NCBI GenBank assembly: GCA_913757435.1
Contig: CAJYDM010000004.1
Coordinates: 124,001 to 188,000 of the forward strand
Length of the DNA: 64,000 nt
Source: Syntrophomonas sp. DTU019
Lineage (GTDB): Bacteria > Bacillota > Syntrophomonadia > Syntrophomonadales > Syntrophomonadaceae
Direction of reading: 5' to 3'
Every line of letters starts with the position of its first letter. Positions within the stretch are counted from its first letter, which is position 1. The position numbers and the translations under genes were made by a program. The notes under the pieces were generated by a model. It saw only the letters and a list, made by a program, of their open reading frames with translations. It had not been told where the DNA came from and ran no database searches. This document shows, in pieces, positions 1 to 64,000 of this stretch.

Positions 1-1
1 A

Positions 2-214
2 ATATTGCATGACCTGACCAGTAGCGGCGAGGCGCAGTTCATCATCGCCACACACTCCCCCATACTGCTCGGTTATCCGCATGCTGAGATCCTGAGTTTT
101 GACAATGGCAAAATTCAACCGATCGCTTATGAAATGACCGATCATTACCAGATTACCAAATATTTTTTAAACCACCGCGAAAAGATGCTCACCGATTTGT
201 TGTATGCTGATTAA
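2..214 (+). CDS. AAA family ATPase, C-terminal end (cut by window edge)
   Basis: Only the last ~70 codons are in the window, and the reading frame continues upstream off the edge, so this is a partial gene. The visible part has the ATPase signature in which a strand ending in IIATHSPILL (D-loop/switch histidine) follows the Walker B region. The tail then turns into a helical HYQITKYFLN segment. This end is typical of the small ABC-like/SMC-like AAA ATPases annotated as 'predicted ATPase' (COG3910 type). What the family member does here cannot be told from the fragment. The gene ends about 155 bases before the next gene on the same strand. Confidence 0.75.
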   Translation: MLHDLTSSGEAQFIIATHSPILLGYPHAEILSFDNGKIQPIAYEMTDHYQITKYFLNHREKMLTDLLYAD

Positions 215-370
215 TCTTTCCACCTGGCTGGCACACAGAGCCTAACCCCGTCCCGAGAGATCCGTAAAATGCGTCTTCTGCAGGGCATACTGGATTTCGG
301 GAATCACTGTGTCAGGAAATCGTTTTTAAATCGTAGCATTGGTAAGCCTAGTTTAAAGGGAGGGGATGCT

Positions 371-2563
371 TTGAAAGCCAGTCAACTCAAAACCATCAGC
401 ATATTGCTGATCATTTTAATGTTGTCAGCAGCCTTGAGTGGCTGCAGCACCAGCAGTAAAAAGTTGCTAGAAGAGAATTTCGGCCCTGCCAAAAACGCTG
501 AGGCTGCGGAGTTTGCCACCTATCGCGAGTACGAGGTGAATGCCCATCCCCAGATAAAACCGTATCAAGTCAAGGCTGACCTGAGCAATGTAGAGAATCA
601 GGGACGTTTTTTATTCTCACCTGAAGCCCAGACTATGCTGACCAAAAACGGTTTTGCGGTGTTGCCGCAAATGCATCAGGAATTTTTCATGCTTTATGAA
701 TTCAACCGTTATGACGGCATACCCAACCTGATCACTACTGATGCCATGTTGCACAACTACCACTTGTTTTTCCAGCATTTGCTGAAGAATGCCGAGGAGA
801 ATCAGCTTCGGGCTGAATTGCAGAACCTCAACCAGGGTATGCTGCAGGCGTCGCAAGAGCAGTATAAGGCCTTAAAGAACAGTCCCTGGGAAAACGCCGC
901 CCGGCGCAATGTAGCCTTTTTCGCGGTAGGCAGTCGTCTTTTAGATCCTGCTGTGAAGATCCCGCAGGAGGTCAAAGATGTAGTAGAAGCAGAATTGCAA
1001 CTTATCAGAAATCATAATCAGACAACTGTATCTCCACTGATGGCTATGGGGTCAAACCCCGATGCGCTCGAATCTTTAAAAGAAGATTATACGCAATACA
1101 TACCCCGAGGCCATTATACCCGCAATGATAACCTGAAATCCTACTTTCAGAACTCTATGTGGTATGGACGCATGAGTTTCAGGCTGAAGAATGAGGATGA
1201 AACCCGTTCGGCGTTCTTAATGACCCTGGCAGTAAAAGATAGTCCTAAATTTGAGTCCTGGCAAAAAATCTATCAGACCACCAGCTTTTTCGTGGGTGAG
1301 AGCGATGATCCCGGCTGCATAGCTTACTCAAAATTGCTGGAAGAGGTTTATGGTCCGGACAACAGCCTGAACACCTTGATCAATGATAATGACAAGTGGC
1401 AGCAATTATTATCGGCCGCCAAAAAGCTAGAGGGGCCTAAAATCAACTCTATTCCCATCTTTGATGCCAACATACAGCCCGACCGTGAGCAGGAAGTAAA
1501 AGGTTTTCGCTTTATGGGCCAGCGCTATACCATAGATGCCGATATATTTCAACGCTTAATATACCGGGAAGTGGGGGAAAACCAGCAGGGGGAACGCCGC
1601 CTTTTGCCCAAGGGGCTGGATATACCTGCTGCCATGGGTTCAAAGGAGGCCTATCGTATCCTGGAGGCCGAAGGCCAGACGCAGTTTCAAAACTACCCCC
1701 AGAATATGACCCTTTTGCAGGAGCATATAGCTGGACTGGATGCTTCGGTTTGGCACCACAATCTGTACTGGAGCTGGATGAAAGCTTTAAAACCGTTAAC
1801 GGTGGAAAAGCCACAAGGCTATCCCAGTTTTATGCTGAACCAGGCCTGGGCTCGCAAAAGCTTGAATACTTTCCTGGGCAGCTGGACCGAACTGAAACAT
1901 GACACCATTCTCTATGCCAAACAGGTTTACGCTGAAATGGGCGGCGGCTACGACGATAAAATCGATGACCGCGGCTATGTTGAACCTGATCTGCATTGCT
2001 ACGCCAATCTGGCTTCACTAGCGGCCATGACCCGGGAAGGGCTAGAGGCCAAAGGGCTGATTACAGAGCGGGATGCGCAAAGCCTGCAATTAATGGAGAC
2101 CTTGGCTCTAAACCTTAAGACTATATCAGAAAAAGAACTGCAAAATCAGGCTCTGACCGAAGAAGAATATGAACTTATCCGCAGCTTTGGCGGGCAGCTG
2201 GAACACTTCTGGATGGAGACCCTGCAAGATCAAGAAGGAGGCCGCTCCAAGCTTTTAAACGACAATCCCGCTATGTTAGTCGCTGATGTAGCTACCGCCC
2301 CGCCGGATCTGGTCCTGGAAGAAGGCAATGGCTATGTGCACTCCATATATGCGGTGGTCCCGCTGGATGGCAAGCTGCGCATCGTGAAAGGCGGAGTTTA
2401 CAGCCATTATGAGTTCCCCTGGCCAGCTGCGGATCGCCTAACAGATGAGAAATGGAGACAGATGCTGGACAATAAAGAGGCCCCGCCAGCCTCGGAATGG
2501 ACCCGAGCCTTTGCCGTAGATGGCAGCTGCCGCATCGTCATGCCCTGGGAAAATGAGCAGTAG
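371..2563 (+). CDS. DUF3160 family lipoprotein
   Basis: The start is placed at the TTG at 371 because a strong AAAGGGAGGGG ribosome binding site lies 6-7 bases upstream and because it gives a clean lipoprotein signal: a short basic start, a hydrophobic run, then the lipobox LSGC. An ATG at 269 is in frame but has no such site. The ~730-residue product has the aromatic-rich, Asn/Tyr-rich body of DUF3160 proteins, with the segment LITTDAMLHNYHLFF near residue 120 and a C-terminal stretch with GGVYSHYEF. The function of the family is not established; a cell-surface or periplasm-facing role is inferred from the lipobox. The stop codon overlaps the start of the next gene by 11 bases, so the two are translationally coupled. 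Confidence 0.85.
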   Translation: MKASQLKTISILLIILMLSAALSGCSTSSKKLLEENFGPAKNAEAAEFATYREYEVNAHPQIKPYQVKADLSNVENQGRFLFSPEAQTMLTKNGFAVLPQMHQEFFMLYEFNRYDGIPNLITTDAMLHNYHLFFQHLLKNAEENQLRAELQNLNQGMLQASQEQYKALKNSPWENAARRNVAFFAVGSRLLDPAVKIPQEVKDVVEAELQLIRNHNQTTVSPLMAMGSNPDALESLKEDYTQYIPRGHYTRNDNLKSYFQNSMWYGRMSFRLKNEDETRSAFLMTLAVKDSPKFESWQKIYQTTSFFVGESDDPGCIAYSKLLEEVYGPDNSLNTLINDNDKWQQLLSAAKKLEGPKINSIPIFDANIQPDREQEVKGFRFMGQRYTIDADIFQRLIYREVGENQQGERRLLPKGLDIPAAMGSKEAYRILEAEGQTQFQNYPQNMTLLQEHIAGLDASVWHHNLYWSWMKALKPLTVEKPQGYPSFMLNQAWARKSLNTFLGSWTELKHDTILYAKQVYAEMGGGYDDKIDDRGYVEPDLHCYANLASLAAMTREGLEAKGLITERDAQSLQLMETLALNLKTISEKELQNQALTEEEYELIRSFGGQLEHFWMETLQDQEGGRSKLLNDNPAMLVADVATAPPDLVLEEGNGYVHSIYAVVPLDGKLRIVKGGVYSHYEFPWPAADRLTDEKWRQMLDNKEAPPASEWTRAFAVDGSCRIVMPWENEQ

Positions 2564-3119
2564 CCTAATCAGACTGATCGTCGTGTTTTTGATATGTTTC
2601 GCATTGGGTTTTATTGGGGGGCAAATGGCGGCTGCAGGCTCGGTTAATGTGATCATATCAAGAGATACTGACGGTAACGGGAGGGTAGAGAATTATCAAC
2701 TGACAAATAATCAGGTTAAAGTCTGGGAAGACCAGCAAATGATTTGGGAATCACCGCCAGAATGGAAAATCGAACAAATACTCCTGGCTGACGCCAATAA
2801 TGATGGCTTTGAGGAGTTGCTGATGGTTTTATGGAAATACGGCAGCTATGGGGATGTTAAGCCTTTCTGGCAGGAGCAAGAAGATCAAATCTATAGTTGC
2901 CATCTATTCCTCTATCGCCTCCAGTCAGGACAGATGAGGGCGGTATGGTGTTCTTCCGCCATTGATCCTCCCATTACAGAAATCTCGGTCATAACCGACA
3001 GCACTCAGCAGGTATCCCTGGAAATTCTGGAAATTATAGAAGGTTCACGATTCCCCTATTCTGCCACCCGCACCACCTGGCAGTGGCAGGACTGGGGCTT
3101 CACCCGGATAGACGATTGA
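2553..3119 (+). CDS. Secreted/anchored FG-GAP (VCBS)-like protein
   Basis: The ATG at 2553 overlaps the end of the DUF3160 gene (ATGAGCAGTAG), which decides the start. The 188-residue product begins with a single hydrophobic segment (signal peptide or anchor, residues 5-30). Two calcium-loop-like repeats follow: DTDGNGRVENY near residue 40 and DANNDGFEELL near residue 85. These are the FG-GAP/VCBS pattern of beta-propeller blades. The end is rich in Trp and Thr. The protein is probably exported and works beside the DUF3160 lipoprotein. No enzymatic motif is visible. Confidence 0.7.
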   Translation: MSSSLIRLIVVFLICFALGFIGGQMAAAGSVNVIISRDTDGNGRVENYQLTNNQVKVWEDQQMIWESPPEWKIEQILLADANNDGFEELLMVLWKYGSYGDVKPFWQEQEDQIYSCHLFLYRLQSGQMRAVWCSSAIDPPITEISVITDSTQQVSLEILEIIEGSRFPYSATRTTWQWQDWGFTRIDD

Positions 3120-3120
3120 T

Positions 3121-3151
3121 GCACCCAACAGCACGTCCCTCTGTTGGGTGC
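3121..3151. repeat. REP-like hairpin, CCAACA...TGTTGG class
   Basis: A 10-base inverted repeat (GCACCCAACA / TGTTGGGTGC) encloses a GTCCCTC loop. It is a member of the intergenic hairpin family also seen at 23336, 23487, 39311 and 41877. It follows the VCBS-like gene directly and could act as its terminator. Confidence 0.6.
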
Positions 3152-3159
3152 TCTGTTGG

Positions 3160-3189
3160 AAATGCCGCAGGGTTAACCCTGCGGCATTT
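3160..3189. terminator. Bidirectional terminator between converging genes
   Basis: A perfect 13-base inverted repeat (AAATGCCGCAGGG / CCCTGCGGCATTT) with a TTAA loop separates the + strand VCBS-like gene from the - strand EF-G paralogue. T-rich or A-rich ends on both sides fit a two-way intrinsic terminator. Confidence 0.75.
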
Positions 3190-3202
3190 CTTTGTTCGTA
3201 GA

Positions 3203-5248
3203 TTATTTATCCATCTCTTCTCTTTCGCGTTTGGCCTTCTCGATGATCTTCTCAGCGTTCTGGGCCGGGACTTCTTCGTAATGAGAGAACTCCATACGGA
3301 ATTTGCCGCGCCCCTGTGTCATGGATTTGAGATCGATGGTGTATTTGGCCATCTCGCCTAACGGCACCTGAGCTTTGATTAGCTGCTTTTTGCCTACCGG
3401 TTCCATGCCCATCACCCGGCCGCGTTTGCTGTTGAGGTCGCCGATGATGTCGCCCATGTTGGCTTCAGGAATCTCTACTTCCACATTGACGATCGGTTCC
3501 AATAGCACCGGCTTGGCTAATTCCAAACCCTTCTTATAAGCTAGGCGGGCCGCCAGTTTAAAGGCCATTTCTGAAGAGTCCACTGAATGGTAAGATCCAT
3601 CATAAAGGGTAGCCTTGATGTTAGTAACTGGGTAACCGGCCAGGACCCCTTCTTCCATAGCCTCGATCAGGCCTTTTTCAACTGCGGGGAAGTAGTTGCG
3701 GGGCACTGACCCGCCGAAAACGTTTTCTTCAAACACGAAGTGCTCATCAGTAGGTTCAAACTTTATCCAAACATGTCCATACTGCCCGTGGCCGCCGCTC
3801 TGTTTTTTGTGTTTGCCTTCGGCTTCCACAGTTCCGCGGATGGTTTCACGGTAAGGTATGCGCATCTCCCGGCTGACCACATCCACCCCGTACTTGCGGG
3901 ACAGTTTGTCTAAAATGATATCCACGTGGCTGTCACCCATGGCTTTAAGTATGGTCTGCTTGGTCTCAGTATTCTTCTCCACCCGGATGGTGGGGTCTTC
4001 TTCAATTATTCTGGCTATAGCGCCGCTCAATTTATCCTCATCCCCCTTGCTCTTCGGTTCAATTGCCATGTTCAAGGTGGGTTGAGGGAATTGGATGGGA
4101 TCTAGAACCACCGCATTGGCTTTGGTGGTCAAAGTGTCGCTGGTGGCGGTGGTGGCCAGTTTGGCTACCGCCACTATATCGCCGGCATTGGCCTCAGACA
4201 CAGTGGCCTGCTCCTTACCGGTCATCACCAGGATCTGGGTTATCTTTTCATCACGCTCTTTGGTGGCATTGTATATCACGCTATCGGCTTTGAGCTTGCC
4301 AGTAAATATGCGGAAGAAGGTCATTCGGCCTATATAGGGATCAGCGATAGTCTTGAAGACCTGGGCCATGAAAGCCTCATTTTCTATGTCCTTGCCTTCC
4401 ACCAGGGGATTGTCCTGAGGATGGGTGCCGCAGTCAGTTATAAAATCCATCAGAGGCAGGACCCCGATATTCTTGGCAGCCGATCCGCAGAATACGAAGA
4501 CTGCTGAACCGGTGGCGGCAGCCTTTTTTATGCCATCCATGATCTCAGCATCGGTCAGTTCTTCACCTTCCAGATACTTCATCAGAAGATCATCATCAGC
4601 CTCAGCCGCGGCTTCTTTGAGGGCTTCTTTATAGGTTTCCACGTCACCCATCATGTCGGCGGGGATATCTTCCTCGGTGTATTTGCCGCTGCCGGACTCA
4701 AAAATCAAGGCTTTCATCTTAATAAGGTCTACGACCCCTTTAAACTTATCCTCAGCCCCGATAGGCAGTTGCACCGGAATGATATGGTCTGAGAAGGTGC
4801 TCTTCATCTGCTCGATAACTTTATAAAAATCTGCGTTTTCACGGTCCATTTTGTTGATGAAGGCCAGCTTGGGAATTTTGGCGAAATCCTCCCAGGCAAC
4901 CTCGGTTTGCACTTCAACACCAGCGTTAGCGGCAAACATCATCACCATGCTGTCAACCACCCGGGCGGCGCCAACCACCTCGAAATAGAAATCGGCAAAA
5001 CCCGGAGTATCAAGTACGTTTATCTTGTGATCCCGGTATTCACAGGGCACCAGAGTGGTGCTGATGGTGATTTTCCGTTTGACCTCTTCCGGCAGGTAAT
5101 CGGAAACAGTGTTGCCATCGTCAACTCGTCCCATCCGCTTGGTTGCCCCTGTATTAAAAATCATGGCTTCAGCCAGGGAGGTTTTTCCAGTACCTCCGTG
5201 GCCGACCAGAGCTATGTTACGGATCTTACTGGTGGGGTAAACCTTCAT
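3203..5248 (-). CDS. fusA2: Elongation factor G paralogue (EF-G-like GTPase)
   Basis: The 681-residue product has all GTPase signatures: the P-loop GHGGTGKTS at residue ~16, DTPGF (G3) at ~82 and NKMD (G4) at ~136. Domains II-V follow, with the domain IV segment SGGHGQYGHVWIKFEP that mimics the tRNA stem. Length and order match EF-G. It stands alone, without rpsL/rpsG/tuf, and has the divergent 'FusA2'-type sequence, so it is more likely the second EF-G (ribosome recycling or translocation variant) than the main fusA. A GAGGAGG ribosome binding site precedes the ATG at 5248. Which EF-G step it performs cannot be decided from sequence alone. Confidence 0.88.
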   Translation of the reverse strand: MKVYPTSKIRNIALVGHGGTGKTSLAEAMIFNTGATKRMGRVDDGNTVSDYLPEEVKRKITISTTLVPCEYRDHKINVLDTPGFADFYFEVVGAARVVDSMVMMFAANAGVEVQTEVAWEDFAKIPKLAFINKMDRENADFYKVIEQMKSTFSDHIIPVQLPIGAEDKFKGVVDLIKMKALIFESGSGKYTEEDIPADMMGDVETYKEALKEAAAEADDDLLMKYLEGEELTDAEIMDGIKKAAATGSAVFVFCGSAAKNIGVLPLMDFITDCGTHPQDNPLVEGKDIENEAFMAQVFKTIADPYIGRMTFFRIFTGKLKADSVIYNATKERDEKITQILVMTGKEQATVSEANAGDIVAVAKLATTATSDTLTTKANAVVLDPIQFPQPTLNMAIEPKSKGDEDKLSGAIARIIEEDPTIRVEKNTETKQTILKAMGDSHVDIILDKLSRKYGVDVVSREMRIPYRETIRGTVEAEGKHKKQSGGHGQYGHVWIKFEPTDEHFVFEENVFGGSVPRNYFPAVEKGLIEAMEEGVLAGYPVTNIKATLYDGSYHSVDSSEMAFKLAARLAYKKGLELAKPVLLEPIVNVEVEIPEANMGDIIGDLNSKRGRVMGMEPVGKKQLIKAQVPLGEMAKYTIDLKSMTQGRGKFRMEFSHYEEVPAQNAEKIIEKAKREREEMDK

Positions 5249-5327
5249 TCAACAATGACCTCCTCGCTTTTTCTATACATCCAAAATGGTACAATAATTT
5301 TACCTTATAGGCAAAAATTTTTTATTT

Positions 5328-5591
5328 TTAGCCCTTACGGGCTGACATCACGAAAAATATCCAGTACAGGAGCAGTGCCGCCGCTAGAAATATTATCATC
5401 TGGTACATTACAATACCCCGAAAAGAGTCCACGATGAGGGTGAACACTATCCCTAATGCCAGCGGGAACAGGTACATCTGATGGAATGGCTTCTGCGCAC
5501 AAGTCGGGTCCTGACGGCGGCGGCGCAGGTAGCCCATATTAAATATCAGGAAGAATATCGTCGTATTGAGGATCAGGCTGAAGGCGATCAT
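5328..5591 (-). CDS. Small membrane protein, three hydrophobic segments
   Basis: This 87-residue protein has hydrophobic segments at residues ~2-20, ~42-60 and ~62-80, and a basic loop RRRRQDPTC after the first. I do not recognise the family. Its start overlaps the end of surE by four bases (ATGA-type overlap), so it is the last gene of the ypmA-lepB-surE unit. Confidence 0.65.
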   Translation of the reverse strand: MIAFSLILNTTIFFLIFNMGYLRRRRQDPTCAQKPFHQMYLFPLALGIVFTLIVDSFRGIVMYQMIIFLAAALLLYWIFFVMSARKG

Positions 5592-6379
5592 GTCCGCTCA
5601 ATCCTGGAGAAGAAATCCAGATAACGCGCGAAGGTGACACGGTACTCCTCCATCAGCCGGTAATCAGTAAGGTCCAGGTTAATGGGGGTAATGCTGATGT
5701 AGCCCTCTTCAATAGCCGCCACATCGCTGTCGGACGGTTGCACATCCTGAACCACGCCCCCGCCCATCCAATAATAACTGTTGCCGCGCGGGTCTTTCCG
5801 TTCCTCAAATAGATTATCATAATTGCGCACTCCCAAACGGGTAATGCGGATGCCCTTGATGTTTTCAGGGCTTAATGCCGGTATGTTGACATTTACCAGG
5901 GTGGTGCTCTTTATCCCCTGCCGGGTGACGGTGCGAATCAGATTGCGGGTGAAAAGGGCTGCGAAATCGCTGTTCATCTCGGCGGTATAGTCATTTAGTG
6001 AGACCGCTATGGCTGGCACCCCCATGATGACCCCTTCAGCAGCAGCCGATACAGTCCCTGAATAGAGCACATCTGTGCCCAGGTTGGGGCCGTGATTGAT
6101 CCCTGAGACTACCAAATCGACCTTGCCCTCCACCAACCTGCTCAAGGCCAACTTTACGCAGTCCACCGGAGTTCCCCCCACTATCCAGGCCCCTTTAGCA
6201 CCCTCTATTTTAGCGGGCATGACTTTGATGGGATCAAACACCGTGATGGAATGGCCGGTCCCACTGCGCTCGCGATCAGGAGAGGACACATATAGTTCGG
6301 CGATGTTCTGCAGCTCTTTTATCAGGGCATGCATCCCGCGGGCGTGGATGCCGTCATCATTTGTCAATAAGATTCGCAT
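5588..6379 (-). CDS. surE: 5'-nucleotidase SurE (nucleoside monophosphate phosphatase)
   Basis: SurE hydrolyses nucleoside 5'- and 3'-monophosphates and short polyphosphate using a divalent metal. The product starts MRILLTNDDGIHARG, which holds the metal-binding Asp-Asp pair, followed by SPDRERSGTGHSIT and the SGINHGPNLGTDVLYSGTV motif with the metal-binding Asn. The start at 6379 is chosen over an in-frame upstream codon because AGGAGAAAAG sits just before it and because it matches the usual SurE N-terminus. At 263 residues it has normal length. It lies between lepB and a small membrane protein, all read on the - strand. Confidence 0.95.
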   Translation of the reverse strand: MRILLTNDDGIHARGMHALIKELQNIAELYVSSPDRERSGTGHSITVFDPIKVMPAKIEGAKGAWIVGGTPVDCVKLALSRLVEGKVDLVVSGINHGPNLGTDVLYSGTVSAAAEGVIMGVPAIAVSLNDYTAEMNSDFAALFTRNLIRTVTRQGIKSTTLVNVNIPALSPENIKGIRITRLGVRNYDNLFEERKDPRGNSYYWMGGGVVQDVQPSDSDVAAIEEGYISITPINLDLTDYRLMEEYRVTFARYLDFFSRIERT

Positions 6380-6401
6380 GCTTTTCTCCTTGTCCCGGGG
6401 T

Positions 6402-6953
6402 TTACTGTGGATCAAACTCCACCCCTCGCTCTAAAATACCCAAATGATTCAGAGGCCAGTAGGTGAATATGGCCTTACCTTTAAGGCGGTCACGGGTCAG
6501 CCAGGAATTCCAGCGGTGGCTGTCATAACTCTCATTGCGATTATCCCCCATCACAAACAAAGCACCGTCAGGCACTACCACTGGACCGAACTCATAATCA
6601 ATAACCTCCTGCAGGTATGGTTCCTTTAAGGGCTGGTCGTTTATATATACCTTGCCCTTTTTTACCTCTACTTTTTCACCAGGGAGAGCGATGACTCTTT
6701 TGATATAATCCCATTTGCTATGCAGCTCTTCCGGGGGATCAAATACCACTATATCGCCGCGCTGAGGTTCTTTAAAGTGGTAAATGAATTTATTGACCAT
6801 TACCCGGTCCTGAAGCTGAATTGTGGGCAGCATCGACCCAGAAGGGATTATGCGCCCTTCAATAACAAAGGCTCTTAAAACCATGGCCAGAATAAAAGCG
6901 ATTACTACAATACTGACGGTTTCTTTAATGAAGCTGATAAATTCCTTGTTCAT
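6402..6953 (-). CDS. lepB: Signal peptidase I
   Basis: This membrane-anchored serine protease removes signal peptides. The 183-residue product has one N-terminal transmembrane helix (residues ~10-28). Box B is IIPSGSMLPT with the catalytic Ser, box D is KRVIALPGE with the catalytic Lys, and box E is GDNRNESYDSH. The length is typical of Gram-positive SipS-type enzymes with one anchor. It is followed 22 bases later by surE. Confidence 0.95.
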   Translation of the reverse strand: MNKEFISFIKETVSIVVIAFILAMVLRAFVIEGRIIPSGSMLPTIQLQDRVMVNKFIYHFKEPQRGDIVVFDPPEELHSKWDYIKRVIALPGEKVEVKKGKVYINDQPLKEPYLQEVIDYEFGPVVVPDGALFVMGDNRNESYDSHRWNSWLTRDRLKGKAIFTYWPLNHLGILERGVEFDPQ

Positions 6954-6967
6954 TTATACCCTACCCC

Positions 6968-7174
6968 TTAAAACTCATAAATCTTTATGACCATTTGGTC
7001 AGCATTTTGCTTGTCTTTGCTCAGGCCGAACATGACCTTTTTGTTTTTCAGGCTCTTATTGAGAAAATCGATCACATACACCAGTTCCGGACTGGAGGCA
7101 AAAGACTTGTGGGCGATGAGTTCCAATTTACCGGGGCCGCGCTGTTCTTCGCCGCTCACGGGTGCTTCAGGCAT
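6968..7174 (-). CDS. YpmA-like DUF4264 protein
   Basis: The 68-residue product contains the DUF4264 core: KLELIAHKSF, then VYVIDFLNKSLKNKKVMFGLSKD. The function is unknown, and the family is found as a short gene in many Firmicutes. It begins the run of - strand genes ypmA-lepB-surE, with 14 bases before lepB. Confidence 0.8.
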   Translation of the reverse strand: MPEAPVSGEEQRGPGKLELIAHKSFASSPELVYVIDFLNKSLKNKKVMFGLSKDKQNADQMVIKIYEF

Positions 7175-7281
7175 GGCTGCTCCTTTCTATAAATACACCA
7201 AATACACCACATACCGCAAAATCTGGCTGTGGCGAAAACATACAAAATAATTTTACCGCAAAAGAGGGCGGGAATAAACTA

Positions 7282-8142
7282 TTAAACCATTCCCAGGACG
7301 ACCACTCCCATAAAAACCGTGGTCAAAAGAGGTATCCACAACAGTCGGGTAGCATCCCGGATCGGGACCCCGCGTCGGGACAGCATATCACCGATCACAA
7401 TGATCACTGGCAGTATGATGGCGGTGCCGATAAGCACCAAATACAACTCCGAGGGCGAGCCATACCGGTCTATTTCTCCGTGCAGGTTGTAATGCAGCGG
7501 TATCTGCACCATAGTTTGAGAGAGATGATAGATATAAGCTACCACCACCCCAACCGCCATCAGGTTTAAGGCCAGCAATAATATCCCGCTCCCGGTCTGC
7601 CAAATGTGAGGCCCCGGCTTCATCTCCACCAGTTCGGAGCTGCTCTGCGACGAGGTCCAGTATTGGCTTACCTTTTCAATAAAACGTCGGTTGTCCTGCG
7701 GGGAAATGAAATAACTGAGTCTTGGGGTGTCGATCCTAATGATACTCTTCATTGCGGTAGCATATACCAAGGCCAGTTTCTTCTCCCCCCGGACACTGAA
7801 GTAGCCGCTGTAAGACCCGGGCCATTCATTACCTGCCAGCCTGGTCAGGCCGGGCCGCTCCTTGATTTCGATGGAACTGATATCTTTATAGGGGATGAAG
7901 AGCTTTTTGTAGCCATAGTTTATAGTTATCCCCTCTCGGCCCGCTTCATAAGTGAGTCCGCGGGTGGCCTTGATGGCATAGAAAATATATGCTGTCAAAC
8001 CTGTCATCATCACTACCGTCATGGCAAACAGGGCCCGTTGAGGCACTTTGTAGGTGGCCCAGCACACCCCCACGGAAACCACGATCATAAAACCCATCAA
8101 TATCCAGTCCCAGGAATGTTCGACTTCACGCGTTTTATGCAA
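7282..8142 (-). CDS. Membrane protein with bacterial PH-like domain and DUF1648-like tail
   Basis: The 286-residue product starts with two transmembrane helices (residues ~13-55). A soluble PH-like domain follows, with EGITINYGYKKLFIPYKDISSIEI near residues 75-100. The C-terminal half has three more helices and the segment VQIPLHYNLHGEIDRYGSP, which is the DUF1648 signature (IPxHxNxxGxxDxxGSK). Such proteins are poorly characterised integral membrane proteins. The start is a TTG preceded by GGAGGGAG. It lies 58 bases after the addA stop, on the same strand. Confidence 0.75.
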   Translation of the reverse strand: MHKTREVEHSWDWILMGFMIVVSVGVCWATYKVPQRALFAMTVVMMTGLTAYIFYAIKATRGLTYEAGREGITINYGYKKLFIPYKDISSIEIKERPGLTRLAGNEWPGSYSGYFSVRGEKKLALVYATAMKSIIRIDTPRLSYFISPQDNRRFIEKVSQYWTSSQSSSELVEMKPGPHIWQTGSGILLLALNLMAVGVVVAYIYHLSQTMVQIPLHYNLHGEIDRYGSPSELYLVLIGTAIILPVIIVIGDMLSRRGVPIRDATRLLWIPLLTTVFMGVVVLGMV

Positions 8143-8200
8143 AACTCATCTCCCTCCTCATCACAAATACGTAAGGATTATCCTTTTCTATCACCAGAAT

Positions 8201-11200
8201 TTACACCACCTGGACCGCTTCAGCGCTGGAGAAAAAGTAGACAAAACCCTGTTTTACTAGCTGCCCGCTAATCTCTGCCAGGGCGCTGCAGTAGGCCTTG
8301 ACCTGAATCTGATATTGTGTGATCAAATCCTGCCGATTCTGTGGGGTTATGTGGTCGGTCTTGTAATCAACTACAACCAAACCGTCGGCTTCCTCAAAAT
8401 AGAGGTCGATGACCCCCTGCAAAAGGAGCTTTTCCTCCAGGGCGTAAGTACCTGCCAAGACCTGCCCGGCCTCTACCAGTTGGTTGAAACCTGCCTCGCG
8501 GAATACCTTCCGGGCCCCTAAAATCCGTTTTCCAAGCGAGGAGGCAAAAAAGGCTTCAATACTTTCCAGGTCAACCGTATCTGCCTCCAGGGCGGTAAGC
8601 ATATCCTTTCCTACCATGGTCTCCAGCTGCGATTGCAGACCCGCCCTGCTGGTATCATTCAGATCCAAATGCTGCATCACATAATGCAATACGCTGCCGC
8701 GCTGGGCACCGCTCAGGGCAGCGGTACCCCCTTTTTCCGGCTGACTTATGAACTGTGGCCGTTGATTGAGGCTGGGAATAGTGCTGAAAAAACCTTCCTG
8801 ACCTGTCCGGACAGCCTTTTTGAGTTGGGTCACGGTCAGTTTGGAGGGCAATCTGGCCGCCCCCTCATGAGGATAACGCCAGCTAAGTCGTTCTTCTATA
8901 TCCATGAGCAGAGGTTCTTCCCCGCAATCACGGGCCGCTGCCACAGCGGCCAGAACCTCTTCGTGCTGACTTTGACGCTGTTTTTCCCTAAGGATCAATT
9001 CACTGCTTTTATGCACCTCTATCTGCCAGCGCACCTCCTCAGTACAATCCTCTGGAGGAAAAGGTTCTTCCAGGCAGGCTCTCAAGGCCTGGCCATCCGG
9101 ATGCCTCAACCACAGCGGGCCCAACCAGTCCATAAGCCCTTTTGCCTGAGATAGCTCATAAGCGCCCGGCATTCGACACCAGGCCATGGCCTTTTTGCCC
9201 AGGTTTTTGACCGTTCCCACCATCAACAACCGGGATTTGGCCCGGGTCATGGCCACATATAGTATGCGCATCTCTTCGGCCAGGCTTTCCAGGCGCAGGC
9301 GTTCTTTTATCGCCAGGCTGGCTATGGTTTCACTGCGGCGGCGGGAGGACAGATTTACGTACCGGCTGCCCAGGCCTAATTGTTTGTGCAAAACCAGTGC
9401 CGCCTTACTGTCGGCAAGGTTGAATGAACGCCCCAGCCCGGCCACGATCACTACCGGGAACTCCAGGCCTTTGCTCTTATGAACACTCATCACTCTGACC
9501 ACATTATCGTTTTCACCCAGTATGCGAGCCGTTTCCAGATCGCGGCTCCCGGCCAGGAGGTTTTCCACAAAGCGAATGAAATTGTACAAGCCGCGCAGGC
9601 TGCTGTTTTCAAACTGCCGAGCCCGTTCTGCCAAAATGCGCAGATTAGCCTGGCGCTGCTGCCCGCCCGGCAGGGCAGCGGCATAATGATAGTATCCGGT
9701 CTGCCCATAAAGCTGCCAGATGAGTTGATCGACCGGAAGATAGCGGGCTTCCTGACGCCAGGCGGACAGCAGTCCGCGGATCTCCGCTACTCTCTGTGCC
9801 AGGGGATCATCAGTCTTGTGGCTGTATTGTTCAAAGGCTTCATAGAAGGTTCCTTCTGGTTTTTCCAGCCGAATGGCAATCAAATCCGCACTGCTCAAGC
9901 CGAACAAAGGCGAACGCAAAACGCTCAACAAGGGTATGTCCTGGTAATGATTATCTATCAGCTTAAGCAGGTTGAGCATCACTTCCACCTCAACCGCTCC
10001 GAAATAGCCGCTGCTGACATCGGCATAGGCGGGGATGCCCTGTTCAGCGAAAACCTCCATAAACTCCTGGCTCCAATTACGGGTAGCCCGCAACAGGATG
10101 ACCACATCGCGGTATTGCAAAGGGCGGTATCCCTCCACAGCAACATCATACACCGGCTGACCGACCATTTCTCTAATGGCGGCTGCCACTACCCCGGCTT
10201 CCCGCGCCACGTCACCGCGGTCTTCTTCACCCTCTGCAGCCGGCTGGCCATCCTTATCGATCAAGGTCACTCTCACCGGAAGACAGGCTTCGTCGGGCAC
10301 GGTCAAGCCATTGTGCAGGAAAGCGTCCTGGTCGTATTCCAATTCACCCACATGGCGGTTCATGATATGGGCAAAGACATGATTGACTGCGGCGATGATG
10401 CCGGGTTGGCTACGGAAATTCATCATCAGGTCAACCCGACGGCAGCCGTTCTGTTGCTGGTCATGGTATAGCGCATATTTCTCCAGAAAAAGCCCCGGGT
10501 CGGCGAGGCGAAAACGGTATATGCTCTGTTTGACATCCCCTACCATAAAGAGGTTGTCACCCCGGGCAATGCGGTTTAACAGGGTCTCCTGCACCAAGTT
10601 GCTGTCCTGGTATTCATCCACAAATATGAATTGGAAACGCTGTCGGTACTCTGCAGCAACCTGAGGGTCCTGCAGTATCTGCAAAGCGAAGTGCTCCAAA
10701 TCATTGAAATCCAAGACCCCTTTATCCATTTTTCGCTGCAGGTACTCTCCAGCAAACGCTTGCAGAAGCTTATTAAGCTGGTATAAACAAGGATGGAGCT
10801 GGTTCAGTTCCTGGCTCCATTGCGCCAGGCTGTGGCGGGCAATGCCTCGGTGCAAAGCCTTGAGCAGGTTTTTCCCCTCCTCCCGCAGGGCTTTAGCAGC
10901 TTCTTTTAAGGCCTCATCACCTCCGCGAACCGAGCGCAACCGGGGGTGCGTGAAGGCTGCTGCGGACTCATAAAATTCCTCCAAGCCTCTTGATAAGGCC
11001 TCTGCCAAAGCACAGGTGATCTGCACGTCCTCTTCCAGGGCTTTAATGTATTGCACCGGCCCGCCGGGCTGCCGGCATACCGCCAGAGCTTCGCGGAAAC
11101 GCTCTCCAGCGGCTTCTACCTGCACCAGAGCGCTCTCCATGAGGCTTTTTACCCAGGGGCTGTCAGATAAGGCGGCAGCACCCCAGGTATAACTGTGAAG

Positions 11201-11779
11201 GTGTTCCTGCAGCCACTGCCAGGGCTGGGGTTGGCTCTGCAAGAATTCATACATCTGCAAGAGCAGGTCGCGGAAGCCCTGATCGCTTTTGCCAGGGGCA
11301 AACATCTCGATAAGCCCCAAGAAGTCAGGGTGAGCTTCTTCATAGGCAGCCTCCAGGACAGCATCCAGGGCTTCCAAGCGCATCAGATCGGAATCGTTCT
11401 GGTCGGCTACTTTGAACACCGGATCGACCGCGGTCAAATGGTAGTAACGCCGTATCACCTCGGTACAGAACGAATGCAGAGTGCTTATGGAAGCCCGGTT
11501 TAAGCGGGTCAGTTGGCGGCGGATATGGGAAATATGAGGCCCCGGCTGGTGCAAGGCCTTTAGCAGAGCATGGCTGATCCGCTCCCTCATCTCACTGGCA
11601 GCCGCCTTGGTGAAAGTGACCACCAGCATTTGATCGATATCAACTTTGTCATGCAGCAAGAGTTGTATGACCCTTTCCACCAGGACCGCAGTCTTTCCCG
11701 ACCCGGCGGCTGCGGCCACCAAGAGATTGAGATCACGCAGGCTGATGGCTTCCTGCTGCTCAGGGGTCCATTTTCTCAT
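8201..11779 (-). CDS. addA: AddA: helicase-nuclease subunit A
   Basis: AddA is the motor and 3'-strand nuclease subunit of AddAB, which resects double-strand breaks up to Chi for RecA loading. The 1192-residue product has Walker A (AAAGSGKTAVL, residue ~23), UvrD-type motif II FVDEYQDSN (~390), GDVKQSIYRF (~415), motif V VMSVHKSKGLEFPVV (~770) and the C-terminal RecB-type nuclease motif VVVDYKTDH (~1150). The start overlaps the addB stop by four bases (ATGA), the usual addBA arrangement. Confidence 0.96.
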   Translation of the reverse strand: MRKWTPEQQEAISLRDLNLLVAAAAGSGKTAVLVERVIQLLLHDKVDIDQMLVVTFTKAAASEMRERISHALLKALHQPGPHISHIRRQLTRLNRASISTLHSFCTEVIRRYYHLTAVDPVFKVADQNDSDLMRLEALDAVLEAAYEEAHPDFLGLIEMFAPGKSDQGFRDLLLQMYEFLQSQPQPWQWLQEHLHSYTWGAAALSDSPWVKSLMESALVQVEAAGERFREALAVCRQPGGPVQYIKALEEDVQITCALAEALSRGLEEFYESAAAFTHPRLRSVRGGDEALKEAAKALREEGKNLLKALHRGIARHSLAQWSQELNQLHPCLYQLNKLLQAFAGEYLQRKMDKGVLDFNDLEHFALQILQDPQVAAEYRQRFQFIFVDEYQDSNLVQETLLNRIARGDNLFMVGDVKQSIYRFRLADPGLFLEKYALYHDQQQNGCRRVDLMMNFRSQPGIIAAVNHVFAHIMNRHVGELEYDQDAFLHNGLTVPDEACLPVRVTLIDKDGQPAAEGEEDRGDVAREAGVVAAAIREMVGQPVYDVAVEGYRPLQYRDVVILLRATRNWSQEFMEVFAEQGIPAYADVSSGYFGAVEVEVMLNLLKLIDNHYQDIPLLSVLRSPLFGLSSADLIAIRLEKPEGTFYEAFEQYSHKTDDPLAQRVAEIRGLLSAWRQEARYLPVDQLIWQLYGQTGYYHYAAALPGGQQRQANLRILAERARQFENSSLRGLYNFIRFVENLLAGSRDLETARILGENDNVVRVMSVHKSKGLEFPVVIVAGLGRSFNLADSKAALVLHKQLGLGSRYVNLSSRRRSETIASLAIKERLRLESLAEEMRILYVAMTRAKSRLLMVGTVKNLGKKAMAWCRMPGAYELSQAKGLMDWLGPLWLRHPDGQALRACLEEPFPPEDCTEEVRWQIEVHKSSELILREKQRQSQHEEVLAAVAAARDCGEEPLLMDIEERLSWRYPHEGAARLPSKLTVTQLKKAVRTGQEGFFSTIPSLNQRPQFISQPEKGGTAALSGAQRGSVLHYVMQHLDLNDTSRAGLQSQLETMVGKDMLTALEADTVDLESIEAFFASSLGKRILGARKVFREAGFNQLVEAGQVLAGTYALEEKLLLQGVIDLYFEEADGLVVVDYKTDHITPQNRQDLITQYQIQVKAYCSALAEISGQLVKQGFVYFFSSAEAVQVV

Positions 11780-14700
11780 GACAGCCCCCTCCTCTCAGTA
11801 TCACCATATATCCGCTCCATGAGTTGGTCACGGTCCAAAGAAGCCAGATGGCGGTAGCGATTGGCCGCAAACAGGCTGTCGAAGTGGCAGATCGGGTGAT
11901 AATGGCAGTAGCTGCAGGCCTTATTGTTGCCTTTTTTATAAGGAGCGATCTCTATGTTCCCCCTCATTATTCCCTGGCTCATCTCTTTGACCAACTCCTG
12001 TACATGCTGCAAGACAATCTCGAACTCCTCTAAAGTGATGACTGCAGAGTGTTTATAAAAGCTGCCCTCTCCGCTCAAGCCCACCGGCACCACTTGAGAG
12101 TGTCCGCTTATATTCCTGTCCATAGCACGGATCACTTCGGCATCTTCCAAGGCCAGGCCGCGCAGCCTTAATCTGGCGGCCAGTTTTTTCTCGATCTCCT
12201 CAACCACCTCCTCATCGGATTCGATCAAGGGGTCGTCAATATGAAAATAGAAAATCCCTCCGGGACGGTTTGTTATACCAGGGGCTTGCAGTCCCTGCAG
12301 TACCGCCATTAGGTATATCAATAACTGCAGGCTGAGTCCGTAGTAAATATCGCTCATATCCACATCGCGGGGACCGGATTTATAATCGATAATGCGCACA
12401 TACTGCTCGCCTCCCTGTCTGTAAACATCGACCCGGTCGATGCGCCCTTCCAGTGAAAGGGTCTCACCATTGGCCAGTTCCACCACTACCGCTGGAAATA
12501 CCCCTCCCGACCCGAAGCGCATCTCATAGCCCAGGGGGTTGAAATCCCCGCTCTGAAGATGACGAGCCAGTGTCCACACCGCGCGCTGACCCATCCTTTT
12601 CAAGCGCTGACCCAGATAACGGTATCGGTAGGTGCTCATGAAAACTCCTTCACCGTGGCGGGGCAAAAGGTCTTCCATCACCGTATCCATCAGCTGATAG
12701 CATTGCCGGGCCTCCAGCTGCTGCCAGTCGATGCTCTTTTCTCGCATCTTTACCGTGAAATCCAGTATGGCCTGATGAAATAAATCGCCCACATCCGGGG
12801 CCTCGACTTCATAGTTTTTCCGTTCCAGCGGCCTCAAGCCGTAGCGTACGAAGTGAGCGAACGGACAGGCCGCATACAGCTCCAGCCGGGATACGCTGGT
12901 CTGCGGCAAAGCCGCATAGAGCCGATTCCATTGAGCCTGTTCCACCTTGCCGGGCATGTTGGCAAACATCAAAGCCTCAGTGAGCCGTGTTACCTGGAAT
13001 TCCCATTCCGGACGGGCCTTGAACCATTCGTAAGCCGCTGCCCAGCGGGGCGAGAACTTTTTACCGTCCAGGGCCTGGCGCAGATTTTGGACCAGGTATT
13101 TGAAGGTGACCTCCGGAACAAAGAAGTAGTCGTCATCAGCTGGAGCAGAGTCCATAGTCTGCAGCCTAACGGTCAAGTGGGGATACAGTTGTTTAAGGCG
13201 GTCGATCAATAAGGAAGGCCTTAAGGGCTTACCTTCATAATCAGCCAGGCTGTATGAAAACCATACCGAATGCCTGGCCTTAGCAAGCGCGGCATAGATG
13301 AGGAAGTCTTCCTCTATAGCCAGCAGTTCATTATCAAGCCCTACCTCCACCCCGGCTGAAAGCAAGGTGTCCTTCTCATCCAGCGAGAAGATGCCTTCAC
13401 CCAAACTGCCCCGGGGCAGCAGTCCGTCATTCACCCCGACTATCAATAGAACCGGGCACTGCTGACTAATCGAGCGGGTGGCCGTGCCCACCATAACCTG
13501 GTCAACTGTGGAAGGAATGAATCCCAACTCCGAAAAGGTCAGCCCGGCTTCCAACACCTGGCGGAATTCCTTCAGTTCGGTGTCTTCATCCCTCAATATC
13601 TCTGCCATCTGTTCAAATATCTCTACACACACATTCCAGATTTGGCGGTTTTCACTGGCCAGCTCAAAGCGCTCTGCGACCAGCAATTCCTCCACCCAGG
13701 ACTCCAACCTCTCCGGGATATGCATTTCTTCCAACCATATAAACCAGGCCTGGGCCATCTCTGCCCAACTGCTGCCTGTTCTGAGCCTCTCGGTGAGACT
13801 CTGTAATGGCCCTATAATGACCTGGCGTAAAGCCTCCATCTCACTGCGCAGATCCTCCTCACCTAAACTAAAGGGCTGCAGCCAGCCCTGGCCGCGGACG
13901 TTGTAGCGCAGGGCGTAGTTCTCCAGGCGGTCGCAATCCTGCATATCCAAGGGGGTGAGACCAGTCTTGATGAAACGCAAGACGTCTTCCAGGCGGTAAT
14001 GACGGATCACCATGTCCAAGGCCGAGAGCAGCAGCTCGACTAACGGGTGGTGCAAGATGCTCTTTTTATCATCCAGGAAATAAGGGATGTGATATTCATC
14101 GAAAACCCGCTTGATCAGTGCAGCGTAGACGGAGGTGTCAGAACATATTACCGAGATGTCGCGGTAGCGCATTTCATGTTGCCGCACCAGTGACAGGATC
14201 TTCATGGCCAAGGCTTCCACCTCATCCTGCACCGTAGGTACAGCTGTTATGGCTATGTGCTTGGGTTTCTCTGAATACGGTCTGTGGGGATAAGCGTAGA
14301 GTTCTCTTTCCAAATGGGATAATTCTGGATGAGTATCGGGTTCTTTGCTGACAGCCACGATGCTCTCCTCTGCCCCATTCTTAATGGCCTGGTCATGGAG
14401 ACGGTTGTAGTAGTAGCGCGAGAGCGCAAAGATTTCCCGGTCGCGGTCATCACCGCCCAGCGGCAGCGTCAAGCTGATGGTGACCGATGCCGAGTACAAC
14501 ACCAGCTGGTTGATGAGTTTCAAAGTACTGGGAGATAATGTGGTGAAATTATCGATCCATATCCTGGCCTGCTTCAAATAGCGAGAATGCGGTAAGCGTT
14601 CCAAGACCAGCCGGATGTGGTCTTCGCTATCCACGTAACGGTCCTCCAAAAAGGAGTTGAAACTGCTGTATATCAAAGCTATATCGTGCAGCTTGTCTTT

Positions 14701-15156
14701 TAGAAGTGCATCCCCGGCCAGGCCTTCTGCACAGTCGCGGAGAGCACCGGCATCTATAGCGAAGCCCTTCAATTCCGCCAGGACGTCGCTGCACTGCTGT
14801 ATGAAGCCGGTCTGCCGGCAGGCCTGACGGTAGACGGTAAGCTGCTCCTCACAGGAGGCAATTACCTTCTTCAACACCATGTAGCGCCCTTGCTGGCTGA
14901 GCATCACCCGGGTGCGTCCACCAACTTCGGCTAATATCCTTTCGCCCAGCCGGCTGGGGGAAAGTACCTCCAAGCGCATCATACCGGGAAGGCCCAGGCG
15001 GTTGATGACTTCCCGCTCGGCCTGAAGGGTGTACTGCTCCGGTACCAGCAGAATGATCGGGCCATCCCGCGTTGACTTCAGTTCCTCAGCAATCTCAGCT
15101 AGTACCTGCCTGGTTTTGCCCTGACCGCAGCGCCCCATTATGTAACGGATGCCCAA
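11776..15156 (-). CDS. addB: AddB: helicase-nuclease subunit B
   Basis: AddB partners AddA. The 1126-residue product has an N-terminal P-loop GRCGQGKT (~residue 9) and a C-terminal RecB-family nuclease with VRIIDYKSG (~950). Four cysteines for an iron-sulfur cluster are present: one in YAACPFAHF (~780) and three in CSYCHYHPIC near the end. It is the first gene of addBA. The AT-rich stretch 15157-15338 separates it from a divergent gene and probably holds both promoters. Confidence 0.96.
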   Translation of the reverse strand: MGIRYIMGRCGQGKTRQVLAEIAEELKSTRDGPIILLVPEQYTLQAEREVINRLGLPGMMRLEVLSPSRLGERILAEVGGRTRVMLSQQGRYMVLKKVIASCEEQLTVYRQACRQTGFIQQCSDVLAELKGFAIDAGALRDCAEGLAGDALLKDKLHDIALIYSSFNSFLEDRYVDSEDHIRLVLERLPHSRYLKQARIWIDNFTTLSPSTLKLINQLVLYSASVTISLTLPLGGDDRDREIFALSRYYYNRLHDQAIKNGAEESIVAVSKEPDTHPELSHLERELYAYPHRPYSEKPKHIAITAVPTVQDEVEALAMKILSLVRQHEMRYRDISVICSDTSVYAALIKRVFDEYHIPYFLDDKKSILHHPLVELLLSALDMVIRHYRLEDVLRFIKTGLTPLDMQDCDRLENYALRYNVRGQGWLQPFSLGEEDLRSEMEALRQVIIGPLQSLTERLRTGSSWAEMAQAWFIWLEEMHIPERLESWVEELLVAERFELASENRQIWNVCVEIFEQMAEILRDEDTELKEFRQVLEAGLTFSELGFIPSTVDQVMVGTATRSISQQCPVLLIVGVNDGLLPRGSLGEGIFSLDEKDTLLSAGVEVGLDNELLAIEEDFLIYAALAKARHSVWFSYSLADYEGKPLRPSLLIDRLKQLYPHLTVRLQTMDSAPADDDYFFVPEVTFKYLVQNLRQALDGKKFSPRWAAAYEWFKARPEWEFQVTRLTEALMFANMPGKVEQAQWNRLYAALPQTSVSRLELYAACPFAHFVRYGLRPLERKNYEVEAPDVGDLFHQAILDFTVKMREKSIDWQQLEARQCYQLMDTVMEDLLPRHGEGVFMSTYRYRYLGQRLKRMGQRAVWTLARHLQSGDFNPLGYEMRFGSGGVFPAVVVELANGETLSLEGRIDRVDVYRQGGEQYVRIIDYKSGPRDVDMSDIYYGLSLQLLIYLMAVLQGLQAPGITNRPGGIFYFHIDDPLIESDEEVVEEIEKKLAARLRLRGLALEDAEVIRAMDRNISGHSQVVPVGLSGEGSFYKHSAVITLEEFEIVLQHVQELVKEMSQGIMRGNIEIAPYKKGNNKACSYCHYHPICHFDSLFAANRYRHLASLDRDQLMERIYGDTERRGLS

Positions 15157-15338
15157 ACCCTCACCCCCATAAACACTGTCTAGCTTAATTAATCTTACTG
15201 GTTTCTCTTACCTGCAACAAGAGGGGACGATTCTCCTCCTTGTCTCAGATTGTTTCATGGGTTGTTTATAGTTGATATTAATTGTTTATTGTTTATATTT
15301 ATTGTAAGTTAATATAAAATGGAGTTGGAGGTGAGCGT

Positions 15339-16088
15339 ATGGATGCGAATAAAGAACTGATCACCGCCCACAAACTGGCTGAAGCCTTGAACCTGTCTGT
15401 AGAAACGATCTGGAGATATACGCGTGAAAAGAGGATTCCGTTTATTGAACTGGGGCACCGGCAATATCGTTATCAACTTGAGGAGGTAGTCAGAGTTCTA
15501 AACGGCGGTGAGGTTCACGAACAACCTGCTCGGTATGAAGCCAAACCCATCAAGAAACTTACATATCAGGATTACCTGGAAATCCCCGATGAACCGGGCT
15601 ATCGTTTTGAGATTCTCAACGGCATCTTGGTCAAAGAACCCTCACCCAATGTCATGCACCAGCGAGTTTCCCGACGCCTGCAAAGGATCCTGGAAGACTA
15701 TTTTTCCGAGGCTGATCCCCAAGGAGAGGTTTTTGATGCCCCATTAGATGTAACCTTTCAGGACATATCCGTAGTCCAGCCGGATATATTCTATGTTTCC
15801 GGCCCTCAAAAAGCTATAGTCAAAGACACCCGTATCGATGGCCCGCCCACTCTAGTGGTGGAAATTCTGTCTCCTTCCAATAGTCGCAAAGACCGTCTGC
15901 AAAAACTGCAAATATATCAGGAAGCCGGGGTGCAGCATTATTGGATAGTCGATCCCCAGGAACATACCCTGGAATGTTTTGCTCTGCAAAACGGCCGATA
16001 TTTTCTGGTTGCGGCCGGAATGGACCATGACGTAATAGAGTATCCCGGTTTTAGAGGCTTATCTATTGATTTGAATGCTCTATGGTGA
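15339..16088 (+). CDS. Uma2-family (DUF820) endonuclease-like protein with N-terminal helix-turn-helix
   Basis: Residues ~8-50 form an excisionase/MerR-type winged helix (HKLAEALNLSVETIWRYTREKRIPFIELG). Residues ~65-249 are a Uma2 domain of the restriction-endonuclease-like superfamily, with YRFEILNGILVKEPSP, VVQPDIFYV and LVVEILSPSN plus the catalytic-type strand HYWIVDP. Uma2 proteins are common in cyanobacteria and Firmicutes, and their cellular role is not settled. The fused DNA-binding head is less usual. The start has TTGGAGGTGAG upstream. The leader 15240-15330 is very AT-rich and carries several TTTATTG/TTATA runs, so the exact promoter cannot be picked. Confidence 0.8.
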   Translation: MDANKELITAHKLAEALNLSVETIWRYTREKRIPFIELGHRQYRYQLEEVVRVLNGGEVHEQPARYEAKPIKKLTYQDYLEIPDEPGYRFEILNGILVKEPSPNVMHQRVSRRLQRILEDYFSEADPQGEVFDAPLDVTFQDISVVQPDIFYVSGPQKAIVKDTRIDGPPTLVVEILSPSNSRKDRLQKLQIYQEAGVQHYWIVDPQEHTLECFALQNGRYFLVAAGMDHDVIEYPGFRGLSIDLNALW

Positions 16089-16195
16089 AACACTTGAACA
16101 ATGGCGGGTTACTCCAACCATTCCGCATTGGTTCTTTAATTTAACGCCTGAATTCAATATAATAATCATTAATGCGGACATGGGGAGATGGGGAG

Positions 16196-16453
16196 ATGTT
16201 GACTAAGACCGCAGTGATCCTGATGGGGTTGGGTCTAATATTTTTTGTTTACGGGGCCTGGTGCTACCTGAAGATCAGCCAGGAGTTGCGGGAACTAAAA
16301 GAAGAGGACCTGGTGGCTTATTACCTGGACCTCTTCTACCGTCTGCTGCCCTACCCCTTCTGGAGTGCGGTGGCAGGCCTGATTCTAATAATATTATCCT
16401 TGATCACCGGAACAACAGCATTTCTACTTGATTTCAACGGCCAGCCGTTGTAA
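16196..16453 (+). CDS. Small two-helix membrane protein
   Basis: The 85-residue product has two transmembrane helices (residues ~5-25 and ~55-78) separated by a charged LRELKEEDL loop. The ATG at 16196 is chosen because GGGGAG lies just upstream; an in-frame ATG at 16172 lacks a site. I do not recognise the family. It converges with the DMT-type transporter, whose stop lies only 12 bases away. Confidence 0.6.
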   Translation: MLTKTAVILMGLGLIFFVYGAWCYLKISQELRELKEEDLVAYYLDLFYRLLPYPFWSAVAGLILIILSLITGTTAFLLDFNGQPL

Positions 16454-16464
16454 TTTCCGTCTGC

Positions 16465-16902
16465 TTAATCCATCAACAAAATGCGTGCCCCTACACCCAA
16501 TAACAATACTCCCAAGAGGTCGCGCATATGCAGATCACACTGTTTCATGCCGAAAGCCCCGGAGTTGTCGATCAATAATGCGGTTAAAATCTGTGCCACA
16601 ATAATTGCAGTGGTAGCGTTGCCCACGCCGATTTGCGGCATAGTACGCACCACTGCATAGATGATAATGACATTCATGATTCCGCCTACATAGGCATACC
16701 AGGGGGCTTCGGCAAGTTTTGCAGCTTGCCAGTTAGTCCCCAGAGCGAGGATGATCACCGCTACGGTCAGCAATCCGATAACATGCACCACTAGGGTGGA
16801 TTCCCAAATCCCGATCACTTTGCCCAGGGCGGCGTTAAAAGTCCCCTGTAAAGCCATGGCCGCTCCAGACATAGCAGCCAAACCCAAATAAAGCCAGTTC
16901 AC
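16465..16902 (-). CDS. DMT transporter, YdcZ/DUF606 family
   Basis: The 145-residue product has five predicted transmembrane helices. It has the YdcZ pattern at the start (MALQGTFNAALGKVIGIWESTLVVHVIGL) and a conserved NATTAIIVAQILTALLIDN in helix 4. These half-size drug/metabolite transporters often act as pairs, but no partner is adjacent here. The substrate is unknown. Confidence 0.85.
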   Translation of the reverse strand: MNWLYLGLAAMSGAAMALQGTFNAALGKVIGIWESTLVVHVIGLLTVAVIILALGTNWQAAKLAEAPWYAYVGGIMNVIIIYAVVRTMPQIGVGNATTAIIVAQILTALLIDNSGAFGMKQCDLHMRDLLGVLLLGVGARILLMD

Positions 16903-16985
16903 AATATATGCTCCCTTCGCCTCCGTTTGCTTTATTGTTTATAACCGTCCGGGCTTTTATGCAGGGAGCATAGAGCAGTCACTTT

Positions 16986-17171
16986 CTAGAACCGGTCGCA
17001 GGCCCGGTATATCCAACGCAGATAGCAAGCCTTGGCTCGGCGCAGCTTGTTGAGCTTATCGCGTAATTGATCGCTTTGCTCGGTATTGGGACAAGTAACC
17101 AACTGCTCTTTCAAACGTTCAATATCGTCCTGCAAGTCATGCAGGGTCTTACCTACCCAACCATTTTGCAC
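16986..17171 (-). CDS. Short coiled-coil protein of unknown function
   Basis: The 61-residue product starts at a GTG with GGGGTGG six bases upstream. It is highly charged, with a predicted coiled coil at residues ~8-45 (LQDDIERLKEQLVTC...LRDKLNKLRRAK), and ends in a Cys/Trp/Arg-rich tail. It does not carry the SQELD motif of Spo0E phosphatases, which it resembles in size. I do not recognise it. Confidence 0.45.
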   Translation of the reverse strand: MQNGWVGKTLHDLQDDIERLKEQLVTCPNTEQSDQLRDKLNKLRRAKACYLRWIYRACDRF

Positions 17172-17271
17172 TTTTTACCACCCCGTCTAAGATATTTACC
17201 CACTATTAGTTTACGGAGTATTCTCAGTTCGGTGCCAGATGGAAGGTTGGAATATTGCGCCAATAAACTAA

Positions 17272-17988
17272 CTAAATGAATGTTGCCAAGGCGATGATGA
17301 CCAGCCCGGCTATAAATCCGGACCAGCGGCTGCGCGGGCCTTTGGTAGCCGCCTGCGGCCACAGCTGAAATATCACCAGGTAAAGCATGATGCCGGAAGC
17401 GAAACCTAAGAGCCAGGGCAAGAGTTGTGGCACCACCGCCAGGCTCAATTTGCCGATCCCAGTCCCCAGAGGAGTGATCAAACCTATAGCAGCCGTTTCC
17501 ATTAATATACGCAAGCGGCGCTGCCCTCCCATCAACAACGGGGCAGCGATAGCCATGCCTTCGGGTACGTTATGTACAGCAATGGCCAGGGCGATGACCA
17601 TACCGGTGCGAACCTTCAACTCGCCGCCCATGGCGATAGCCATACCTTCAGGCAGGTCGTGCATGGCAATTCCCAGCATAATCAAGTAGCCCAACCCCAG
17701 AAGGGTCTCGGGTCCCTTCATGCGCTGCCCCAGCCATGCATCACAGAACCAAATAACGGCTCCGCCCAAAACGGTTCCCCACAGAGCCGACCTATAATTG
17801 CTGAGCAAGGCCGAGGGCAGCATATCCAGCACCACCACCGCCACCATGACTCCAGATGCCAGCCCCAGGAAAACTGACAGACTGCGATTGCTCCAATCAC
17901 GCTTCATGAAAAGCACCGCCGCCCCGACGGTGGTGCAAAAACCAGCAGCCACGCTTATGACCATCAACGAGTCCAACATCAGGCCCAC
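17272..17988 (-). CDS. ZIP-family metal transporter
   Basis: The 238-residue product has eight hydrophobic segments. It has the two signature helices of ZIP transporters: HDLPEGMAIAMGGE (TM4, residue ~125) and HNVPEGMAIAAPL (TM5, ~155). Their His/Glu residues form the binuclear metal site. ZIP proteins import zinc or other divalent metals. The bacterial ZupT/GufA branch is the best match by length. The metal is not determined by sequence. Confidence 0.9.
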   Translation of the reverse strand: MGLMLDSLMVISVAAGFCTTVGAAVLFMKRDWSNRSLSVFLGLASGVMVAVVVLDMLPSALLSNYRSALWGTVLGGAVIWFCDAWLGQRMKGPETLLGLGYLIMLGIAMHDLPEGMAIAMGGELKVRTGMVIALAIAVHNVPEGMAIAAPLLMGGQRRLRILMETAAIGLITPLGTGIGKLSLAVVPQLLPWLLGFASGIMLYLVIFQLWPQAATKGPRSRWSGFIAGLVIIALATFI

Positions 17989-17999
17989 CTCACTAGAAT

Positions 18000-18328
18000 G
18001 AATAATAATAATTGTTATGTTTGAAATGAGTGAGTTAGGATTTTTTTACCTCGGCGCCCCTGGCAGGCCGGAGGCTGAAAATTATGCGGGAATACCGCTG
18101 GGCTGAAGGTTATGGGTATAGAGCCGGGGGCGTGCTTATCTCTATGAGTGAATCAATAGATAGGACCAAACTAACCGTAAAAAGCCACAGGTGGGTATGA
18201 GTATGCTCCTTTTTGAATACGATTGGGGGTTGGAGTAGCAGTTTGAAAGCGGCAGTAATTAACCGGGATAAATTGCAGTAATATTCAGCACAAGAATCTC
18301 ATAAGGTGCAGCAAGGAGGTGACTGGTA
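18000..18328. other. Long leader without a recognised gene
   Basis: This 329-base stretch lies between the ZIP gene and the TIGR04086 gene, which point away from each other. It contains GC-rich short inverted segments (GGCAGGCC, CCGGGGGC) but no open frame with a ribosome binding site. I do not recognise a riboswitch class. The last 20 bases carry the AAGGAGGTGA site of the downstream gene. Confidence 0.4.
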
Positions 18329-18703
18329 ATGTGGAAAAATTTTAGCATCGAATTAAATGGACTGGCCCGGGCAATTGTGATTTCTTTGCTCCTGGCGGTG
18401 GCCTCGGCGGTGGTGGTGTACTATACTGACATATCCGAGCAGGTTTTCGGACTCCTGGCCCAACTGATATTAGCTGGAGGCGTTTTTGCCGGAGCGGCTT
18501 ATGTGGCCAAAATACGGGCCACCAGGGGGCTGCTTAGAGGCCTCAATTTCGGAGTAATGGTATTCATCCTTATGCTGGTTGCAACAGTGGCCATCAATCC
18601 CAGCCTGCTGAGCCTGAAGAGTTCGTTGTACAACCTCTTGCTGTGCTTGGCCTCAGGAGCCCTAGGCGGGGTTTTGGGGATCGGCTTGAGCAATCAGGTT
18701 TAG
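18329..18703 (+). CDS. TIGR04086 family membrane protein (YrzE-like)
   Basis: The 124-residue product has four transmembrane helices (residues ~12-32, ~40-60, ~70-90 and ~98-120). It shows the family pattern of a short N-terminal tail, LARAIVISLLLAVASAVVVYYT, and a glycine-rich last helix LASGALGGVLGIGL. It is a conserved Firmicute membrane protein without known function. A strong AAGGAGGTGA ribosome binding site precedes the ATG. Confidence 0.8.
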   Translation: MWKNFSIELNGLARAIVISLLLAVASAVVVYYTDISEQVFGLLAQLILAGGVFAGAAYVAKIRATRGLLRGLNFGVMVFILMLVATVAINPSLLSLKSSLYNLLLCLASGALGGVLGIGLSNQV

Positions 18704-18991
18704 CGGGCATCGGCAATCGAGTCACCAAAAGCCAGCAAAGCCGGCAAACCGGCTCTGCTGGTCATCTTTGGTTATGGTTAAATAAACGCCATGCTGCCCG
18801 CCCTATACAGGCCAGGTGGCCTGGCTTGTGGTCTGACCCGCATTTATCCCCGATTAACCCCAAATCTTCATGAGTAGGTTGCGCAGGAAGGCCGGAAGCT
18901 TAAAGTAGTATACCCGCACTTGATTTTCCTCCTTAACTAACACTGCCTTTGTGCTAGTGTATGAGTAAGTGTCAAAAAAGGTGACAGGTTT
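18704..18991. repeat. Intergenic hairpins, including a REP-like copy
   Basis: Right after the TIGR04086 gene there is a strong stem at 18731-18760 (CCAGCA..GCCGG / CCGGC..TGCTGG), with related sequence at 26825-26850. A shorter GCCAGG/CCTGGC stem follows near 18810. At 18968-18992 there is GTGTCAAAAAAGGTGACAGG, which resembles the tetranucleotide-loop REP hairpins found elsewhere in the window. No gene is visible here. Confidence 0.45.
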
Positions 18992-21067
18992 TTAGGAAGT
19001 GGTCAGATAGGAAGTCCCGGCGCCCGCCAGGAAAACGGGCAGATCGGCTTTTTTGAGGTGGACTACTTTTTTGATAGGGATGCTATTTTTGAACACACGG
19101 CCATAAGAGCGTTTTTGCAGCCTGGCATCCAGGACGATCAAAAGGCCGCGGTCACTCTCACTGCGGATCAGGCGACCCGCGCCCTGCTTAAAGCGCACTG
19201 CAGCGTCTGGCAGCATAAAGCCCTCAAAACTGCTGCGCCGCTGCAGTTTGAAGTAACGATCCCCGGCGCTGCAGAAGGGATCTCCCGGAGCACGAAAGGG
19301 CAGACGCACCATCACCAAGGTCTTGAGCACATCCCCTTTCAGATCGACCCCTTCCCAGAAGGTTTCCAAACCCATCAACACTGTGTTGGGGGCTTGAACA
19401 AACAGCTCCATGAGGCGCTTGAATTCCCCATCCTCACCCTGCACCAGCAGACACAGATGCTCTTTTTCAGCCCATTCGCGCAAGGCTCGTGAAGCTTCGC
19501 GCAGTTCGCGCCGGGAGGTAAACAGTACCATGGTGCGTCCTTGTGTCACTGTCAAAATGTCTTTTAACGTACCGGCCACAGCGGAGCTGAATCCAGGTGA
19601 GGCAGGGTCAGGCATGTCGGCCACAGACAACAGCAAGGCTTGGCGATCATAATCAAAGGGCGAGTACTGCAAAAGGGTCTGCACCCGATCATGGTCATCC
19701 AGGCAGTTGAGCCCGTTCTTTTCGATGAAATAGCTGAAAGAATCCTCAATGGTCAAAGTGGCCGAAACCATCACCAGCGACTCCAATTTGCTGAACAGGC
19801 GCCGGTGCAGGAGTTCTCCGATACGTATGCTGGATGCCGATAGAGCCGAAGGCTGGCCCATGTGATAATCTATCCAGAAGATCTGATCCGGATGGTCGAC
19901 CGATTCTTCCATAACCATGAATGCGCCTTCTGACACCTCGCGCAGCGATTGTACCACGGCGTTTATCTCCATTTCCTCATCCATGCCGGCAAGTTCTGAT
20001 TTAAGTTCGCTGAGACGGTGAATGATCAAATTCGTCGCCTGCTGCCAGCTGCTGTAGTTTTCCACCAGTTGGTTAAACCACTCACTATGGAAATCCTGGT
20101 GAGTCAGGACCCGGGCGTGTTCTTCCTGAGCCTGTCCAGGTTTTATGGCAGCAAAACACGCTTCCAGTAGTTCTGTGCAGCGATACACCATAGTGGACAG
20201 CTCATTTAAGCCTGGCATCAGGTTGGGATAGCGGCCTTTCAAGTACTGCACGTAGCCGCGCTCATGGGTGCGTTCTCTGCTGTACAAGACCTTTAAGACC
20301 TCGCGGCATTCCTCTCGGGAGAAGACCGCGGACAGTTTATCGAAGGATTCCCGTTCAAAGGTATGGGCTTCGTCGATTATCAGGTAATGATATTCAGGCA
20401 GAATGCTGTTGTCGACCATGAGATCACTCAATAACAGCGAATGATTGACCACGATCAAATCCGCCTTTTCTAGCCGTTTCAACATCTTCAAACGGAAGCA
20501 CTTGTCCCGGTACCGGCATAAATTGTTGGCACAGGTGCGGCGACTGGCGGCCAAAAGCCCCCAGTGGCGCATCATCTCCCCAGGCAGAGCCAATTCTTTA
20601 CGGTCTCCAATCTCAGTATTTTCAGCCCAAGACAGCACCCTGGTGATAAAATCCTGCTGGCGGTTGTCCAACACCTGGCGACCAGCCAGAATGCTCATGT
20701 ACTGATTCCAGCACAGGTAATTCTCACGCCCTTTGGCCTCAACCGCGTTAAACCCCTCCCCTAGCACCGCCTTGAGATCAGGCAGGTCGTGTTCGGTGAG
20801 CTGTTCCTGCAGAGCCCGGGTGCGGGTGGAGACTACCACTTTTTCTCCAGTCTCTTTGGCCCACAGGATGGCAGGCAGGAGATAAGCGAAAGACTTGCCT
20901 ACCCCGGTCCCCACCTCGGCCACCAGGAATTCGCTGTTTGTCAGGGCATCGGCTACCGCGGCTGCCATTTTGACCTGTTCATCACGGTGGCGGTATCCTG
21001 CGATATGCTTTTCCATAGGTCCGCCGGGCTGAAAATAAGCAGCCACGACCTTACCGTCAAAGCTCAT
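18992..21067 (-). CDS. DinG/YoaA-type ATP-dependent DNA helicase (XPD-like)
   Basis: The 691-residue product is a superfamily 2 helicase with Walker A VGTGVGKSFAYLLPA (~residue 55), DEAH-box IIDEAHTFE (~230) and motif VI FKQGAGRLIRSE near the end. Between motifs I and II it has CANNLCRYRDKC, cysteines spaced as in the Fe-S cluster of XPD/DinG/YoaA enzymes. Members unwind 5'-tailed DNA, R-loops or stalled forks. No DnaQ-type exonuclease domain is fused, unlike Bacillus DinG. It is followed on the same strand upstream by the DUF3343 gene, 67 bases away. Confidence 0.9.
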   Translation of the reverse strand: MSFDGKVVAAYFQPGGPMEKHIAGYRHRDEQVKMAAAVADALTNSEFLVAEVGTGVGKSFAYLLPAILWAKETGEKVVVSTRTRALQEQLTEHDLPDLKAVLGEGFNAVEAKGRENYLCWNQYMSILAGRQVLDNRQQDFITRVLSWAENTEIGDRKELALPGEMMRHWGLLAASRRTCANNLCRYRDKCFRLKMLKRLEKADLIVVNHSLLLSDLMVDNSILPEYHYLIIDEAHTFERESFDKLSAVFSREECREVLKVLYSRERTHERGYVQYLKGRYPNLMPGLNELSTMVYRCTELLEACFAAIKPGQAQEEHARVLTHQDFHSEWFNQLVENYSSWQQATNLIIHRLSELKSELAGMDEEMEINAVVQSLREVSEGAFMVMEESVDHPDQIFWIDYHMGQPSALSASSIRIGELLHRRLFSKLESLVMVSATLTIEDSFSYFIEKNGLNCLDDHDRVQTLLQYSPFDYDRQALLLSVADMPDPASPGFSSAVAGTLKDILTVTQGRTMVLFTSRRELREASRALREWAEKEHLCLLVQGEDGEFKRLMELFVQAPNTVLMGLETFWEGVDLKGDVLKTLVMVRLPFRAPGDPFCSAGDRYFKLQRRSSFEGFMLPDAAVRFKQGAGRLIRSESDRGLLIVLDARLQKRSYGRVFKNSIPIKKVVHLKKADLPVFLAGAGTSYLTTS

Positions 21068-21134
21068 GGGTTGGATCTCTCCTATTCAATGGCTCTGCTT
21101 CAGTTTCAAACACCAGAACCGTCAGCCCCCTGCT

Positions 21135-21416
21135 TTACTCTAGGGGTACAGCTACACGGCCTTTGCCATTTGGTTTGAAATGAAAAGCCCCCTCCACCGT
21201 AACCTTCTGTTCCCGCAGCAGTTGGCGCTGGGGGGGCAGATCCTCCAGCCGGGTTTTCACCGCCAGGCCGCAACTGGCTGAAACTTCCCGGGGGATGGGA
21301 ATAACCAGAAAATCAGCTCCGGCCTTTTGCAGCACTTGCTCCGCCTTCAAGGCTTGCGTGGTAGTGCCAAAGGTGAGGAGCCCGAAATCATTTAACTTGA
21401 TCAGTTCTTTACTCAT
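21135..21416 (-). CDS. DUF3343 protein (putative Se/S carrier-like)
   Basis: The 93-residue product has the DUF3343 pattern GLLTFGTTTQALKAEQVLQKAGADFLVIPIPREVSASCGLAVK, with the conserved Cys-Gly after a short basic segment. The family has been named putative Se/S carrier because it often lies near selenium or sulfur genes, but its function is unproven. The 5' region carries a duplicated segment (see the repeat at 21403). Confidence 0.85.
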   Translation of the reverse strand: MSKELIKLNDFGLLTFGTTTQALKAEQVLQKAGADFLVIPIPREVSASCGLAVKTRLEDLPPQRQLLREQKVTVEGAFHFKPNGKGRVAVPLE

Positions 21417-21498
21417 AACACCGACCCAATCTATTAATACCCCTATGCTCTGGACTTAAAGGTTCTTTGCTCATAACACCGACCTAATCTATTAATAA
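21403..21498. repeat. Tandem duplication covering the DUF3343 start
   Basis: A ~35-base unit (GTTCTTTRCTCATAACACCG... ending TCTATTAATA) occurs at 21403-21437 and again at 21463-21497 with two differences. The first copy contains the start codon region of the DUF3343 gene, and the second lies directly upstream. The leader was therefore partly duplicated. Confidence 0.8.
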
Positions 21499-21930
21499 TT
21501 AATACTGTATAGGTCCTTGATTATAAAAGGTGCCTTTAGCCTGCCCCATTAGCCGATCTTTGCACCACACCTCGGCTTCAGCAAAGATCATTTTTTGTCC
21601 CGCACGCCTCACCTTGCCGGTAGCGCGAAGTACGGACCCATGAGGAACCGCCGCTATAACCGAAACCGAAACATCAACCGTCACCCCATTGACTCCTATC
21701 GAACGGATGGCGTTGCCCATCACCGCATCGGCAATAGACATTACTAGGCCGCCATGGATCAGACCCAGAGGATTGCAGTGCTTCTCTTCAGTCAGCACTT
21801 CAAATTCACTTAGGCCCGGGCCCAGCTGTACCAGTTTAAAACCGAGGAGTTGATAATAAGGGGTATCCTGCAGGGAATGCAGCAGATAATCGAATAATCT
21901 TGCTTCGATGCCAGAATTTATTGCATTCAC
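21499..21930 (-). CDS. PaaI-type hotdog-fold thioesterase
   Basis: The start is the GTG at 21930, eight bases after AAGGAGG; the reading frame upstream of it is not coding. The 143-residue product carries the hotdog signature HCNPLGLIHGGLVMSIADAVMGNA, with the catalytic-type Asp in the long helix, and VSVSVIAAVPHGSVLRATGKV in the next strand. These enzymes hydrolyse acyl- or aryl-CoA thioesters. The natural substrate cannot be read from sequence. Confidence 0.9.
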   Translation of the reverse strand: MNAINSGIEARLFDYLLHSLQDTPYYQLLGFKLVQLGPGLSEFEVLTEEKHCNPLGLIHGGLVMSIADAVMGNAIRSIGVNGVTVDVSVSVIAAVPHGSVLRATGKVRRAGQKMIFAEAEVWCKDRLMGQAKGTFYNQGPIQY

Positions 21931-22082
21931 AATGGGTGCCTCCTTATATTTAATGATTAGTGGCGGATTAATAAAATTAATTATAGCATAAGGCGGAGAA
22001 TTGCTGATAAGGAGCTTTAAAGACAGGCTTAAATAATCGGGGCTCTTGCTGCGTAAATTAAGCAGACAGGAGGTGTGGTGAT

Positions 22083-22622
22083 TTGCGAAAGCAAGGTTTT
22101 CCAGGAGATTGGACCAGAATGCTGGCATACGCGGTATCTGCATTAATCGTACTGTTGACACTTTGGCTGACTTCGGACAGAAGGCCTCCCACGGAAGTAC
22201 CGCAGAAGCCGCTGATGATACCGGAAGAACAACAGGCTGAAACCGAGTGGTATGTCAAATTCTCGGTGCAAGACCAAAAATCCACCGCTTATCTGGAATA
22301 CGGCGGAGTGCGACCCTCCAGCGGCGGTAATTACTACATCGGAGGAGTCGCAGTGCACCCCATCTACCCCGGTGCAGACCCGCGCCAACCTATCATTCCG
22401 TATGGAACCATGATCTATCTAGAGCAACCCATTACCGTAAACGGCCGCCAGATGTCCGCTTTTAAGGTCTTCGATACCGGTGACATATACTATGGCCGTT
22501 ATGGGGCCACACCATACTGGTTCGATGTTTTTCTCGGCCGCGGCAATTACTACGCCGACAAAAGCGCTATTGAATACGGTATCAGAACCGTAGATTACTA
22601 CTGGTACGAAGCCTGGCGCTAG
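22083..22622 (+). CDS. 3D-domain (MltA-like barrel) exported protein
   Basis: The start is a TTG behind AGGAGGTGTGGTGA. The 179-residue product has an N-terminal anchor helix (residues ~12-28). A 3D domain follows: GGVAVHPIYPGADPRQPIIPYGTMIYLEQ, then KVFDTGDIYYG with the Asp residues that name the fold. The domain is shared with the lytic transglycosylase MltA, resuscitation factors and YabE/YuiC proteins, so a cell-wall hydrolysing role is likely. There are no LysM or G5 repeats. Confidence 0.85.
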   Translation: MRKQGFPGDWTRMLAYAVSALIVLLTLWLTSDRRPPTEVPQKPLMIPEEQQAETEWYVKFSVQDQKSTAYLEYGGVRPSSGGNYYIGGVAVHPIYPGADPRQPIIPYGTMIYLEQPITVNGRQMSAFKVFDTGDIYYGRYGATPYWFDVFLGRGNYYADKSAIEYGIRTVDYYWYEAWR

Positions 22623-22628
22623 AAAGTC

Positions 22629-23315
22629 TCAACGCCCCAGACGGCGGATATAACCTTGAATGTAATCGCGCACCGCACTGGCCGGTGAATAGATGCCAAA
22701 ATGGCCTTCGCAGAGGACATCGGCTTCTAATGCCAGCAGTTTTTGCATGGAATCCTGCCACTGCGCTTTGTCAGAACCCCATTCTTTGGTGAAGGGTCCG
22801 TGGATGTCCTGCCCGAAGAGAATGCGCTGTCCGTCAATATCAACATAGACCGCGATGCTGCCCGGGGTGTGCCCCGGGGTGTGTACGCAATGCAGAGCCA
22901 ACTCCCCTACCATCACGGTTTCGTCCCCCGACAGGACCCGGTCTACTATTACTCCCTTATAGCGGATCCCATACCAGGCGGCGGCAGTCAGTTCAGGACG
23001 GCCTTCTTCGATCGCCGGCAATTCCAATTTGTGAGCGATGAGCTTGGCGCCCAAAATGTCTTTGAAGGCCGGCAGCCCGCCGATATGGTCTATGTGTCCG
23101 TGAGTGGCGATGATGGTCTTGATATCATCCAGCTTCAAACCGCTGTAGGAGATGTTCTCGATGATCCTGGCCACGCTTCCCCCAGCGCCGGTATCAATCA
23201 AACAGGAAGCGCCCTCTGCAGCCACCAGGTAAACCATGCAATCCTCGGAGTCAGAGAGCCTTCCCCCGCCCACCTGATATACGTATGGGGCTATCTCTAT
23301 CACTTTACTTTTCAT
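22629..23315 (-). CDS. Metallo-beta-lactamase-fold hydrolase
   Basis: The start at 23315 follows TTGGGAGGAAAGT, and an upstream in-frame codon has no site. The 228-residue product has the zinc motif THGHIDHIGG (~residue 75), the second His region HCVHTPGHTPGSIAVYV (~150), the bridging Asp in FGQDIHGPF, and a final GHFG. This is a generic MBL hydrolase of the glyoxalase-II/lactonase type. The REP-like hairpin at 23336 lies immediately upstream of its ribosome binding site. Confidence 0.88.
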   Translation of the reverse strand: MKSKVIEIAPYVYQVGGGRLSDSEDCMVYLVAAEGASCLIDTGAGGSVARIIENISYSGLKLDDIKTIIATHGHIDHIGGLPAFKDILGAKLIAHKLELPAIEEGRPELTAAAWYGIRYKGVIVDRVLSGDETVMVGELALHCVHTPGHTPGSIAVYVDIDGQRILFGQDIHGPFTKEWGSDKAQWQDSMQKLLALEADVLCEGHFGIYSPASAVRDYIQGYIRRLGR

Positions 23316-23335
23316 ACTTTCCTCCCAACAGAGTC

Positions 23336-23362
23336 CCAACAGAGGGACGTTCTTTTTGTTGG
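23336..23362. repeat. REP-like hairpin, CCAACA class
   Basis: The inverted repeat CCAACA...TGTTGG encloses GAGGGACGTTCTTTT. A second CCAACAGAG half lies just before it at 23325. It is positioned directly upstream of the MBL gene's ribosome binding site. Confidence 0.65.
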
Positions 23363-23486
23363 CTTATTTTATTAACCACTTTCCTCCTTATCCACACCGC
23401 TGTCAAACTCGTCCCATCTTTAGCTTACCTCTGACCACGGCGCTTTTCAATTATGAGGGGTCTTTTGCATAACTTGGGCCAGCCGA

Positions 23487-23527
23487 GGCCAACAGAGGAG
23501 GGGCCAAAGAACTTCAGACTGTTGGCC
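23487..23527. repeat. REP-like hairpin, GGCCAACA class, longer variant
   Basis: GGCCAACAG and CTGTTGGCC pair around a loop that contains AAAGAACTTCAGA. The loop matches the AAAGAACATCAGA of the copy at 41877. A palindrome AACAGCAGGCC/GGCCTGCTGTT at about 23549 follows, ending in a weak T-run, and may terminate the DUF4870 transcript from the - strand or act on both. Confidence 0.6.
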
Positions 23528-23612
23528 AATAGAACCTTCCCAAGCAGAACAGCAGGCCAGGCCTGCTGTTATAATTTCTGATATATACTCTAACTGATGT
23601 TAGATATATGAT

Positions 23613-23996
23613 TCATTTCAAAAAGCGAATGCTAAACGGGTATTGATAGGGCTGCCCGTTGCTAACATTGATCGAGGCCACCACCACCAGAATCAGGTCC
23701 ACCACCCCGATTGCCCCCAGCAGTATTAACGTCAACACACTCAAAGGCATCAAGAGTATGGTCACCAGAAGAATCCCTGCCAGCATCAGCCCAGCAACCG
23801 CGTAAATACTCATAGAAATCTGAAAATTGAGCGATTCCTTACCCTGCTCATCCACCAGCGGATATTGATCGCGTTTCATCAGCCACACGATCAGCGGTCC
23901 CAGTACATTCCCCAGAGGCAGTCCGGTAAAAGCCAGAAAAGCACTCAGATGGCAGGCCATAGCCCAATTGCGTTCAGTGGGGTCGTTTGACACCAT
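23613..23996 (-). CDS. DUF4870 membrane protein
   Basis: The 127-residue product has the family layout: ERNWAMACHLSAFLAFTGLPLGNVLGPLIVWLMKRDQYPLVDEQGKE in the first half, a further two helices, and a short tail GQPYQYPFSIRFLK. DUF4870 proteins are small integral membrane proteins of unknown role. It is a monocistronic gene with the SOS-type gene some 100 bases upstream on the same strand. Confidence 0.85.
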   Translation of the reverse strand: MVSNDPTERNWAMACHLSAFLAFTGLPLGNVLGPLIVWLMKRDQYPLVDEQGKESLNFQISMSIYAVAGLMLAGILLVTILLMPLSVLTLILLGAIGVVDLILVVVASINVSNGQPYQYPFSIRFLK

Positions 23997-24102
23997 TCAC
24001 ATACCTCCATGTCTCATCAATAGCGGCAGTTCATGGTTATATTATATTATATAGCCCGGCGGTTGTTTACCTTAATCTGAAATGCATCATTGACCGCAAC
24101 GA

Positions 24103-24216
24103 TCATATGATGGACAAAAATACCACTGAGAAGAGATAGGTGACCACAACCAGACCTACTGCTCCCACCATAGCTTGAAAGAAATCACCTTTGCTCAGTC
24201 CCTGAAACATGTCCAT
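24103..24216 (-). CDS. 37-residue single-pass membrane peptide under LexA control
   Basis: The ATG at 24216 has GGAGGTA directly upstream. The peptide is 37 residues long: a short amphipathic head MDMFQGLSKGDFFQ, then one hydrophobic segment (residues ~16-37) that runs to the end. I do not recognise the family. The preceding promoter carries two LexA-type operators, so it should be induced by DNA damage. By analogy with small SOS-induced membrane proteins (SidA of Caulobacter, YneA of Bacillus, TisB of E. coli) it could be a division inhibitor or a membrane-active toxin. That part is inference; the reading frame and operators are seen. Confidence 0.7.
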   Translation of the reverse strand: MDMFQGLSKGDFFQAMVGAVGLVVVTYLFSVVFLSII

Positions 24217-24229
24217 TACCTCCCCATAA

Positions 24230-24274
24230 GAACATTTGTTCTATTATCTTAAACACAAACATATGTTCTGTCAA
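24230..24274 (-). promoter_or_regulatory. LexA-repressed promoter with two SOS boxes
   Basis: Reading the - strand, there is TTGACA (24274-24269), a 17-base spacer, and TAAGAT (24251-24246). One operator, GAACATATGTTTG, fills 24268-24256, inside the spacer. The second, GAACAAATGTTC, is a perfect palindromic GAAC-N4-GTTC and lies at 24241-24230, just past the start point and before the ribosome binding site. This is the Firmicute LexA (DinR) operator pattern. Confidence 0.85.
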
Positions 24275-24465
24275 TAGTATGGAAAAAGATTTTATCAACT
24301 ACAGGGCGAAGCGCCAGATTTTATATTCCAAATAAGCTCCAGGGCGGGTATGCTATGAATAGGTTGTACATATACCGTGACCAAAAATGGCCCGGCTCAG
24401 CTCACTCATGAGATAATGAATCACTCGTTCCGGGCTGATGGTATAATTACGCAGGAGGAAATACT

Positions 24466-25737
24466 ATGGCAATTGTTACCCCGCAGCAATCGATAATCAA
24501 GGATATCAATATGGCAGCTGACGGCTACCGCAAACTGGAATGGGTGCAGGGCCGCATGCCGGTGATGAACCATCTCCGCCAGGAGTATGCTGACTCCCGT
24601 CCGCTGCAAGACGTGACTGTCACCTGCTGCCTGCACCTGGAGGCTAAGACTGGCTATCTGCTGCAGACCCTGCAGGCTGCCGGAGCCAGCGTAGTGGCGT
24701 GTGCCAGCAATCCGCTTTCAACCCAGGATGATGTAGTCGCCGCCCTGGTGGATAGCGGCATCACCGTTTACGCTATTCATGGCGAGTCTATGGCAGAATA
24801 TGAGCGTTTCCTCAACCTGGCTCTGGATGCTGAACCGCATGCCATCATCGATGACGGTGCCGACCTGGTCACCTTGCTGCATAAGGAAAGGCGCCAGCAG
24901 GCTCAAACCATTATCGGGGCCTGTGAGGAGACCACCACCGGGATCGTCCGGCTGCGCTCTATGGACCGTGACAGCGCCCTGCTTTTCCCGGTCATAGCGG
25001 TGAATGACGCTTACATGAAATACCTCTTCGACAACCGCTACGGCACCGGGCAATCGGTCTGGGATGGCATCAACCGCACCACCAACCTGGTGGTAGCTGG
25101 TAAAAACGTGGTAGTAGCCGGTTATGGCTGGTGCGGCAAAGGAGTCTCGATGCGCGCTCTGGGCATGGGAGCCAAAGTGATCATTACCGAAATCGACCCT
25201 ATCAAGGCCAATGAAGCCATCATGGACGGATTTCAGGTCATGCCTATGAGTGAAGCCGCCCAATTAGGAGACATCTTCATCACCGTCACCGGTAATATCA
25301 ATGTGATTCGGGGCGAGCACATGGAGCGGATGAGGGATGGAGCCATCATGGCCAACGCCGGCCATTTCGATGTAGAAATTTCCAAACCGGACCTCACATC
25401 ACTGGCCAAATCGCAGCGGCTCTTGAAGAATAACATTGAAGAAATCACCCTCCATGATGGCCGTCGCCTGTATCTCCTGGCAGAAGGCCGCCTGGTCAAT
25501 CTGGCAGCCGGGGATGGACACCCCGCCGAGGTGATGGACTTGAGCTTTTCCCTGCAGGCCATGTCTCTGGTTTACCTGCTGCAAAATCGCCCTGAGCTGG
25601 GATGCCATGTATATAATGTGCCTGCCGTTATCGATCAAAAGGTAGCCAGGCTCAAATTGCAAACCGCCGGTGTTGCTATTGACGATCTGACTGTTGAACA
25701 AAAATCCTATCTGGCCGATTGGGACACCAATCTATGA
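24466..25737 (+). CDS. ahcY: Adenosylhomocysteinase (S-adenosylhomocysteine hydrolase)
   Basis: The enzyme splits S-adenosylhomocysteine to adenosine and homocysteine with bound NAD. The 423-residue product shows the substrate-domain motif [16 protein letters not shown] (~65), DDGADL (~128), [10 protein letters not shown] (~155) and [23 protein letters not shown] (~185). The Rossmann NAD motif [16 protein letters not shown] is at ~222. The ending EQKSYLADW matches the family's usual EQxxYL end. The start has GCAGGAGGAAA upstream. No SAM- or SAH-type riboswitch is recognisable ahead of it. Confidence 0.96.
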
Positions 25738-25795
25738 GGTCGTTCTGAGCCGGTTTACCGCAGCTCTGCGGGCACTGGTTTTTGAATATCCAGAC

Positions 25796-25844
25796 CGCCT
25801 TTCAGCCATAATAGTTAATGCTATTGAGGAAAGGCGGTTTTGTT
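25796..25844 (+). promoter_or_regulatory. Hairpin overlapping the spoIIP ribosome binding site
   Basis: ACCGCCTTTC and GGAAAGGCGGT form a ~10-base stem, with an inner AATAG/CTATT stem. The right arm contains the spoIIP ribosome binding site, and TTTTGTT follows it, so the structure can both terminate ahcY transcripts and hide the spoIIP start in read-through RNA. Inside the loop CATAATAGT resembles a sigma-E -10 box, but this is weak. Confidence 0.5.
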
Positions 25845-26801
25845 ATGGAAACTAAGGCTAAAAGGTATTTGTGGATATTCTTTGGCATACTGCTGGCAGT
25901 TATGGTGGGGGCTTATTTGATGAACCTGATGAACGCTCCGCAAGCTAAGCCATTAGGCGACAATCAGGGCAACTCTTCTTACTACACTGTCAGGGATGAA
26001 GCAGGCAATATAGTTCTGGAGACCGGAATCCCCATTCATGTCGATGATATATGGATCAGCGACCAAGACCAGCATTACCAGATAACCAGGGTGGAAAAGG
26101 ATCAGGCCTGGGCTACCCTGACAACCCCCGATAATTCGCCTTTGAAATCCATGTTGGACCTGGATGACACCGCCCAACCCGCCTTGCGACCCAGGGGACC
26201 CAGCATTCCGGCCCAGACCCCAGCACAGGATATCCATGTGGTGATTTACCATACCCATACCGATGAATGCTTTAAGCCGACTTCGGGGACAACGTCCCGT
26301 CCCGGAGATGGCGATGTCTATGCGGTTGGGAAAAAACTGGCAGAAACCTTCAGACTCAATGGCATCAGCGTGACCCACAGCCTCAATAAACATGATCCCC
26401 ATGATATCAACGCTTATCACCGCTCTCGCCGCACCGCCAACAGCCTCTTAAGCGAGGGTCCAGACGCGGCCTTTGATATACACCGAGATGCGGCCCCGGC
26501 CAGAGCTTATCAAACCACCATTAACGGCATCCCCACCGCCAGGGTAATGATAGTTATGGGGCGAACCAACCCCAATTTCAAAACCAACCTGAATTACGCC
26601 CGGCAGGTCAAGGCAACAGCTGATTCTATGTATCCTGGCCTTTTAAGAGGAATCTTTATCGGTCGCGGGAATTACAATCAGGACTTATATCCAACTGCTT
26701 TGCTTTTAGAAATAGGTACTACTGGAAACTACCGGTTGTCCGCAGAACGAGCGGCAACAGCCATGGGAGACACCCTAATCGCAGTCCTGCGCAACAGATA
26801 G
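25845..26801 (+). CDS. spoIIP: Stage II sporulation protein P (SpoIIP)
   Basis: SpoIIP is the amidase/endopeptidase of the DMP complex that digests septal peptidoglycan and drives engulfment. The 318-residue product has one N-terminal anchor helix (residues ~6-26). The SpoIIP catalytic domain follows, with VIYHTHTDECFKP (zinc His and the family's HTHTxE), later FDIHRDAAPA and VMIVMGRTNPNF, and the final LLLEIGTTGNY holding the conserved Glu. The start at 25845 follows GAGGAAAGGCGG. Its presence shows the organism forms, or recently formed, endospores. Confidence 0.92.
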   Translation: METKAKRYLWIFFGILLAVMVGAYLMNLMNAPQAKPLGDNQGNSSYYTVRDEAGNIVLETGIPIHVDDIWISDQDQHYQITRVEKDQAWATLTTPDNSPLKSMLDLDDTAQPALRPRGPSIPAQTPAQDIHVVIYHTHTDECFKPTSGTTSRPGDGDVYAVGKKLAETFRLNGISVTHSLNKHDPHDINAYHRSRRTANSLLSEGPDAAFDIHRDAAPARAYQTTINGIPTARVMIVMGRTNPNFKTNLNYARQVKATADSMYPGLLRGIFIGRGNYNQDLYPTALLLEIGTTGNYRLSAERAATAMGDTLIAVLRNR

Positions 26802-27029
26802 CCATTATAACCAAACAATAGAAAACAGCGACCCGGCAACCGGCTCTGCTATCCGAGATGCTTGGCCATTTAACTGGTGTTGCCATTAGCCAGCATTTTT
26901 ACCCGGCAAATGGTGAACTGGCTCGTCTTCTGACCAAGGTTGCTTCTTTCCCGGAACAGTTATTTATATAATAATAGAGGTTGCAGGTTGCTAAATGAAC
27001 AACCTGATGATCCGGGGAAGGGTGAGTTT

Positions 27030-28424
27030 TTGAAGATCGCACCGAAATGGCAGGTACTTTTCATCGTGTGCCTGGGCATTTTTATGTCCACTTTGGATGG
27101 CAGCATCCTGAATATCGCCAATCCCACCATTGCACAAAGCCTAGAGGTAGATCTGCAGCAGATTCAATGGGTGGTGACCGCTTATATGCTAGCCATTACC
27201 TCCACCCTTTTATTTCTCGGCAAGCTGGGCGATAAAATCGGCAGCAACCGGATCTATACCGCCGGATTTCTGGGTTTCACTTTGGGATCGGTACTATGCG
27301 CCCTTTCCAGTACTCTTTCCGGCCTGATCGCCGCCCGGGTGTTCCAGGCCTTGGGCGCCAGTATGCTTATGGCCACCGGCATCGGGATCGTCTCCAACAG
27401 TTTCCCCCGGGAAGAACGCGGCAAAGCCCTGGGCTTTACCGGCAGCGTGGTCGGTATCGGCAATATGACCGGACCGGCTCTGGGCGGATTTCTGGTGGCC
27501 CGCTTCGCCTGGCCGACCATCTTCTGGATCAATGTTCCCATCGGAGTAATAGCCTTCCTTTTAGCCTGGCGCCTTCTGCCCCGGCAGGATCAGGTGGAGA
27601 ACGACCATGGCTTTGACCTGGTGGGAATAATCCTCTTCGGCCTATCCGCTATCATACTGGTCTTTTCCCTGTCGACCCATGCGGGTATGGACTGGCGTCT
27701 GCTGCTTTTGGGATCGCTTCTCTTGCTGGCTTTCTATTACTATGAAATGAGAACCCCCCAATCGCTGCTGGACCTGGGGTTGTTCAAAATAAAGGCCTTT
27801 CTTTTTGGCAATATATTAGGCTTCATGATCTATTTCATGCAGACCTTCATGTTCTTTCTCCTGCCCTTTTATATGGAAAGACTCTTGGGCTATACTCCGG
27901 CACAATCCGGTCTGCTTATGACCATACCTCCAATCTGCCTGGCTGTGACCGCGCCCTTAGCCGGAAGCCTGTCAGACCGCATCGGCCCGGCTCGCCTGAC
28001 CTCAGTGTCGTTTCTCTTGGCTAGCCTGGCTTTCCTGGTATTCAGCCTGATGAATGCTGAAACCGGGCCCTGGCACATAATATTGGGGCTGGTTGTTTTC
28101 GGCATCGGCATGGGCTGTTTCGGTTCCCCCAACAACAGCTCCATCCTGGGGGCAGTGCCCAAATCCAAAGCTGGTTACACCGGAGGATTCATTGCCACCA
28201 TCCGCAATTTCGGCTTTGCCCTGGGTATAGCTTTATCGGCCAGCCTTTTCACCTGGTTCTTTACCACCCAGCAGTCTATGCTGAGCTATGAACAGGCCTA
28301 TGTTTTGGCCTCACACCGGGTATACCTCGTAGCCATGGGATTCAGTCTGACCGGGCTGCTCATCTCTCTGCTCACCGGAGCCCTAAGGTCATCCCCTGAC
28401 AAGGCTGTTGTTGAAGAGCCCTAG
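27030..28424 (+). CDS. MFS drug:proton antiporter, DHA2 (EmrB/QacA) family
   Basis: The TTG at 27030 is preferred because GGGGAAGGGTGAG precedes it; in-frame codons further up are possible. The ~464-residue product has 14 hydrophobic segments. It has the DHA2 signatures TLDGSILNIANPTI in helix 1, GKLGDKIGSNRIYTAGF in the first cytoplasmic loop (motif A), and GNMTGPALGGFLV in helix 5 (motif C of antiporters). It probably exports hydrophobic compounds. Regulation and substrate are unknown, and no regulator gene is adjacent. Confidence 0.9.
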   Translation: MKIAPKWQVLFIVCLGIFMSTLDGSILNIANPTIAQSLEVDLQQIQWVVTAYMLAITSTLLFLGKLGDKIGSNRIYTAGFLGFTLGSVLCALSSTLSGLIAARVFQALGASMLMATGIGIVSNSFPREERGKALGFTGSVVGIGNMTGPALGGFLVARFAWPTIFWINVPIGVIAFLLAWRLLPRQDQVENDHGFDLVGIILFGLSAIILVFSLSTHAGMDWRLLLLGSLLLLAFYYYEMRTPQSLLDLGLFKIKAFLFGNILGFMIYFMQTFMFFLLPFYMERLLGYTPAQSGLLMTIPPICLAVTAPLAGSLSDRIGPARLTSVSFLLASLAFLVFSLMNAETGPWHIILGLVVFGIGMGCFGSPNNSSILGAVPKSKAGYTGGFIATIRNFGFALGIALSASLFTWFFTTQQSMLSYEQAYVLASHRVYLVAMGFSLTGLLISLLTGALRSSPDKAVVEEP

Positions 28425-28505
28425 CCTGGGCTCATCTTTGCTGCGATTATACCCGGCGGGCTTTGACCTGCCCATTGAATTCTGCTATAATCAGTAATGC
28501 ATTAT

Positions 28506-28580
28506 GCGCCTGTAGCTCAGTGGATAGAGCACCGGCCTCCGGAGCCGGGTGCGGAGGTTCGATTCCTCTCAGGCGTACCA
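28506..28580 (+). tRNA. tRNA-Arg (anticodon CCG)
   Basis: A full cloverleaf is present: acceptor GCGCCTG pairs with CAGGCGT, D-arm GCTC..GAGC, anticodon stem CCGGC/GCCGG with loop CTCCGGA (anticodon CCG at 28539-28541), the T-loop TTCGATT, and an encoded CCA end. It reads CGG codons. An integrase remnant begins within 100 bases of its 3' end, so this tRNA gene was probably the attachment site of the element downstream. Confidence 0.97.
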
Positions 28581-28591
28581 TAGGAAAAATC

Positions 28592-28627
28592 GGCACTTTC
28601 ATCCTAACTGAAAGTGCTATTTTTTTG
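28592..28627 (+). terminator. Intrinsic terminator after tRNA-Arg
   Basis: GCACTTTCA and TGAAAGTGC form a perfect 9-base stem with a TCCTAAC loop. It is followed by TATTTTTTT. Confidence 0.85.
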
Positions 28628-28628
28628 A

Positions 28629-28662
28629 TTTGACAGAAGTTTTGACAGAAGTTTGACAGAAG
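28629..28662. repeat. Three direct repeats of TTGACAGAAGT, 11-12 base period
   Basis: TTGACAGAAGT occurs three times in a row between the tRNA terminator and the integrase remnant. Short direct repeats in this position are typical of integrase arm-type binding sites, which is an inference here. Confidence 0.6.
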
Positions 28663-28676
28663 TTTTTTTATCTAGA

Positions 28677-29098
28677 TCACATGATTCGTATTTCTTGCGG
28701 CTTGCCTTGAGGAATAACTTTGCCATTATTAACCACCAGCGTCAATTTGGGTTTCTCTTCTGATGGTTCCATTAATATATGCTCTTTGGCGGCTGATTCT
28801 TGGGAATCTTGTCCTGGAGATTTTGGTAAAGCCCCAGCTATTATGCCTTCCATCGTTGCTGCGCTTGCTGCTTTATCTTTTGAGTCACATGGGCATATGT
28901 GTTTAGTGTTGTGCTGATATCCTTGTGACCCAGTTGCATTGCAGCATACTCATAGATTCTGTTTCTTCCAATTCTCATGAGTTTTGCTGCCTCTTGGGGT
29001 TTCAAAAAATCTGGAGCATCCTCCCATTTAAGAACAGTTGCTTTACTCGGTTCACTGATAAGTTCATTTTGATCAAACATTCTTATAGAGTTAGTCAT
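28677..29098 (-). pseudogene. Fused excisionase/integrase remnant, frameshifted
   Basis: The first ~52 codons encode an excisionase-type helix-turn-helix (FLKPQEAAKLMRIGRNRIYEYA). They run straight into the C-terminal end of a tyrosine integrase (QLGHKDISTTLNTYAHVTQK), which holds the conserved LGH and catalytic Tyr region. The middle of the integrase is gone, so a deletion joined xis to the end of int. A one-base frameshift after HVTQK then ends the frame at 28841. In the shifted frame the integrase tail continues for ~60 codons to a stop at 28677. It sits against the tRNA-Arg, as expected of an int gene at an attachment site. Confidence 0.7.
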
Positions 29099-29130
29099 AA
29101 TTCAAAACCTCCCAGAAAAATTGGTATAAA

Positions 29131-29156
29131 AAAACCCGGCATTAAGCCGGGCTCTT
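29131..29156. terminator. CCCGGC/GCCGGG hairpin
   Basis: AAAACCCGGC and GCCGGGCTCTT form a short strong stem with loop ATTAA. The A-run on the left gives a T-run for - strand transcripts entering from 29200, and the right end is a weaker TCTT. Confidence 0.6.
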
Positions 29157-29375
29157 GCAAACAACTTGTAGTAATACCAATATTTTTCTCCTTCTAGCCG
29201 GCTATGGTGTGTTTTGATCCCCAACGCAGCCAAATGTAGGGAGATGGTTTTTTGGGCTACTTAGCCGTTTTTAACTCAATTCTACACATCTAATGCGTCA
29301 TGCAATTCTTCTCCATCAACTTGGTATGTATAATATAATCATCAATAATAATTGTTGGAGGAAACAAATCTCTCT

Positions 29376-29579
29376 ATGAAGACATCAGCAAATTCTAATA
29401 ACCTCAAAAGATTTATATTTATGGCCTTAGGTGGTTTATTGGGAATGGTGTTGTATGGAACTGGTAAATATTTAATTACTGGCTACATCGATATTGAACA
29501 TTTGATATCATTCTTTATTATCTGGCTAGTAGGAGGAGCTATCGGTTTATTAATTGTCATAAAGATATTTAAACTTTAA
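29376..29579 (+). CDS. Small two-helix membrane protein, unknown
   Basis: The 67-residue product from the ATG at 29376 has two hydrophobic helices (residues ~10-30 and ~43-63) with a short polar link. A GGAGG sits 14 bases upstream of the ATG, longer than usual, and a TTG nearer to it would be an alternative start. I do not recognise the family. It lies within the accessory segment beside the tRNA and has lower GC than the chromosomal genes. Confidence 0.45.
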   Translation: MKTSANSNNLKRFIFMALGGLLGMVLYGTGKYLITGYIDIEHLISFFIIWLVGGAIGLLIVIKIFKL

Positions 29580-29691
29580 TTATGGACGCATTTTGCCATT
29601 CCATTACCAAGAATAAACCAAAATTGGAGGTGTCGTGTTTGAGTTCTGTAAGCTGCACATTTGTTATGCGACTCTAAAGATTATGCTCATT

Positions 29692-29910
29692 CTATTCGTC
29701 GAGTCCCAACGCATGATAGTAGCTAACGGTATCCATAATCCCCGGCTCCCACACAACCGCTTGTACTTCATTTGGAAATTCTTCTACAAACTGTTTTCTC
29801 GTATTTCCAAATGGTGCAATCGTTTTTCCAAAAATCCTCTCGGCATCCGCTCTCATTATTGGAACGCCACCAAAAGTGTAATCTCCTTGGATAAAATTAA
29901 ATTCAAGTAT
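29692..29910 (-). pseudogene. C-terminal fragment of an unknown protein
   Basis: The - strand is open for ~72 codons and reads like real protein (GDYTFGGVPIMRADAERIFG, then VVWEPGIMDTVSYYHALGLDE). It has no start codon with a ribosome binding site: the only ATG, at 29856, lies inside the conserved-looking part. A stop codon precedes the frame at 29911. It is probably the tail of a lost gene. An opposite-strand frame over the same bases looks like a shadow. Confidence 0.4.
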
Positions 29911-29936
29911 CTAAGTGACAATCTTCGGAACCCGTT

Positions 29937-30761
29937 TTAAACAGCGATTTCCAACCAGTCTATGTTGGCAATATTGGCAGAATTCAATGTTCCGCTTCTT
30001 ACATAGTGCAGGTTGAACCACCTCTTGTTGGATCGCGTGGCGATCACTTGATTGCCACTATGCCAGGCCAGCCGAGTTTCACCGATTTCCCACAGGCCGC
30101 CCTGTCTCAGGTATTGGCCGATAGTTATTTTGGCGCAGCTGTCCGGTATCAGAACCAGTTTGTTCATGGGGACTATTTTTGTCCCAACCTCGTTGGGGGT
30201 TGGGTTTAGCTGCCCCCTGATGGTGTTCCCGGTAACAAATTCCACAAGTGCGTGATCCTCTTTAATCAAGAGGATTTTTCCAGAAGAAAACCCTCCCCCA
30301 GTCCTGGGGACCATTACTGAATCGCTGATTTGCATAATTTCCTCCCTATAGTGACCGTAGTTCGACTTGATGGGTTCCGAAATTATACAGTCCAGCAAGT
30401 CGTGTGCGGGGTCTAAGGTGCAAACCTCGCAGCTTCTTCGGTCGAGCAATACCGCGTCTATGAAATAGTTGTTTTGCCCAGAACAGACTATGATTTCAGC
30501 TTCGTAGCCGTCGTCAAAACGGGCCGTAAAAATCTGAAGTATTGTGTCAGTCGGTATGATGCCTTCGTCCCAAGAGTCGATTGTTTCTCCATCAAGAAGC
30601 CTTTGCAGTTCTTGTGCGTATTCTTTCTCGACAAAGATGACTGCTTGCCTGGTTGTGTCGATCCAGGCACATTTGCCAACAGGCAGGTCGTGTGCGGTAT
30701 GGGTGTACCTAGAAGCTAGTTCTGTCGTATCCACCCAACCGATGGTGTTGTTCCAAGGCAA
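29937..30761 (-). CDS. Unrecognised protein, 5' end rebuilt by TnpB insertion
   Basis: The frame encodes ~274 residues without hydrophobic segments. It has two Cys (CEVCTLDPAHDLLDC region, ~residue 112), a beta-rich second half (GKILLIKEDHALVEFVTGN) and an end rich in Trp. I do not recognise it. Its first codons overlap the end of the truncated tnpB frame, so the original start may have been lost when that IS piece arrived. The present start is a TTG without a clear ribosome binding site. Confidence 0.4.
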   Translation of the reverse strand: MPWNNTIGWVDTTELASRYTHTAHDLPVGKCAWIDTTRQAVIFVEKEYAQELQRLLDGETIDSWDEGIIPTDTILQIFTARFDDGYEAEIIVCSGQNNYFIDAVLLDRRSCEVCTLDPAHDLLDCIISEPIKSNYGHYREEIMQISDSVMVPRTGGGFSSGKILLIKEDHALVEFVTGNTIRGQLNPTPNEVGTKIVPMNKLVLIPDSCAKITIGQYLRQGGLWEIGETRLAWHSGNQVIATRSNKRWFNLHYVRSGTLNSANIANIDWLEIAV

Positions 30762-31182
30762 AGGCTACCCACCCTAACTTGGGTAGCCTGACCTTATCCC
30801 CTAACACAACAATGCTGGTTTTGTTGGCATTAGTGCGATAGCTTTGCTTTGGATTCTTCTTGCTCTTAAACTTGGGGAAACCTTTCTTTTCCTTAAAAAA
30901 TCGTTTATAAGCATTTTCTAAGTCCCTAAGCGTCTGCTGCAAGGCCATAGAATCTACTTCTTTAAGCCACGGGATGCTCTTTTTCAGTTGGGTGAGTTTA
31001 AGGCAGCAAGTGTTGATATTTAAGGACTCCTGCTTTTCCTCATAGAGTTCAATTCGCGCATTGAGAAAATGGTTGTAGACATATCGGGTACACCCTATTG
31101 TTTTATTTATGAGCTGTGCCTGTTCTTTTGTAGGGTACAACCGAAATTTAAACGCCTTGTGCAGGGCACTACCTCCTTTCAC
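30709..31182 (-). pseudogene. TnpB (IS200/IS605) N-terminal fragment
   Basis: The ~150 residues match the start of TnpB: HKAFKFRLYPTKEQAQLI, GCTRYVYNHFLNARIELY, WLKEVDSMALQQTLRDLENAYKRFF and VRLPKLGWVAF. The frame then leaves the family and stops. All three RuvC catalytic segments and the zinc finger are missing, so it is dead. A left-end hairpin of the IS lies upstream (31213-31233). Confidence 0.85.
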
Positions 31183-31212
31183 CTACATATCGGGTCTTAA
31201 TGCGCCTTATAT

Positions 31213-31233
31213 CCCCATAGCTGAAGCTAGGGG
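31213..31233. repeat. IS605-type left-end hairpin
   Basis: On the - strand CCCCTAGCT-TCA-GCTATGGGG forms the imperfect hairpin typical of IS200/IS605 left ends. It lies ~35 bases upstream of the truncated tnpB start. Confidence 0.65.
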
Positions 31234-31353
31234 TTTTACGGCCGTGATTTGATAAGCAAATAATTTAAAGCTGTCTTCTTCGAGCTTGGCTTTGCCTTGG
31301 AACATATAGGCTTGTCCGATGTCTATCTGCTTATCGAATAACAAGACTCCTAT

Positions 31354-31728
31354 TTGTCCCGAGTAGTGTCTGCCGAAGAAGTGGCTCTGGCCTACAAACA
31401 GCTATGGATGGTAGAACGGGCTTTCCGTGATATCAAAGCCAATCTGGAACTGCGGCCCATGTATCACTGGACAGAGAAGCGCATCCGGGGGCATATCATG
31501 ATGTGTTTTCTGGCCTTTTATCTTGAGATGAGCTTTCGGCAACAGCTAAACCAGATAGCACCGGAGGCTTCTTACAGTCAGGTAAAAAGGGATCTATCAT
31601 ATCTTAAGGCAGTATTCGTTAAACGGGGCACAACCTCGTCTATCATCCGCACCGAACTAGAGGGAACCGCTCATCTTGCATTTAAAGCGGTTCACATGCA
31701 AGTCCCTTCCAGAGTGCTACGCACATAA
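31354..31728 (+). pseudogene. IS1634-like transposase, C-terminal fragment
   Basis: The ~124 residues contain the end of an IS4/IS1634-type DDE transposase: AEEVALAYKQLWMVERAFRDIKANLELRPMYHW with the YREK-like Glu helix, then RIRGHIMMCFLAFYLEM. The first two thirds of the gene are absent. It is a relic flanked by other IS pieces. Confidence 0.8.
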
Positions 31729-31813
31729 TCATGTCACTACAGAAATGTAGTGGCACACGTATTTCGCATACCCCTTAATGCCCGTTGTTGTGAGGTTCTA
31801 TGATTTGTCACTG

Positions 31814-32104
31814 TCAAACTCGAGTCAGAACATCACGGCACGGGTAGCCGATTGCTCTTATCGTTCGGGAAATACTGCGGCCATGCTCCATATAGTAAGC
31901 TACCGCCGCTTTTTTCTGTGAGGGTGAATATTTAGACTTCTTAGCAAAATGTTTGTGAAGCCCGCCGTCTTCCATATATTCGACATACCATTGCTTCAAT
32001 GCATTTTTCGATGGATACCCTAACTCGCGCAAGGTGGCTGCCACATTCAAATCATATTTGATGTACAGCTTTACTGCTCTCATCCGTTCTGCGTACGAAT
32101 ACAT
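31814..32104 (-). pseudogene. IS3-family OrfA, truncated
   Basis: The 96 residues hold two helix-turn-helix repeats of the IS3/IS150-type OrfA: MYSYAERMRAVKLYIKYD with LRELGYPSKNALKQWY, then KKAAVAYYMEHGRSISRTIRAIGYP. The frame stops soon after the second repeat, and no OrfB follows. It is a truncated remnant. Confidence 0.75.
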
Positions 32105-32123
32105 TGACTTTCTCCCATGTTAA

Positions 32124-33068
32124 GTCCAGGTTTTCGTCCGCATCCCCGAAGTAGACAAATTCGCCCTTCAAAACAGCCTTCGGGATTTGAATACTGCCTA
32201 CAACAACTTCTTCCGCGAACTGCGTAAGGGAAATAAGCCGGGCTTTCCCAGGTTTAAAAGTAAGCATAAGTCCAAACAGAAGTATAGGACGAATTTTACC
32301 AATGACAACATCTGCGTAGATATGGAAGCCTACCAGATCAAGCTGCCTAAACTGGGCTGGGTAAGGTTTCGCAAGAGCAAAAAGTGGGCCGACCTGCCCG
32401 GAAGAATTATCAGTGCCACCATCAATAGAACATCCAGCGGTAAATATCTGGTATCGGTCTTATGTCAGGCAAAGGTAGATGAACTGCCCGAAGTATATAG
32501 CTTCGCAGGATACGACCTTGGCTTAATGACCTTTGCCATTGGCTCAAACGGAGACGTAATTGAAAATCCACGCTATTTCAGGAAAGAGGAAAGGAAACTG
32601 GCTCGACTCCAGAGACAGTTTTCCCGTAAAACCAAGGGAAGCAACAACTACCTAAAGCAACGAGCAAAAGTAGCCAGGCAGCATGAACGAATTGCCAATA
32701 TGCGCCGGGACTTTCTTCACCAGCAATCCACCAGGATAGTACGCGAAAACCAAGTGATCTGTCTTGAGGATTTGCGGGTAAAGAACCTGGCCAAAAACAG
32801 ACGTTTAGCCAAATCAATCTCTGATGCAGGCTGGGGCATGTTTCGCCAGATGATAAGCTACAAGGCTGAATGGTATGGCCATACCGTAGTAACCATCGAC
32901 AAGTTTTATCCATCCAGCAAACTTTGTAGCATCTGCGGCGAAACCAATCCGATGCTTACCCTTAGTGTGAGGGAGTGGCAGTGCCCACATTGCAAAGCCG
33001 TACATAATCGGGATACCAATGCCGCCCGAAATATCTTAAGCGAAGGATTAAGGCTGTTGTCAGTCTAG
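32124..33068 (+). pseudogene. tnpB: TnpB (IS200/IS605 family), N-terminus missing
   Basis: The frame is open from 32124 and carries FALQNSLRDLNTAYNNFF directly after an unrelated junction, so about 80 N-terminal residues are lost. The rest is complete. It has the RuvC-I Asp in GYDLGLMTFA, RuvC-II Glu in ICLEDLRVKN, a zinc finger CSIC...CPHC, and RuvC-III Asp in HNRDTNAARN. The catalytic triad is therefore intact, but the guide-RNA-binding N-terminal domain is damaged. The matching right end follows at once (33064-33184). The piece of a different tnpB at 30709 is not its missing half. Confidence 0.82.
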
Positions 33069-33184
33069 CCTTAGAACCGTAGGAACTACGGGGTTAGCCT
33101 GTGGAGCTTTTGTAAGACTTCCCTTTAACAGAAGCAGAAAGCGATGAATCAGGAATCTTGCGACTTTAGTCGCGAGTAGTTCAA
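33064..33184 (+). ncRNA. IS605 right end / TnpB omega-RNA scaffold
   Basis: Right after tnpB come TTAGAACCGTAGGAACTACG (short hairpin CCGTAGGAACTACGG), AGAAGCAGAAAGCGATGAATC and a last hairpin GCGACTTTAGTCGC (33160-33173) ending in GAGTAGTTCAA. This order is the known layout of TnpB-associated omega RNAs. The guide would be the bases after 33184, here the end of an AraC gene. Confidence 0.65.
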
Positions 33185-33433
33185 AATTGAAAGGTCATTC
33201 TAGGATAGGCTTTTAACTGTGTATTCTCACTTCTTGCTTCAGAAGGAAGAATACCATGCATAGAATGAAAAGCACGGGAGAATGAATCAGCTGAATCATA
33301 ACCATATTTGACAGCAACATCAATTATTCTCAAATTTGTATCTTTCAAATCAAGGGCAGCCAGCGTTAATCTCCTTCTTCGAATATATTCTGACAAACCA
33401 ATTCCTGATAAAAAAGAAAACATCCTTTTAAAA
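33181..33433 (-). pseudogene. AraC-family regulator, C-terminal fragment
   Basis: The fragment holds the second half of an AraC DNA-binding domain: [27 protein letters not shown], then [32 protein letters not shown]. Its N-terminal side is cut by the left end of the IS66 element at 33434. Its stop codon TGA is provided by the IS605 right-end sequence (TTCAA). The remaining AraC part is not seen on the far side of IS66. Confidence 0.75.
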
Positions 33434-33553
33434 GTAAGCGTCAAACAGCGAACACCTATAAATCAAGGTAAGCGTCAAAAACTTCACACATATGAGCGCA
33501 GCAACAAAAGGTGAGAAAATAACCTGAACACAAAAACAAGGAGGTGTTCAGGA

Positions 33554-33865
33554 ATGATAGGCAATGATCTGCGCAGCCTGTGGGAACAGCGTCTGGCAGA
33601 ATATCAAGCCAGCGGTAAAAGCATAGCTGCCTGGTGCAATGATCATTCAATCAAAGTACATCAATTTTACTATTGGCGTAAGAAGCTGCGCTTCGGCCAG
33701 GTGGACAACAATCAGCCTGTGAAATGGGTTTCCCTGGGATTCGACCGGGTAAGTCTTGACCCAGATACCATAGCAGTGCATATCGGACAAGCAACAATTG
33801 AGGTCAAAAAAGGATTTGATCAGCAGCTGTTGCGCGAGATCATGCAGGTCCTGCAGACAATATGA
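33554..33865 (+). CDS. tnpA: IS66 accessory protein TnpA
   Basis: The 103-residue product has the IS66 Orf1 helix-turn-helix (RLAEYQASGKSIAAWCNDHSIKVHQFYYWRKKLR) and a beta-rich tail. It overlaps tnpB by four bases. It looks intact. Confidence 0.9.
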   Translation: MIGNDLRSLWEQRLAEYQASGKSIAAWCNDHSIKVHQFYYWRKKLRFGQVDNNQPVKWVSLGFDRVSLDPDTIAVHIGQATIEVKKGFDQQLLREIMQVLQTI

Positions 33866-34215
33866 TCAGTGAAATATCAAGCAGGCAGGTTTATCTGGCC
33901 TGCGGTAGTACTGATCTTAGAAAATCGATTGACGGATTGGCAGTGTTAGTCAAAGAATCGTTTGATCTGGATCCGTTTAGCCCGAGTCTATTTGTGTTCT
34001 GCAATCGCAAGCGTGACAAACTCAAGATATTGCAGTGGGAGCATAATGGCTTCTGGTTGCATTACCGGCGTTTGGAGCGCGGCAAGTTTAACTGGCCGAC
34101 AGATAAAACCGAGGTGGTTAGCATCAGCTACCGCGAATTCCGCTGGCTACTGGATGGCTTATCTATAAAACAAACTCAGGCTCATAAAGCAGTTAAACAA
34201 AGAATTATTCTTTAA
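33862..34215 (+). CDS. IS66 accessory protein TnpB (Orf2)
   Basis: The 117-residue product has the Orf2 pattern VYLACGSTDLRKSIDGLAVLV, LFVFCNRKRDKLKILQWEHNGFWLHYRRLERGKF and a C-terminal WLLDGL. It overlaps tnpA by four bases and is intact. This is IS66 Orf2 and is unrelated to the RNA-guided TnpB of IS605. Confidence 0.92.
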   Translation: MISEISSRQVYLACGSTDLRKSIDGLAVLVKESFDLDPFSPSLFVFCNRKRDKLKILQWEHNGFWLHYRRLERGKFNWPTDKTEVVSISYREFRWLLDGLSIKQTQAHKAVKQRIIL

Positions 34216-34291
34216 CAGAAAACGGCTCTAAACCCGGATATTTAGGCATTTTAATAGTGCGAAAAGGCCGATTTTACGGTATAATATAGCT

Positions 34292-35740
34292 ATGGATATG
34301 CAAGAAAATTCGGACTTGATAATTGAACAACTCAATGCTGAGATACTTAAACAGAACCAACAAATTGCTGAGCTTAATGCCAAATTAAAATGGTATGAGG
34401 AACAGTTCCGGTTGAGCCGTGCAAAGCAGTTCAGTGCTTCTAGTGAGAAGACTACTCCAGAACAGATCAGCCTGTTTAATGAAGCTGAAGATAGTGCGAA
34501 CCCCGAGCTTGAAGAGCCGACCGTGGAAACGATCACATATCAGCGCAAGAAAAAGCAGGCCGGTCAGAGAGAAGACAAGCTTAAGGACCTGCCGGTTGAA
34601 GTTATCGAATACCGTCTTGAAGAACACGAGCAAGTCTGTCCATGCTGTAAGGGTGCCCTGCATGAGATGAGCACTCAGGTCAGGCAGGAACTTAAGATCA
34701 TACCGGCCCAGGTTTCAGTCGTCAAACATGTCCAATACATATATGCTTGCCGTCAGTGCGAAACAGATAACATTACGACACCGATAATCAAGGCTGAAAT
34801 GCCCAAGCCAATATTACCGGGCAGCCTGGCTTCCCCCTCCATATTGGCTTACATAATGGATCAAAAGTACACCAGCAGTCTGCCTTTGTACCGTCAGGAA
34901 CAGCAGTTTTCGCGTCTGGGTATTGATCTGTCACGCCAGACCATGGCAAATTGGCTGCTAAATGCCGCCGATCCCTGGCTTAAGATAATCTATGACCGAA
35001 TGCATGAGCAGCTGCTTCAGCGGGATATCCTGCATGCTGACGAGACAACCCTGCAAGTATTGAAAGAACCGGGCCGTTTAGCCGAATCAAAGTCCTACAT
35101 GTGGCTCTACCGAACTGGAAGGGATGGGCCAGCTATTGTTCTGTATGATTACCAGACAACTAGAGCCAGCAAACATCCGAACAGTTTCTTGTCTGGATTT
35201 ACGGGCTATCTGCAAACCGATGGCTACAGTGGCTATGGAAAACTGGCTGGTGTGACACTGGTCGGCTGCTGGGCGCATGCACGCAGGAAATTTACCGAAG
35301 CACTAAAGGCATTGCCGACTGAGCAAAAAGACAAGCCGGTGGCAGCTAGTGTGGGTTTAGATTACTGCAATCGATTATTTGCTATTGAGCGGCAATTGAA
35401 AGAGCTATCCAGCCAGGAACGTTACGAAAGACGGCTGGAGTTAAGCAAACCGGTGCTTGATGACTTTTATATCTGGCTCAAAAAGCAGCGGCAACAAACT
35501 CTGCCTAAGAGCGCCTTTGGTAAGGCCATCACTTACTGTTTGAACCAATGGGATGATTTAAACCACTTCTTGCTGGATGGAAGGTTGGAGATAGATAACA
35601 ATCGGGCGGAGCGCTCGATTAAGCCGTTCGTTATTGGCCGGAATTATGTTTTGAATATATTTATGTGCCATAGGGAAACGAAGCGTATTGTAACGCGTCG
35701 TTTCCCATGGAAAAGTCGGCTCATAAATGAATCGTCATAA
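34292..35740 (+). pseudogene. tnpC: IS66 transposase TnpC, 5' part (split by RIT)
   Basis: The frame starts with a coiled coil (residues ~5-35). It then has the zinc-binding CPCCKGAL, the DDE domain with [13 protein letters not shown] and [10 protein letters not shown], and [15 protein letters not shown]. At 35638 the sequence leaves IS66, and the frame closes ~34 codons later inside the RIT end. The missing C-terminal part resumes at 39014 in the same register. Confidence 0.92.
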
Positions 35741-36738
35741 CGAATCCAAAAACGTCATGATAGACGCATCGGGTGTGAAGTGGTAGGATGAATGACCGGA
35801 ATCGCCCATTTTTTCTAGAGCCTGGCGCTTCATTTCCAGATCCGCCTCCATATATTTATGTGTCGTGATGATACTCTCGTGCCCAAGCCAGATAGCGATT
35901 GTCGAGATGTCGACGCCGGATTGCAACATCCGCAGAGCCGTCGTGTGCCGGAAGGTATGGGGCGTTATGTTCTTCTTTGAAAGCGAGGGAATCTCTTCAG
36001 AAGCCTTCTGCTTCAGGCAATCCAAGCGGTAACGGACACCAGAACGCGTTAAGTTACCATCCAAACAATTCGCAAACAAATTGCCGGTTTCATTGCGGGC
36101 GTAATCACGCATGTAATCGGCAAGATATTTCGCGGTGCTTTTCCACAAGGGGACATGACGCTCTTTGCGGCCTTTTCCGTTTATCCGGATGTAGGTCGCA
36201 GTGTTTCGGCTGTCGATGTGGATGTCGTCCAGCTTAAGTCCGACCAGCTCGGATACCCTGACGCCGGTGTTGTAAAGTAGAAGGAGCATTAGCATATCCC
36301 TGCGTCCAAGTGCCGTATCCGTTTTGCAGGCGTTTTGCATGGCGGCAAATTCGTCCTCCGTCAGAAACTCCATCTGCCGCTTCACGGTCTTTCGGAACGG
36401 CACCATCAGGCTCCTGTTGAGCAGTCCGCTGTACTCAGGCAATTGGAAGATCATGTACTTGACGAAACTATGCAGAGCTGCGAGTCGGCTGTTGACAGTC
36501 TTGGGGCTGTTACCCCGTTCCTTGTCCAGGTAAGATAAGAACCCCAAAATGTGATCCACGTCAAATTGGGCGATAGACATTTCGGATGGGGTTACGCCAC
36601 AACACGTTTCATTATATCTGAAATAAATGCGAACGTGTCCCTATAGGATTTGATTGTTTCCGGCGACACATTCCGCTGAGCCATCAACCATTGCAAGAAG
36701 TATTTTTGAATCAACGTCTGGATATCATTGTTTTTCAT
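35735..36738 (-). pseudogene. RIT recombinase C, frameshifted near its N-terminus
   Basis: The start ATG at 36738 overlaps the stop of the preceding recombinase (ATGA). The first ~40 codons (YFLQWLMAQRNVSPETIKSYRDTF) are the core-binding domain. A one-base loss near 36630 then shifts the frame to a stop. The remaining 281 codons, from SIAQFDVDHILGFL on, are intact in the other frame and include the catalytic residues TGVRVSEL (Arg), GKGRKERHVPL (Lys), HTFRHTTAL (His-x-x-Arg) and the LGHESIITTHKYM His and Tyr. Confidence 0.8.
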
Positions 36739-37685
36739 ACGCCATCACCCCCAATGCGATTCTCGAATTTCCGGGCGGCAATTTCGAGAAGTTCAGGAGT
36801 GCCGGACAGATACCAATAGGTGTCTTCCGGCTTCACATGACCCATATACGCTGACAGCAGGTAGAACTTCCAGTTTACGTCCTCCCCAGCTTCATACCAG
36901 CGTTTGATCGTGTTGCAGGCAAAGGTATGGCGGAGATCGTAAAGCCTTGGCGGTTTTTCTGTGTCACAGAATACCAGCGGCCGGATTAACTTAAATGCGT
37001 ACTCAAACGCACGCGTGTTGAACCGGCGGCCATATGAGGTGACAAAAAAGTAACCGTCATCATTCTTTACGCCGATTTTACTTTCAATGAAAGCCCGATA
37101 CTCTGATAGTCTGGCAATCACGGTATGATGCAGCGGCACAAGGCGGGTTTTTTTGAATTTTGAGCTATTTATGAATAGATACCCTTCTTTAATCCGTACA
37201 TCGGCGATTTTCAGGGACGTGAGCTCGGAAACACGGATTCCCGTGGCATACATGAGTCCAATGGCCGATGCTACAGTGTAAGCACGGATCCCATCCGGCG
37301 AATAAAGGCTGCCCGCATGGTGCATCAGCGACAGAACTTCACCATCTGTATAGATATATGGAGTCGTACGCAGGTGCGCTTTGCCGAAGATGCCGTTTGG
37401 CAGTATCTGTGTTTGTTCATCAAAAGCAGAGATATATACAGCAAAGGTGTGGAGCGTTTCAAGGCGGCGTGCCATATATTTGCGGGTAAAATTCTTGTCC
37501 AAAGAGGCCCATTGTATGGCCAGCTCCGCTGTGAGCGATCCATCATGCCCGATATCCCTGGTATATTTCGCAAATCGCCTAAGTTCCTGCGATTCGATTT
37601 TTATCACATAGCCCAAACTACGTTTGTATTCGATATATTCTTCGATTTGCCGGGTAATGCGGTTGCTATTCAACACTGCGCTCAC
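36735..37685 (-). CDS. RIT recombinase B (tyrosine recombinase)
   Basis: The 316-residue product has an N-terminal SAM-like core-binding domain (EYIEYKRSLGYVIKIESQELRRF). Its catalytic domain has TGIRVSELTSL (Arg), KKTRLVPLH (Lys), YDLRHTFA (His-x-x-Arg type, here LRHTF), and MGHVKPEDTYWYL with the Tyr nucleophile. It overlaps the preceding gene by 20 bases and the following one by four, as is typical of RIT operons. Confidence 0.9.
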   Translation of the reverse strand: MSAVLNSNRITRQIEEYIEYKRSLGYVIKIESQELRRFAKYTRDIGHDGSLTAELAIQWASLDKNFTRKYMARRLETLHTFAVYISAFDEQTQILPNGIFGKAHLRTTPYIYTDGEVLSLMHHAGSLYSPDGIRAYTVASAIGLMYATGIRVSELTSLKIADVRIKEGYLFINSSKFKKTRLVPLHHTVIARLSEYRAFIESKIGVKNDDGYFFVTSYGRRFNTRAFEYAFKLIRPLVFCDTEKPPRLYDLRHTFACNTIKRWYEAGEDVNWKFYLLSAYMGHVKPEDTYWYLSGTPELLEIAARKFENRIGGDGV

Positions 37686-38883
37686 CTCCCGGCCAAGATG
37701 ACGCCACCGACAAAAGCCCGACTAGGTCAGTTTTCGTGTAATGAGTTGTTGAGTTGAGGGATTCATGTCCAAGTATGTCGGCGGTTAGTTTCAGCGAATT
37801 CCCAGAATTGTACAGCTTAGTCGCCGCTGTACGCCTTAGTATATGCGTACCACAGGCATTATCCTCAAGACCGGCTTTCGCGCAGTTCCTGCGTATAACA
37901 CCGCGGACTTGACTGCATCCCATCGGTTCACCACGCTGATGACTAAACTGGACAAAAAGCGTCCTACATGAAGTTTGCGGGCGGGCCTGCACCAGATATT
38001 CAACCAAGGCGTTTCCCATCATTGCCGACAACGGCAATATACGGTCAGAGCCGTTTTTCGTGTTACGCACCGTCACACAGCCGTCATACCAATTAAAATC
38101 GTCCAGCGATAGCGCAGCTACCTCGGAACATCTTAGCGCAAGTTCGGTAAAAAATAGAATGATACAGCGATTTCGCTTCCCGGTAGCTGTGTTCCCATCC
38201 GGGATCATATGCAGAGTGTTGAAAATATTTATGTCAATGGTCGTCGGGAAAGCGGATTTCTTCCATACAGCAGGAGAAAGAGGCAGACGAAAGATGGATG
38301 GATGTACCGGTTGTCCGTAAAATGCCTGGCATCGAAAAAAGTTGCGTATCGATGTGACCATGCGGCCCTTTGAAGAATCTGAGAGCGCAGCAAGCCGTTC
38401 CACCACATATTTGCGGATATCCCCTGCCGTCAACCCCTCGGGGAAGCCCTGCGGGTTGTGTAAGAAAGCGTGTTCCAGGAACCAGCGCACATGGTTGACT
38501 TCCGAATTGACAGTGTCTTCTTTAATGTGTTTGACCTCCAGGGAATACTCGCGGAAGCATTGAAGCAAGCCTGCTAGCTCAGGTGTTGAAGTTGTTTCGG
38601 ATTTGGTTTTTAGTCTTCCGCCGCTAATCATCATGTAATACAAGCTCAATGCGGCACGGCAATACTTGAAGGTTCGTGGGTTATTCATTCTTTCGCTTTC
38701 AAGAAAGGCTTTGATAGCTTCTTTTAATGTGTCTGTCTGCAGTAATTTGCTTTGCCGCAAGAACCGCGAAAGATAGGTGCAGTAACCGGTGACCGTTGCA
38801 TCAGTGTACTCCTGCTTTCGCATATACCCTTTGAATCTTTCAAGCTCGCGGCGTGTGTCTTCGCCAATTTTGAATGTTGGCAT
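37666..38883 (-). CDS. RIT recombinase A (tyrosine recombinase)
   Basis: The 405-residue product is the first and longest of the trio. It has a core-binding domain near residues 10-110. In the catalytic domain are LALRCSEVAALSL (Arg), NTKNGSDRILPL (Lys), GTHILRRTAATKLY (His-x-x-Arg) and LGHESLNSTTHYTKTD (His and Tyr). The His-Leu-Arg-Arg-Thr variant is characteristic of the phage-integrase branch that includes Tn554 TnpB-like and RIT proteins. Confidence 0.9.
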   Translation of the reverse strand: MPTFKIGEDTRRELERFKGYMRKQEYTDATVTGYCTYLSRFLRQSKLLQTDTLKEAIKAFLESERMNNPRTFKYCRAALSLYYMMISGGRLKTKSETTSTPELAGLLQCFREYSLEVKHIKEDTVNSEVNHVRWFLEHAFLHNPQGFPEGLTAGDIRKYVVERLAALSDSSKGRMVTSIRNFFRCQAFYGQPVHPSIFRLPLSPAVWKKSAFPTTIDINIFNTLHMIPDGNTATGKRNRCIILFFTELALRCSEVAALSLDDFNWYDGCVTVRNTKNGSDRILPLSAMMGNALVEYLVQARPQTSCRTLFVQFSHQRGEPMGCSQVRGVIRRNCAKAGLEDNACGTHILRRTAATKLYNSGNSLKLTADILGHESLNSTTHYTKTDLVGLLSVASSWPGGERSVE

Positions 38884-38987
38884 AATAACAGTGCTCCTTT
38901 CAAAAATTTTGCACTGTTATTCTACAATATCCAGGACTGTGCCTCCGCTGCGTTTACGCTGAGCACATAAATATACTCAAAACATAA

Positions 38988-39019
38988 TTCCGGTTATGTG
39001 CGTGAGAACATAACCGGAA
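38988..39019. other. Candidate recombinase core site: 12-8-12 palindrome
   Basis: TTCCGGTTATGT (38988-38999) and ACATAACCGGAA (39008-39019) are a perfect 12-base inverted pair separated by the 8-base spacer GCGTGAGA. The palindrome straddles the right border of the RIT element. Two inverted arms with a 6-8 base crossover region are the standard core site of tyrosine recombinases. Confidence 0.7.
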
Positions 39020-39260
39020 GAACTTCTTGTTCTCTAACACCCCCCGAGGTGCCAAGGGGAGTGCAATCATATACAGCATAATCGAAACGGCTAAGGAGAA
39101 TAATCTGAAGCCCTACAATTACCTTGTTTATCTGTTTGAACACTTACCCAATGTAAATACGCAAGATTCTGCAACCATAGATGGCTTGCTACCCTGGTCA
39201 GATTCACTGCCAGTTGATTGCAGAATGCCAGATCATAAGGATACTACAAGTGATTCTTGA
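39014..39260 (+). pseudogene. IS66 TnpC, 3' part
   Basis: The frame resumes at CGG AAG AAC with NFLFSNTPRGAKGSAIIYSIIETAKENNL and the IS66_C end LFEHLPN...LLPWSD. It completes the gene split at 35638. No start codon of its own is needed; any internal start is an artefact. Confidence 0.9.
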
Positions 39261-39310
39261 TTTATAGGTGTTCACTGTTTGACGCTTACTTTTATCAAGA
39301 CCAATAAAAA

Positions 39311-39343
39311 GGGCCAACAAAAAGAACATCCCTCTGTTGGCCC
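39311..39343. repeat. REP-like hairpin, CCAACA class
   Basis: GGGCCAACA and TGTTGGCCC are perfect inverted arms around AAAAGAACATCCCTC. It lies between the IS66 right end and the stop of the following - strand gene. Confidence 0.75.
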
Positions 39344-39352
39344 TGTATTCGC

Positions 39353-40009
39353 CTATTTATTTGAATAATCGTCCCCCTGCCTGCCTTGTCTGTTCTCAAT
39401 ATTTGCAGCTTTATTCCTTATTTGATTAACTAGTTCAAAAACGGAGTCCACATCGTCAATATCATAGAAAACAGGTATCCATTCATACGCTTGGCCATGT
39501 AGCAATGGATCCCGTCCAAAAATCTTTTGTATCTTCATGTGAGCAACAAAATCCATTCCACTATTACCACCAGTTGCTTGAGAAAATGGTATATTGCCGA
39601 ATTCTATGCTACCTATGCCATTTCTACTAACTCTCTTTTTCAATTTAGATATATTATTAATATCTAATTCATTTTTAATTGCCCCAGCGTTTTCGTTGAA
39701 TATGATTATTCGCTTATTGGTAATATAATATCTAGTGTTCTTCTTGTTAAAATATTTGACAATAAACCTGCCGAATGCAAAGTAAATGATAGGCAGTAGA
39801 AAAATAAATCCACCTAAATCAATGTCTCCTAACCATAACTCCAACAATAGAGGAAATAAGCATAATAAACCTATAGGGATATAAATACAGTCCCAAACAT
39901 TAAAAAGAATACTAGGATTCGGGAATCCTTCCCATTGGATAGTTTCATTCCTGACCAGGTGCTTTTCTATGTCGCCATAATGTTGTTGCATATTAATATT
40001 ATTTCCCAT
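39353..40009 (-). CDS. Two-TM PH-like membrane protein, likely RHS immunity partner
   Basis: The start at 40009 lies one base after the stop of the RHS1 frame (TGATATG), so the genes are coupled. The ~218-residue product has a short soluble head and two transmembrane helices (about residues 45-65 and 68-90). A bacterial PH-like domain then begins with NTRYYITNKRIIIF. Position directly behind a toxin tip makes it a candidate immunity protein; the fold alone would not predict that. In-frame codons upstream of 40009 lie inside the RHS gene and are not used. Confidence 0.65.
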   Translation of the reverse strand: MGNNINMQQHYGDIEKHLVRNETIQWEGFPNPSILFNVWDCIYIPIGLLCLFPLLLELWLGDIDLGGFIFLLPIIYFAFGRFIVKYFNKKNTRYYITNKRIIIFNENAGAIKNELDINNISKLKKRVSRNGIGSIEFGNIPFSQATGGNSGMDFVAHMKIQKIFGRDPLLHGQAYEWIPVFYDIDDVDSVFELVNQIRNKAANIENRQGRQGDDYSNK

Positions 40010-40010
40010 A

Positions 40011-41876
40011 TCATCTTTGCCATGGCCATCTCGGCCATCTCCATTTGATTGGCATCCAAGTGTGACTTCTATTACCATGAACTTCAAGAGGTGGCGATAT
40101 TTTCCCCCCAATAGAAGTGGTTTGACCGATGTAATCATCACCGATATTCACCTCTTCTCCAACACTAAAGACACTTATAGTTCCCGAACCGCCAAAATTT
40201 GTGGTCCATCCTTCTAGGCTTTCAATAGAATTAGTATTTGTTGTTGAACGTACCACACTTACCCCAGCACTTGGAGTCCCGCCGCCTGTAAACGGGGTAA
40301 TAACACTGAATGCAACACCATTATCCCCGTTTTTATCGTTAACATATTGAACTTGCACTCCCACGGCTGGGCCTGCAGCAATTTGTGCATTAATCCCATA
40401 ACCTTTAGTTCCCTGATACCATTCCGGATGCCTGGCCCTCAGCACTTGATCATTTGTAAAAACAACACCATATTCATCTTGATAACAGTTATTAGCCTTA
40501 AGCTGGGCATCTGCCCAAGCTACAACTCCAGGGTCGGAACTGTTTAATAGATTATTAAGATAAATATATTGATTAACGCTCCATTCAGCAGTAGCTGCTG
40601 ACAGTCCGCTCGGATCAAGATAAATTATCGGGTTATTCTCCACATACGTATACAAATTCAAACTCAGCGGGTTGGTAATATCCCCTTCCACACTGTCTTT
40701 GGAAGTAAACCTGCCCAAGACCGGGTCGTAGTATCTGGCTCTGAGATAATACAGCCCGCTCTCATTGTCGTAGTATTCTCCGGCATAGCGGATGGGGTTG
40801 GCTATCTGTTCGCTTTCGCTGGTGAGGTTGCCCCACTCGTCATAATCGTAGCTGTTTACTATGTTACCGGATTCATCGCTTAAGGCAATCACATCTCCGT
40901 GGCCGTTGTAGAGGTAGTAGTAATAATTGCTGCCTATTTTCCTGGCTAATGGTTTGTTGCCCCACATGATCTCTGCGGTGACCTGGTTGTTGCCGTCAGC
41001 TTCAGCAATAACCCTGCCGGCATTGTCGCAATAATAACGGGTGGCGCCATCGAGGGTTATCTTCTTGTCCTTAAGCCTTCAGCGTCGTATTCATATGTAT
41101 AAGTAGGACCGTTGGGGGTAGTATAGCTTTCTGCTTCTCCCCACTCGTTGTAGGTGAAGCTTCCAGGGTTGAAGTCTTCACTGGTCATGGTGCTGCCGGT
41201 CATACTGGTGCGGTTACCTCGGCTGTCGTAGCTGTAATTGATCTGGCTGGTGTCCGGCCTGATGGTTCTTACCAGGCGGTTGATGTCATCATATTCGTAG
41301 CTGGTGGTGGTGCTGCTGACTTGATCGGTAACCCTGGTTATATTCCCATTCTTGTCATACTCATAGCTGAAGGATGATAGCGTAGTGCTGCCTTTTTTAT
41401 TTACCAGTCTTATCAGCCTTCTTGCATTGTCATAGCTGTAGTCGGTGATGATGCCGTTGGCGTAGGTAAGCTTTTTGATGGTGCCGTCGCCGTTGTATTC
41501 GTAGGCAAAGGTTTTAGTACCGGCGGTTATGCTCTCGGGCCGGTTTAAGCTGTCGATCTCATAATCCAGGCTCAAGCCGAAGGGGCCGGTCATATTGATG
41601 CAGTTGCCGTTGAGATCATAGTCAAAAGTTACCGGGAGGGCATTAACGGTTCTTTCTACAGTAAGTCCGATGCTGGAGTAGCTGTAGTCTATGCCGTTTC
41701 CGCCTCCGGTTACGGTGCATCTTTCGATGCCACCCAAGGGGTGGTAGTAGTAATTGATGCTCTTGTTATTGACGCTGGCTTGACTGAGCTGGCTGTCGTC
41801 ATAGTACTGGTAGGCAAAGAGCTGTTCTTCGGGGTCTTCCTGCTGGGACATGAGGCCCTGGGGGTTGTAATAAAAA
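40011..41876 (-). pseudogene. RHS-repeat protein 1, truncated and frameshifted, own C-terminal tip
   Basis: The sequence is a second copy of the last ~600 residues of RHS2: YD repeats such as YEYDDINRLVRTIRPD, then the RHS core end GLYYLRARYYDPVLGRFTSKD and NLYTYVENNPIIYLDPSG. It starts abruptly at NPQGLMSQQ next to a REP hairpin. At ~41066 one C of a CC pair found in RHS2 is missing, which breaks the frame. Downstream of the shared ARHPEWY the tip differs fully from RHS2 and is Gly-rich and beta-like (AQIAAGPAVGVQVQYV). Confidence 0.85.
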
Positions 41877-41909
41877 GAGCCAACGAAAAGAACATCAGAC
41901 TGTTGGCTC
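41877..41909. repeat. REP-like hairpin at the RHS1 truncation point
   Basis: GAGCCAACG and TGTTGGCTC pair around AAAAGAACATCAGAC. On the - strand it ends in a T-run and RHS1 homology begins within a few bases of it. Confidence 0.75.
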
Positions 41910-42036
41910 CTGCGCAAAAGCATACCCCCCTTTAGGTGAACTGAACCCCGGATAGTGGACAATGCATCAAAGCCATCACATTCTTATTAGACCCATCATA
42001 AGTAATGCCTATCAATTCTTAGAAATATTAAACCTC

Positions 42037-43940
42037 GATTCCACTGCAAAAACCCCAAAAATATTGTAAAACAGCAGGATAAACCACTGTGAATATCGAA
42101 GTAATAGTTAGAAATTTAAAGCAAATAAAAGATAAACTAACTTTAGGGTGGTTTTGCAGTATGTTCCGTAAAAACGATAGTCACTATCAAGATGAACTTT
42201 TTAGCCATTACCAGTCCATGAGACCAAGTGTAGCCAAACTACTAAACAAAACCTGGGCACCAGTTTTCTATGAACATGTTTTTTGTAAAATCAACGAAGA
42301 TCTGTTTGCCCCCATGTATTGTCTTGATACCGGCAGACCCAATGTTCCAGTTAATATACTGATGTCATTAGAGATTATCAAAAACATGTTTGGTTATACT
42401 GATCAAGAATTAATCGAGCAGTTCTACTTTAACTTCCAGGTCAATTATGCCCTAGGTATAAGAAACCTGGGTGAGGTTTACCTGGCTGAACGTACCCTTT
42501 ACGAATTCAGAGAAAGAGTTTATAGGCACATATTAGAGTATCCCGAGCAAGATGAAGTGATTTTCCAACAGTTTGAAATCCTAACCAAGAATTTTATCGA
42601 ACAAGCCGGGATAAAAACCGATGACCAGCGTATGGATTCTACCTTGATTTCTCCCAATATCAAGAAAGCCGGTAGACTCTCGTTAGCCCTGGATGTATTG
42701 GTTCAAGCGGTAAGAGGCATTGCTTCTAACATGCTTTCCGATAATCTCAAACAAGTGTTAAGAGATAGCTTCAGAACTGATTTACTATACAGAACTAGAA
42801 ATCAGGAACTGGAAAGCAGGTTCCAGAAAGTCCTTAACCTCATGCAAGAGGTAGATAACTTGGCAAATAAGGATCGTAACCTTGCTTCAAAACGAGAAAT
42901 GGTTCTGCTTAAGCGTTTTCTAGGCGAACAGGCTGCCTTCGATGAATCTAAGGGAATATGGCTCGCCAAGCCCAGTAGTGAAATTGAAAGCGGTTCCCTG
43001 CAATCAGCTTATGATAGTGACGCTACCTTCCGTAACAAAGCGGGTAAGAACCATAGCGGCTACGTTTTAAACGTGAGCGAAACCAGTAGCAAAGAAAACC
43101 CGATTCAGGTGATTACCGACTTTTCAGTACAACCCAATAACATCAGCGATGTAGAGATGGCTAAGGAGCGCATACCCATCATCAAACAAAGGACGGATGT
43201 AAAGGACATCTACTTAGATGGAGGTTACTACGGCCAAGAGGTCATAGAAATGGCAGATGAGCTAGAGGTTAACCTACACTATACAGATATGACCGGACGT
43301 AAGGCTCCATCAGATAAACTTTCCACAACCAGTTTTAAGTTTGATGATGATATGAAAATAATCAGTTGTCCCCAGGGCAAGATCCCATTTAGAAGCGATT
43401 TCAATCCCGGTTCCAAGACTAGCAGTTGCCACTTCAAACACGAGGATTGCCAAGGATGCCCGAATTTTGATATATGTCCAGTAAAGACCCAGAAGAAAGA
43501 CCGGATATTACGGGTTAGTTTAAAAACCATCCAGGCTGACCGGGTTAGAGATCAAATACACAATATTGCGGTCAGACGTGAAAACACCAGTTATCGTGCT
43601 GGAATCGAAGCAACCAACTCCGCTCTAAAAAGAGGGGAAGATCTGAATAACCTTTACACACGTGGCGTGCTAAAAACTTACTTGGTCACTGCTTACAAAA
43701 TTATAGCCCGAAATATTAAGCAGTTTTCCCGGATGGCTCTGGGCAAGCTAAGGAAGCCGAAAAGGCCAAAAGCAGGGATATTATGCCCAAATTTAGGTTA
43801 ACGAACACAAAACCATAGTAATGGAGGTCTAAATTAGCGATCTTCAGTTGAAAAAGAACTTTTTGAGCTATCTGCTCAAGACAATTTTTACTATTGAAAA
43901 CCCCCATAGGGGTTAAACAACCTGTTTTTGCAGTGGAATC
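42037..43940 (+). mobile_element. IS1182-family element, complete
   Basis: Terminal inverted repeats GATTCCACTGCAAAAAC lie at 42037-42053 and 43924-43940. The six bases AACCTC are repeated directly outside both ends (42031-42036 and 43941-43946), a target duplication. One intact transposase gene is inside. The clean ends and duplication point to a recent insertion. Confidence 0.9.
42089..43801 (+). CDS. IS1182-family transposase
   Basis: The 570-residue DDE transposase has the N-terminal DUF772-type domain (LNKTWAPVFYEHVFCKINEDLFAPMY, then TLYEFRERVY). The first catalytic Asp is in DQRMDSTLISPNI, the second in DIYLDGGYYGQEVI, and a late RAGIEATNSALKRGEDL holds the Glu. Cysteines CPNFDICP match the family's DDE_Tnp_1_6-type zinc-like insert. 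The start is a GTG, without a strong ribosome binding site, as is usual in IS. The gene appears intact. Confidence 0.92.
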   Translation: MNIEVIVRNLKQIKDKLTLGWFCSMFRKNDSHYQDELFSHYQSMRPSVAKLLNKTWAPVFYEHVFCKINEDLFAPMYCLDTGRPNVPVNILMSLEIIKNMFGYTDQELIEQFYFNFQVNYALGIRNLGEVYLAERTLYEFRERVYRHILEYPEQDEVIFQQFEILTKNFIEQAGIKTDDQRMDSTLISPNIKKAGRLSLALDVLVQAVRGIASNMLSDNLKQVLRDSFRTDLLYRTRNQELESRFQKVLNLMQEVDNLANKDRNLASKREMVLLKRFLGEQAAFDESKGIWLAKPSSEIESGSLQSAYDSDATFRNKAGKNHSGYVLNVSETSSKENPIQVITDFSVQPNNISDVEMAKERIPIIKQRTDVKDIYLDGGYYGQEVIEMADELEVNLHYTDMTGRKAPSDKLSTTSFKFDDDMKIISCPQGKIPFRSDFNPGSKTSSCHFKHEDCQGCPNFDICPVKTQKKDRILRVSLKTIQADRVRDQIHNIAVRRENTSYRAGIEATNSALKRGEDLNNLYTRGVLKTYLVTAYKIIARNIKQFSRMALGKLRKPKRPKAGILCPNLG

Positions 43941-44453
43941 AACCTCAGATTCTGTCCATTTCAAAAAGATATTTAGGAATAAATCCTTAATTTTCTTTAT
44001 TTCTTGTCTCCTAATTATTTCTGTATACGAGATATAAGATATTGAAACCAATAATACTAAAGTTGGTAAAATCCAGGTTAGTATCGGTGATTGATCCAAG
44101 GGTATGTCGCCCAAGATTATTCCGAGAATATAAAGCAAAGAGAAAAAAAATAATACCATACTTAATATCCAAATAAAGGCTCTCAAAACAATGTTCTTTG
44201 AAAATTTGGCGTCGATCTTAGTTTTATTTACCCCATATGTATCAAATACAACCTTTAACGAAATCTCTGGATACCCAAAACCTCTGCCAATAATTAATGC
44301 ACCACCATTAGTTGCTTTATAACTGTATTTCGGGGGCATAAAAGATTCAGATATTTCATAATAATCAGGTAAATTTGACTTTATGGCCTTAAGACATTCA
44401 TCTGGATTTATGGACACTATTACTTCCAAGTCTTTCAGATTTACCTCCTCCAA
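43941..44453 (-). CDS. Two-TM membrane protein, likely RHS2 immunity partner
   Basis: The gene starts 11 bases after the RHS2 stop. It encodes a soluble head of ~88 residues followed by two helices (about residues 90-115 and 122-145) and a basic tail EIIRRQEIKKIKDLF. The IS1182 element sits exactly at its end: before insertion GAG GTT was followed by TAA, so the original protein is 171 residues. With the IS in place the frame runs on into the IS for ~74 codons (to 43716). I do not recognise the family. Position suggests immunity to the RHS2 tip. Confidence 0.7.
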
Positions 44454-44464
44454 TCTATCAAATA

Positions 44465-47326
44465 TTAAAACTTACTTAATATATTCTTTATCGTTTTGAT
44501 TGGGTTCCAAGCTTGTGTTTGAATAGTGTAACTCTTACCAGTGTATACAGATGGACTAACTGGGCTTAGATCAGTATATTTTAGTATTTGAATATTGCCG
44601 CCAGAATAATTGTCTCCAAATACCCTTCCAGCGCTAAATGGGCCATATCCTCCTCCGGCTATGGTACTTGGCCCATTAATATCCTGGTAATTATCAGCAT
44701 CAGTCCACATTATTGACCCTCCTAATCCACCAGCAGGGGTTGTTGCTAATCCACTTACGGAGGAATATGCTGAAACGCCCTCATGACTAAAATTCAATCC
44801 AACTTCCGCTTGGCCTCCTATACCCATGCCAAGAGAACCTCCTATTCCAATTTGTAACGTTCCTGAGTACCATTCCGGATGCCTTGCCCTGAGCACTTGA
44901 TCATTTGTAAAAATAACACCATATTCATCTTCATAACAGTTATTAGCTTTGAGTTGCGCATCTGCCCAGGCTACAACTCCAGGATCGGAACTAGATAGCA
45001 ATCTAGTTAAATAGTCATATTGATTAGCGCTCCATTCAGCAGTAGCTGCAGACAGTCCGCTTGGGTCAATATATATTAATGGATTATTCTCCACATACGT
45101 ATACAAATTCAAACTCAGCGGGTTGGTAATATCCCCTTCCACACTGTCTTTGGAAATGAATCTGCCTAAAAGTGGGTCGTAGTATCTGGCTCTGAGATAA
45201 TACAGTCCGCTCTCATTGTCGTAGTATTCTCCCGAATAGCGGATGGGGTTTGATATTTGCTCGCTTTCGCTGGTGACATTGCCCCACTCGTCGTAACCGT
45301 AGCTGTTTACTATGTTACCGGATTCATCGGTTAAGGCAATCACATCTCCGTGGCCGTTGTAGAGGTAGTAGTAATAATTGCTGCCTACCTTTCTGGCTAA
45401 TGGTTTGTTGCCCCAGATGATCTCCGCGGTGACCTGGTTACTGCCGTCGGCTTCGGCTATGACTCGTCCGGCGTTGTCACAATAATATCGGGTAGTTCCA
45501 TTGTTGGTTATCTTCTTGGTCCTTAAACCTTCGGCGTCGTATTCATAGCTGGTTGTTACTCCTTCAGGGGTAGTATAACTTTCTGCCTCTCCCCACTCGT
45601 TGTAGGTGAATGTTCCGGGGCTGAAGTCTTCACGAGTAATTGTGCTGCCGGTCATCTCGGTGCGGTTGCCCCGGCTGTCGTAGCTGTAATTGATCTGGCT
45701 GGCGTCCGGCCTGGTGGTTCTTACCAGGCGGTTGATGTCATCATATTCGTAGCTGGTGGTGGTGCTAGTTACCTCATCGGTAACGCTGGTTATATTCCCA
45801 TTCTTATCATACTCATAGCTGAAGGATGATAGCGTAGTGCTGCCTTTTATATTTACCAGGCTTATGAGCCGTTTCATATTGTCATAGCTGTAGTCGGTGG
45901 TAATCCCGTTGGCGTAGGTGAGCTTTTTGATGGTGCCGTCGCCGTTGTATTCGTAGGCAAAGGTTTTAGTACCGGCGGTTATGCTCTCGGGCCGGTTTAA
46001 GCTGTCGATCTCATAATCCAGGCTCAAACCAAAGGGGCCGGTCATATTGATGCAGTTGCCGTTGAGATCATACTCGAAGCTTACCGGCAGAGCATTAACG
46101 GTTCTTTGCACAGTAAGTCCAATGCTGGAGTAGCTGTAGTCTATGCCGTTTCCGCCGCCGGTTACGGTGTATCTTTCGATGCCGCCCAAGGGGTGGTAGT
46201 AGTAATTGATGCTCTTGTTATTGACGCTGGCTTGACTGAGCTGGCTGTCGTCATAGTACTGGTAGGCAAAGAGCTGTTCTTCGGGGTCTTCTTGCTGGGA
46301 CATTAATCCCCGAGGGTTGTATTGATAGCTATAGGTAAATCCCAGAGGATCGCTTTTGGAGGTTAGAATCCCTCTTTCGTCATAGCCTTTGCTGGTAACG
46401 AATTCTGTGCCGCCTTCATATTGAGTCTGGCTGTTTAAGCCGCCCAGGCGGTCATATTCATAGTCAGTGGTTTCATTTAATGCGTTGGTGACGCTGATCA
46501 AGCGGTTTAACGGGTCATATTCGTAATGGGTGCTATGCTCTTCCGGATCAATGCGGCTGATCATATTGCCGGCCAAATCATACTCATAGGTTTCTTCTAC
46601 CACATCGGGATCTTCATATCCTTCCGGATAGGCCATCCTGGATATGATCTGGCCCCATTGGTCGCTGGTCTCGGTATAGTCGTTTTGACGAGTGCCGCCA
46701 TCCGGTATCAGGTAAGTGGTTTTGCTTCGGCCAACTATATCGTATTCAAAATGCTGCTGATTGCCTAAAGCGTCTTGAACCTCTTTGATGCGGTTCATTT
46801 CGTCGTATTGATAATCGGTCTGGTTGCTGCCGGGATCTGTGTAGCTTAAGAGCTGGCCGTAAGCGTTGTATTGATAGCTGCTTTCCAGCCATTGACTCTT
46901 GTCGTTGTCCCAAACCGCATCTTTAATTAGATTACCGTGGCTGTCGTAGTAGCTGTCTTTTATGGCAATCGGGGTTTCGTCCCGCCATTTTTCCTGGTGC
47001 ACCTGCAAGACTCGTATGCCATCAAGCAGTGGATAACTGTAGCTGAAATGGTCTTCTGTCATATAGCTGCCGTTTATACCGGTGGAAGGGGGATAGACGA
47101 TGGATTCCACTCTTCCCATACTGTCATAGCTGTAGGTAACCGTGTTATTAGCCGCGTCGGTTTCGCTGGCCACCGTTCCCCACAGGTAATCATAGCTTTT
47201 GTGGGATACCGCGGTCTTTGCTTCGCCGTTTTCAGTATAGTGCTGAGTAATCGCGGTAGGATAGGCTTTGGTGCCCGAGGCATCGCTGTAGCTCAGCTCG
47301 GTCACGCTGCTTCCGCCGCCGGGCAA
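44465..47326 (-). CDS. RHS-repeat polymorphic toxin 2 (5' truncated)
   Basis: About 950 residues carry more than 15 YD/RHS repeats (for example YEYDLAGNMISRIDPE). The core-closing GLYYLRARYYDPLLGRFISKDSVEGD and NPLIYIDPSG follow, then a shared 55-residue linker ending in ARHPEWY, and a variable ~110-residue Gly-rich tip. RHS shells encapsulate such toxins. There is no signal or N-terminal delivery domain: the frame begins at PGGGSS next to a REP hairpin, so the 5' part is missing. The tip has no nuclease motif. The following gene encodes a two-TM protein. Confidence 0.88.
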   Translation of the reverse strand: MPGGGSSVTELSYSDASGTKAYPTAITQHYTENGEAKTAVSHKSYDYLWGTVASETDAANNTVTYSYDSMGRVESIVYPPSTGINGSYMTEDHFSYSYPLLDGIRVLQVHQEKWRDETPIAIKDSYYDSHGNLIKDAVWDNDKSQWLESSYQYNAYGQLLSYTDPGSNQTDYQYDEMNRIKEVQDALGNQQHFEYDIVGRSKTTYLIPDGGTRQNDYTETSDQWGQIISRMAYPEGYEDPDVVEETYEYDLAGNMISRIDPEEHSTHYEYDPLNRLISVTNALNETTDYEYDRLGGLNSQTQYEGGTEFVTSKGYDERGILTSKSDPLGFTYSYQYNPRGLMSQQEDPEEQLFAYQYYDDSQLSQASVNNKSINYYYHPLGGIERYTVTGGGNGIDYSYSSIGLTVQRTVNALPVSFEYDLNGNCINMTGPFGLSLDYEIDSLNRPESITAGTKTFAYEYNGDGTIKKLTYANGITTDYSYDNMKRLISLVNIKGSTTLSSFSYEYDKNGNITSVTDEVTSTTTSYEYDDINRLVRTTRPDASQINYSYDSRGNRTEMTGSTITREDFSPGTFTYNEWGEAESYTTPEGVTTSYEYDAEGLRTKKITNNGTTRYYCDNAGRVIAEADGSNQVTAEIIWGNKPLARKVGSNYYYYLYNGHGDVIALTDESGNIVNSYGYDEWGNVTSESEQISNPIRYSGEYYDNESGLYYLRARYYDPLLGRFISKDSVEGDITNPLSLNLYTYVENNPLIYIDPSGLSAATAEWSANQYDYLTRLLSSSDPGVVAWADAQLKANNCYEDEYGVIFTNDQVLRARHPEWYSGTLQIGIGGSLGMGIGGQAEVGLNFSHEGVSAYSSVSGLATTPAGGLGGSIMWTDADNYQDINGPSTIAGGGYGPFSAGRVFGDNYSGGNIQILKYTDLSPVSPSVYTGKSYTIQTQAWNPIKTIKNILSKF

Positions 47327-47328
47327 AA

Positions 47329-47357
47329 GTGAACGAGAGACCCGTCCCCCCGTTCAC
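47329..47357. repeat. REP-like hairpin at the RHS2 truncation point
   Basis: GTGAACG and CGTTCAC pair around AGAGACCCGTCCCC. On the - strand the TGA stop of the immunity gene is the first three bases of GTGAAC, so the repeat supplies that gene's stop codon. RHS2 begins directly on the other side. Confidence 0.75.
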
Positions 47358-47659
47358 CCTAATTTATTGTATACTTCATATGCCTTTGATTGTACTTCCT
47401 CTTCACTGTAATACACTCTTGACTTTGTTAAATCATCCGCGAACGGGGAAAATCTGGACGTTATTACTAAGAGTTCCCAAAATAATTCATGTTCCTTGCT
47501 ACTTAAAGAATTATCACAACGCAATTCAAATGTATACATTTGATTAAATTCATCACAAAAAGTGTCAGTTTTATATTGTCCTGCTAGGTACTCTGTAAGT
47601 AGGTAGTATATTTTTTGTTTTGGAGTAATAGAAGATACCTCCTCAGAACTGTTTTCCAT
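47354..47659 (-). CDS. Colicin-immunity-like protein
   Basis: The 101-residue acidic protein matches the all-helical 'colicin immunity' pattern: LLTEYLAGQYKTDTFCDEFNQMY, then a long helix ELFWELLVITSRFSPF and the end VYYSEEEVQSKAYEVYNKL. Proteins of this type neutralise tRNase or BECR-fold toxin tips. It starts one base before the stop of the toxin fragment (coupled). Confidence 0.7.
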   Translation of the reverse strand: MENSSEEVSSITPKQKIYYLLTEYLAGQYKTDTFCDEFNQMYTFELRCDNSLSSKEHELFWELLVITSRFSPFADDLTKSRVYYSEEEVQSKAYEVYNKLG

Positions 47660-47884
47660 TTAGTAATACATAAAGTGCAATATCGTGTTGCTTGCTTCAT
47701 CGTAAAGAACTTCTAAAGTATACGGTTTTCCACTCTTATACATTTTAGTATAATACATGAATGCAGATGTTGTACCCTTTGGGTCAGGAACACATACCTT
47801 TTCTTTTATTGCTTGTTTCACCGAACTCTTCGGCCCTTTCTTTGTTTTCTGTGACTGTGTATTTCCTGGCTGTCTCATGGGCAA
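47660..47884 (-). CDS. Orphan toxin tip (BECR/colicin-D-like), partial
   Basis: The ~74-residue product is basic at the start (KTKKGPKSSVKQAIKEK). It ends DPKGTTSAFMYYTKMYKSGKPYTLEVLYDEASNTILHFMYY, which resembles the C-terminal half of BECR-fold RNase tips, where a basic helix and strands with a final HF-type end form the active site. The upstream delivery part is missing. The match is from pattern memory, so the family name is tentative; the coupling to an immunity-like gene supports it. Confidence 0.5.
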   Translation of the reverse strand: MPMRQPGNTQSQKTKKGPKSSVKQAIKEKVCVPDPKGTTSAFMYYTKMYKSGKPYTLEVLYDEASNTILHFMYY

Positions 47885-48401
47885 TTTCTTGGGTCAGGAA
47901 ACTTGCCGCTCCCCAGTACGTAGAACCTATAAGACCGAAGCAGAACAAAATAGGATAATGATTGATATGCTGATTCTATAATCGCCTAGCTTTTTTGGTT
48001 TTTGAGTATCATATCCCGCCTTTATTAAAATGATCATACAAAAACCCCGCCAAAGCGGGGCTTTGACTAATATATTTCTTATTGCTATCATATACTCATA
48101 AAAGGAGTTGCCGCTTTTGACACGGCGGTAGGTCCTTAGACCGTCTTAGGCCGCCTTACTCAAAAGGCGGTCGTTTATTTTCTGAGCATGAAGCACAGAG
48201 AAATACTGTCCCTTTGCTTTCCTGCAGGAGATCGTTCGTAATGAGTTGAATAGCATTTCAATACATTCATCACCCTCTGCTGAAAAGTAGGGTGATGTAA
48301 TGACTATTCCCCGTTGCCTGGAGCCTGCTCTCAACGGTCTAAAATCGCTTATGCGAGTTTACCGGGCAGTTCCCTTACCAGAATGGAAAGGAGTGGTAAC
48401 C
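47885..48401. other. Gene-free stretch with two hairpins
   Basis: This stretch has no supported gene. It holds the CCCCGC/GCGGGG stem (48045-48064) with an A-run on its left, a terminator for - strand transcripts. It also holds a CCGCCTT/AAGGCGG stem at 48151-48170 followed by TCGTTTATTTT, a terminator for + transcripts. The final bases carry the site of the next gene. Confidence 0.5.
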
Positions 48402-48884
48402 ATGGAATTCAGACAGGTTTACACGCCGGGACTTGCACATTGTTCTTACGTTATTGGCGGTAAGAATGAATGCGTCGTAGTCGACCCTTCCCGTTCCGTT
48501 GACCGTTATATCCAAATCGCCGAAAGCCTCAAGCTGCCTATTACCGCTATCATCGAAACCCATCTGCATGCCGATTTCATTTCCGGCCATGTGGAACTCG
48601 CCAGAAGGACTGGAGCCAAAATCTATATTTCAGCGCAAGCCAGGGCGGAGTTTGAGCATTACCCGGTAGGCGATGAAGAAGAATTTCGCATTGATACGCT
48701 ATTATTCAAGATGCTGGATACTCCAGGTCATACGCCCGAAGGCTCGGTCTTCATCGTCTCCGATCTGGAAAGAGGTAAAATTCCGGCGCTGCTGTTCAGT
48801 GGCGACACCCTTTTGGTCGGGGATGCGGGCCAGCTACTTGAAAAGCATTTCCATCATGGAATTAAAAGAACTCTGGGACAATAA
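48402..48884 (+). pseudogene. MBL-fold persulfide-dioxygenase-like, internally deleted
   Basis: The ATG at 48402 follows GGAAAGGAGTGG. The frame encodes the first ~145 residues of a Blh/ETHE1-type enzyme: THLHADFISGHVELA (zinc motif), TPGHTPEGSVFIV and FSGDTLLVGDAG. It then jumps to a short unrelated end. The remainder of the MBL domain (~100-200 residues, with the last metal His) is gone. A rhodanese frame follows in another phase, so an MBL-rhodanese fusion gene appears to have lost its middle. Confidence 0.7.
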
Positions 48885-49146
48885 AAAAGTTTTACTGATT
48901 GATACCCGCCTCAAGAGCGAATATGATGAAATGCATATTGCAGGATCTATTCATTGCCCGGCTCCGGATGTCAGACACCGCTACCAGGAATTTATCGGTG
49001 ACAAGCCCGCTGCCTTCATATGCAATTCCGGCAACCGATCTTTGTTGGCCGCCAGCTTGATGATGAATTTGAGCGGAAGCAAGTATGCCATCAATGTGAT
49101 CGGCGGCACCTCAGCCTGGCAAAGGGCGGGCTGCCCGCTCGGGTAA
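48856..49146 (+). CDS. Rhodanese domain (remnant of MBL-rhodanese fusion)
   Basis: From the ATG at 48856 the frame encodes 96 residues of a single rhodanese domain: VLLIDTRLKSEYDEMHIAGSIHCP, the catalytic loop CNSGNRS and NVIGGTSAW. It overlaps the truncated MBL frame by 29 bases. It might still be translated by coupling, but its ribosome binding site is poor. It is more likely the surviving end of the broken fusion gene. Confidence 0.6.
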   Translation: MELKELWDNKKVLLIDTRLKSEYDEMHIAGSIHCPAPDVRHRYQEFIGDKPAAFICNSGNRSLLAASLMMNLSGSKYAINVIGGTSAWQRAGCPLG

Positions 49147-50117
49147 GAAGGCCAATATGGGAATATACAATTTTTCAATTAGCTGACCGTGGCAATAGTG
49201 GCTGGGCGGGATTGGCATCGGTGAATCACCATTAAACACCGCTGATGTAGCGCCAGGCAAGACGGTTAATTCAACTCATTTTGGTTCCTTGAGGCAGGGG
49301 GAGGCACTTCGGGTTCTGATAATTATCTATTAGAATCTGCTCTGCTCCCTGTCAAACAGCTCCCAGCACATTACTGACCACCTGGTGATTCAACGCGGTG
49401 CCTGCGCTCCTCAGCCTGATAGTTAACGGCGCGGTCGGCTCCGATGCCGAATCTGGCCGCATTAGCAATGACCTCAGTGTTAGCCTACAGAAATATGAAT
49501 TCCCCGCCGTACTCCTGCCTGGCGCATCGAACAGCTTCCTGTCCTTTCTCTGGCTGTAATCAAACTGGTATTTTACTTGCCGTCACTGGGAATGACAAAC
49601 ATTACTTTGTCGGGTAGTGCGAAACCTGAGGTCATGACACATTCCCCCACCGGGCATCTGCCGATGCAATTGCAGGCCTATTGCAACTGGCCAGCCCCGG
49701 CAGCCGCAAAAGACCATTCAACAGGCTTTACTTCTAGCAGCCGGATCAGATCACCCTCTCAATGATTGATGACTGAATTATTGCAACCAAACAAGGAAGC
49801 CCTTATATGTAGGGATTCATACCGCTACGATGCAGAATACATATTCCATAATGATTCACCCAACTCACAAAATAATTCATATTTGCATCATGTGCTCGTT
49901 TTGCATCATTCCCAGCACTTCGTAACCGGTTAACAAAACACAGCAATGGCAGTGCTTAAGGAAAATATTTAAGGGCATATGCGCTTTTGGCATGATAAAT
50001 GCAATATCAATGATTGAGACTTGTAGTGACCAACATTTACTCCTTAATAAGCTATATCGTCAAACCAGCTGCAAACCCCGCCATGGCCGGTATTGAACCA
50101 TTATGAAGGGAGTTATC
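49147..50117. other. Decayed region with one protein relic
   Basis: No intact gene is visible in this stretch. On the - strand, about 49390-49560, GQEAVRCARQEYGGEFIF, a stop, and ANTEVIANAARFGIGADRA-VNYQAEE read as a decayed protein of unknown family. A sigma-54 promoter lies at 49988. The remainder shows nothing recognisable. Confidence 0.4.
49988..50003 (+). promoter_or_regulatory. Sigma-54 (-24/-12) promoter
   Basis: TGGCAT-GATAA-ATGCA has the GG and GC doublets exactly 12 bases apart, as in the consensus TGGCAC-N5-TTGCA. It points at the PAS protein gene ~115 bases downstream. No RpoN activator gene is adjacent. Confidence 0.75.
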
Positions 50118-51143
50118 ATGAGCGATTTTCTGCTAAGTCAAGCTGATTTGATCGTAGGGTCAGTCAGTAAACCGGGCGGTTGTAATAAGGCCGAAAGAGA
50201 ACATGATGCGACAGGCATCTCATGCAATGATGCTGAGACCACTGCCCAGAGCACCGCTTTGTTGCCGGAATCGGCACTTGTGTTGTACTTGGACAAATTA
50301 GAGCAAAAAGTGCGGAAGCTAACGGCCGAGTTGAACGAGAGCAATAATAGACTGAGACTCTGGCAGGAGCGTTTTGGTTTAGTCATAGCCAATACTTCCG
50401 TGGTGTTCTTCAATCAAGACCAAGAGCTTCACTATAACTGGATTTTTAATCCTCCCCGTGGACTTAGCAGCAATCATTTCATAGGCCGCAAAGATGACGC
50501 CATTTTTTACCGTGAGGAAGCAAATCACCTATCTGAGATAAAACACCAGGTGATGGAGAGTGGCACTGGTGCACGGCACCAGGTGAGCCTGACCGTCAAT
50601 GGGGAAATCATCTGCTATGATCTGACCATTCATCCGGTTTACGATCAGGCTGATAAGCTGATTGGTATCTACGGAGTGGCTCTGGATATTACTGATTACA
50701 AGCAGCTTGAACAACGGCTGCGGCAACATACTGCACTTATGGATTTTTCTCATGATGCCATAATAATTCGCGATCTGGACAGTCATATTGTCCATTGGAA
50801 TAAGGGCTGCGAGAAGTTGTACGGATGGACCGCAGATGAGGCCATCGGGCAGATCACTCACAGCCTGTTGCAAACGCAGTTCCCCGATTCGATGGCAGAC
50901 ACCCATAAGGCTTTGATTCAGTCCGGGTATTGGGAAAATGAACTGACTCATATTAACAGATCAGGAGTAAAGCTTATAGTTTGCAGCCGCCAGGTGCTAT
51001 TACAGAACGAAAACGGAGACCCGGTTTGTATTATTGAAGTCAATAAGGACATCACCCTGCGCAAGCAGTATGAAGAAGAACTTCGATTGCGGAATATAGC
51101 AGAGAGCGGCAGTGCATCCAAGGCTAACACCCGTAAGGTTTGA
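50118..51143 (+). CDS. Tandem PAS-domain protein without output domain
   Basis: The ATG at 50118 follows GAAGGGA. The ~341-residue product has a coiled coil near residues 60-90. The first PAS-like domain covers ~95-195 (YTNWIFNPP-type start, ending GIYGVALDITDYKQLEQRL), and the second covers ~205-320 (LMDFSHDAIIIRDLDSHIVHWNKGCEKLYGW, ending EVNKDITLRKQYEEEL). No kinase, GGDEF, AAA or helix-turn-helix follows; the protein ends after a short polar tail. Such PAS pairs normally precede a histidine kinase or a sigma-54 activator, so this may be truncated or act by protein contact. Confidence 0.8.
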   Translation: MSDFLLSQADLIVGSVSKPGGCNKAEREHDATGISCNDAETTAQSTALLPESALVLYLDKLEQKVRKLTAELNESNNRLRLWQERFGLVIANTSVVFFNQDQELHYNWIFNPPRGLSSNHFIGRKDDAIFYREEANHLSEIKHQVMESGTGARHQVSLTVNGEIICYDLTIHPVYDQADKLIGIYGVALDITDYKQLEQRLRQHTALMDFSHDAIIIRDLDSHIVHWNKGCEKLYGWTADEAIGQITHSLLQTQFPDSMADTHKALIQSGYWENELTHINRSGVKLIVCSRQVLLQNENGDPVCIIEVNKDITLRKQYEEELRLRNIAESGSASKANTRKV

Positions 51144-51787
51144 TTGCGGTTATAATTACTCGGCAGATAAAATGATTCAGGCTTGCATCACTTTCTTGAT
51201 TAATAATTCATTTTTGTATTATTTTCTGTTGCCTTAAACAAACGAGCGAATGCATGAGTGATAAGCACACCCAGTATTAGCGGGTTTGAGATCTTTCTTC
51301 GTCTTTATTTAAAGTTGGCACGATAAATGCTTGTATTTAGGGAGATAACATTAACTCCTTATTGTCATACACATTTGCAAGCTGCTATTTAAGGGTAATC
51401 AAGCGCACCAATTAGTAATATGACTATCAAGTGTTTGCAGCAATATTTCCCAGTCTCAGCCCCTCTTAAATAGCAGCACCCTCTTTTTATCAGGCTTTCT
51501 ATATCGCCCTCACACATTTCCTGGATTGCCAATTGTGCAGGAAACGGTAAACGATCAGGCAGACTGACCTGCAAAACACCAGGCACAGCAAAGAATATTA
51601 CTACCAGACGCTCTCATTGGTTTCGCAAGAGTCCCGGTGTGAAAATGCCTTCTACATGCAAGGCTTCCAGGCTATAGCGGCCAGTCATCATCTGGTACTA
51701 ATGTTCACCTTCAGTATAACCTCGGGCTAAATAACCTTATTTGGGAAAAGATATATTAGAATTTGCTTACTGCGAGAGGATCAAAGC
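51144..51787. other. Gene-poor stretch with a second sigma-54 promoter
   Basis: No intact gene is visible. A sigma-54 site is at 51316-51331. Beyond it the + strand holds no open frame with a ribosome binding site until 51788, so the gene it once served is probably lost, unless it drives the CBO0543 gene across a 440-base leader. Confidence 0.5.
51316..51331 (+). promoter_or_regulatory. Sigma-54 (-24/-12) promoter, second copy
   Basis: TGGCAC-GATAA-ATGCT has the exact 12-base GG-GC spacing and shares GATAAATGC with the promoter at 49988. It points right. Confidence 0.75.
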
Positions 51788-52327
51788 ATGCAGTGGTTAC
51801 TGTTATTGGATTTCCAAATAATCATAACACTTATCCTGGTTATGGCTGCCTGGAGATTCGGCGATTGGAGGCATTGGGAGCAGTATTATCCCACCTTACT
51901 GTTTATCAGCCTGGTCAATTTCATTTACAATCTACTGTGCTATAATTATCCGTTATGGGAATATGAATCTCCGTTGCTCAAAACCACCGGCAGCGATATC
52001 TTTATTAACCTGATAGGCATGCCCGCCATGACTTTGCTTTTTCTGACCGGCTTTACCAGGTTGATGGAGGGACGTAGAGTGTTAATACCTCTATATACGC
52101 TGGGATGGATAGCATGCTTGACATCAGTTGAATGGCTTTCGTATAGACTGGGCCTTTTTTCCTATAATCATGGCTGGACTATCTGGTGGTCGGTCTTGTT
52201 CAATTTCGTAATGTTCCCCACGATGTGGCTGCATTACAAACGGCCGCTATTGGCTATAGGCCTTTCTGTCATTTTCGCCGCATTCCTGCTTACCTATTTT
52301 GATGTTCCCTTCAGCAGCATGAAATGA
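51788..52327 (+). CDS. CBO0543-family membrane protein
   Basis: The start ATG follows GCGAGAGGATC. The 179-residue product has five to six transmembrane helices and the Trp-rich pattern of this Bacillales/Clostridia family (WRHWEQYYPTLLFISLVNFIYN, ESPLLKTTGSDIF, VEWLSYRLGLFSYNHGW). The function is unknown; the family occurs in multiple copies in many spore formers. Confidence 0.8.
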   Translation: MQWLLLLDFQIIITLILVMAAWRFGDWRHWEQYYPTLLFISLVNFIYNLLCYNYPLWEYESPLLKTTGSDIFINLIGMPAMTLLFLTGFTRLMEGRRVLIPLYTLGWIACLTSVEWLSYRLGLFSYNHGWTIWWSVLFNFVMFPTMWLHYKRPLLAIGLSVIFAAFLLTYFDVPFSSMK

Positions 52328-52468
52328 GCCGATGCTAATAAAATAGGCCTTGTTCTATCTGTTTAGCTGTCTCTGTTGCTCTTCGTATAGCGTAATTATA
52401 AGCTGGTACTGGTACATGGTTTGACTGCAGCCAACACATAGGCTGTCAGCCAAACCATGTGCAAATGG

Positions 52469-53368
52469 TTAAGGCAATTCTACCGGAATGATCACCTTGT
52501 TGATATCGCTGCCATCTTTCATACTGACCTCAAATACCTCCAGTTGCCCGCTGCCCGGCTGCCCCGGGGTGAAAACCAGCTCGGCGGCAAAGTCGCCCCG
52601 TTCCGGAGCTCCCGTCGAAGCCGTGGTGTAGCCCTCGGCAAGTACATTGCCGCTGGCATCTTTCAGGCGATAGCTTACTGTAGCTTCGAATACCATGGCA
52701 GTGCCTTTGATCTTGATCGGACTGTTTACAGATTGGCCTGGGGTGGGGGCGGTAACCCAGATGATTGGTTCATACACCGAGTTGAGATCACGCTTGAAGG
52801 GCTGATCGTGCAGACCCACATGTCCCCACCAGTCAATGGCCTTGTCCACCTGTCCTTCCACGGTGAACTGCACCTCTTCAATAGTTGGGAATTCGGTCAG
52901 GGTGTTGACAATACTGGAAATGCCCAGGGCTTCTCCGCTGGCCCCTACATTGGCATGCAAAACTTCAGGCGAGAAGTCGATCGTAGCAACTCCCTGCTCA
53001 ATTTTAATCCCTAATACTCTGGTGTCGGCGGGAAGCACTTTGAAAGCTCCGGAAGTCTGCGGGGTCCCATTGATAAGTTCGTTTAGGGCCGCTGCGGCAA
53101 CTCCTTCGCTTTTCGGCACCTGGTGAACTTCACGTACCAAGAACATATTGTCATCGGTGCTTTTCACATAATAGACCGCAACATCCATTGTCTCTGGCGG
53201 CACTGGCTCTTGAGGTTGTGCTTGAGGAGCCGGGGATTGCTTAAAACACCCTGCCACAGCAGCCAACAACAGCACCAACAGCAGTACCAGGCCGATCCTT
53301 AGAGACGCTGCCCATCTTGCCTTGCCAACTGGCTCATTCCGTTTGGAGCATGATTTATAATTACTCAT
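52469..53368 (-). CDS. GerMN-Gmad2 lipoprotein (germination/sporulation type)
   Basis: The 299-residue product has an N-terminal anchor ending in a lipobox AVAGC (~residue 41) and a Pro/Gln linker. The GerMN domain (~60-175, YYVKSTDDNMFLVREVHQVP...INGTPQ...GVATIDFSPEV) and a Gmad2 immunoglobulin-like domain (~200-299, ITVTAPTPGQ-type start, seen as IWVTAPTPGQSV) follow. GerM of Bacillus is needed for engulfment and germination. A clear AGGAGG precedes the ATG at 53368. Confidence 0.9.
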   Translation of the reverse strand: MSNYKSCSKRNEPVGKARWAASLRIGLVLLLVLLLAAVAGCFKQSPAPQAQPQEPVPPETMDVAVYYVKSTDDNMFLVREVHQVPKSEGVAAAALNELINGTPQTSGAFKVLPADTRVLGIKIEQGVATIDFSPEVLHANVGASGEALGISSIVNTLTEFPTIEEVQFTVEGQVDKAIDWWGHVGLHDQPFKRDLNSVYEPIIWVTAPTPGQSVNSPIKIKGTAMVFEATVSYRLKDASGNVLAEGYTTASTGAPERGDFAAELVFTPGQPGSGQLEVFEVSMKDGSDINKVIIPVELP

Positions 53369-53510
53369 CTTCTAACCTCCTTATCCTGAATACGAAGCAA
53401 AGCAGTGCTGCTTACAGTATGGCTTCCCCACTCACTCTGTTCGGCAGTATCGAATTCTGCTGTGCATGGCTACGCACAACATCTGGACTCAGCAACACCG
53501 CACCTTTATC

Positions 53511-54296
53511 TTAGTGGGTCTCAATGTCCAACAACTGTGCCAGGGGCTGGTCTTTGACGGCCGTTAAATCGAGGCCCGGTTTGATCTTTACCACTAACGA
53601 AGTGGAGCCCTTGGTCCAGCGGGTTTCAGTGGTCCGGTCGCTTTCCTGATAATGAAAACGCCGCGGGTAGGACAGCCGTGCCCTGGTCAGGCCCTGCACC
53701 ACATCAGCCAGGCAGGGAGCACCGGTTACCCAGACCTTTACGTCAGGTTGTGTCAGCTGACCCAGTTCCCGTTCCGCCGCCAGGCACATCTTAACTCCCA
53801 GGAGCATATCCGGGCACTGCTCCTGATGGTGATATAGAGCCTCTTTGATCATGATCTCCTCTAGCATGGCCTCTTCCCTGGGCTTGATGTAAGGTGTGCG
53901 GGGAGAGAAGATGATATCCTGTTCGTAATACGGTTTGATATCGATAATAGGGGTGCCGTCTATAAAGTCCAGCCTCTGTACATAGAGCAGGTTGTCTTTG
54001 ATGGCATCCAGCCTGGTGCAGGTGAGTCCTATAGGATTCGGTCGGATCGGTGATCTCAGCCCGAACACCCCATACTCAGGCAGATCAGGGTTAATTCTGG
54101 GGTTGACCCGCAGAACATTGCGCACTGATTGATGAAACCATCCCAGTACCCAAATATGAGAATGTTCTCCTAACCGATGCAATGCCGGACTGTACTGGGG
54201 GTATATCTCGATTACAGCTCCCTGCCGACTAACCTTAACCTCATGAGGGTTTTTGAATTCGGTGTGAACTACACCAATAGGTTCGATATTAATCAA
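53511..54296 (-). CDS. TrmO-like (TsaA) protein fused to an FmdE-like domain
   Basis: The TTG at 54296 is taken as start because AGGAGG lies eight bases upstream; the longer frame from 54317 would include that site. Residues ~1-130 are a TsaA/TrmO beta-barrel domain (INIEPIGVVHTEF, VFGLRSPIRPNPIGLT, LDFIDGTPIIDIKPY). This is the S-adenosylmethionine-dependent N6-methyltransferase of t6A in tRNA-Thr. Residues ~145-261 resemble FmdE (HHQEQCPDMLLGVKMCLAAEREL, then APCLADVVQGLT). In FmdE the conserved Cys residues sit near a metal site. The fusion is uncommon, and the FmdE part is a weaker call. Confidence 0.75.
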   Translation of the reverse strand: MINIEPIGVVHTEFKNPHEVKVSRQGAVIEIYPQYSPALHRLGEHSHIWVLGWFHQSVRNVLRVNPRINPDLPEYGVFGLRSPIRPNPIGLTCTRLDAIKDNLLYVQRLDFIDGTPIIDIKPYYEQDIIFSPRTPYIKPREEAMLEEIMIKEALYHHQEQCPDMLLGVKMCLAAERELGQLTQPDVKVWVTGAPCLADVVQGLTRARLSYPRRFHYQESDRTTETRWTKGSTSLVVKIKPGLDLTAVKDQPLAQLLDIETH

Positions 54297-54540
54297 CTTC
54301 AGCACCTCCTGCTTCAATATCTCGGGTCTGATGTTTGTCTCTTCATTATACCTAATTTCCCAGAATGGACTATAATAGTCACATATTTAATCAATCCGAG
54401 TCTACCCGGCGGGTGTAGCATTATTTACCTTTTTAAAAGCACCACTATCCGCGGCATTTAGCGAATTCTTTGCAGGATATCTGCAGTTTATGGCGAATTA
54501 GATTATAAGTATTGAAAAACCATATATTTTCTCCGAGCTG

Positions 54541-54698
54541 CACTGCCTAAAACCTTACGGCCATGGCATTCAGCCGATGGGTCATCCCGGAAACGGGTTG
54601 GCCTCCCATGCTTAGGAAAGGAGAGCAGGTAAGCAACGGCAGTGGTGGTGCTGCTGTTACCGGTGTTACAAATTCTCCTGGCCTGGCCAGGATTTTTT
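54541..54698 (+). promoter_or_regulatory. Moco/Tuco-type riboswitch with terminator
   Basis: CACTGCC (54541-54547) pairs with GGCAGTG (54638-54644) to close the aptamer. Inside are GGTCA-TCCCG-GAAA-CGGGT-TGGCC, the invariant GCCTCCC, the TGCTT/AAGCA stem and GGAAAGGAGAG, which match the molybdenum-cofactor riboswitch pattern as I know it. A CCTGGC/GCCAGG stem with a T6 run at 54677-54698 is the likely expression platform. The next + strand gene is the TiaS-like gene at 55063. Confidence 0.8.
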
Positions 54699-55062
54699 CG
54701 TGCTTGAGCATTAATGCTTAGGTATGAACTAAACCGGATCGACTTCTTCCAGGGCTATCTGCTTGAGTATTAACAGTGCTTAGTATTGCCTAAAAACCTA
54801 AGCCCTTGATTCGCTGGATCGACTCCCGGCCCTCCTGGGGTCCCAGCGAGAAGATCTATAAGTCGGGATCTGCTGGGGCCTTAGCCCCGCCCCAGCAGGT
54901 CAGCCCTCAAAAAGATCGGTCGGGAAACCTTTCGTTTTCGGGTAGGTGATATAGTCAAAGTCAGGCCGCCTCAGTGGTATTTATGGTGCTCCGACATATA
55001 ATGAACTAGGACTCAATTAATAGCGACCTTAATAGACAAATTCAACATCTGGGGGTATGTGC
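54699..55062. other. Leader region with further hairpins
   Basis: No gene is seen between the riboswitch terminator and 55063. A long stem ATCTGCTGGGG/CCCCAGCAGGT lies near 54869-54905, without a T-run. The GGGGG at 55051 is the ribosome binding site of the next gene. Confidence 0.45.
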
Positions 55063-55809
55063 ATGAGACTGTATATTTGCATCGATGACACCGATAACCT
55101 GGAGAGCAGAGGCACTGGCAAGCTTGCCGCCCTCTTGATCGATGAACTGCTCAGAAGGCATTGGGGCAGAGCCTTGCCCATCACCCGCCATCAGCTTTTT
55201 GTGCATCCTGATATCGCCTATACATCGCATAACAGTTCCATGTGCTTCGGGTTTGACACCTTTGAAGACCTTATCCCTGGTATCATTGAATTGGGGGCGG
55301 AGTTCTTGGAAAGAGAGAGTGCACCCGGCTCAGATCCCGGTCTGTGTGTGGCCGCAGTTCCCAGGATGACCCACGTAAACGAAGTTATAGCTTTCGGATG
55401 CCGCGCCAAAGAAGAGGTGCTAAGCAAAGCCGAGGCTTATGAACTGGCCAATCTGGCCGGCATTCACCTTTCGGAACACGGCGGCACTGGCATCGGGGTA
55501 ATTGGCTCGCTGGCCGGAGTAGGCCTCAGGATGGGGGGCAATGACGGGCGATTCCGGGGCAAGATAGAAATCGAACCCGCCTGGACAACCATAACCGTGG
55601 CCAGCCTGATAGAGCGCACCCATGTCGACGAGGTGCGCACCCTGGATGGCTTTCGTCTGCCCGACCGTGAACTAATCCTGCTAGGTGAGACGGTTAAGCC
55701 TGTGCTGTTGAACGGGCGCTGCGTTCAATTGGTCTACCCCACGGAAAAGACCGGTCCTCGTGAACCCAGGTGGCAAACCTGCACCAAAAGCCAGGTAAAA
55801 ATGTTTTAG
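55063..55809 (+). CDS. TiaS-like (tRNA-Ile2 agmatinylcytidine synthase-like) protein
   Basis: The 248-residue product begins MRLYICIDDTDNLESRGTGKLA, the N-terminal signature of the TiaS kinase-like domain, and continues with a ferredoxin-like half that holds HGGTGIGVIGSLAGVGLR. Archaeal TiaS (~420 residues) modifies C34 of tRNA-Ile2 with agmatine; this protein lacks its OB-fold and zinc-ribbon domains, and bacteria use TilS for that job. A different role is therefore likely. The upstream Moco-type riboswitch and neighbouring W/Mo genes suggest a link to molybdenum or tungsten. The start at 55063 is set by GGGGG seven bases upstream. Confidence 0.7.
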   Translation: MRLYICIDDTDNLESRGTGKLAALLIDELLRRHWGRALPITRHQLFVHPDIAYTSHNSSMCFGFDTFEDLIPGIIELGAEFLERESAPGSDPGLCVAAVPRMTHVNEVIAFGCRAKEEVLSKAEAYELANLAGIHLSEHGGTGIGVIGSLAGVGLRMGGNDGRFRGKIEIEPAWTTITVASLIERTHVDEVRTLDGFRLPDRELILLGETVKPVLLNGRCVQLVYPTEKTGPREPRWQTCTKSQVKMF

Positions 55810-55925
55810 CGTGTTCTAGCCTGGAGTCTGCTTTCTATCCCAGTTATCGGCATTCTGGGCACAAGCTTTACAAACCCTGAAGGGTTTAAACTTCATAATA
55901 ACCTACCCGGTATAGATCAGAAGTC

Positions 55926-55980
55926 AAAGGGGGTAATCTTATTTGCCAGCCCGCGCAAAGGATTATCCCCTTTCTATCTT
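55926..55980 (+). terminator. Strong hairpin after the TiaS-like gene
   Basis: AAAGGGG-GTAATC (from 55926) and GATTAT-CCCCTTT (to 55973) pair almost perfectly, followed by a T-rich CTATCTT tail. A weaker AAACCCTGAAGGGTTT stem lies at ~55872. Nothing else is seen between 55810 and the next gene. Confidence 0.6.
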
Positions 55981-56118
55981 CTTGTTTGGGGCGATGGTTT
56001 GACTTAAAACCCGGGGACAGTCTTTACCATTCACCAGAGCAGTATATACAGTGATGGTAACATCAGCCCCATTATTTGAATATTCTAGTAGCAGAATAGT
56101 TCTAAATGAGAGAGGTTG

Positions 56119-56682
56119 ATGGATATAATGGATTTTTATGGAGACCATTTTGATACTGAGCTGGTGCGCTATCGGCTTAAGAAACGGAGATCGGGTCATA
56201 AAAGGAACGGCGGTTCGGCAACAACAGCTGATTTGTCTAAAGCTCTGGCGGTCACCGATAATCTCAATCTGGAGCCCAAACTGATTAGCAGCCTGGACGC
56301 CTGGGGTTATGTATTCCATGTCAATACCCAGCAGATAGCCATTGGGGCCCCGATCAACTTCAGCAACAACGGGCCTTTGACTGGTATTGTCCACCAACCT
56401 GGAGGTTCCAATATCGAAGTCACGGCGGGGGGCATTTACAATATTACTTTTGGAGTATATACTGCACAGAACAACCCCCAGGATTGGGCGGTAGTGATAA
56501 ACGGTCAGGTCAGATCAAGATTCAATTCCGCCGGACAGACGATCAATGCCTCCACTCTACTAAGTCTGAATGCGAATGACGGCATCACCATCCGCAATGT
56601 CAACACCTTGCCCAGTCCGGCTACTCTGAGGTCAGGTCCTTTTACCACCGCTTATGTATTGGTGTTAAAAGTGGATGGCTGA
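56119..56682 (+). CDS. BclA C-terminal-like surface protein without collagen repeats
   Basis: The ~187-residue product has a short basic head (RLKKRRSGHKR). A TNF-like jelly-roll domain follows, similar to the BclA exosporium C-terminal domain: INFSNNGPLTGIVHQPGGSNIEVTAGGIYNITFGVYTAQ, then TLLSLNANDGITIRNVNTLPSPATL and a last strand TAYVLVLKV. Gly-X-Y collagen repeats and an exosporium leader are absent. ATG codons at 56119 and 56128 are both possible starts. A role on the spore surface is inferred from the domain. Confidence 0.75.
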   Translation: MDIMDFYGDHFDTELVRYRLKKRRSGHKRNGGSATTADLSKALAVTDNLNLEPKLISSLDAWGYVFHVNTQQIAIGAPINFSNNGPLTGIVHQPGGSNIEVTAGGIYNITFGVYTAQNNPQDWAVVINGQVRSRFNSAGQTINASTLLSLNANDGITIRNVNTLPSPATLRSGPFTTAYVLVLKVDG

Positions 56683-56819
56683 TTGGAAGCTCTGCTGAAA
56701 TTGCTTGCATGGTGCCAAAGGTTATGACCTGAAGCCAAGACCCCGGGTTTATCTTGCCGCAGGCAAATGGGGGGGACGGGGTTGGCTGTCAGGGGGAACT
56801 ATCCCACTTACCCTAAATA

Positions 56820-56848
56820 GAATCCGGGGCATTGTATACCCCGGATTC
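56820..56848. terminator. Terminator between converging genes
   Basis: GAATCCGGGG and CCCCGGATTC form a perfect 10-base stem with a CATTGTATA loop. It lies between the BclA-like gene (+) and the tup operon end (-). Confidence 0.75.
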
Positions 56849-56905
56849 CTCTCATAAATATGTCATTGATAACTATGGAGTTTTTCCGCCTTCAGGAGAA
56901 CAGCA

Positions 56906-57610
56906 CTACCCTTGCCTACTAAATTCATCCACAGCCAGATAGTCGGATGTCACCTGCCGGCTTATTATCTCCCCGTCTTCCATGTAATAAATAATGTCGG
57001 TCAAATCGGTAGCTTCCCTAATATGATGGGTCACCATTACAGTGGTTATGCTGTTCTCCCGCAGCAGGCTGCCAATGTCTTGTTTGAATTCGTCGCGGGT
57101 ACCTTTATCCAGGTTGCTGAAGGGCTCATCCAGGAAAATGACCTCCGGCTGCAGCACCAGGGCTTGTGCGATGGCCACGCGCTGGGCCTCGCCCCCGGAT
57201 AGCGATCTGGCCCGCTGTCTGACCAGATGGTTTATACCCAGCCTTTCCAGCCATGGCGTAACCTGCCTTTCCCGTGCTCTTCGGCTCAGGCCCCGGAATT
57301 TCAGGCCCATTTCCACATTTTCCATAACGCTCGAATCTAGCATCATCGGTTTTTGGAAAACCATTGCCATGCGCCGCCGCAAATTCAATAGAGATTGCTC
57401 ATGGGCCTGTTTGCCGAAATATACTACTGTTCCGCTGGTCGGTTCCAATAAGGCTGCCATGACCAGCATGAGGCTGCTTTTGCCAGCTCCGTTGGGTCCC
57501 ATTAGACTAATAGACTGACCCTCCAGAAGGGCAAAATGGGGTATGTTGAGTATGGTCCGCCCCCCCAACACCAGCGTCATATCCTTTATTTCGATTATTG
57601 CCTTGCTCAT
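56906..57610 (-). CDS. tupC: Tungstate ABC transporter, ATP-binding subunit
   Basis: The 234-residue product has Walker A GPNGAGKSS, Q-loop MVFQKPMML, the ABC signature LSGGEAQRVAIAQAL, Walker B VIFLDEPFSNLD and the H-loop VTHHIREA. It lacks the C-terminal MOP domain found in ModC, so metal sensing is not in this subunit. The start ATG at 57610 overlaps the tupB stop (ATGA), and the more distal frame start is not needed. Confidence 0.9.
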   Translation of the reverse strand: MSKAIIEIKDMTLVLGGRTILNIPHFALLEGQSISLMGPNGAGKSSLMLVMAALLEPTSGTVVYFGKQAHEQSLLNLRRRMAMVFQKPMMLDSSVMENVEMGLKFRGLSRRARERQVTPWLERLGINHLVRQRARSLSGGEAQRVAIAQALVLQPEVIFLDEPFSNLDKGTRDEFKQDIGSLLRENSITTVMVTHHIREATDLTDIIYYMEDGEIISRQVTSDYLAVDEFSRQG

Positions 57611-58305
57611 CTTTGGTTTCTCCATTGCTGCAGGGTGGTCAATAGTGCGGTGACACCATAAGCCAGCCCCAGCAAGATCACGCTCAAAGCGATAGCTACA
57701 TCGAAGTTGCCTTTATTTACCTCCATGACCGTGGCAGTGGTCAAAACCCTGGTCATTCCCTTTATATTACCGCCAACCATCATGGAAGCGCCCACTTCTG
57801 AAACCACACCGCCGAATCCTGCCATAACCGCGGCCAAGAGCCCCAACCGGGCTTCTTTGACGAGGCTCCACAGCATCTGCATGCGGTTAGCGCCCAAGGC
57901 CAGCAGTTGCAGGCGAATTCGGGGATTGATCTGCTGTATCGCCGCCAGAGTGAAGCTGGTCACTATTGGGGAGGCGATCACTGCCTGAGCGATAATTATA
58001 GCCAGGGGGGTGTAAATAATATTGAATGCTCCGAAAGGGCCTGACCGCCATAGGAAGATGCTGACCCATAGCCCCACAACCACTGGCGGCAAGCCCATTC
58101 CGAAATTGGCCAGACTGACTAGGAAGTTGCGCCCCGGGAAGCGTCCCAGAGCCAATACCGCTCCCAGCGGAACGCCGATTAAGACGCTCACCAAGGTGGC
58201 GGTTCCCGAAACCTTGAGGGTCAGCCAGGTGACTTCCAGGACCTCCGGGTCCAACGCCATGAGCAAATAAAACGCCTTGACCAAACCTTCCCATATCAGT
58301 TCCAC
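57607..58305 (-). CDS. tupB: Tungstate ABC transporter, permease subunit
   Basis: The 232-residue product has five to six transmembrane helices and the binding-protein-dependent permease signature EVGASMMVGGNIKGMTRVLTTATVMEV near the C-terminal half (the EAA-type loop). Length and sequence pattern match TupB. It overlaps tupC by four bases and lies 29 bases after tupA. Confidence 0.9.
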   Translation of the reverse strand: MELIWEGLVKAFYLLMALDPEVLEVTWLTLKVSGTATLVSVLIGVPLGAVLALGRFPGRNFLVSLANFGMGLPPVVVGLWVSIFLWRSGPFGAFNIIYTPLAIIIAQAVIASPIVTSFTLAAIQQINPRIRLQLLALGANRMQMLWSLVKEARLGLLAAVMAGFGGVVSEVGASMMVGGNIKGMTRVLTTATVMEVNKGNFDVAIALSVILLGLAYGVTALLTTLQQWRNQR

Positions 58306-58334
58306 ATTATCACTCCAAGTATCAGTATAGTATA

Positions 58335-59213
58335 TTACTTACCGAGGTCGGCCTCATTCTTACCCGCGTCGGCATAGAATAGGGCCTGCCCGTACTCCTG
58401 CACTTTGAACTCACTTATAATCTTTTGAGTTGCAGGCGCTACCATAAATTCCACAAACGCTTTGGCGCCTGCTGCATTGACCTTCGGGTATTTCTCAGGG
58501 TTGACCTGGGCGACATGGTAAATATTCAACAAGGCCGTTTCGCCTTCCACCAGGATCACCAGGCTGAGGTTCTTCTTCTGCGCTAAGTAGGTGGCACGGT
58601 CTGTAAGGGTATAGCCGCTCTTCTGCTGGGCGATGGTCAAGGTCTGCCCCATGCCCTGTCCGGCCTCTTGATACTTGTCACTCACGGTGGGGGTTATTCC
58701 GGCGGCTTTCCACAGGTTCTTCTCCATGGTATGAGTCCCAGAATTGTCACCGCGGGAGATGAACAGGGCGCCTTTTTCATTGATCTTTTTAAAGGCCTCG
58801 GCCGCTGTCTTGATTCCCTTGATCTGGGCCGGGTCATTCTCCGGACCGACTATCACGAAATCGTTATGCATCACCAATTGATAATTTGTGATGGCACCGC
58901 TCTCCAGCATGGGCTTCTCCTGTGAAGGAGCATGAGTCAGAAGCACATCTGCTTCGCCTTTCTGGCCCATGGTCAGAGCAGCCCCGGTTCCAACTGCAAC
59001 AGTCTTGATCACATAACCGCTCTGCTTTTCAAATTCGGGGATCAGCACATCCAAAAGACCGCTATCCTGCGTGCTGGTAGTGGTGGCCAGGATGACGTCT
59101 TTGTTGACCGGAGGTGCCGGAGTTTGCTGCGCCTGCTGCTGGGTACAGCCCACGATGCTCACCAGAAATACCATCAATAAAACCAGGGGCAAATACTTCT
59201 TCTTTAAAAACAT
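58335..59213 (-). CDS. tupA: Tungstate-binding lipoprotein TupA
   Basis: The 292-residue product starts with a lipobox IVGC (residue 23). The TupA oxyanion pocket follows: ILATTTSTQDSGLLDVLIPEFEKQSGY, GEADVLLTHAPSQE, and FISRGDNSGTHTMEKNLW. TupA binds tungstate in preference to molybdate. A strong GAGGAGGTAAAAG site precedes the ATG. The gene is preceded by three riboswitch-like modules between 59391 and 59900. Confidence 0.93.
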   Translation of the reverse strand: MFLKKKYLPLVLLMVFLVSIVGCTQQQAQQTPAPPVNKDVILATTTSTQDSGLLDVLIPEFEKQSGYVIKTVAVGTGAALTMGQKGEADVLLTHAPSQEKPMLESGAITNYQLVMHNDFVIVGPENDPAQIKGIKTAAEAFKKINEKGALFISRGDNSGTHTMEKNLWKAAGITPTVSDKYQEAGQGMGQTLTIAQQKSGYTLTDRATYLAQKKNLSLVILVEGETALLNIYHVAQVNPEKYPKVNAAGAKAFVEFMVAPATQKIISEFKVQEYGQALFYADAGKNEADLGK

Positions 59214-59390
59214 TCTTTTACCTCCTCATAATTTGAATGAAAAAACTTTACCCCCCTCTCAAGATATTATTGAAAATCTTGGGACCGAGCTGCTCCTGGC
59301 TTAGACAATTTATTGATTGCAGCCCCTGCCCAAATCATCTGTTTGATAAACTGAAACTTTGTGTATCCATGAACCATATATCCGAATCAC

Positions 59391-59548
59391 CCCAAAAAAT
59401 GGCCGCACCCCGCATTCACAAGGCGGACACGACTTTTCAAGCCTAAACCAGTTCACTGTTCTTTTCAAATGCGAGAGGCACAACAGTCTCCTCTTGCACC
59501 CATGGTCTTGTGCTCCATACCTAAAGACTGCAGGAGCACGCGACCGGA
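59391..59548 (-). promoter_or_regulatory. Moco/Tuco-like riboswitch C with terminator (nearest tupA, degenerate)
   Basis: This is the third module in transcription order: aptamer 59548-59448, terminator 59433-59401 followed by a T6 run. It keeps the GTGCTCC/GGAGCAC hairpin and the GGTGCA...TGTGCC stem. Two otherwise constant segments have changed: CCTCCC is CCTCTC, and GGAAAGGAGAG is GAAAAGAACAG. Ligand binding may be lost here. Confidence 0.7.
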
Positions 59549-59573
59549 GAAATCCAATAATTACGGTTCCAAA

Positions 59574-59725
59574 AATAAAAAGCCGCACCCGCACTGAAAG
59601 AGCAGACTCGACTTTTAATCCTGATCATTCCACTCTCCTTTCCAAATGCGGGAGGCACAACAGTTTCCTCTTGCACCCATCGTCCTGTGCTCCATACCTA
59701 ATGGCTGCAGGAGCACACGATCGGA
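59574..59725 (-). promoter_or_regulatory. Moco/Tuco-like riboswitch B with terminator
   Basis: Aptamer 59725-59619: closing stem TCCGATC/GATCAGGA, hairpin GTGCTCC/GGAGCAC, GGTGCA-AGAG-GAAA-CTGT-TGTGCC, the invariant GCCTCCC, the GCATT/AATG stem and GGAAAGGAGAG. A 13-base G-U-rich stem with a TTTTTATTTTT tail (59612-59574) follows as terminator. It is nearly identical to module A. Confidence 0.8.
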
Positions 59726-59750
59726 GAAATCAAATAATTGCGGTTCCAAA

Positions 59751-59900
59751 AATAAAAAGCCGCACCCGCACTAAAAGAGCAGACTCGACTTTTTCCTGAT
59801 CATTCCACTCTCCTTTCCAAATGCGGGAGGCACAACAGTTTCCTCTTGCACCCATCGTCCTGTACTCCATACCTAATGGCTGCAGGAGCACACGATCGGA
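59751..59900 (-). promoter_or_regulatory. Moco/Tuco-like riboswitch A with terminator
   Basis: This is the first module after the promoter: aptamer 59900-59794, terminator 59789-59751 with a TTTTTATT tail. It shares GCCTCCC-N5-TGGAAAGGAGAG with the + strand riboswitch at 54541 but has a different, compensated helix (GCATT/AATG instead of TGCTT/AAGCA). The unit repeats with a ~176-base period. Confidence 0.8.
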
Positions 59901-59930
59901 GAAATATTGGTTTTAAGTAATCTTCGCCAA

Positions 59931-59959
59931 TTTCTAGCATAATCCTGCTCGAGTTGCAA
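59931..59959 (-). promoter_or_regulatory. Putative promoter of the tup operon
   Basis: On the - strand, TTGCAA (59959-59954), a 17-base spacer and TAGAAA (59936-59931) precede module A by ~30 bases. The -10 box is a moderate match. The position fits a transcript that starts just before the first aptamer. Confidence 0.45.
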
Positions 59960-60116
59960 AATTATTCCGTGTACGTTTAAAGCCAGCAACGGTGATGACG
60001 GTTTTTAGGGCGGATCATAAAGAGCCGCTAAGGTCTGGCTCCTGAAAAAGTGGTTAATTATTGTAAAATTCGATTATACTTTAAGTAGACAAACTCACAA
60101 GAAAGGATGGGGTTTT

Positions 60117-60332
60117 ATGTCAAAAGGGACTATCTTTGTACGCGAACGCCGCAAAGTCCAGGAGGGCGAGAAAAAGCCCCGGTTTGCTGTAGTAGGAGTG
60201 GCAGGAATGGATCTAAAGTTGCATGCAAAACACATACGCCGCATGGAATTGGAACAGATGGCCAAAATACTCGACGCCCAAGTAGTATATCTGGAAGCCG
60301 GTAATGACGAAGATGAAATAGATGAGGATTAA
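60117..60332 (+). CDS. Small protein preceding the Mo-storage-like gene
   Basis: The 71-residue product starts MSKGTIFVRERRKV, continues FAVVGVAGMDLKLHAKHIRRMELEQMAKILDAQVVYLEAG, and ends in an acidic tail NDEDEIDED. An AAAGGATGGGG site precedes the ATG. I do not recognise a named family. It lies 26 bases before the MoSto-like gene and probably forms an operon with it. The acidic tail could bind metal or nucleotide partners, but no motif proves that. Confidence 0.65.
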   Translation: MSKGTIFVRERRKVQEGEKKPRFAVVGVAGMDLKLHAKHIRRMELEQMAKILDAQVVYLEAGNDEDEIDED

Positions 60333-60358
60333 TCCTGGCAAACACGGGGAAAGGCGGA

Positions 60359-61204
60359 TTGGCTGTGGCACTGATTAGAGAGCGAGACAGCAAGCGGCTG
60401 CATATCAAAAGTAAACTGATGGGTGAATCCCTGGTGAGCAAGAGTTTTATTGAGGGTCTGGAGCAGGCGGAACAATTCCGCGCACTGCCGCAAGTCAGTG
60501 TACTTAAAATCGGCGGGCAGAGCATCACCGACATGGGCGCTAAAGCGGTTTTGCCCATTTTAAAGGAAATCGTGAGCAACGCTAAAGATCATAAAATGAT
60601 TATATCTACCGGTGGAGGCACCCGCTCTCGGCATGTTTATTCCATCGCCATGGAGTTGGGAATGCCTACTGGGGTCATCGCCAAGCTTGGTCAGAGCGTC
60701 TCCGAGCAGAATGCTTTGATGATCTCCACTCTGTTGATGCCTCACGGAGGCATTAAGGTGGGACATGATGATATTCCCAAACTGGCCGCTTATTTCTCTC
60801 AGGGCTGCATCCCGGTCATCCATGGTATGCCCCCATACGGCTACTGGGAGCACCTTCCCGCCCAGGGCAGTCTGCCTCCCAACCGCACCGACATGGGAGC
60901 CTACCTGTTGGCTGAGGTGATCGGCGCTCGGCAGTGCATTTATATCAAAGATGTGGATGGTCTTTATGAGGACAATCCCAAGTTATACCCTGAGGCCAAA
61001 TTTATTCCCCGTATCGGGGTGCGAGAACTGCACTCCCTGGATTTGGATGACCTGGTGGTAGAGCGGACAGTACTGGACATGCTAAGCCGCTCCCGCAGTG
61101 TGACCGAGATACAAATAATAAATGGACTAATCCCCGGCAATATTACCCGGGCCCTAATTGGCGAGCACGTTGGCACCATCATTTACAACGACTCTGAAAA
61201 TTAA
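60359..61204 (+). CDS. Molybdenum storage protein (MoSto)-like amino acid kinase fold
   Basis: The 281-residue product belongs to the amino acid kinase/UMP kinase superfamily and is closest in pattern to MosA/MosB: VLKIGGQSITDMGAKAVLPIL, IISTGGGTRSRHVYSIAMELGMPTGVIAKLGQSVSEQNALM, VIHGMPPYGYWEH, PPNRTDMGAYLLAEVIGA, IKDVDGLYEDNP and ALIGEHVGTII. MoSto packs polyoxomolybdate or -tungstate clusters using ATP. Azotobacter has two subunits; here only one gene is seen. The start is TTG at 60359 (GGAAAGG four bases upstream) or GTG at 60365. The neighbouring tup operon supports a Mo/W role. Confidence 0.82.
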   Translation: MAVALIRERDSKRLHIKSKLMGESLVSKSFIEGLEQAEQFRALPQVSVLKIGGQSITDMGAKAVLPILKEIVSNAKDHKMIISTGGGTRSRHVYSIAMELGMPTGVIAKLGQSVSEQNALMISTLLMPHGGIKVGHDDIPKLAAYFSQGCIPVIHGMPPYGYWEHLPAQGSLPPNRTDMGAYLLAEVIGARQCIYIKDVDGLYEDNPKLYPEAKFIPRIGVRELHSLDLDDLVVERTVLDMLSRSRSVTEIQIINGLIPGNITRALIGEHVGTIIYNDSEN

Positions 61205-61234
61205 ACCGGCACGGGAGGATCTTGGTCGTTTTTG

Positions 61235-61357
61235 AACATGGCCTTGGGAAGGCATGGGGATGGAAGGCATGGGGATGGAAAAGGCAGAAAGGCATGGGGA
61301 CGTCAGACCGGGAAGGCATGGGGACGGTTCTTTTGCCTTGAACCGTCCCCATGCCTT
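61235..61357. repeat. REP array, GGCATGGGGAC class
   Basis: Four copies of AAGGCATGGGGA(T/C) in direct order lie at ~61247-61325. The last (61313) forms a long perfect hairpin with its inverted copy: AAGGCATGGGGACGGTTC against GAACCGTCCCCATGCCTT, loop TTTTGCCTT. The core GGGACGGTTCTTTT is shared with the other REP-like classes. Confidence 0.8.
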
Positions 61358-61384
61358 CTGTTTTAACTGCTGGGAGGGAGAATC

Positions 61385-64000
61385 ATGAAACCATTGATTC
61401 AGGTGTGCGGAGATCCCACCGTAGATTGGTTCCGCATTCATAACGAAGATATAACCGTGCGCGGCGGAGTGTATTACTGGCAAGGCCATGGAGAGAATAA
61501 CCGGGTGGGGCTCAGTTCTCAACCGGGAGGCTATGCACTGCTGAGCCAAGTGCTGCAGGCAATGACCCCAGCAACAACGGCTACTGTGGAAGGTGCCCGA
61601 TTGGCAGATGACCTGCTCAACCGTCCCAAAGACCGCCGGATCACCACCTCCTGGACCTTGTGGAAAGAATTTTCCAATCTTGCAGACCATGGCAAAGCCT
61701 ACCGGCTGTGGAAATGGCATGAGTTTGAACCGGCCAAGTGGGATTACCGCTCGGCGCAACTGCAAGGCCATCCAGATCTGTTGTTAATACAAGACAGCGG
61801 GCTCGGTTTTCGTAATTGCGAAGCGGGCTGGCCGGAGTGTCTGTCACTTTCAGCCCAGGCAGCACGGCCTTCGCAACTAATAGTAAAACTGGGCCAGTAC
61901 CATGATGGCCAGGCCAACCCTCTACTAGATCGTATTGAGCAGTTGGGTTTGACCAATCGCACCATCATCCTCAGTTCTCTGAGCGATCTACGAGCCTCTG
62001 CGGTTAAGGTCAGTTCTTCACTGTCCTGGGAGAAGGTGTTAGAAGAAGTGGTCAGTGCGGTGCTTAGCCCGCAGGGGCCATTCCTGGATGCAGCCCGGAA
62101 TACAGTTAAATACCAGCAAGTAATAATCCCCATCAGCCTGAGTGGAGCAGTTGTGGTGGAAAGGGACTCTCATACCCTGATCTTTGACTGTAATGGGCAG
62201 GAGGGCGATTTTCTAACCCAATACCCCGGTCAGATTATTGGGGATAATACTTGTATTTTAGCGGCCCTGGTTGCTAGCTGGGCAGAACAGGGGGATCACA
62301 CCGTTTGGATCAAAGCTGCCCTGACAGGGGTTGAACTGGCCCGGTTGCTGCAGATCACAGGCTACGAAGTGGTTGAGCGCAATCAGCACAAGCATTTGCA
62401 GTTCCCGTATCACACCATCGCCTCGGCTTTCCGGGAGTTGAGCAGAGACCGTACTGGAGCGATCACACGGCCGCATCTTTCGGCCATAGGAAATCTAGCG
62501 GTGTTTGTGGATGAATCCCGTTCCGCATTATTTAACCCAGGCCGCTGGACTATTTTAGAGAACACTCTGTTGAAAAACCAGACCCCCGGCTGCTTAGAGG
62601 ATCCAGAATGTATCAGTTCGGTGAATGATTGTGCCAGGAATGTAGTGGTATACGGACCGCAGCAGGCTTTGCAGGGAGTTCCGGTTGAGATGATCGGGGG
62701 TTGGAGCAGTGCTGACCGTCAAGAAATTGAAGGGGTGCGCGGGGTAAACAACGCTATGCGTGAATACTGCAGGATTAAGAACCCCGAAATCCCTTTATGT
62801 GTAGCAGTATTCGGCCCGCCTGGTTCCGGCAAGTCATTCGTCATCAAAGAGATAGCTCGTGGGTTGGGCATCGATGACAAGGCGCAGCTTACCTTCAACT
62901 TATCGCAATTCGCTTCCCCAGCTGAACTGCAGAATGCTTTCCACCAGGTGCGCGATCTTAATCTCCAGGGGAAAATGCCCCTGGTCTTCTGGGATGAATT
63001 CGACACTCCTTGTGCGGGTCTGCCGCTGGGCTGGCTGCATTACTTCCTTGCCCCCATGCAAGACGGTGAATTCACTTATGAAGGTTTGTCACGTCCACTG
63101 GGAGGGGGGATTTACGTTTTCGCCGGGGCTACCCGCCATTCATTCGCTGAGTTCAGCGGCGGTGACAGCCCTGAGGACCGGGCTGCCAAGAAACCTGATT
63201 TCGTCAGCCGTTTAAGGGCATTCATCAATATCAAAGGCATCAACGGCAATCCCAATTTAGTTGAAGACCGCCTGTATGTGATCCGCCGTGCCTTCATCCT
63301 CCGGCAGTATCTGGAGGCGAACGCTCCCCACCTTAAGACCGGGGGGCAATTCGAAATCGAACCGAGTGTATTGGACGCCTTTTTGCTGATCAGCCGTTAC
63401 TGGCATGGAACACGTTCTATGGAGAATCTGCTCAAGATGAGCAGCCTGGCAGATAAGCGCAAATATGAATTATCCAGCCTGCCTCCTGATCACATCCTGG
63501 AAATGCACGTCAATATGAAGGAGTTTAACGATCTTACCAAATTGGGCCATCGTGAGTTGCTGCGTATTGGCATCACCGGCCATGTCAACTTGGATCCGGA
63601 GGAAACCGAGACTTTGACCAAATCAATTGACAAAGTGATAAGGTTCCTGGATGAACAATACCCAGCCCATTACCTGACGGTTTTTTCTCCGCTGGCGGCC
63701 GGGGCTGACCGCTTGGTGGCGCGGGAATTATTGAAGTTTGAAACCGCCCGGCTTATTACCGTGCTGCCTTTTGCCCGCCAGGCTTACCTGGAAACCTTTG
63801 GTTCCAGCGATGATTACCGACTTGACTCAACCGGGGCAGAACTGCGCAGTGAGTTCCGCTATTGGATTGACAACCGGGCCATTGAAGTGATCGAGATGCC
63901 GCCCACCCCGACGCGCCGCCAAGCATATCTAAAAGCGGGACAATTCATCGCTGAACACAGCAATGTCATCATCGTGGTCTGGGACGGCAACCGCCACAAA
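61385..64000 (+). CDS. Ribokinase-like / AAA+ / SLOG-like multidomain protein (runs off window)
   Basis: The ATG at 61385 follows GGGAGGGAG. The frame stays open for 872 codons to the window edge, so this is a partial gene. Residues ~1-320 look like a PfkB/ribokinase fold (start QVCGDPTVDW, pocket-type GDNTCILAALVASW near 285) but with the catalytic GAGD replaced by GDNT. Residues ~430-700 are an AAA+ ATPase: Walker A GPPGSGKS at 477-484, Walker B LVFWDEFD at ~533-540, and a sensor-type FAGATRHSF. From ~727 a Rossmannoid SLOG-like domain follows (RIGITGHVNL, FSPLAAGADRLVA, EHSNVIIVVWDG). No transmembrane segment is seen. I know no single named family with this order. Confidence 0.75.
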   Translation, partial: MKPLIQVCGDPTVDWFRIHNEDITVRGGVYYWQGHGENNRVGLSSQPGGYALLSQVLQAMTPATTATVEGARLADDLLNRPKDRRITTSWTLWKEFSNLADHGKAYRLWKWHEFEPAKWDYRSAQLQGHPDLLLIQDSGLGFRNCEAGWPECLSLSAQAARPSQLIVKLGQYHDGQANPLLDRIEQLGLTNRTIILSSLSDLRASAVKVSSSLSWEKVLEEVVSAVLSPQGPFLDAARNTVKYQQVIIPISLSGAVVVERDSHTLIFDCNGQEGDFLTQYPGQIIGDNTCILAALVASWAEQGDHTVWIKAALTGVELARLLQITGYEVVERNQHKHLQFPYHTIASAFRELSRDRTGAITRPHLSAIGNLAVFVDESRSALFNPGRWTILENTLLKNQTPGCLEDPECISSVNDCARNVVVYGPQQALQGVPVEMIGGWSSADRQEIEGVRGVNNAMREYCRIKNPEIPLCVAVFGPPGSGKSFVIKEIARGLGIDDKAQLTFNLSQFASPAELQNAFHQVRDLNLQGKMPLVFWDEFDTPCAGLPLGWLHYFLAPMQDGEFTYEGLSRPLGGGIYVFAGATRHSFAEFSGGDSPEDRAAKKPDFVSRLRAFINIKGINGNPNLVEDRLYVIRRAFILRQYLEANAPHLKTGGQFEIEPSVLDAFLLISRYWHGTRSMENLLKMSSLADKRKYELSSLPPDHILEMHVNMKEFNDLTKLGHRELLRIGITGHVNLDPEETETLTKSIDKVIRFLDEQYPAHYLTVFSPLAAGADRLVARELLKFETARLITVLPFARQAYLETFGSSDDYRLDSTGAELRSEFRYWIDNRAIEVIEMPPTPTRRQAYLKAGQFIAEHSNVIIVVWDGNRHK

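Follow-up and report, generated by a model that had tools for sequence, protein, structure and literature searches.

P3-less RNAs of the RF01055 class have been associated with tungsten-cofactor metabolism (Regulski et al., PMC2408646), their ligand in 2008 being inferred rather than directly shown. In S. wolfei the same authors found a run of three P3-less RNAs, the first two each followed by a terminator, and suggested that this array gives a more digital response to the tungsten cofactor (Regulski et al. 2008, PMC2408646). For Moco RNAs, the accessible text of Sherlock et al. (2022, PMC9481103) counts 13 doublets and 2 triplets. The window analysed here, the whole 64,000-nucleotide stretch of DNA from Syntrophomonas sp. 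DTU019, carries the triple-array architecture known since 2008 at a different operon. An earlier note on this DNA had singled out the triple array as unusual; it is not novel, as both the three P3-less RNAs and the same 'digital response' idea were published for S. wolfei (PMC2408646).

On the minus strand, positions 59394-59913 hold three in-register direct repeats at spacings of 175 and 177 nt, bearing out the three ~176-base repeats reported for the tup strand. Each module is ~175 nt long, and the three precede a TupABC-like operon on the same strand:

59794-59913, minus strand: aptamer 1 (distal), Tuco type without P3, RF01055 68.6 bits, 0 of 36 near-invariant columns changed
59821-59827, minus strand: antiterminator arm 1, CCCGCAT, pairs with GTGCGGG at 59765-59771, 8-nt complementary run
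59748-59794, minus strand: terminator 1, hairpin plus TTTTTATTTTT, -16.4 kcal/mol, z -3.9
59619-59738, minus strand: aptamer 2, Tuco type without P3, RF01055 70.9 bits
59646-59652, minus strand: antiterminator arm 2, CCCGCAT, pairs with GTGCGGG at 59588-59594
59571-59616, minus strand: terminator 2, hairpin plus TTTTTATTTTT, -14.9 kcal/mol, z -3.4
59438-59561, minus strand: aptamer 3 (gene-proximal), degenerate, RF01055 33.2 bits, below 36
59468-59474, minus strand: antiterminator arm 3, TCGCATT, pairs with AATGCGG at 59410-59416, contiguous duplex kept
59394-59438, minus strand: terminator 3, hairpin, then CA, then TTTTTT, -16.0 kcal/mol, z -2.1

The RF01055 covariance search gave full-length matches above the Rfam gathering score of 36 bits for aptamers 1 and 2, whereas copy 3 fell below it (E 7e-6 in a 921-base search). 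Module 2 is 95% identical to module 1, and in the alignments the P3 positions of the model are unfilled in copies 1, 2 and 3. The GCCTCCC motif and a second motif that had been ascribed to every copy are missing from copy 3, which has GCCTCTC and GAAAAGAACAG instead. The window contains a further RF01055 match on the plus strand (54519-54639, 74.2 bits), and the genome total is 12 RF01055-type RNAs with copy 3 counted. Within 54519-55809 (plus strand), this further riboswitch is followed by the gene for a protein of 250 aa that resembles TiaS in its N-terminal part, and this TiaS-like protein is kept near a Tuco RNA in congeners; divergent from this unit, 53511-54317 (minus strand) encodes a TrmO protein whose C-terminus weakly resembles FmdE.

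The proposed combination of Moco/Tuco aptamers, terminators and a tungstate transporter was confirmed by the RF01055 matches, by folding and by the downstream genes:

58335-59213, minus strand: tupA-like gene for a tungstate-binding protein, NF041772 TupA 7.8e-66, below the equivalog cut-off
57607-58305, minus strand: tupB-like permease gene, NF041773 TupB 5.7e-48, below the equivalog cut-off, NF038017 above cut-off
56906-57625, minus strand: tupC-like ATPase gene, best named match WtpC 2.8e-44, PF00005

A tungstate preference of the transporter is predicted by homology, with TupA and TupB under their equivalog cut-offs. Two marks of the Tuco subtype, a missing P3 and a gene context of tungsten metabolism, were found at the array, and the absence of P3 points to the Tuco (tungsten-cofactor) type. 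Flanking the operon, 56116-56682 (plus strand) encodes a protein resembling exosporium BclA_C (E 3e-8, which misses the Pfam cut-off) 3' of tupC on the opposite strand, and 60117-61204 (plus strand), divergent from tup, encodes a protein of 71 aa that matched no family, together with a molybdenum storage protein homologue (MoSto beta, E about 3e-76). This pair adjoins tup in three congeners, and the neighbourhood may thus constitute an import-plus-storage locus.

Each aptamer has its own expression platform, the hairpin being strong in modules 1 and 2 and weaker in module 3. These hairpins came from folding; a strict consensus scan of the window listed no terminator. In modules 1 and 2 the strands AAGUCG-A-GUCUGC and GCGGGU-G-CGGCUU form the hairpin, followed by UUUUUAUUUUU, and 0 of 200 dinucleotide shuffles folded as well as either terminator, compared with 6 of 200 for terminator 3. 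A terminator with its own T-run, claimed for every module, is present in modules 1 and 2, whereas module 3 has the hairpin but a U-run offset by CA. Within the aptamer, the segment CCCGCAU lies 3' of the conserved CCU and can pair with GUGCGGG, part of the 3' arm of the terminator in the same module; in the window modules and in a congener (G001) this antiterminator is eight to nine uninterrupted base pairs long. By RNAfold, which takes no account of ligand, tertiary contacts or co-transcriptional folding, the forced terminator and antiterminator states differ by at most 1.2 kcal/mol in module 1 and by no more than about 3 kcal/mol overall, near-equal modelled energies as would be expected of a switch.

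We compared this complementarity across related modules. Amongst tup modules, the mean run between loop and terminator was 6.64 compared with 5.43 after shuffling, and 15 of 28 had a run of at least 7. Over all 123 modules the signal was weak (own 5.87, swapped 5.60, shuffled 5.55), and we rejected the pairing as a class-wide feature, since only the tup/Syntrophomonadaceae group shows it clearly. The compensated helix proposed earlier (GCATT/AATG, with TGCTT/AAGCA in the copy at 54541) found no such support, its longest run averaging 4.29 in own and 4.23 in swapped comparisons of 124 modules. The alternative pairing that fits the data is, unlike that helix, between the aptamer loop CCCGCAU and the terminator 3' arm.

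We consider it likely that this P3-less RF01055 tandem array acts by OFF-type transcription attenuation in response to tungsten cofactor, with modules 1 and 2 as working switches and module 3 degenerate; the ligand and the OFF direction are what we infer. Transcription would begin from a sigma-H-type promoter immediately ahead of aptamer 1. In an intact module free of ligand, the aptamer loop CUCCCGCAU would pair with the terminator 3' arm and polymerase would read on, whereas bound ligand would close P1 and keep the loop inside the aptamer, so that the terminator hairpin forms and transcription stops. Plentiful tungsten cofactor would in this way shut off tungstate import. Two serial decisions should deepen repression and narrow the ligand range: in a serial model that assumes independent switches of equal affinity (equal K), the ligand ratio needed to move from 90 to 10% of the range is 81 for one switch, 42-49 for two and 33-37 for three, and fold repression multiplies with switch number. 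If module 3 is blind to ligand, only two decisions would count and the third would merely scale output.

The predicted start of the tup transcript, ~59913, is at the edge of aptamer 1, downstream of the following element:

59920-59948, minus strand: sigma-H-type promoter GCAGGATTA-N11-GGCGAAGAT, one mismatch to RNAGGAWWW-N11/12-RNNGAATWW

Sigma-H promoters have a spacer of 11-12 between their two elements. Their published consensus is RNAGGAWWW / RNNGAATWW (PMC8510167). The leader of the 54519 riboswitch contains a perfect match to this consensus, GCAGGATAT-N11-GGCGAATTA, at 54472-54500 (plus strand). In a survey of tup leaders (L031-L106), AGG[AG]-N16-18-GAA occurred at most 60 nt upstream of the first aptamer in 23 of the 36 leaders with an aptamer, compared with 0.67 by base shuffles, and the full consensus with at most 2 mismatches in 21 of 38 leaders, compared with 1.5 expected. 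The genome encodes sigH (363.7 bits, cut-off 294.8). The promoter matches suggest sigma-H control of tungstate uptake from this predicted promoter. A sigma-70-like site from the consensus scan (60100-60073), from which transcripts would start near 60066, was set aside as a possible but less favored promoter in view of the sigma-H-type element, which is conserved.

By gene order, the window array is orthologous to the tup leaders of three congeners, which have three modules (G001), two (G002) and at least two (G003, interrupted by an assembly gap). Modules 1 and 2 of G001 are 92% identical, and array copies cluster by genome instead of position (support 93-94, not starred); thus, copies arise or are homogenised within lineages. 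Amongst TupA relatives in other genomes, 36 of 80 are preceded by one or more such aptamers at a distance of up to 1.6 kb; apart from the two congeners (L031, L032), a pair of aptamers is present in six (L041, L044, L050, L053, L062, L088). Counting arrays in related genomes, as had been proposed, yielded 45 arrays in 28 of the 54 family genomes, 51 of which contain RF01055; arrays were defined from match lists as same-strand RF01055 neighbours less than ~400 nt apart. With sub-threshold members included, 14 of the 45 are made up of at least three units, and most array modules have a recognisable terminator. Four-member arrays are firm at G033:C91 and G032:C37, the four-unit array of G032 including a divergent pair. 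At G052:C45 there are five RF01055 passes, with a 100-N scaffold gap at 1684 between members four and five, and we left this array out of the firm counts as a five-member case because of that gap. Several of the long arrays stand before formate dehydrogenase genes with a reading frame in two parts, which suggests a selenocysteine codon; long arrays before formate dehydrogenase genes are found at L131:3039-3790, L130:2870-4147 and L144:882-1913 (G033, G032 and G052). C94T paired with G107A (A2 columns) recurs in array modules of G032, G010, G013, G014, G016, G042 and G051 and is a natural covariation, C-G to U-A, at a small aptamer helix. With 45 arrays against the 13 Moco doublets and 2 triplets of the published survey, Syntrophomonadaceae is a hot spot in which arrays are far commoner and longer than published counts.

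The earlier claim of three complete units holds for modules 1 and 2 and fails for module 3, which is below the cut-off and changed at core positions. Near-invariant here means conserved to at least 96% among 28 related aptamers, a set that includes copies 1 and 2; of the 36 such columns, none was changed in copies 1 and 2 and five were changed in copy 3 (A19G, A81G, C95T, G107A, G112A). As read from the alignment, two of the six P1 pairs of copy 3 are mismatched (C-A and U-U), and UUUGGAAAGGAG is replaced by UUUGAAAAGAACAG with loss of the conserved UGGAAAGGAG. The antiterminator pairing is kept (UCGCAUU with AAUGCGG) and the tetraloop is still GNRA (GAGA). A family-specific model scores copy 3 at 58.2 bits, so part of its function may persist. 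Because core and P1 changed while hairpin and antiterminator were kept, we read module 3 as a failing sensor with its terminator left, most likely a decaying switch that now serves as a weak, largely ligand-blind attenuator; if it is blind, the array is a double switch plus a fixed attenuator. A rule that the worn copy is always the proximal one was true of tup arrays and of genus g17 FDH arrays and false elsewhere: the weakest member is distal in G014_C37, G014_C16, G016_C39 and G048_C20, and members near or under the cut-off (G014_C37 33.7, G048_C20 27.7, G036_C126 36.1 and G029 37.1 bits) occur at either array end.

These same features bear on two other readings of copy 3. Three fully working switches, with copy 3 binding the same ligand and adding a third sharpening step, was the model of the earlier note, and the retained terminator, compensated antiterminator duplex, GNRA tetraloop and family-model score all speak for it; we nevertheless regard it as quite unlikely in view of the sub-threshold 33.2 bits, the changes at near-invariant A19, A81, C95, G107 and G112, the two mismatched P1 pairs and the lost UGGAAAGGAG. 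Alternatively, copy 3 might now recognise Moco, free molybdopterin or a late precursor, in which case the leader would act as a gate with two inputs. Its changes do sit in the conserved core with the expression-platform pairing kept, and tandem aptamers of altered specificity are described for other classes in the accessible text of PMC9481103. The third copy of G001, however, carries other changes (G90A, C92T) and is without a U-run terminator; such different decay argues against a shared new aptamer or a conserved new ligand, and since weakened copies elsewhere occur at the distal end too, a changed ligand seems highly improbable.

A further explanation concerns the array as a whole, which could be the byproduct of a duplication-prone leader where replication slippage multiplies modules and lets them decay, copy number having little selective value. 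The 95% identity of modules 1 and 2, the grouping of copies by genome and not position, and the tup copy numbers of the four genomes compared within the genus (3, 3, 2 and at least 2) would all be in keeping with this. On the other hand, the 45 arrays found in the 54 genomes stand before different genes and most of their modules have their own terminator, which suggests retention, and we judge a mere byproduct unlikely.

Three aspects of the locus are possibly new: the sigma-H-type promoter that many tup leaders carry immediately ahead of their first aptamer, the variation of array copy number within a genus, and the divergent molybdenum-storage-protein homologue beside tup. More broadly, we tentatively raise the possibility that Syntrophomonadaceae possess an expandable form of tungsten control, in which Tuco units reach at least four copies, copy number and decay set steepness and floor, and uptake is transcribed by sigma-H. 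If true, sigma-H promoters would tie tungsten supply to a stationary-phase/sporulation sigma factor, and tungsten uptake in syntrophic anaerobes would receive a signal that had not been expected. One family would also offer a natural series of one, two, three and four modules for tests of serial sharpening and of the fate of decayed modules.

The closest comparison is with the S. wolfei array of Regulski et al., to which we provisionally matched G037:C1:1171439-1172054 (minus strand) on the triple array itself. Both arrays consist of three P3-less RF01055 RNAs with terminators after the first two, in the same bacterial family, and in both the gene-proximal copy is weakest (74.8, 59.5 and 47.4 bits in G037). 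In contrast to the window array before tupABC, the G037 array precedes a formate dehydrogenase gene that contains an in-frame stop, apparently TGA, followed by two MoeA/MoCF_biosynth genes, and its third copy spans 251 nt rather than about 120. With the Moco/Wco tandems of Sherlock et al. (2022, PMC9481103) the locus shares the class and the 'pseudo-cooperative' architecture; in the accessible text of that survey, Moco tandems precede cofactor biosynthesis genes and Wco tandems other genes, and the tup operon is unnamed. The triple c-di-GMP-I riboswitch of Bacillus thuringiensis, as cited in the same accessible text, likewise places three units in series for a more digital response, but it has another ligand and aptamer and was experimentally tested, while the tup array is known here from sequence. 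Finally, four tup leaders of other Syntrophomonadaceae (L033, L035, L036, L038) have the aptamer type, terminator, upstream GCAGG element and gene in common with the window, and differ in placing a single Tuco module before tupA where the window has three.
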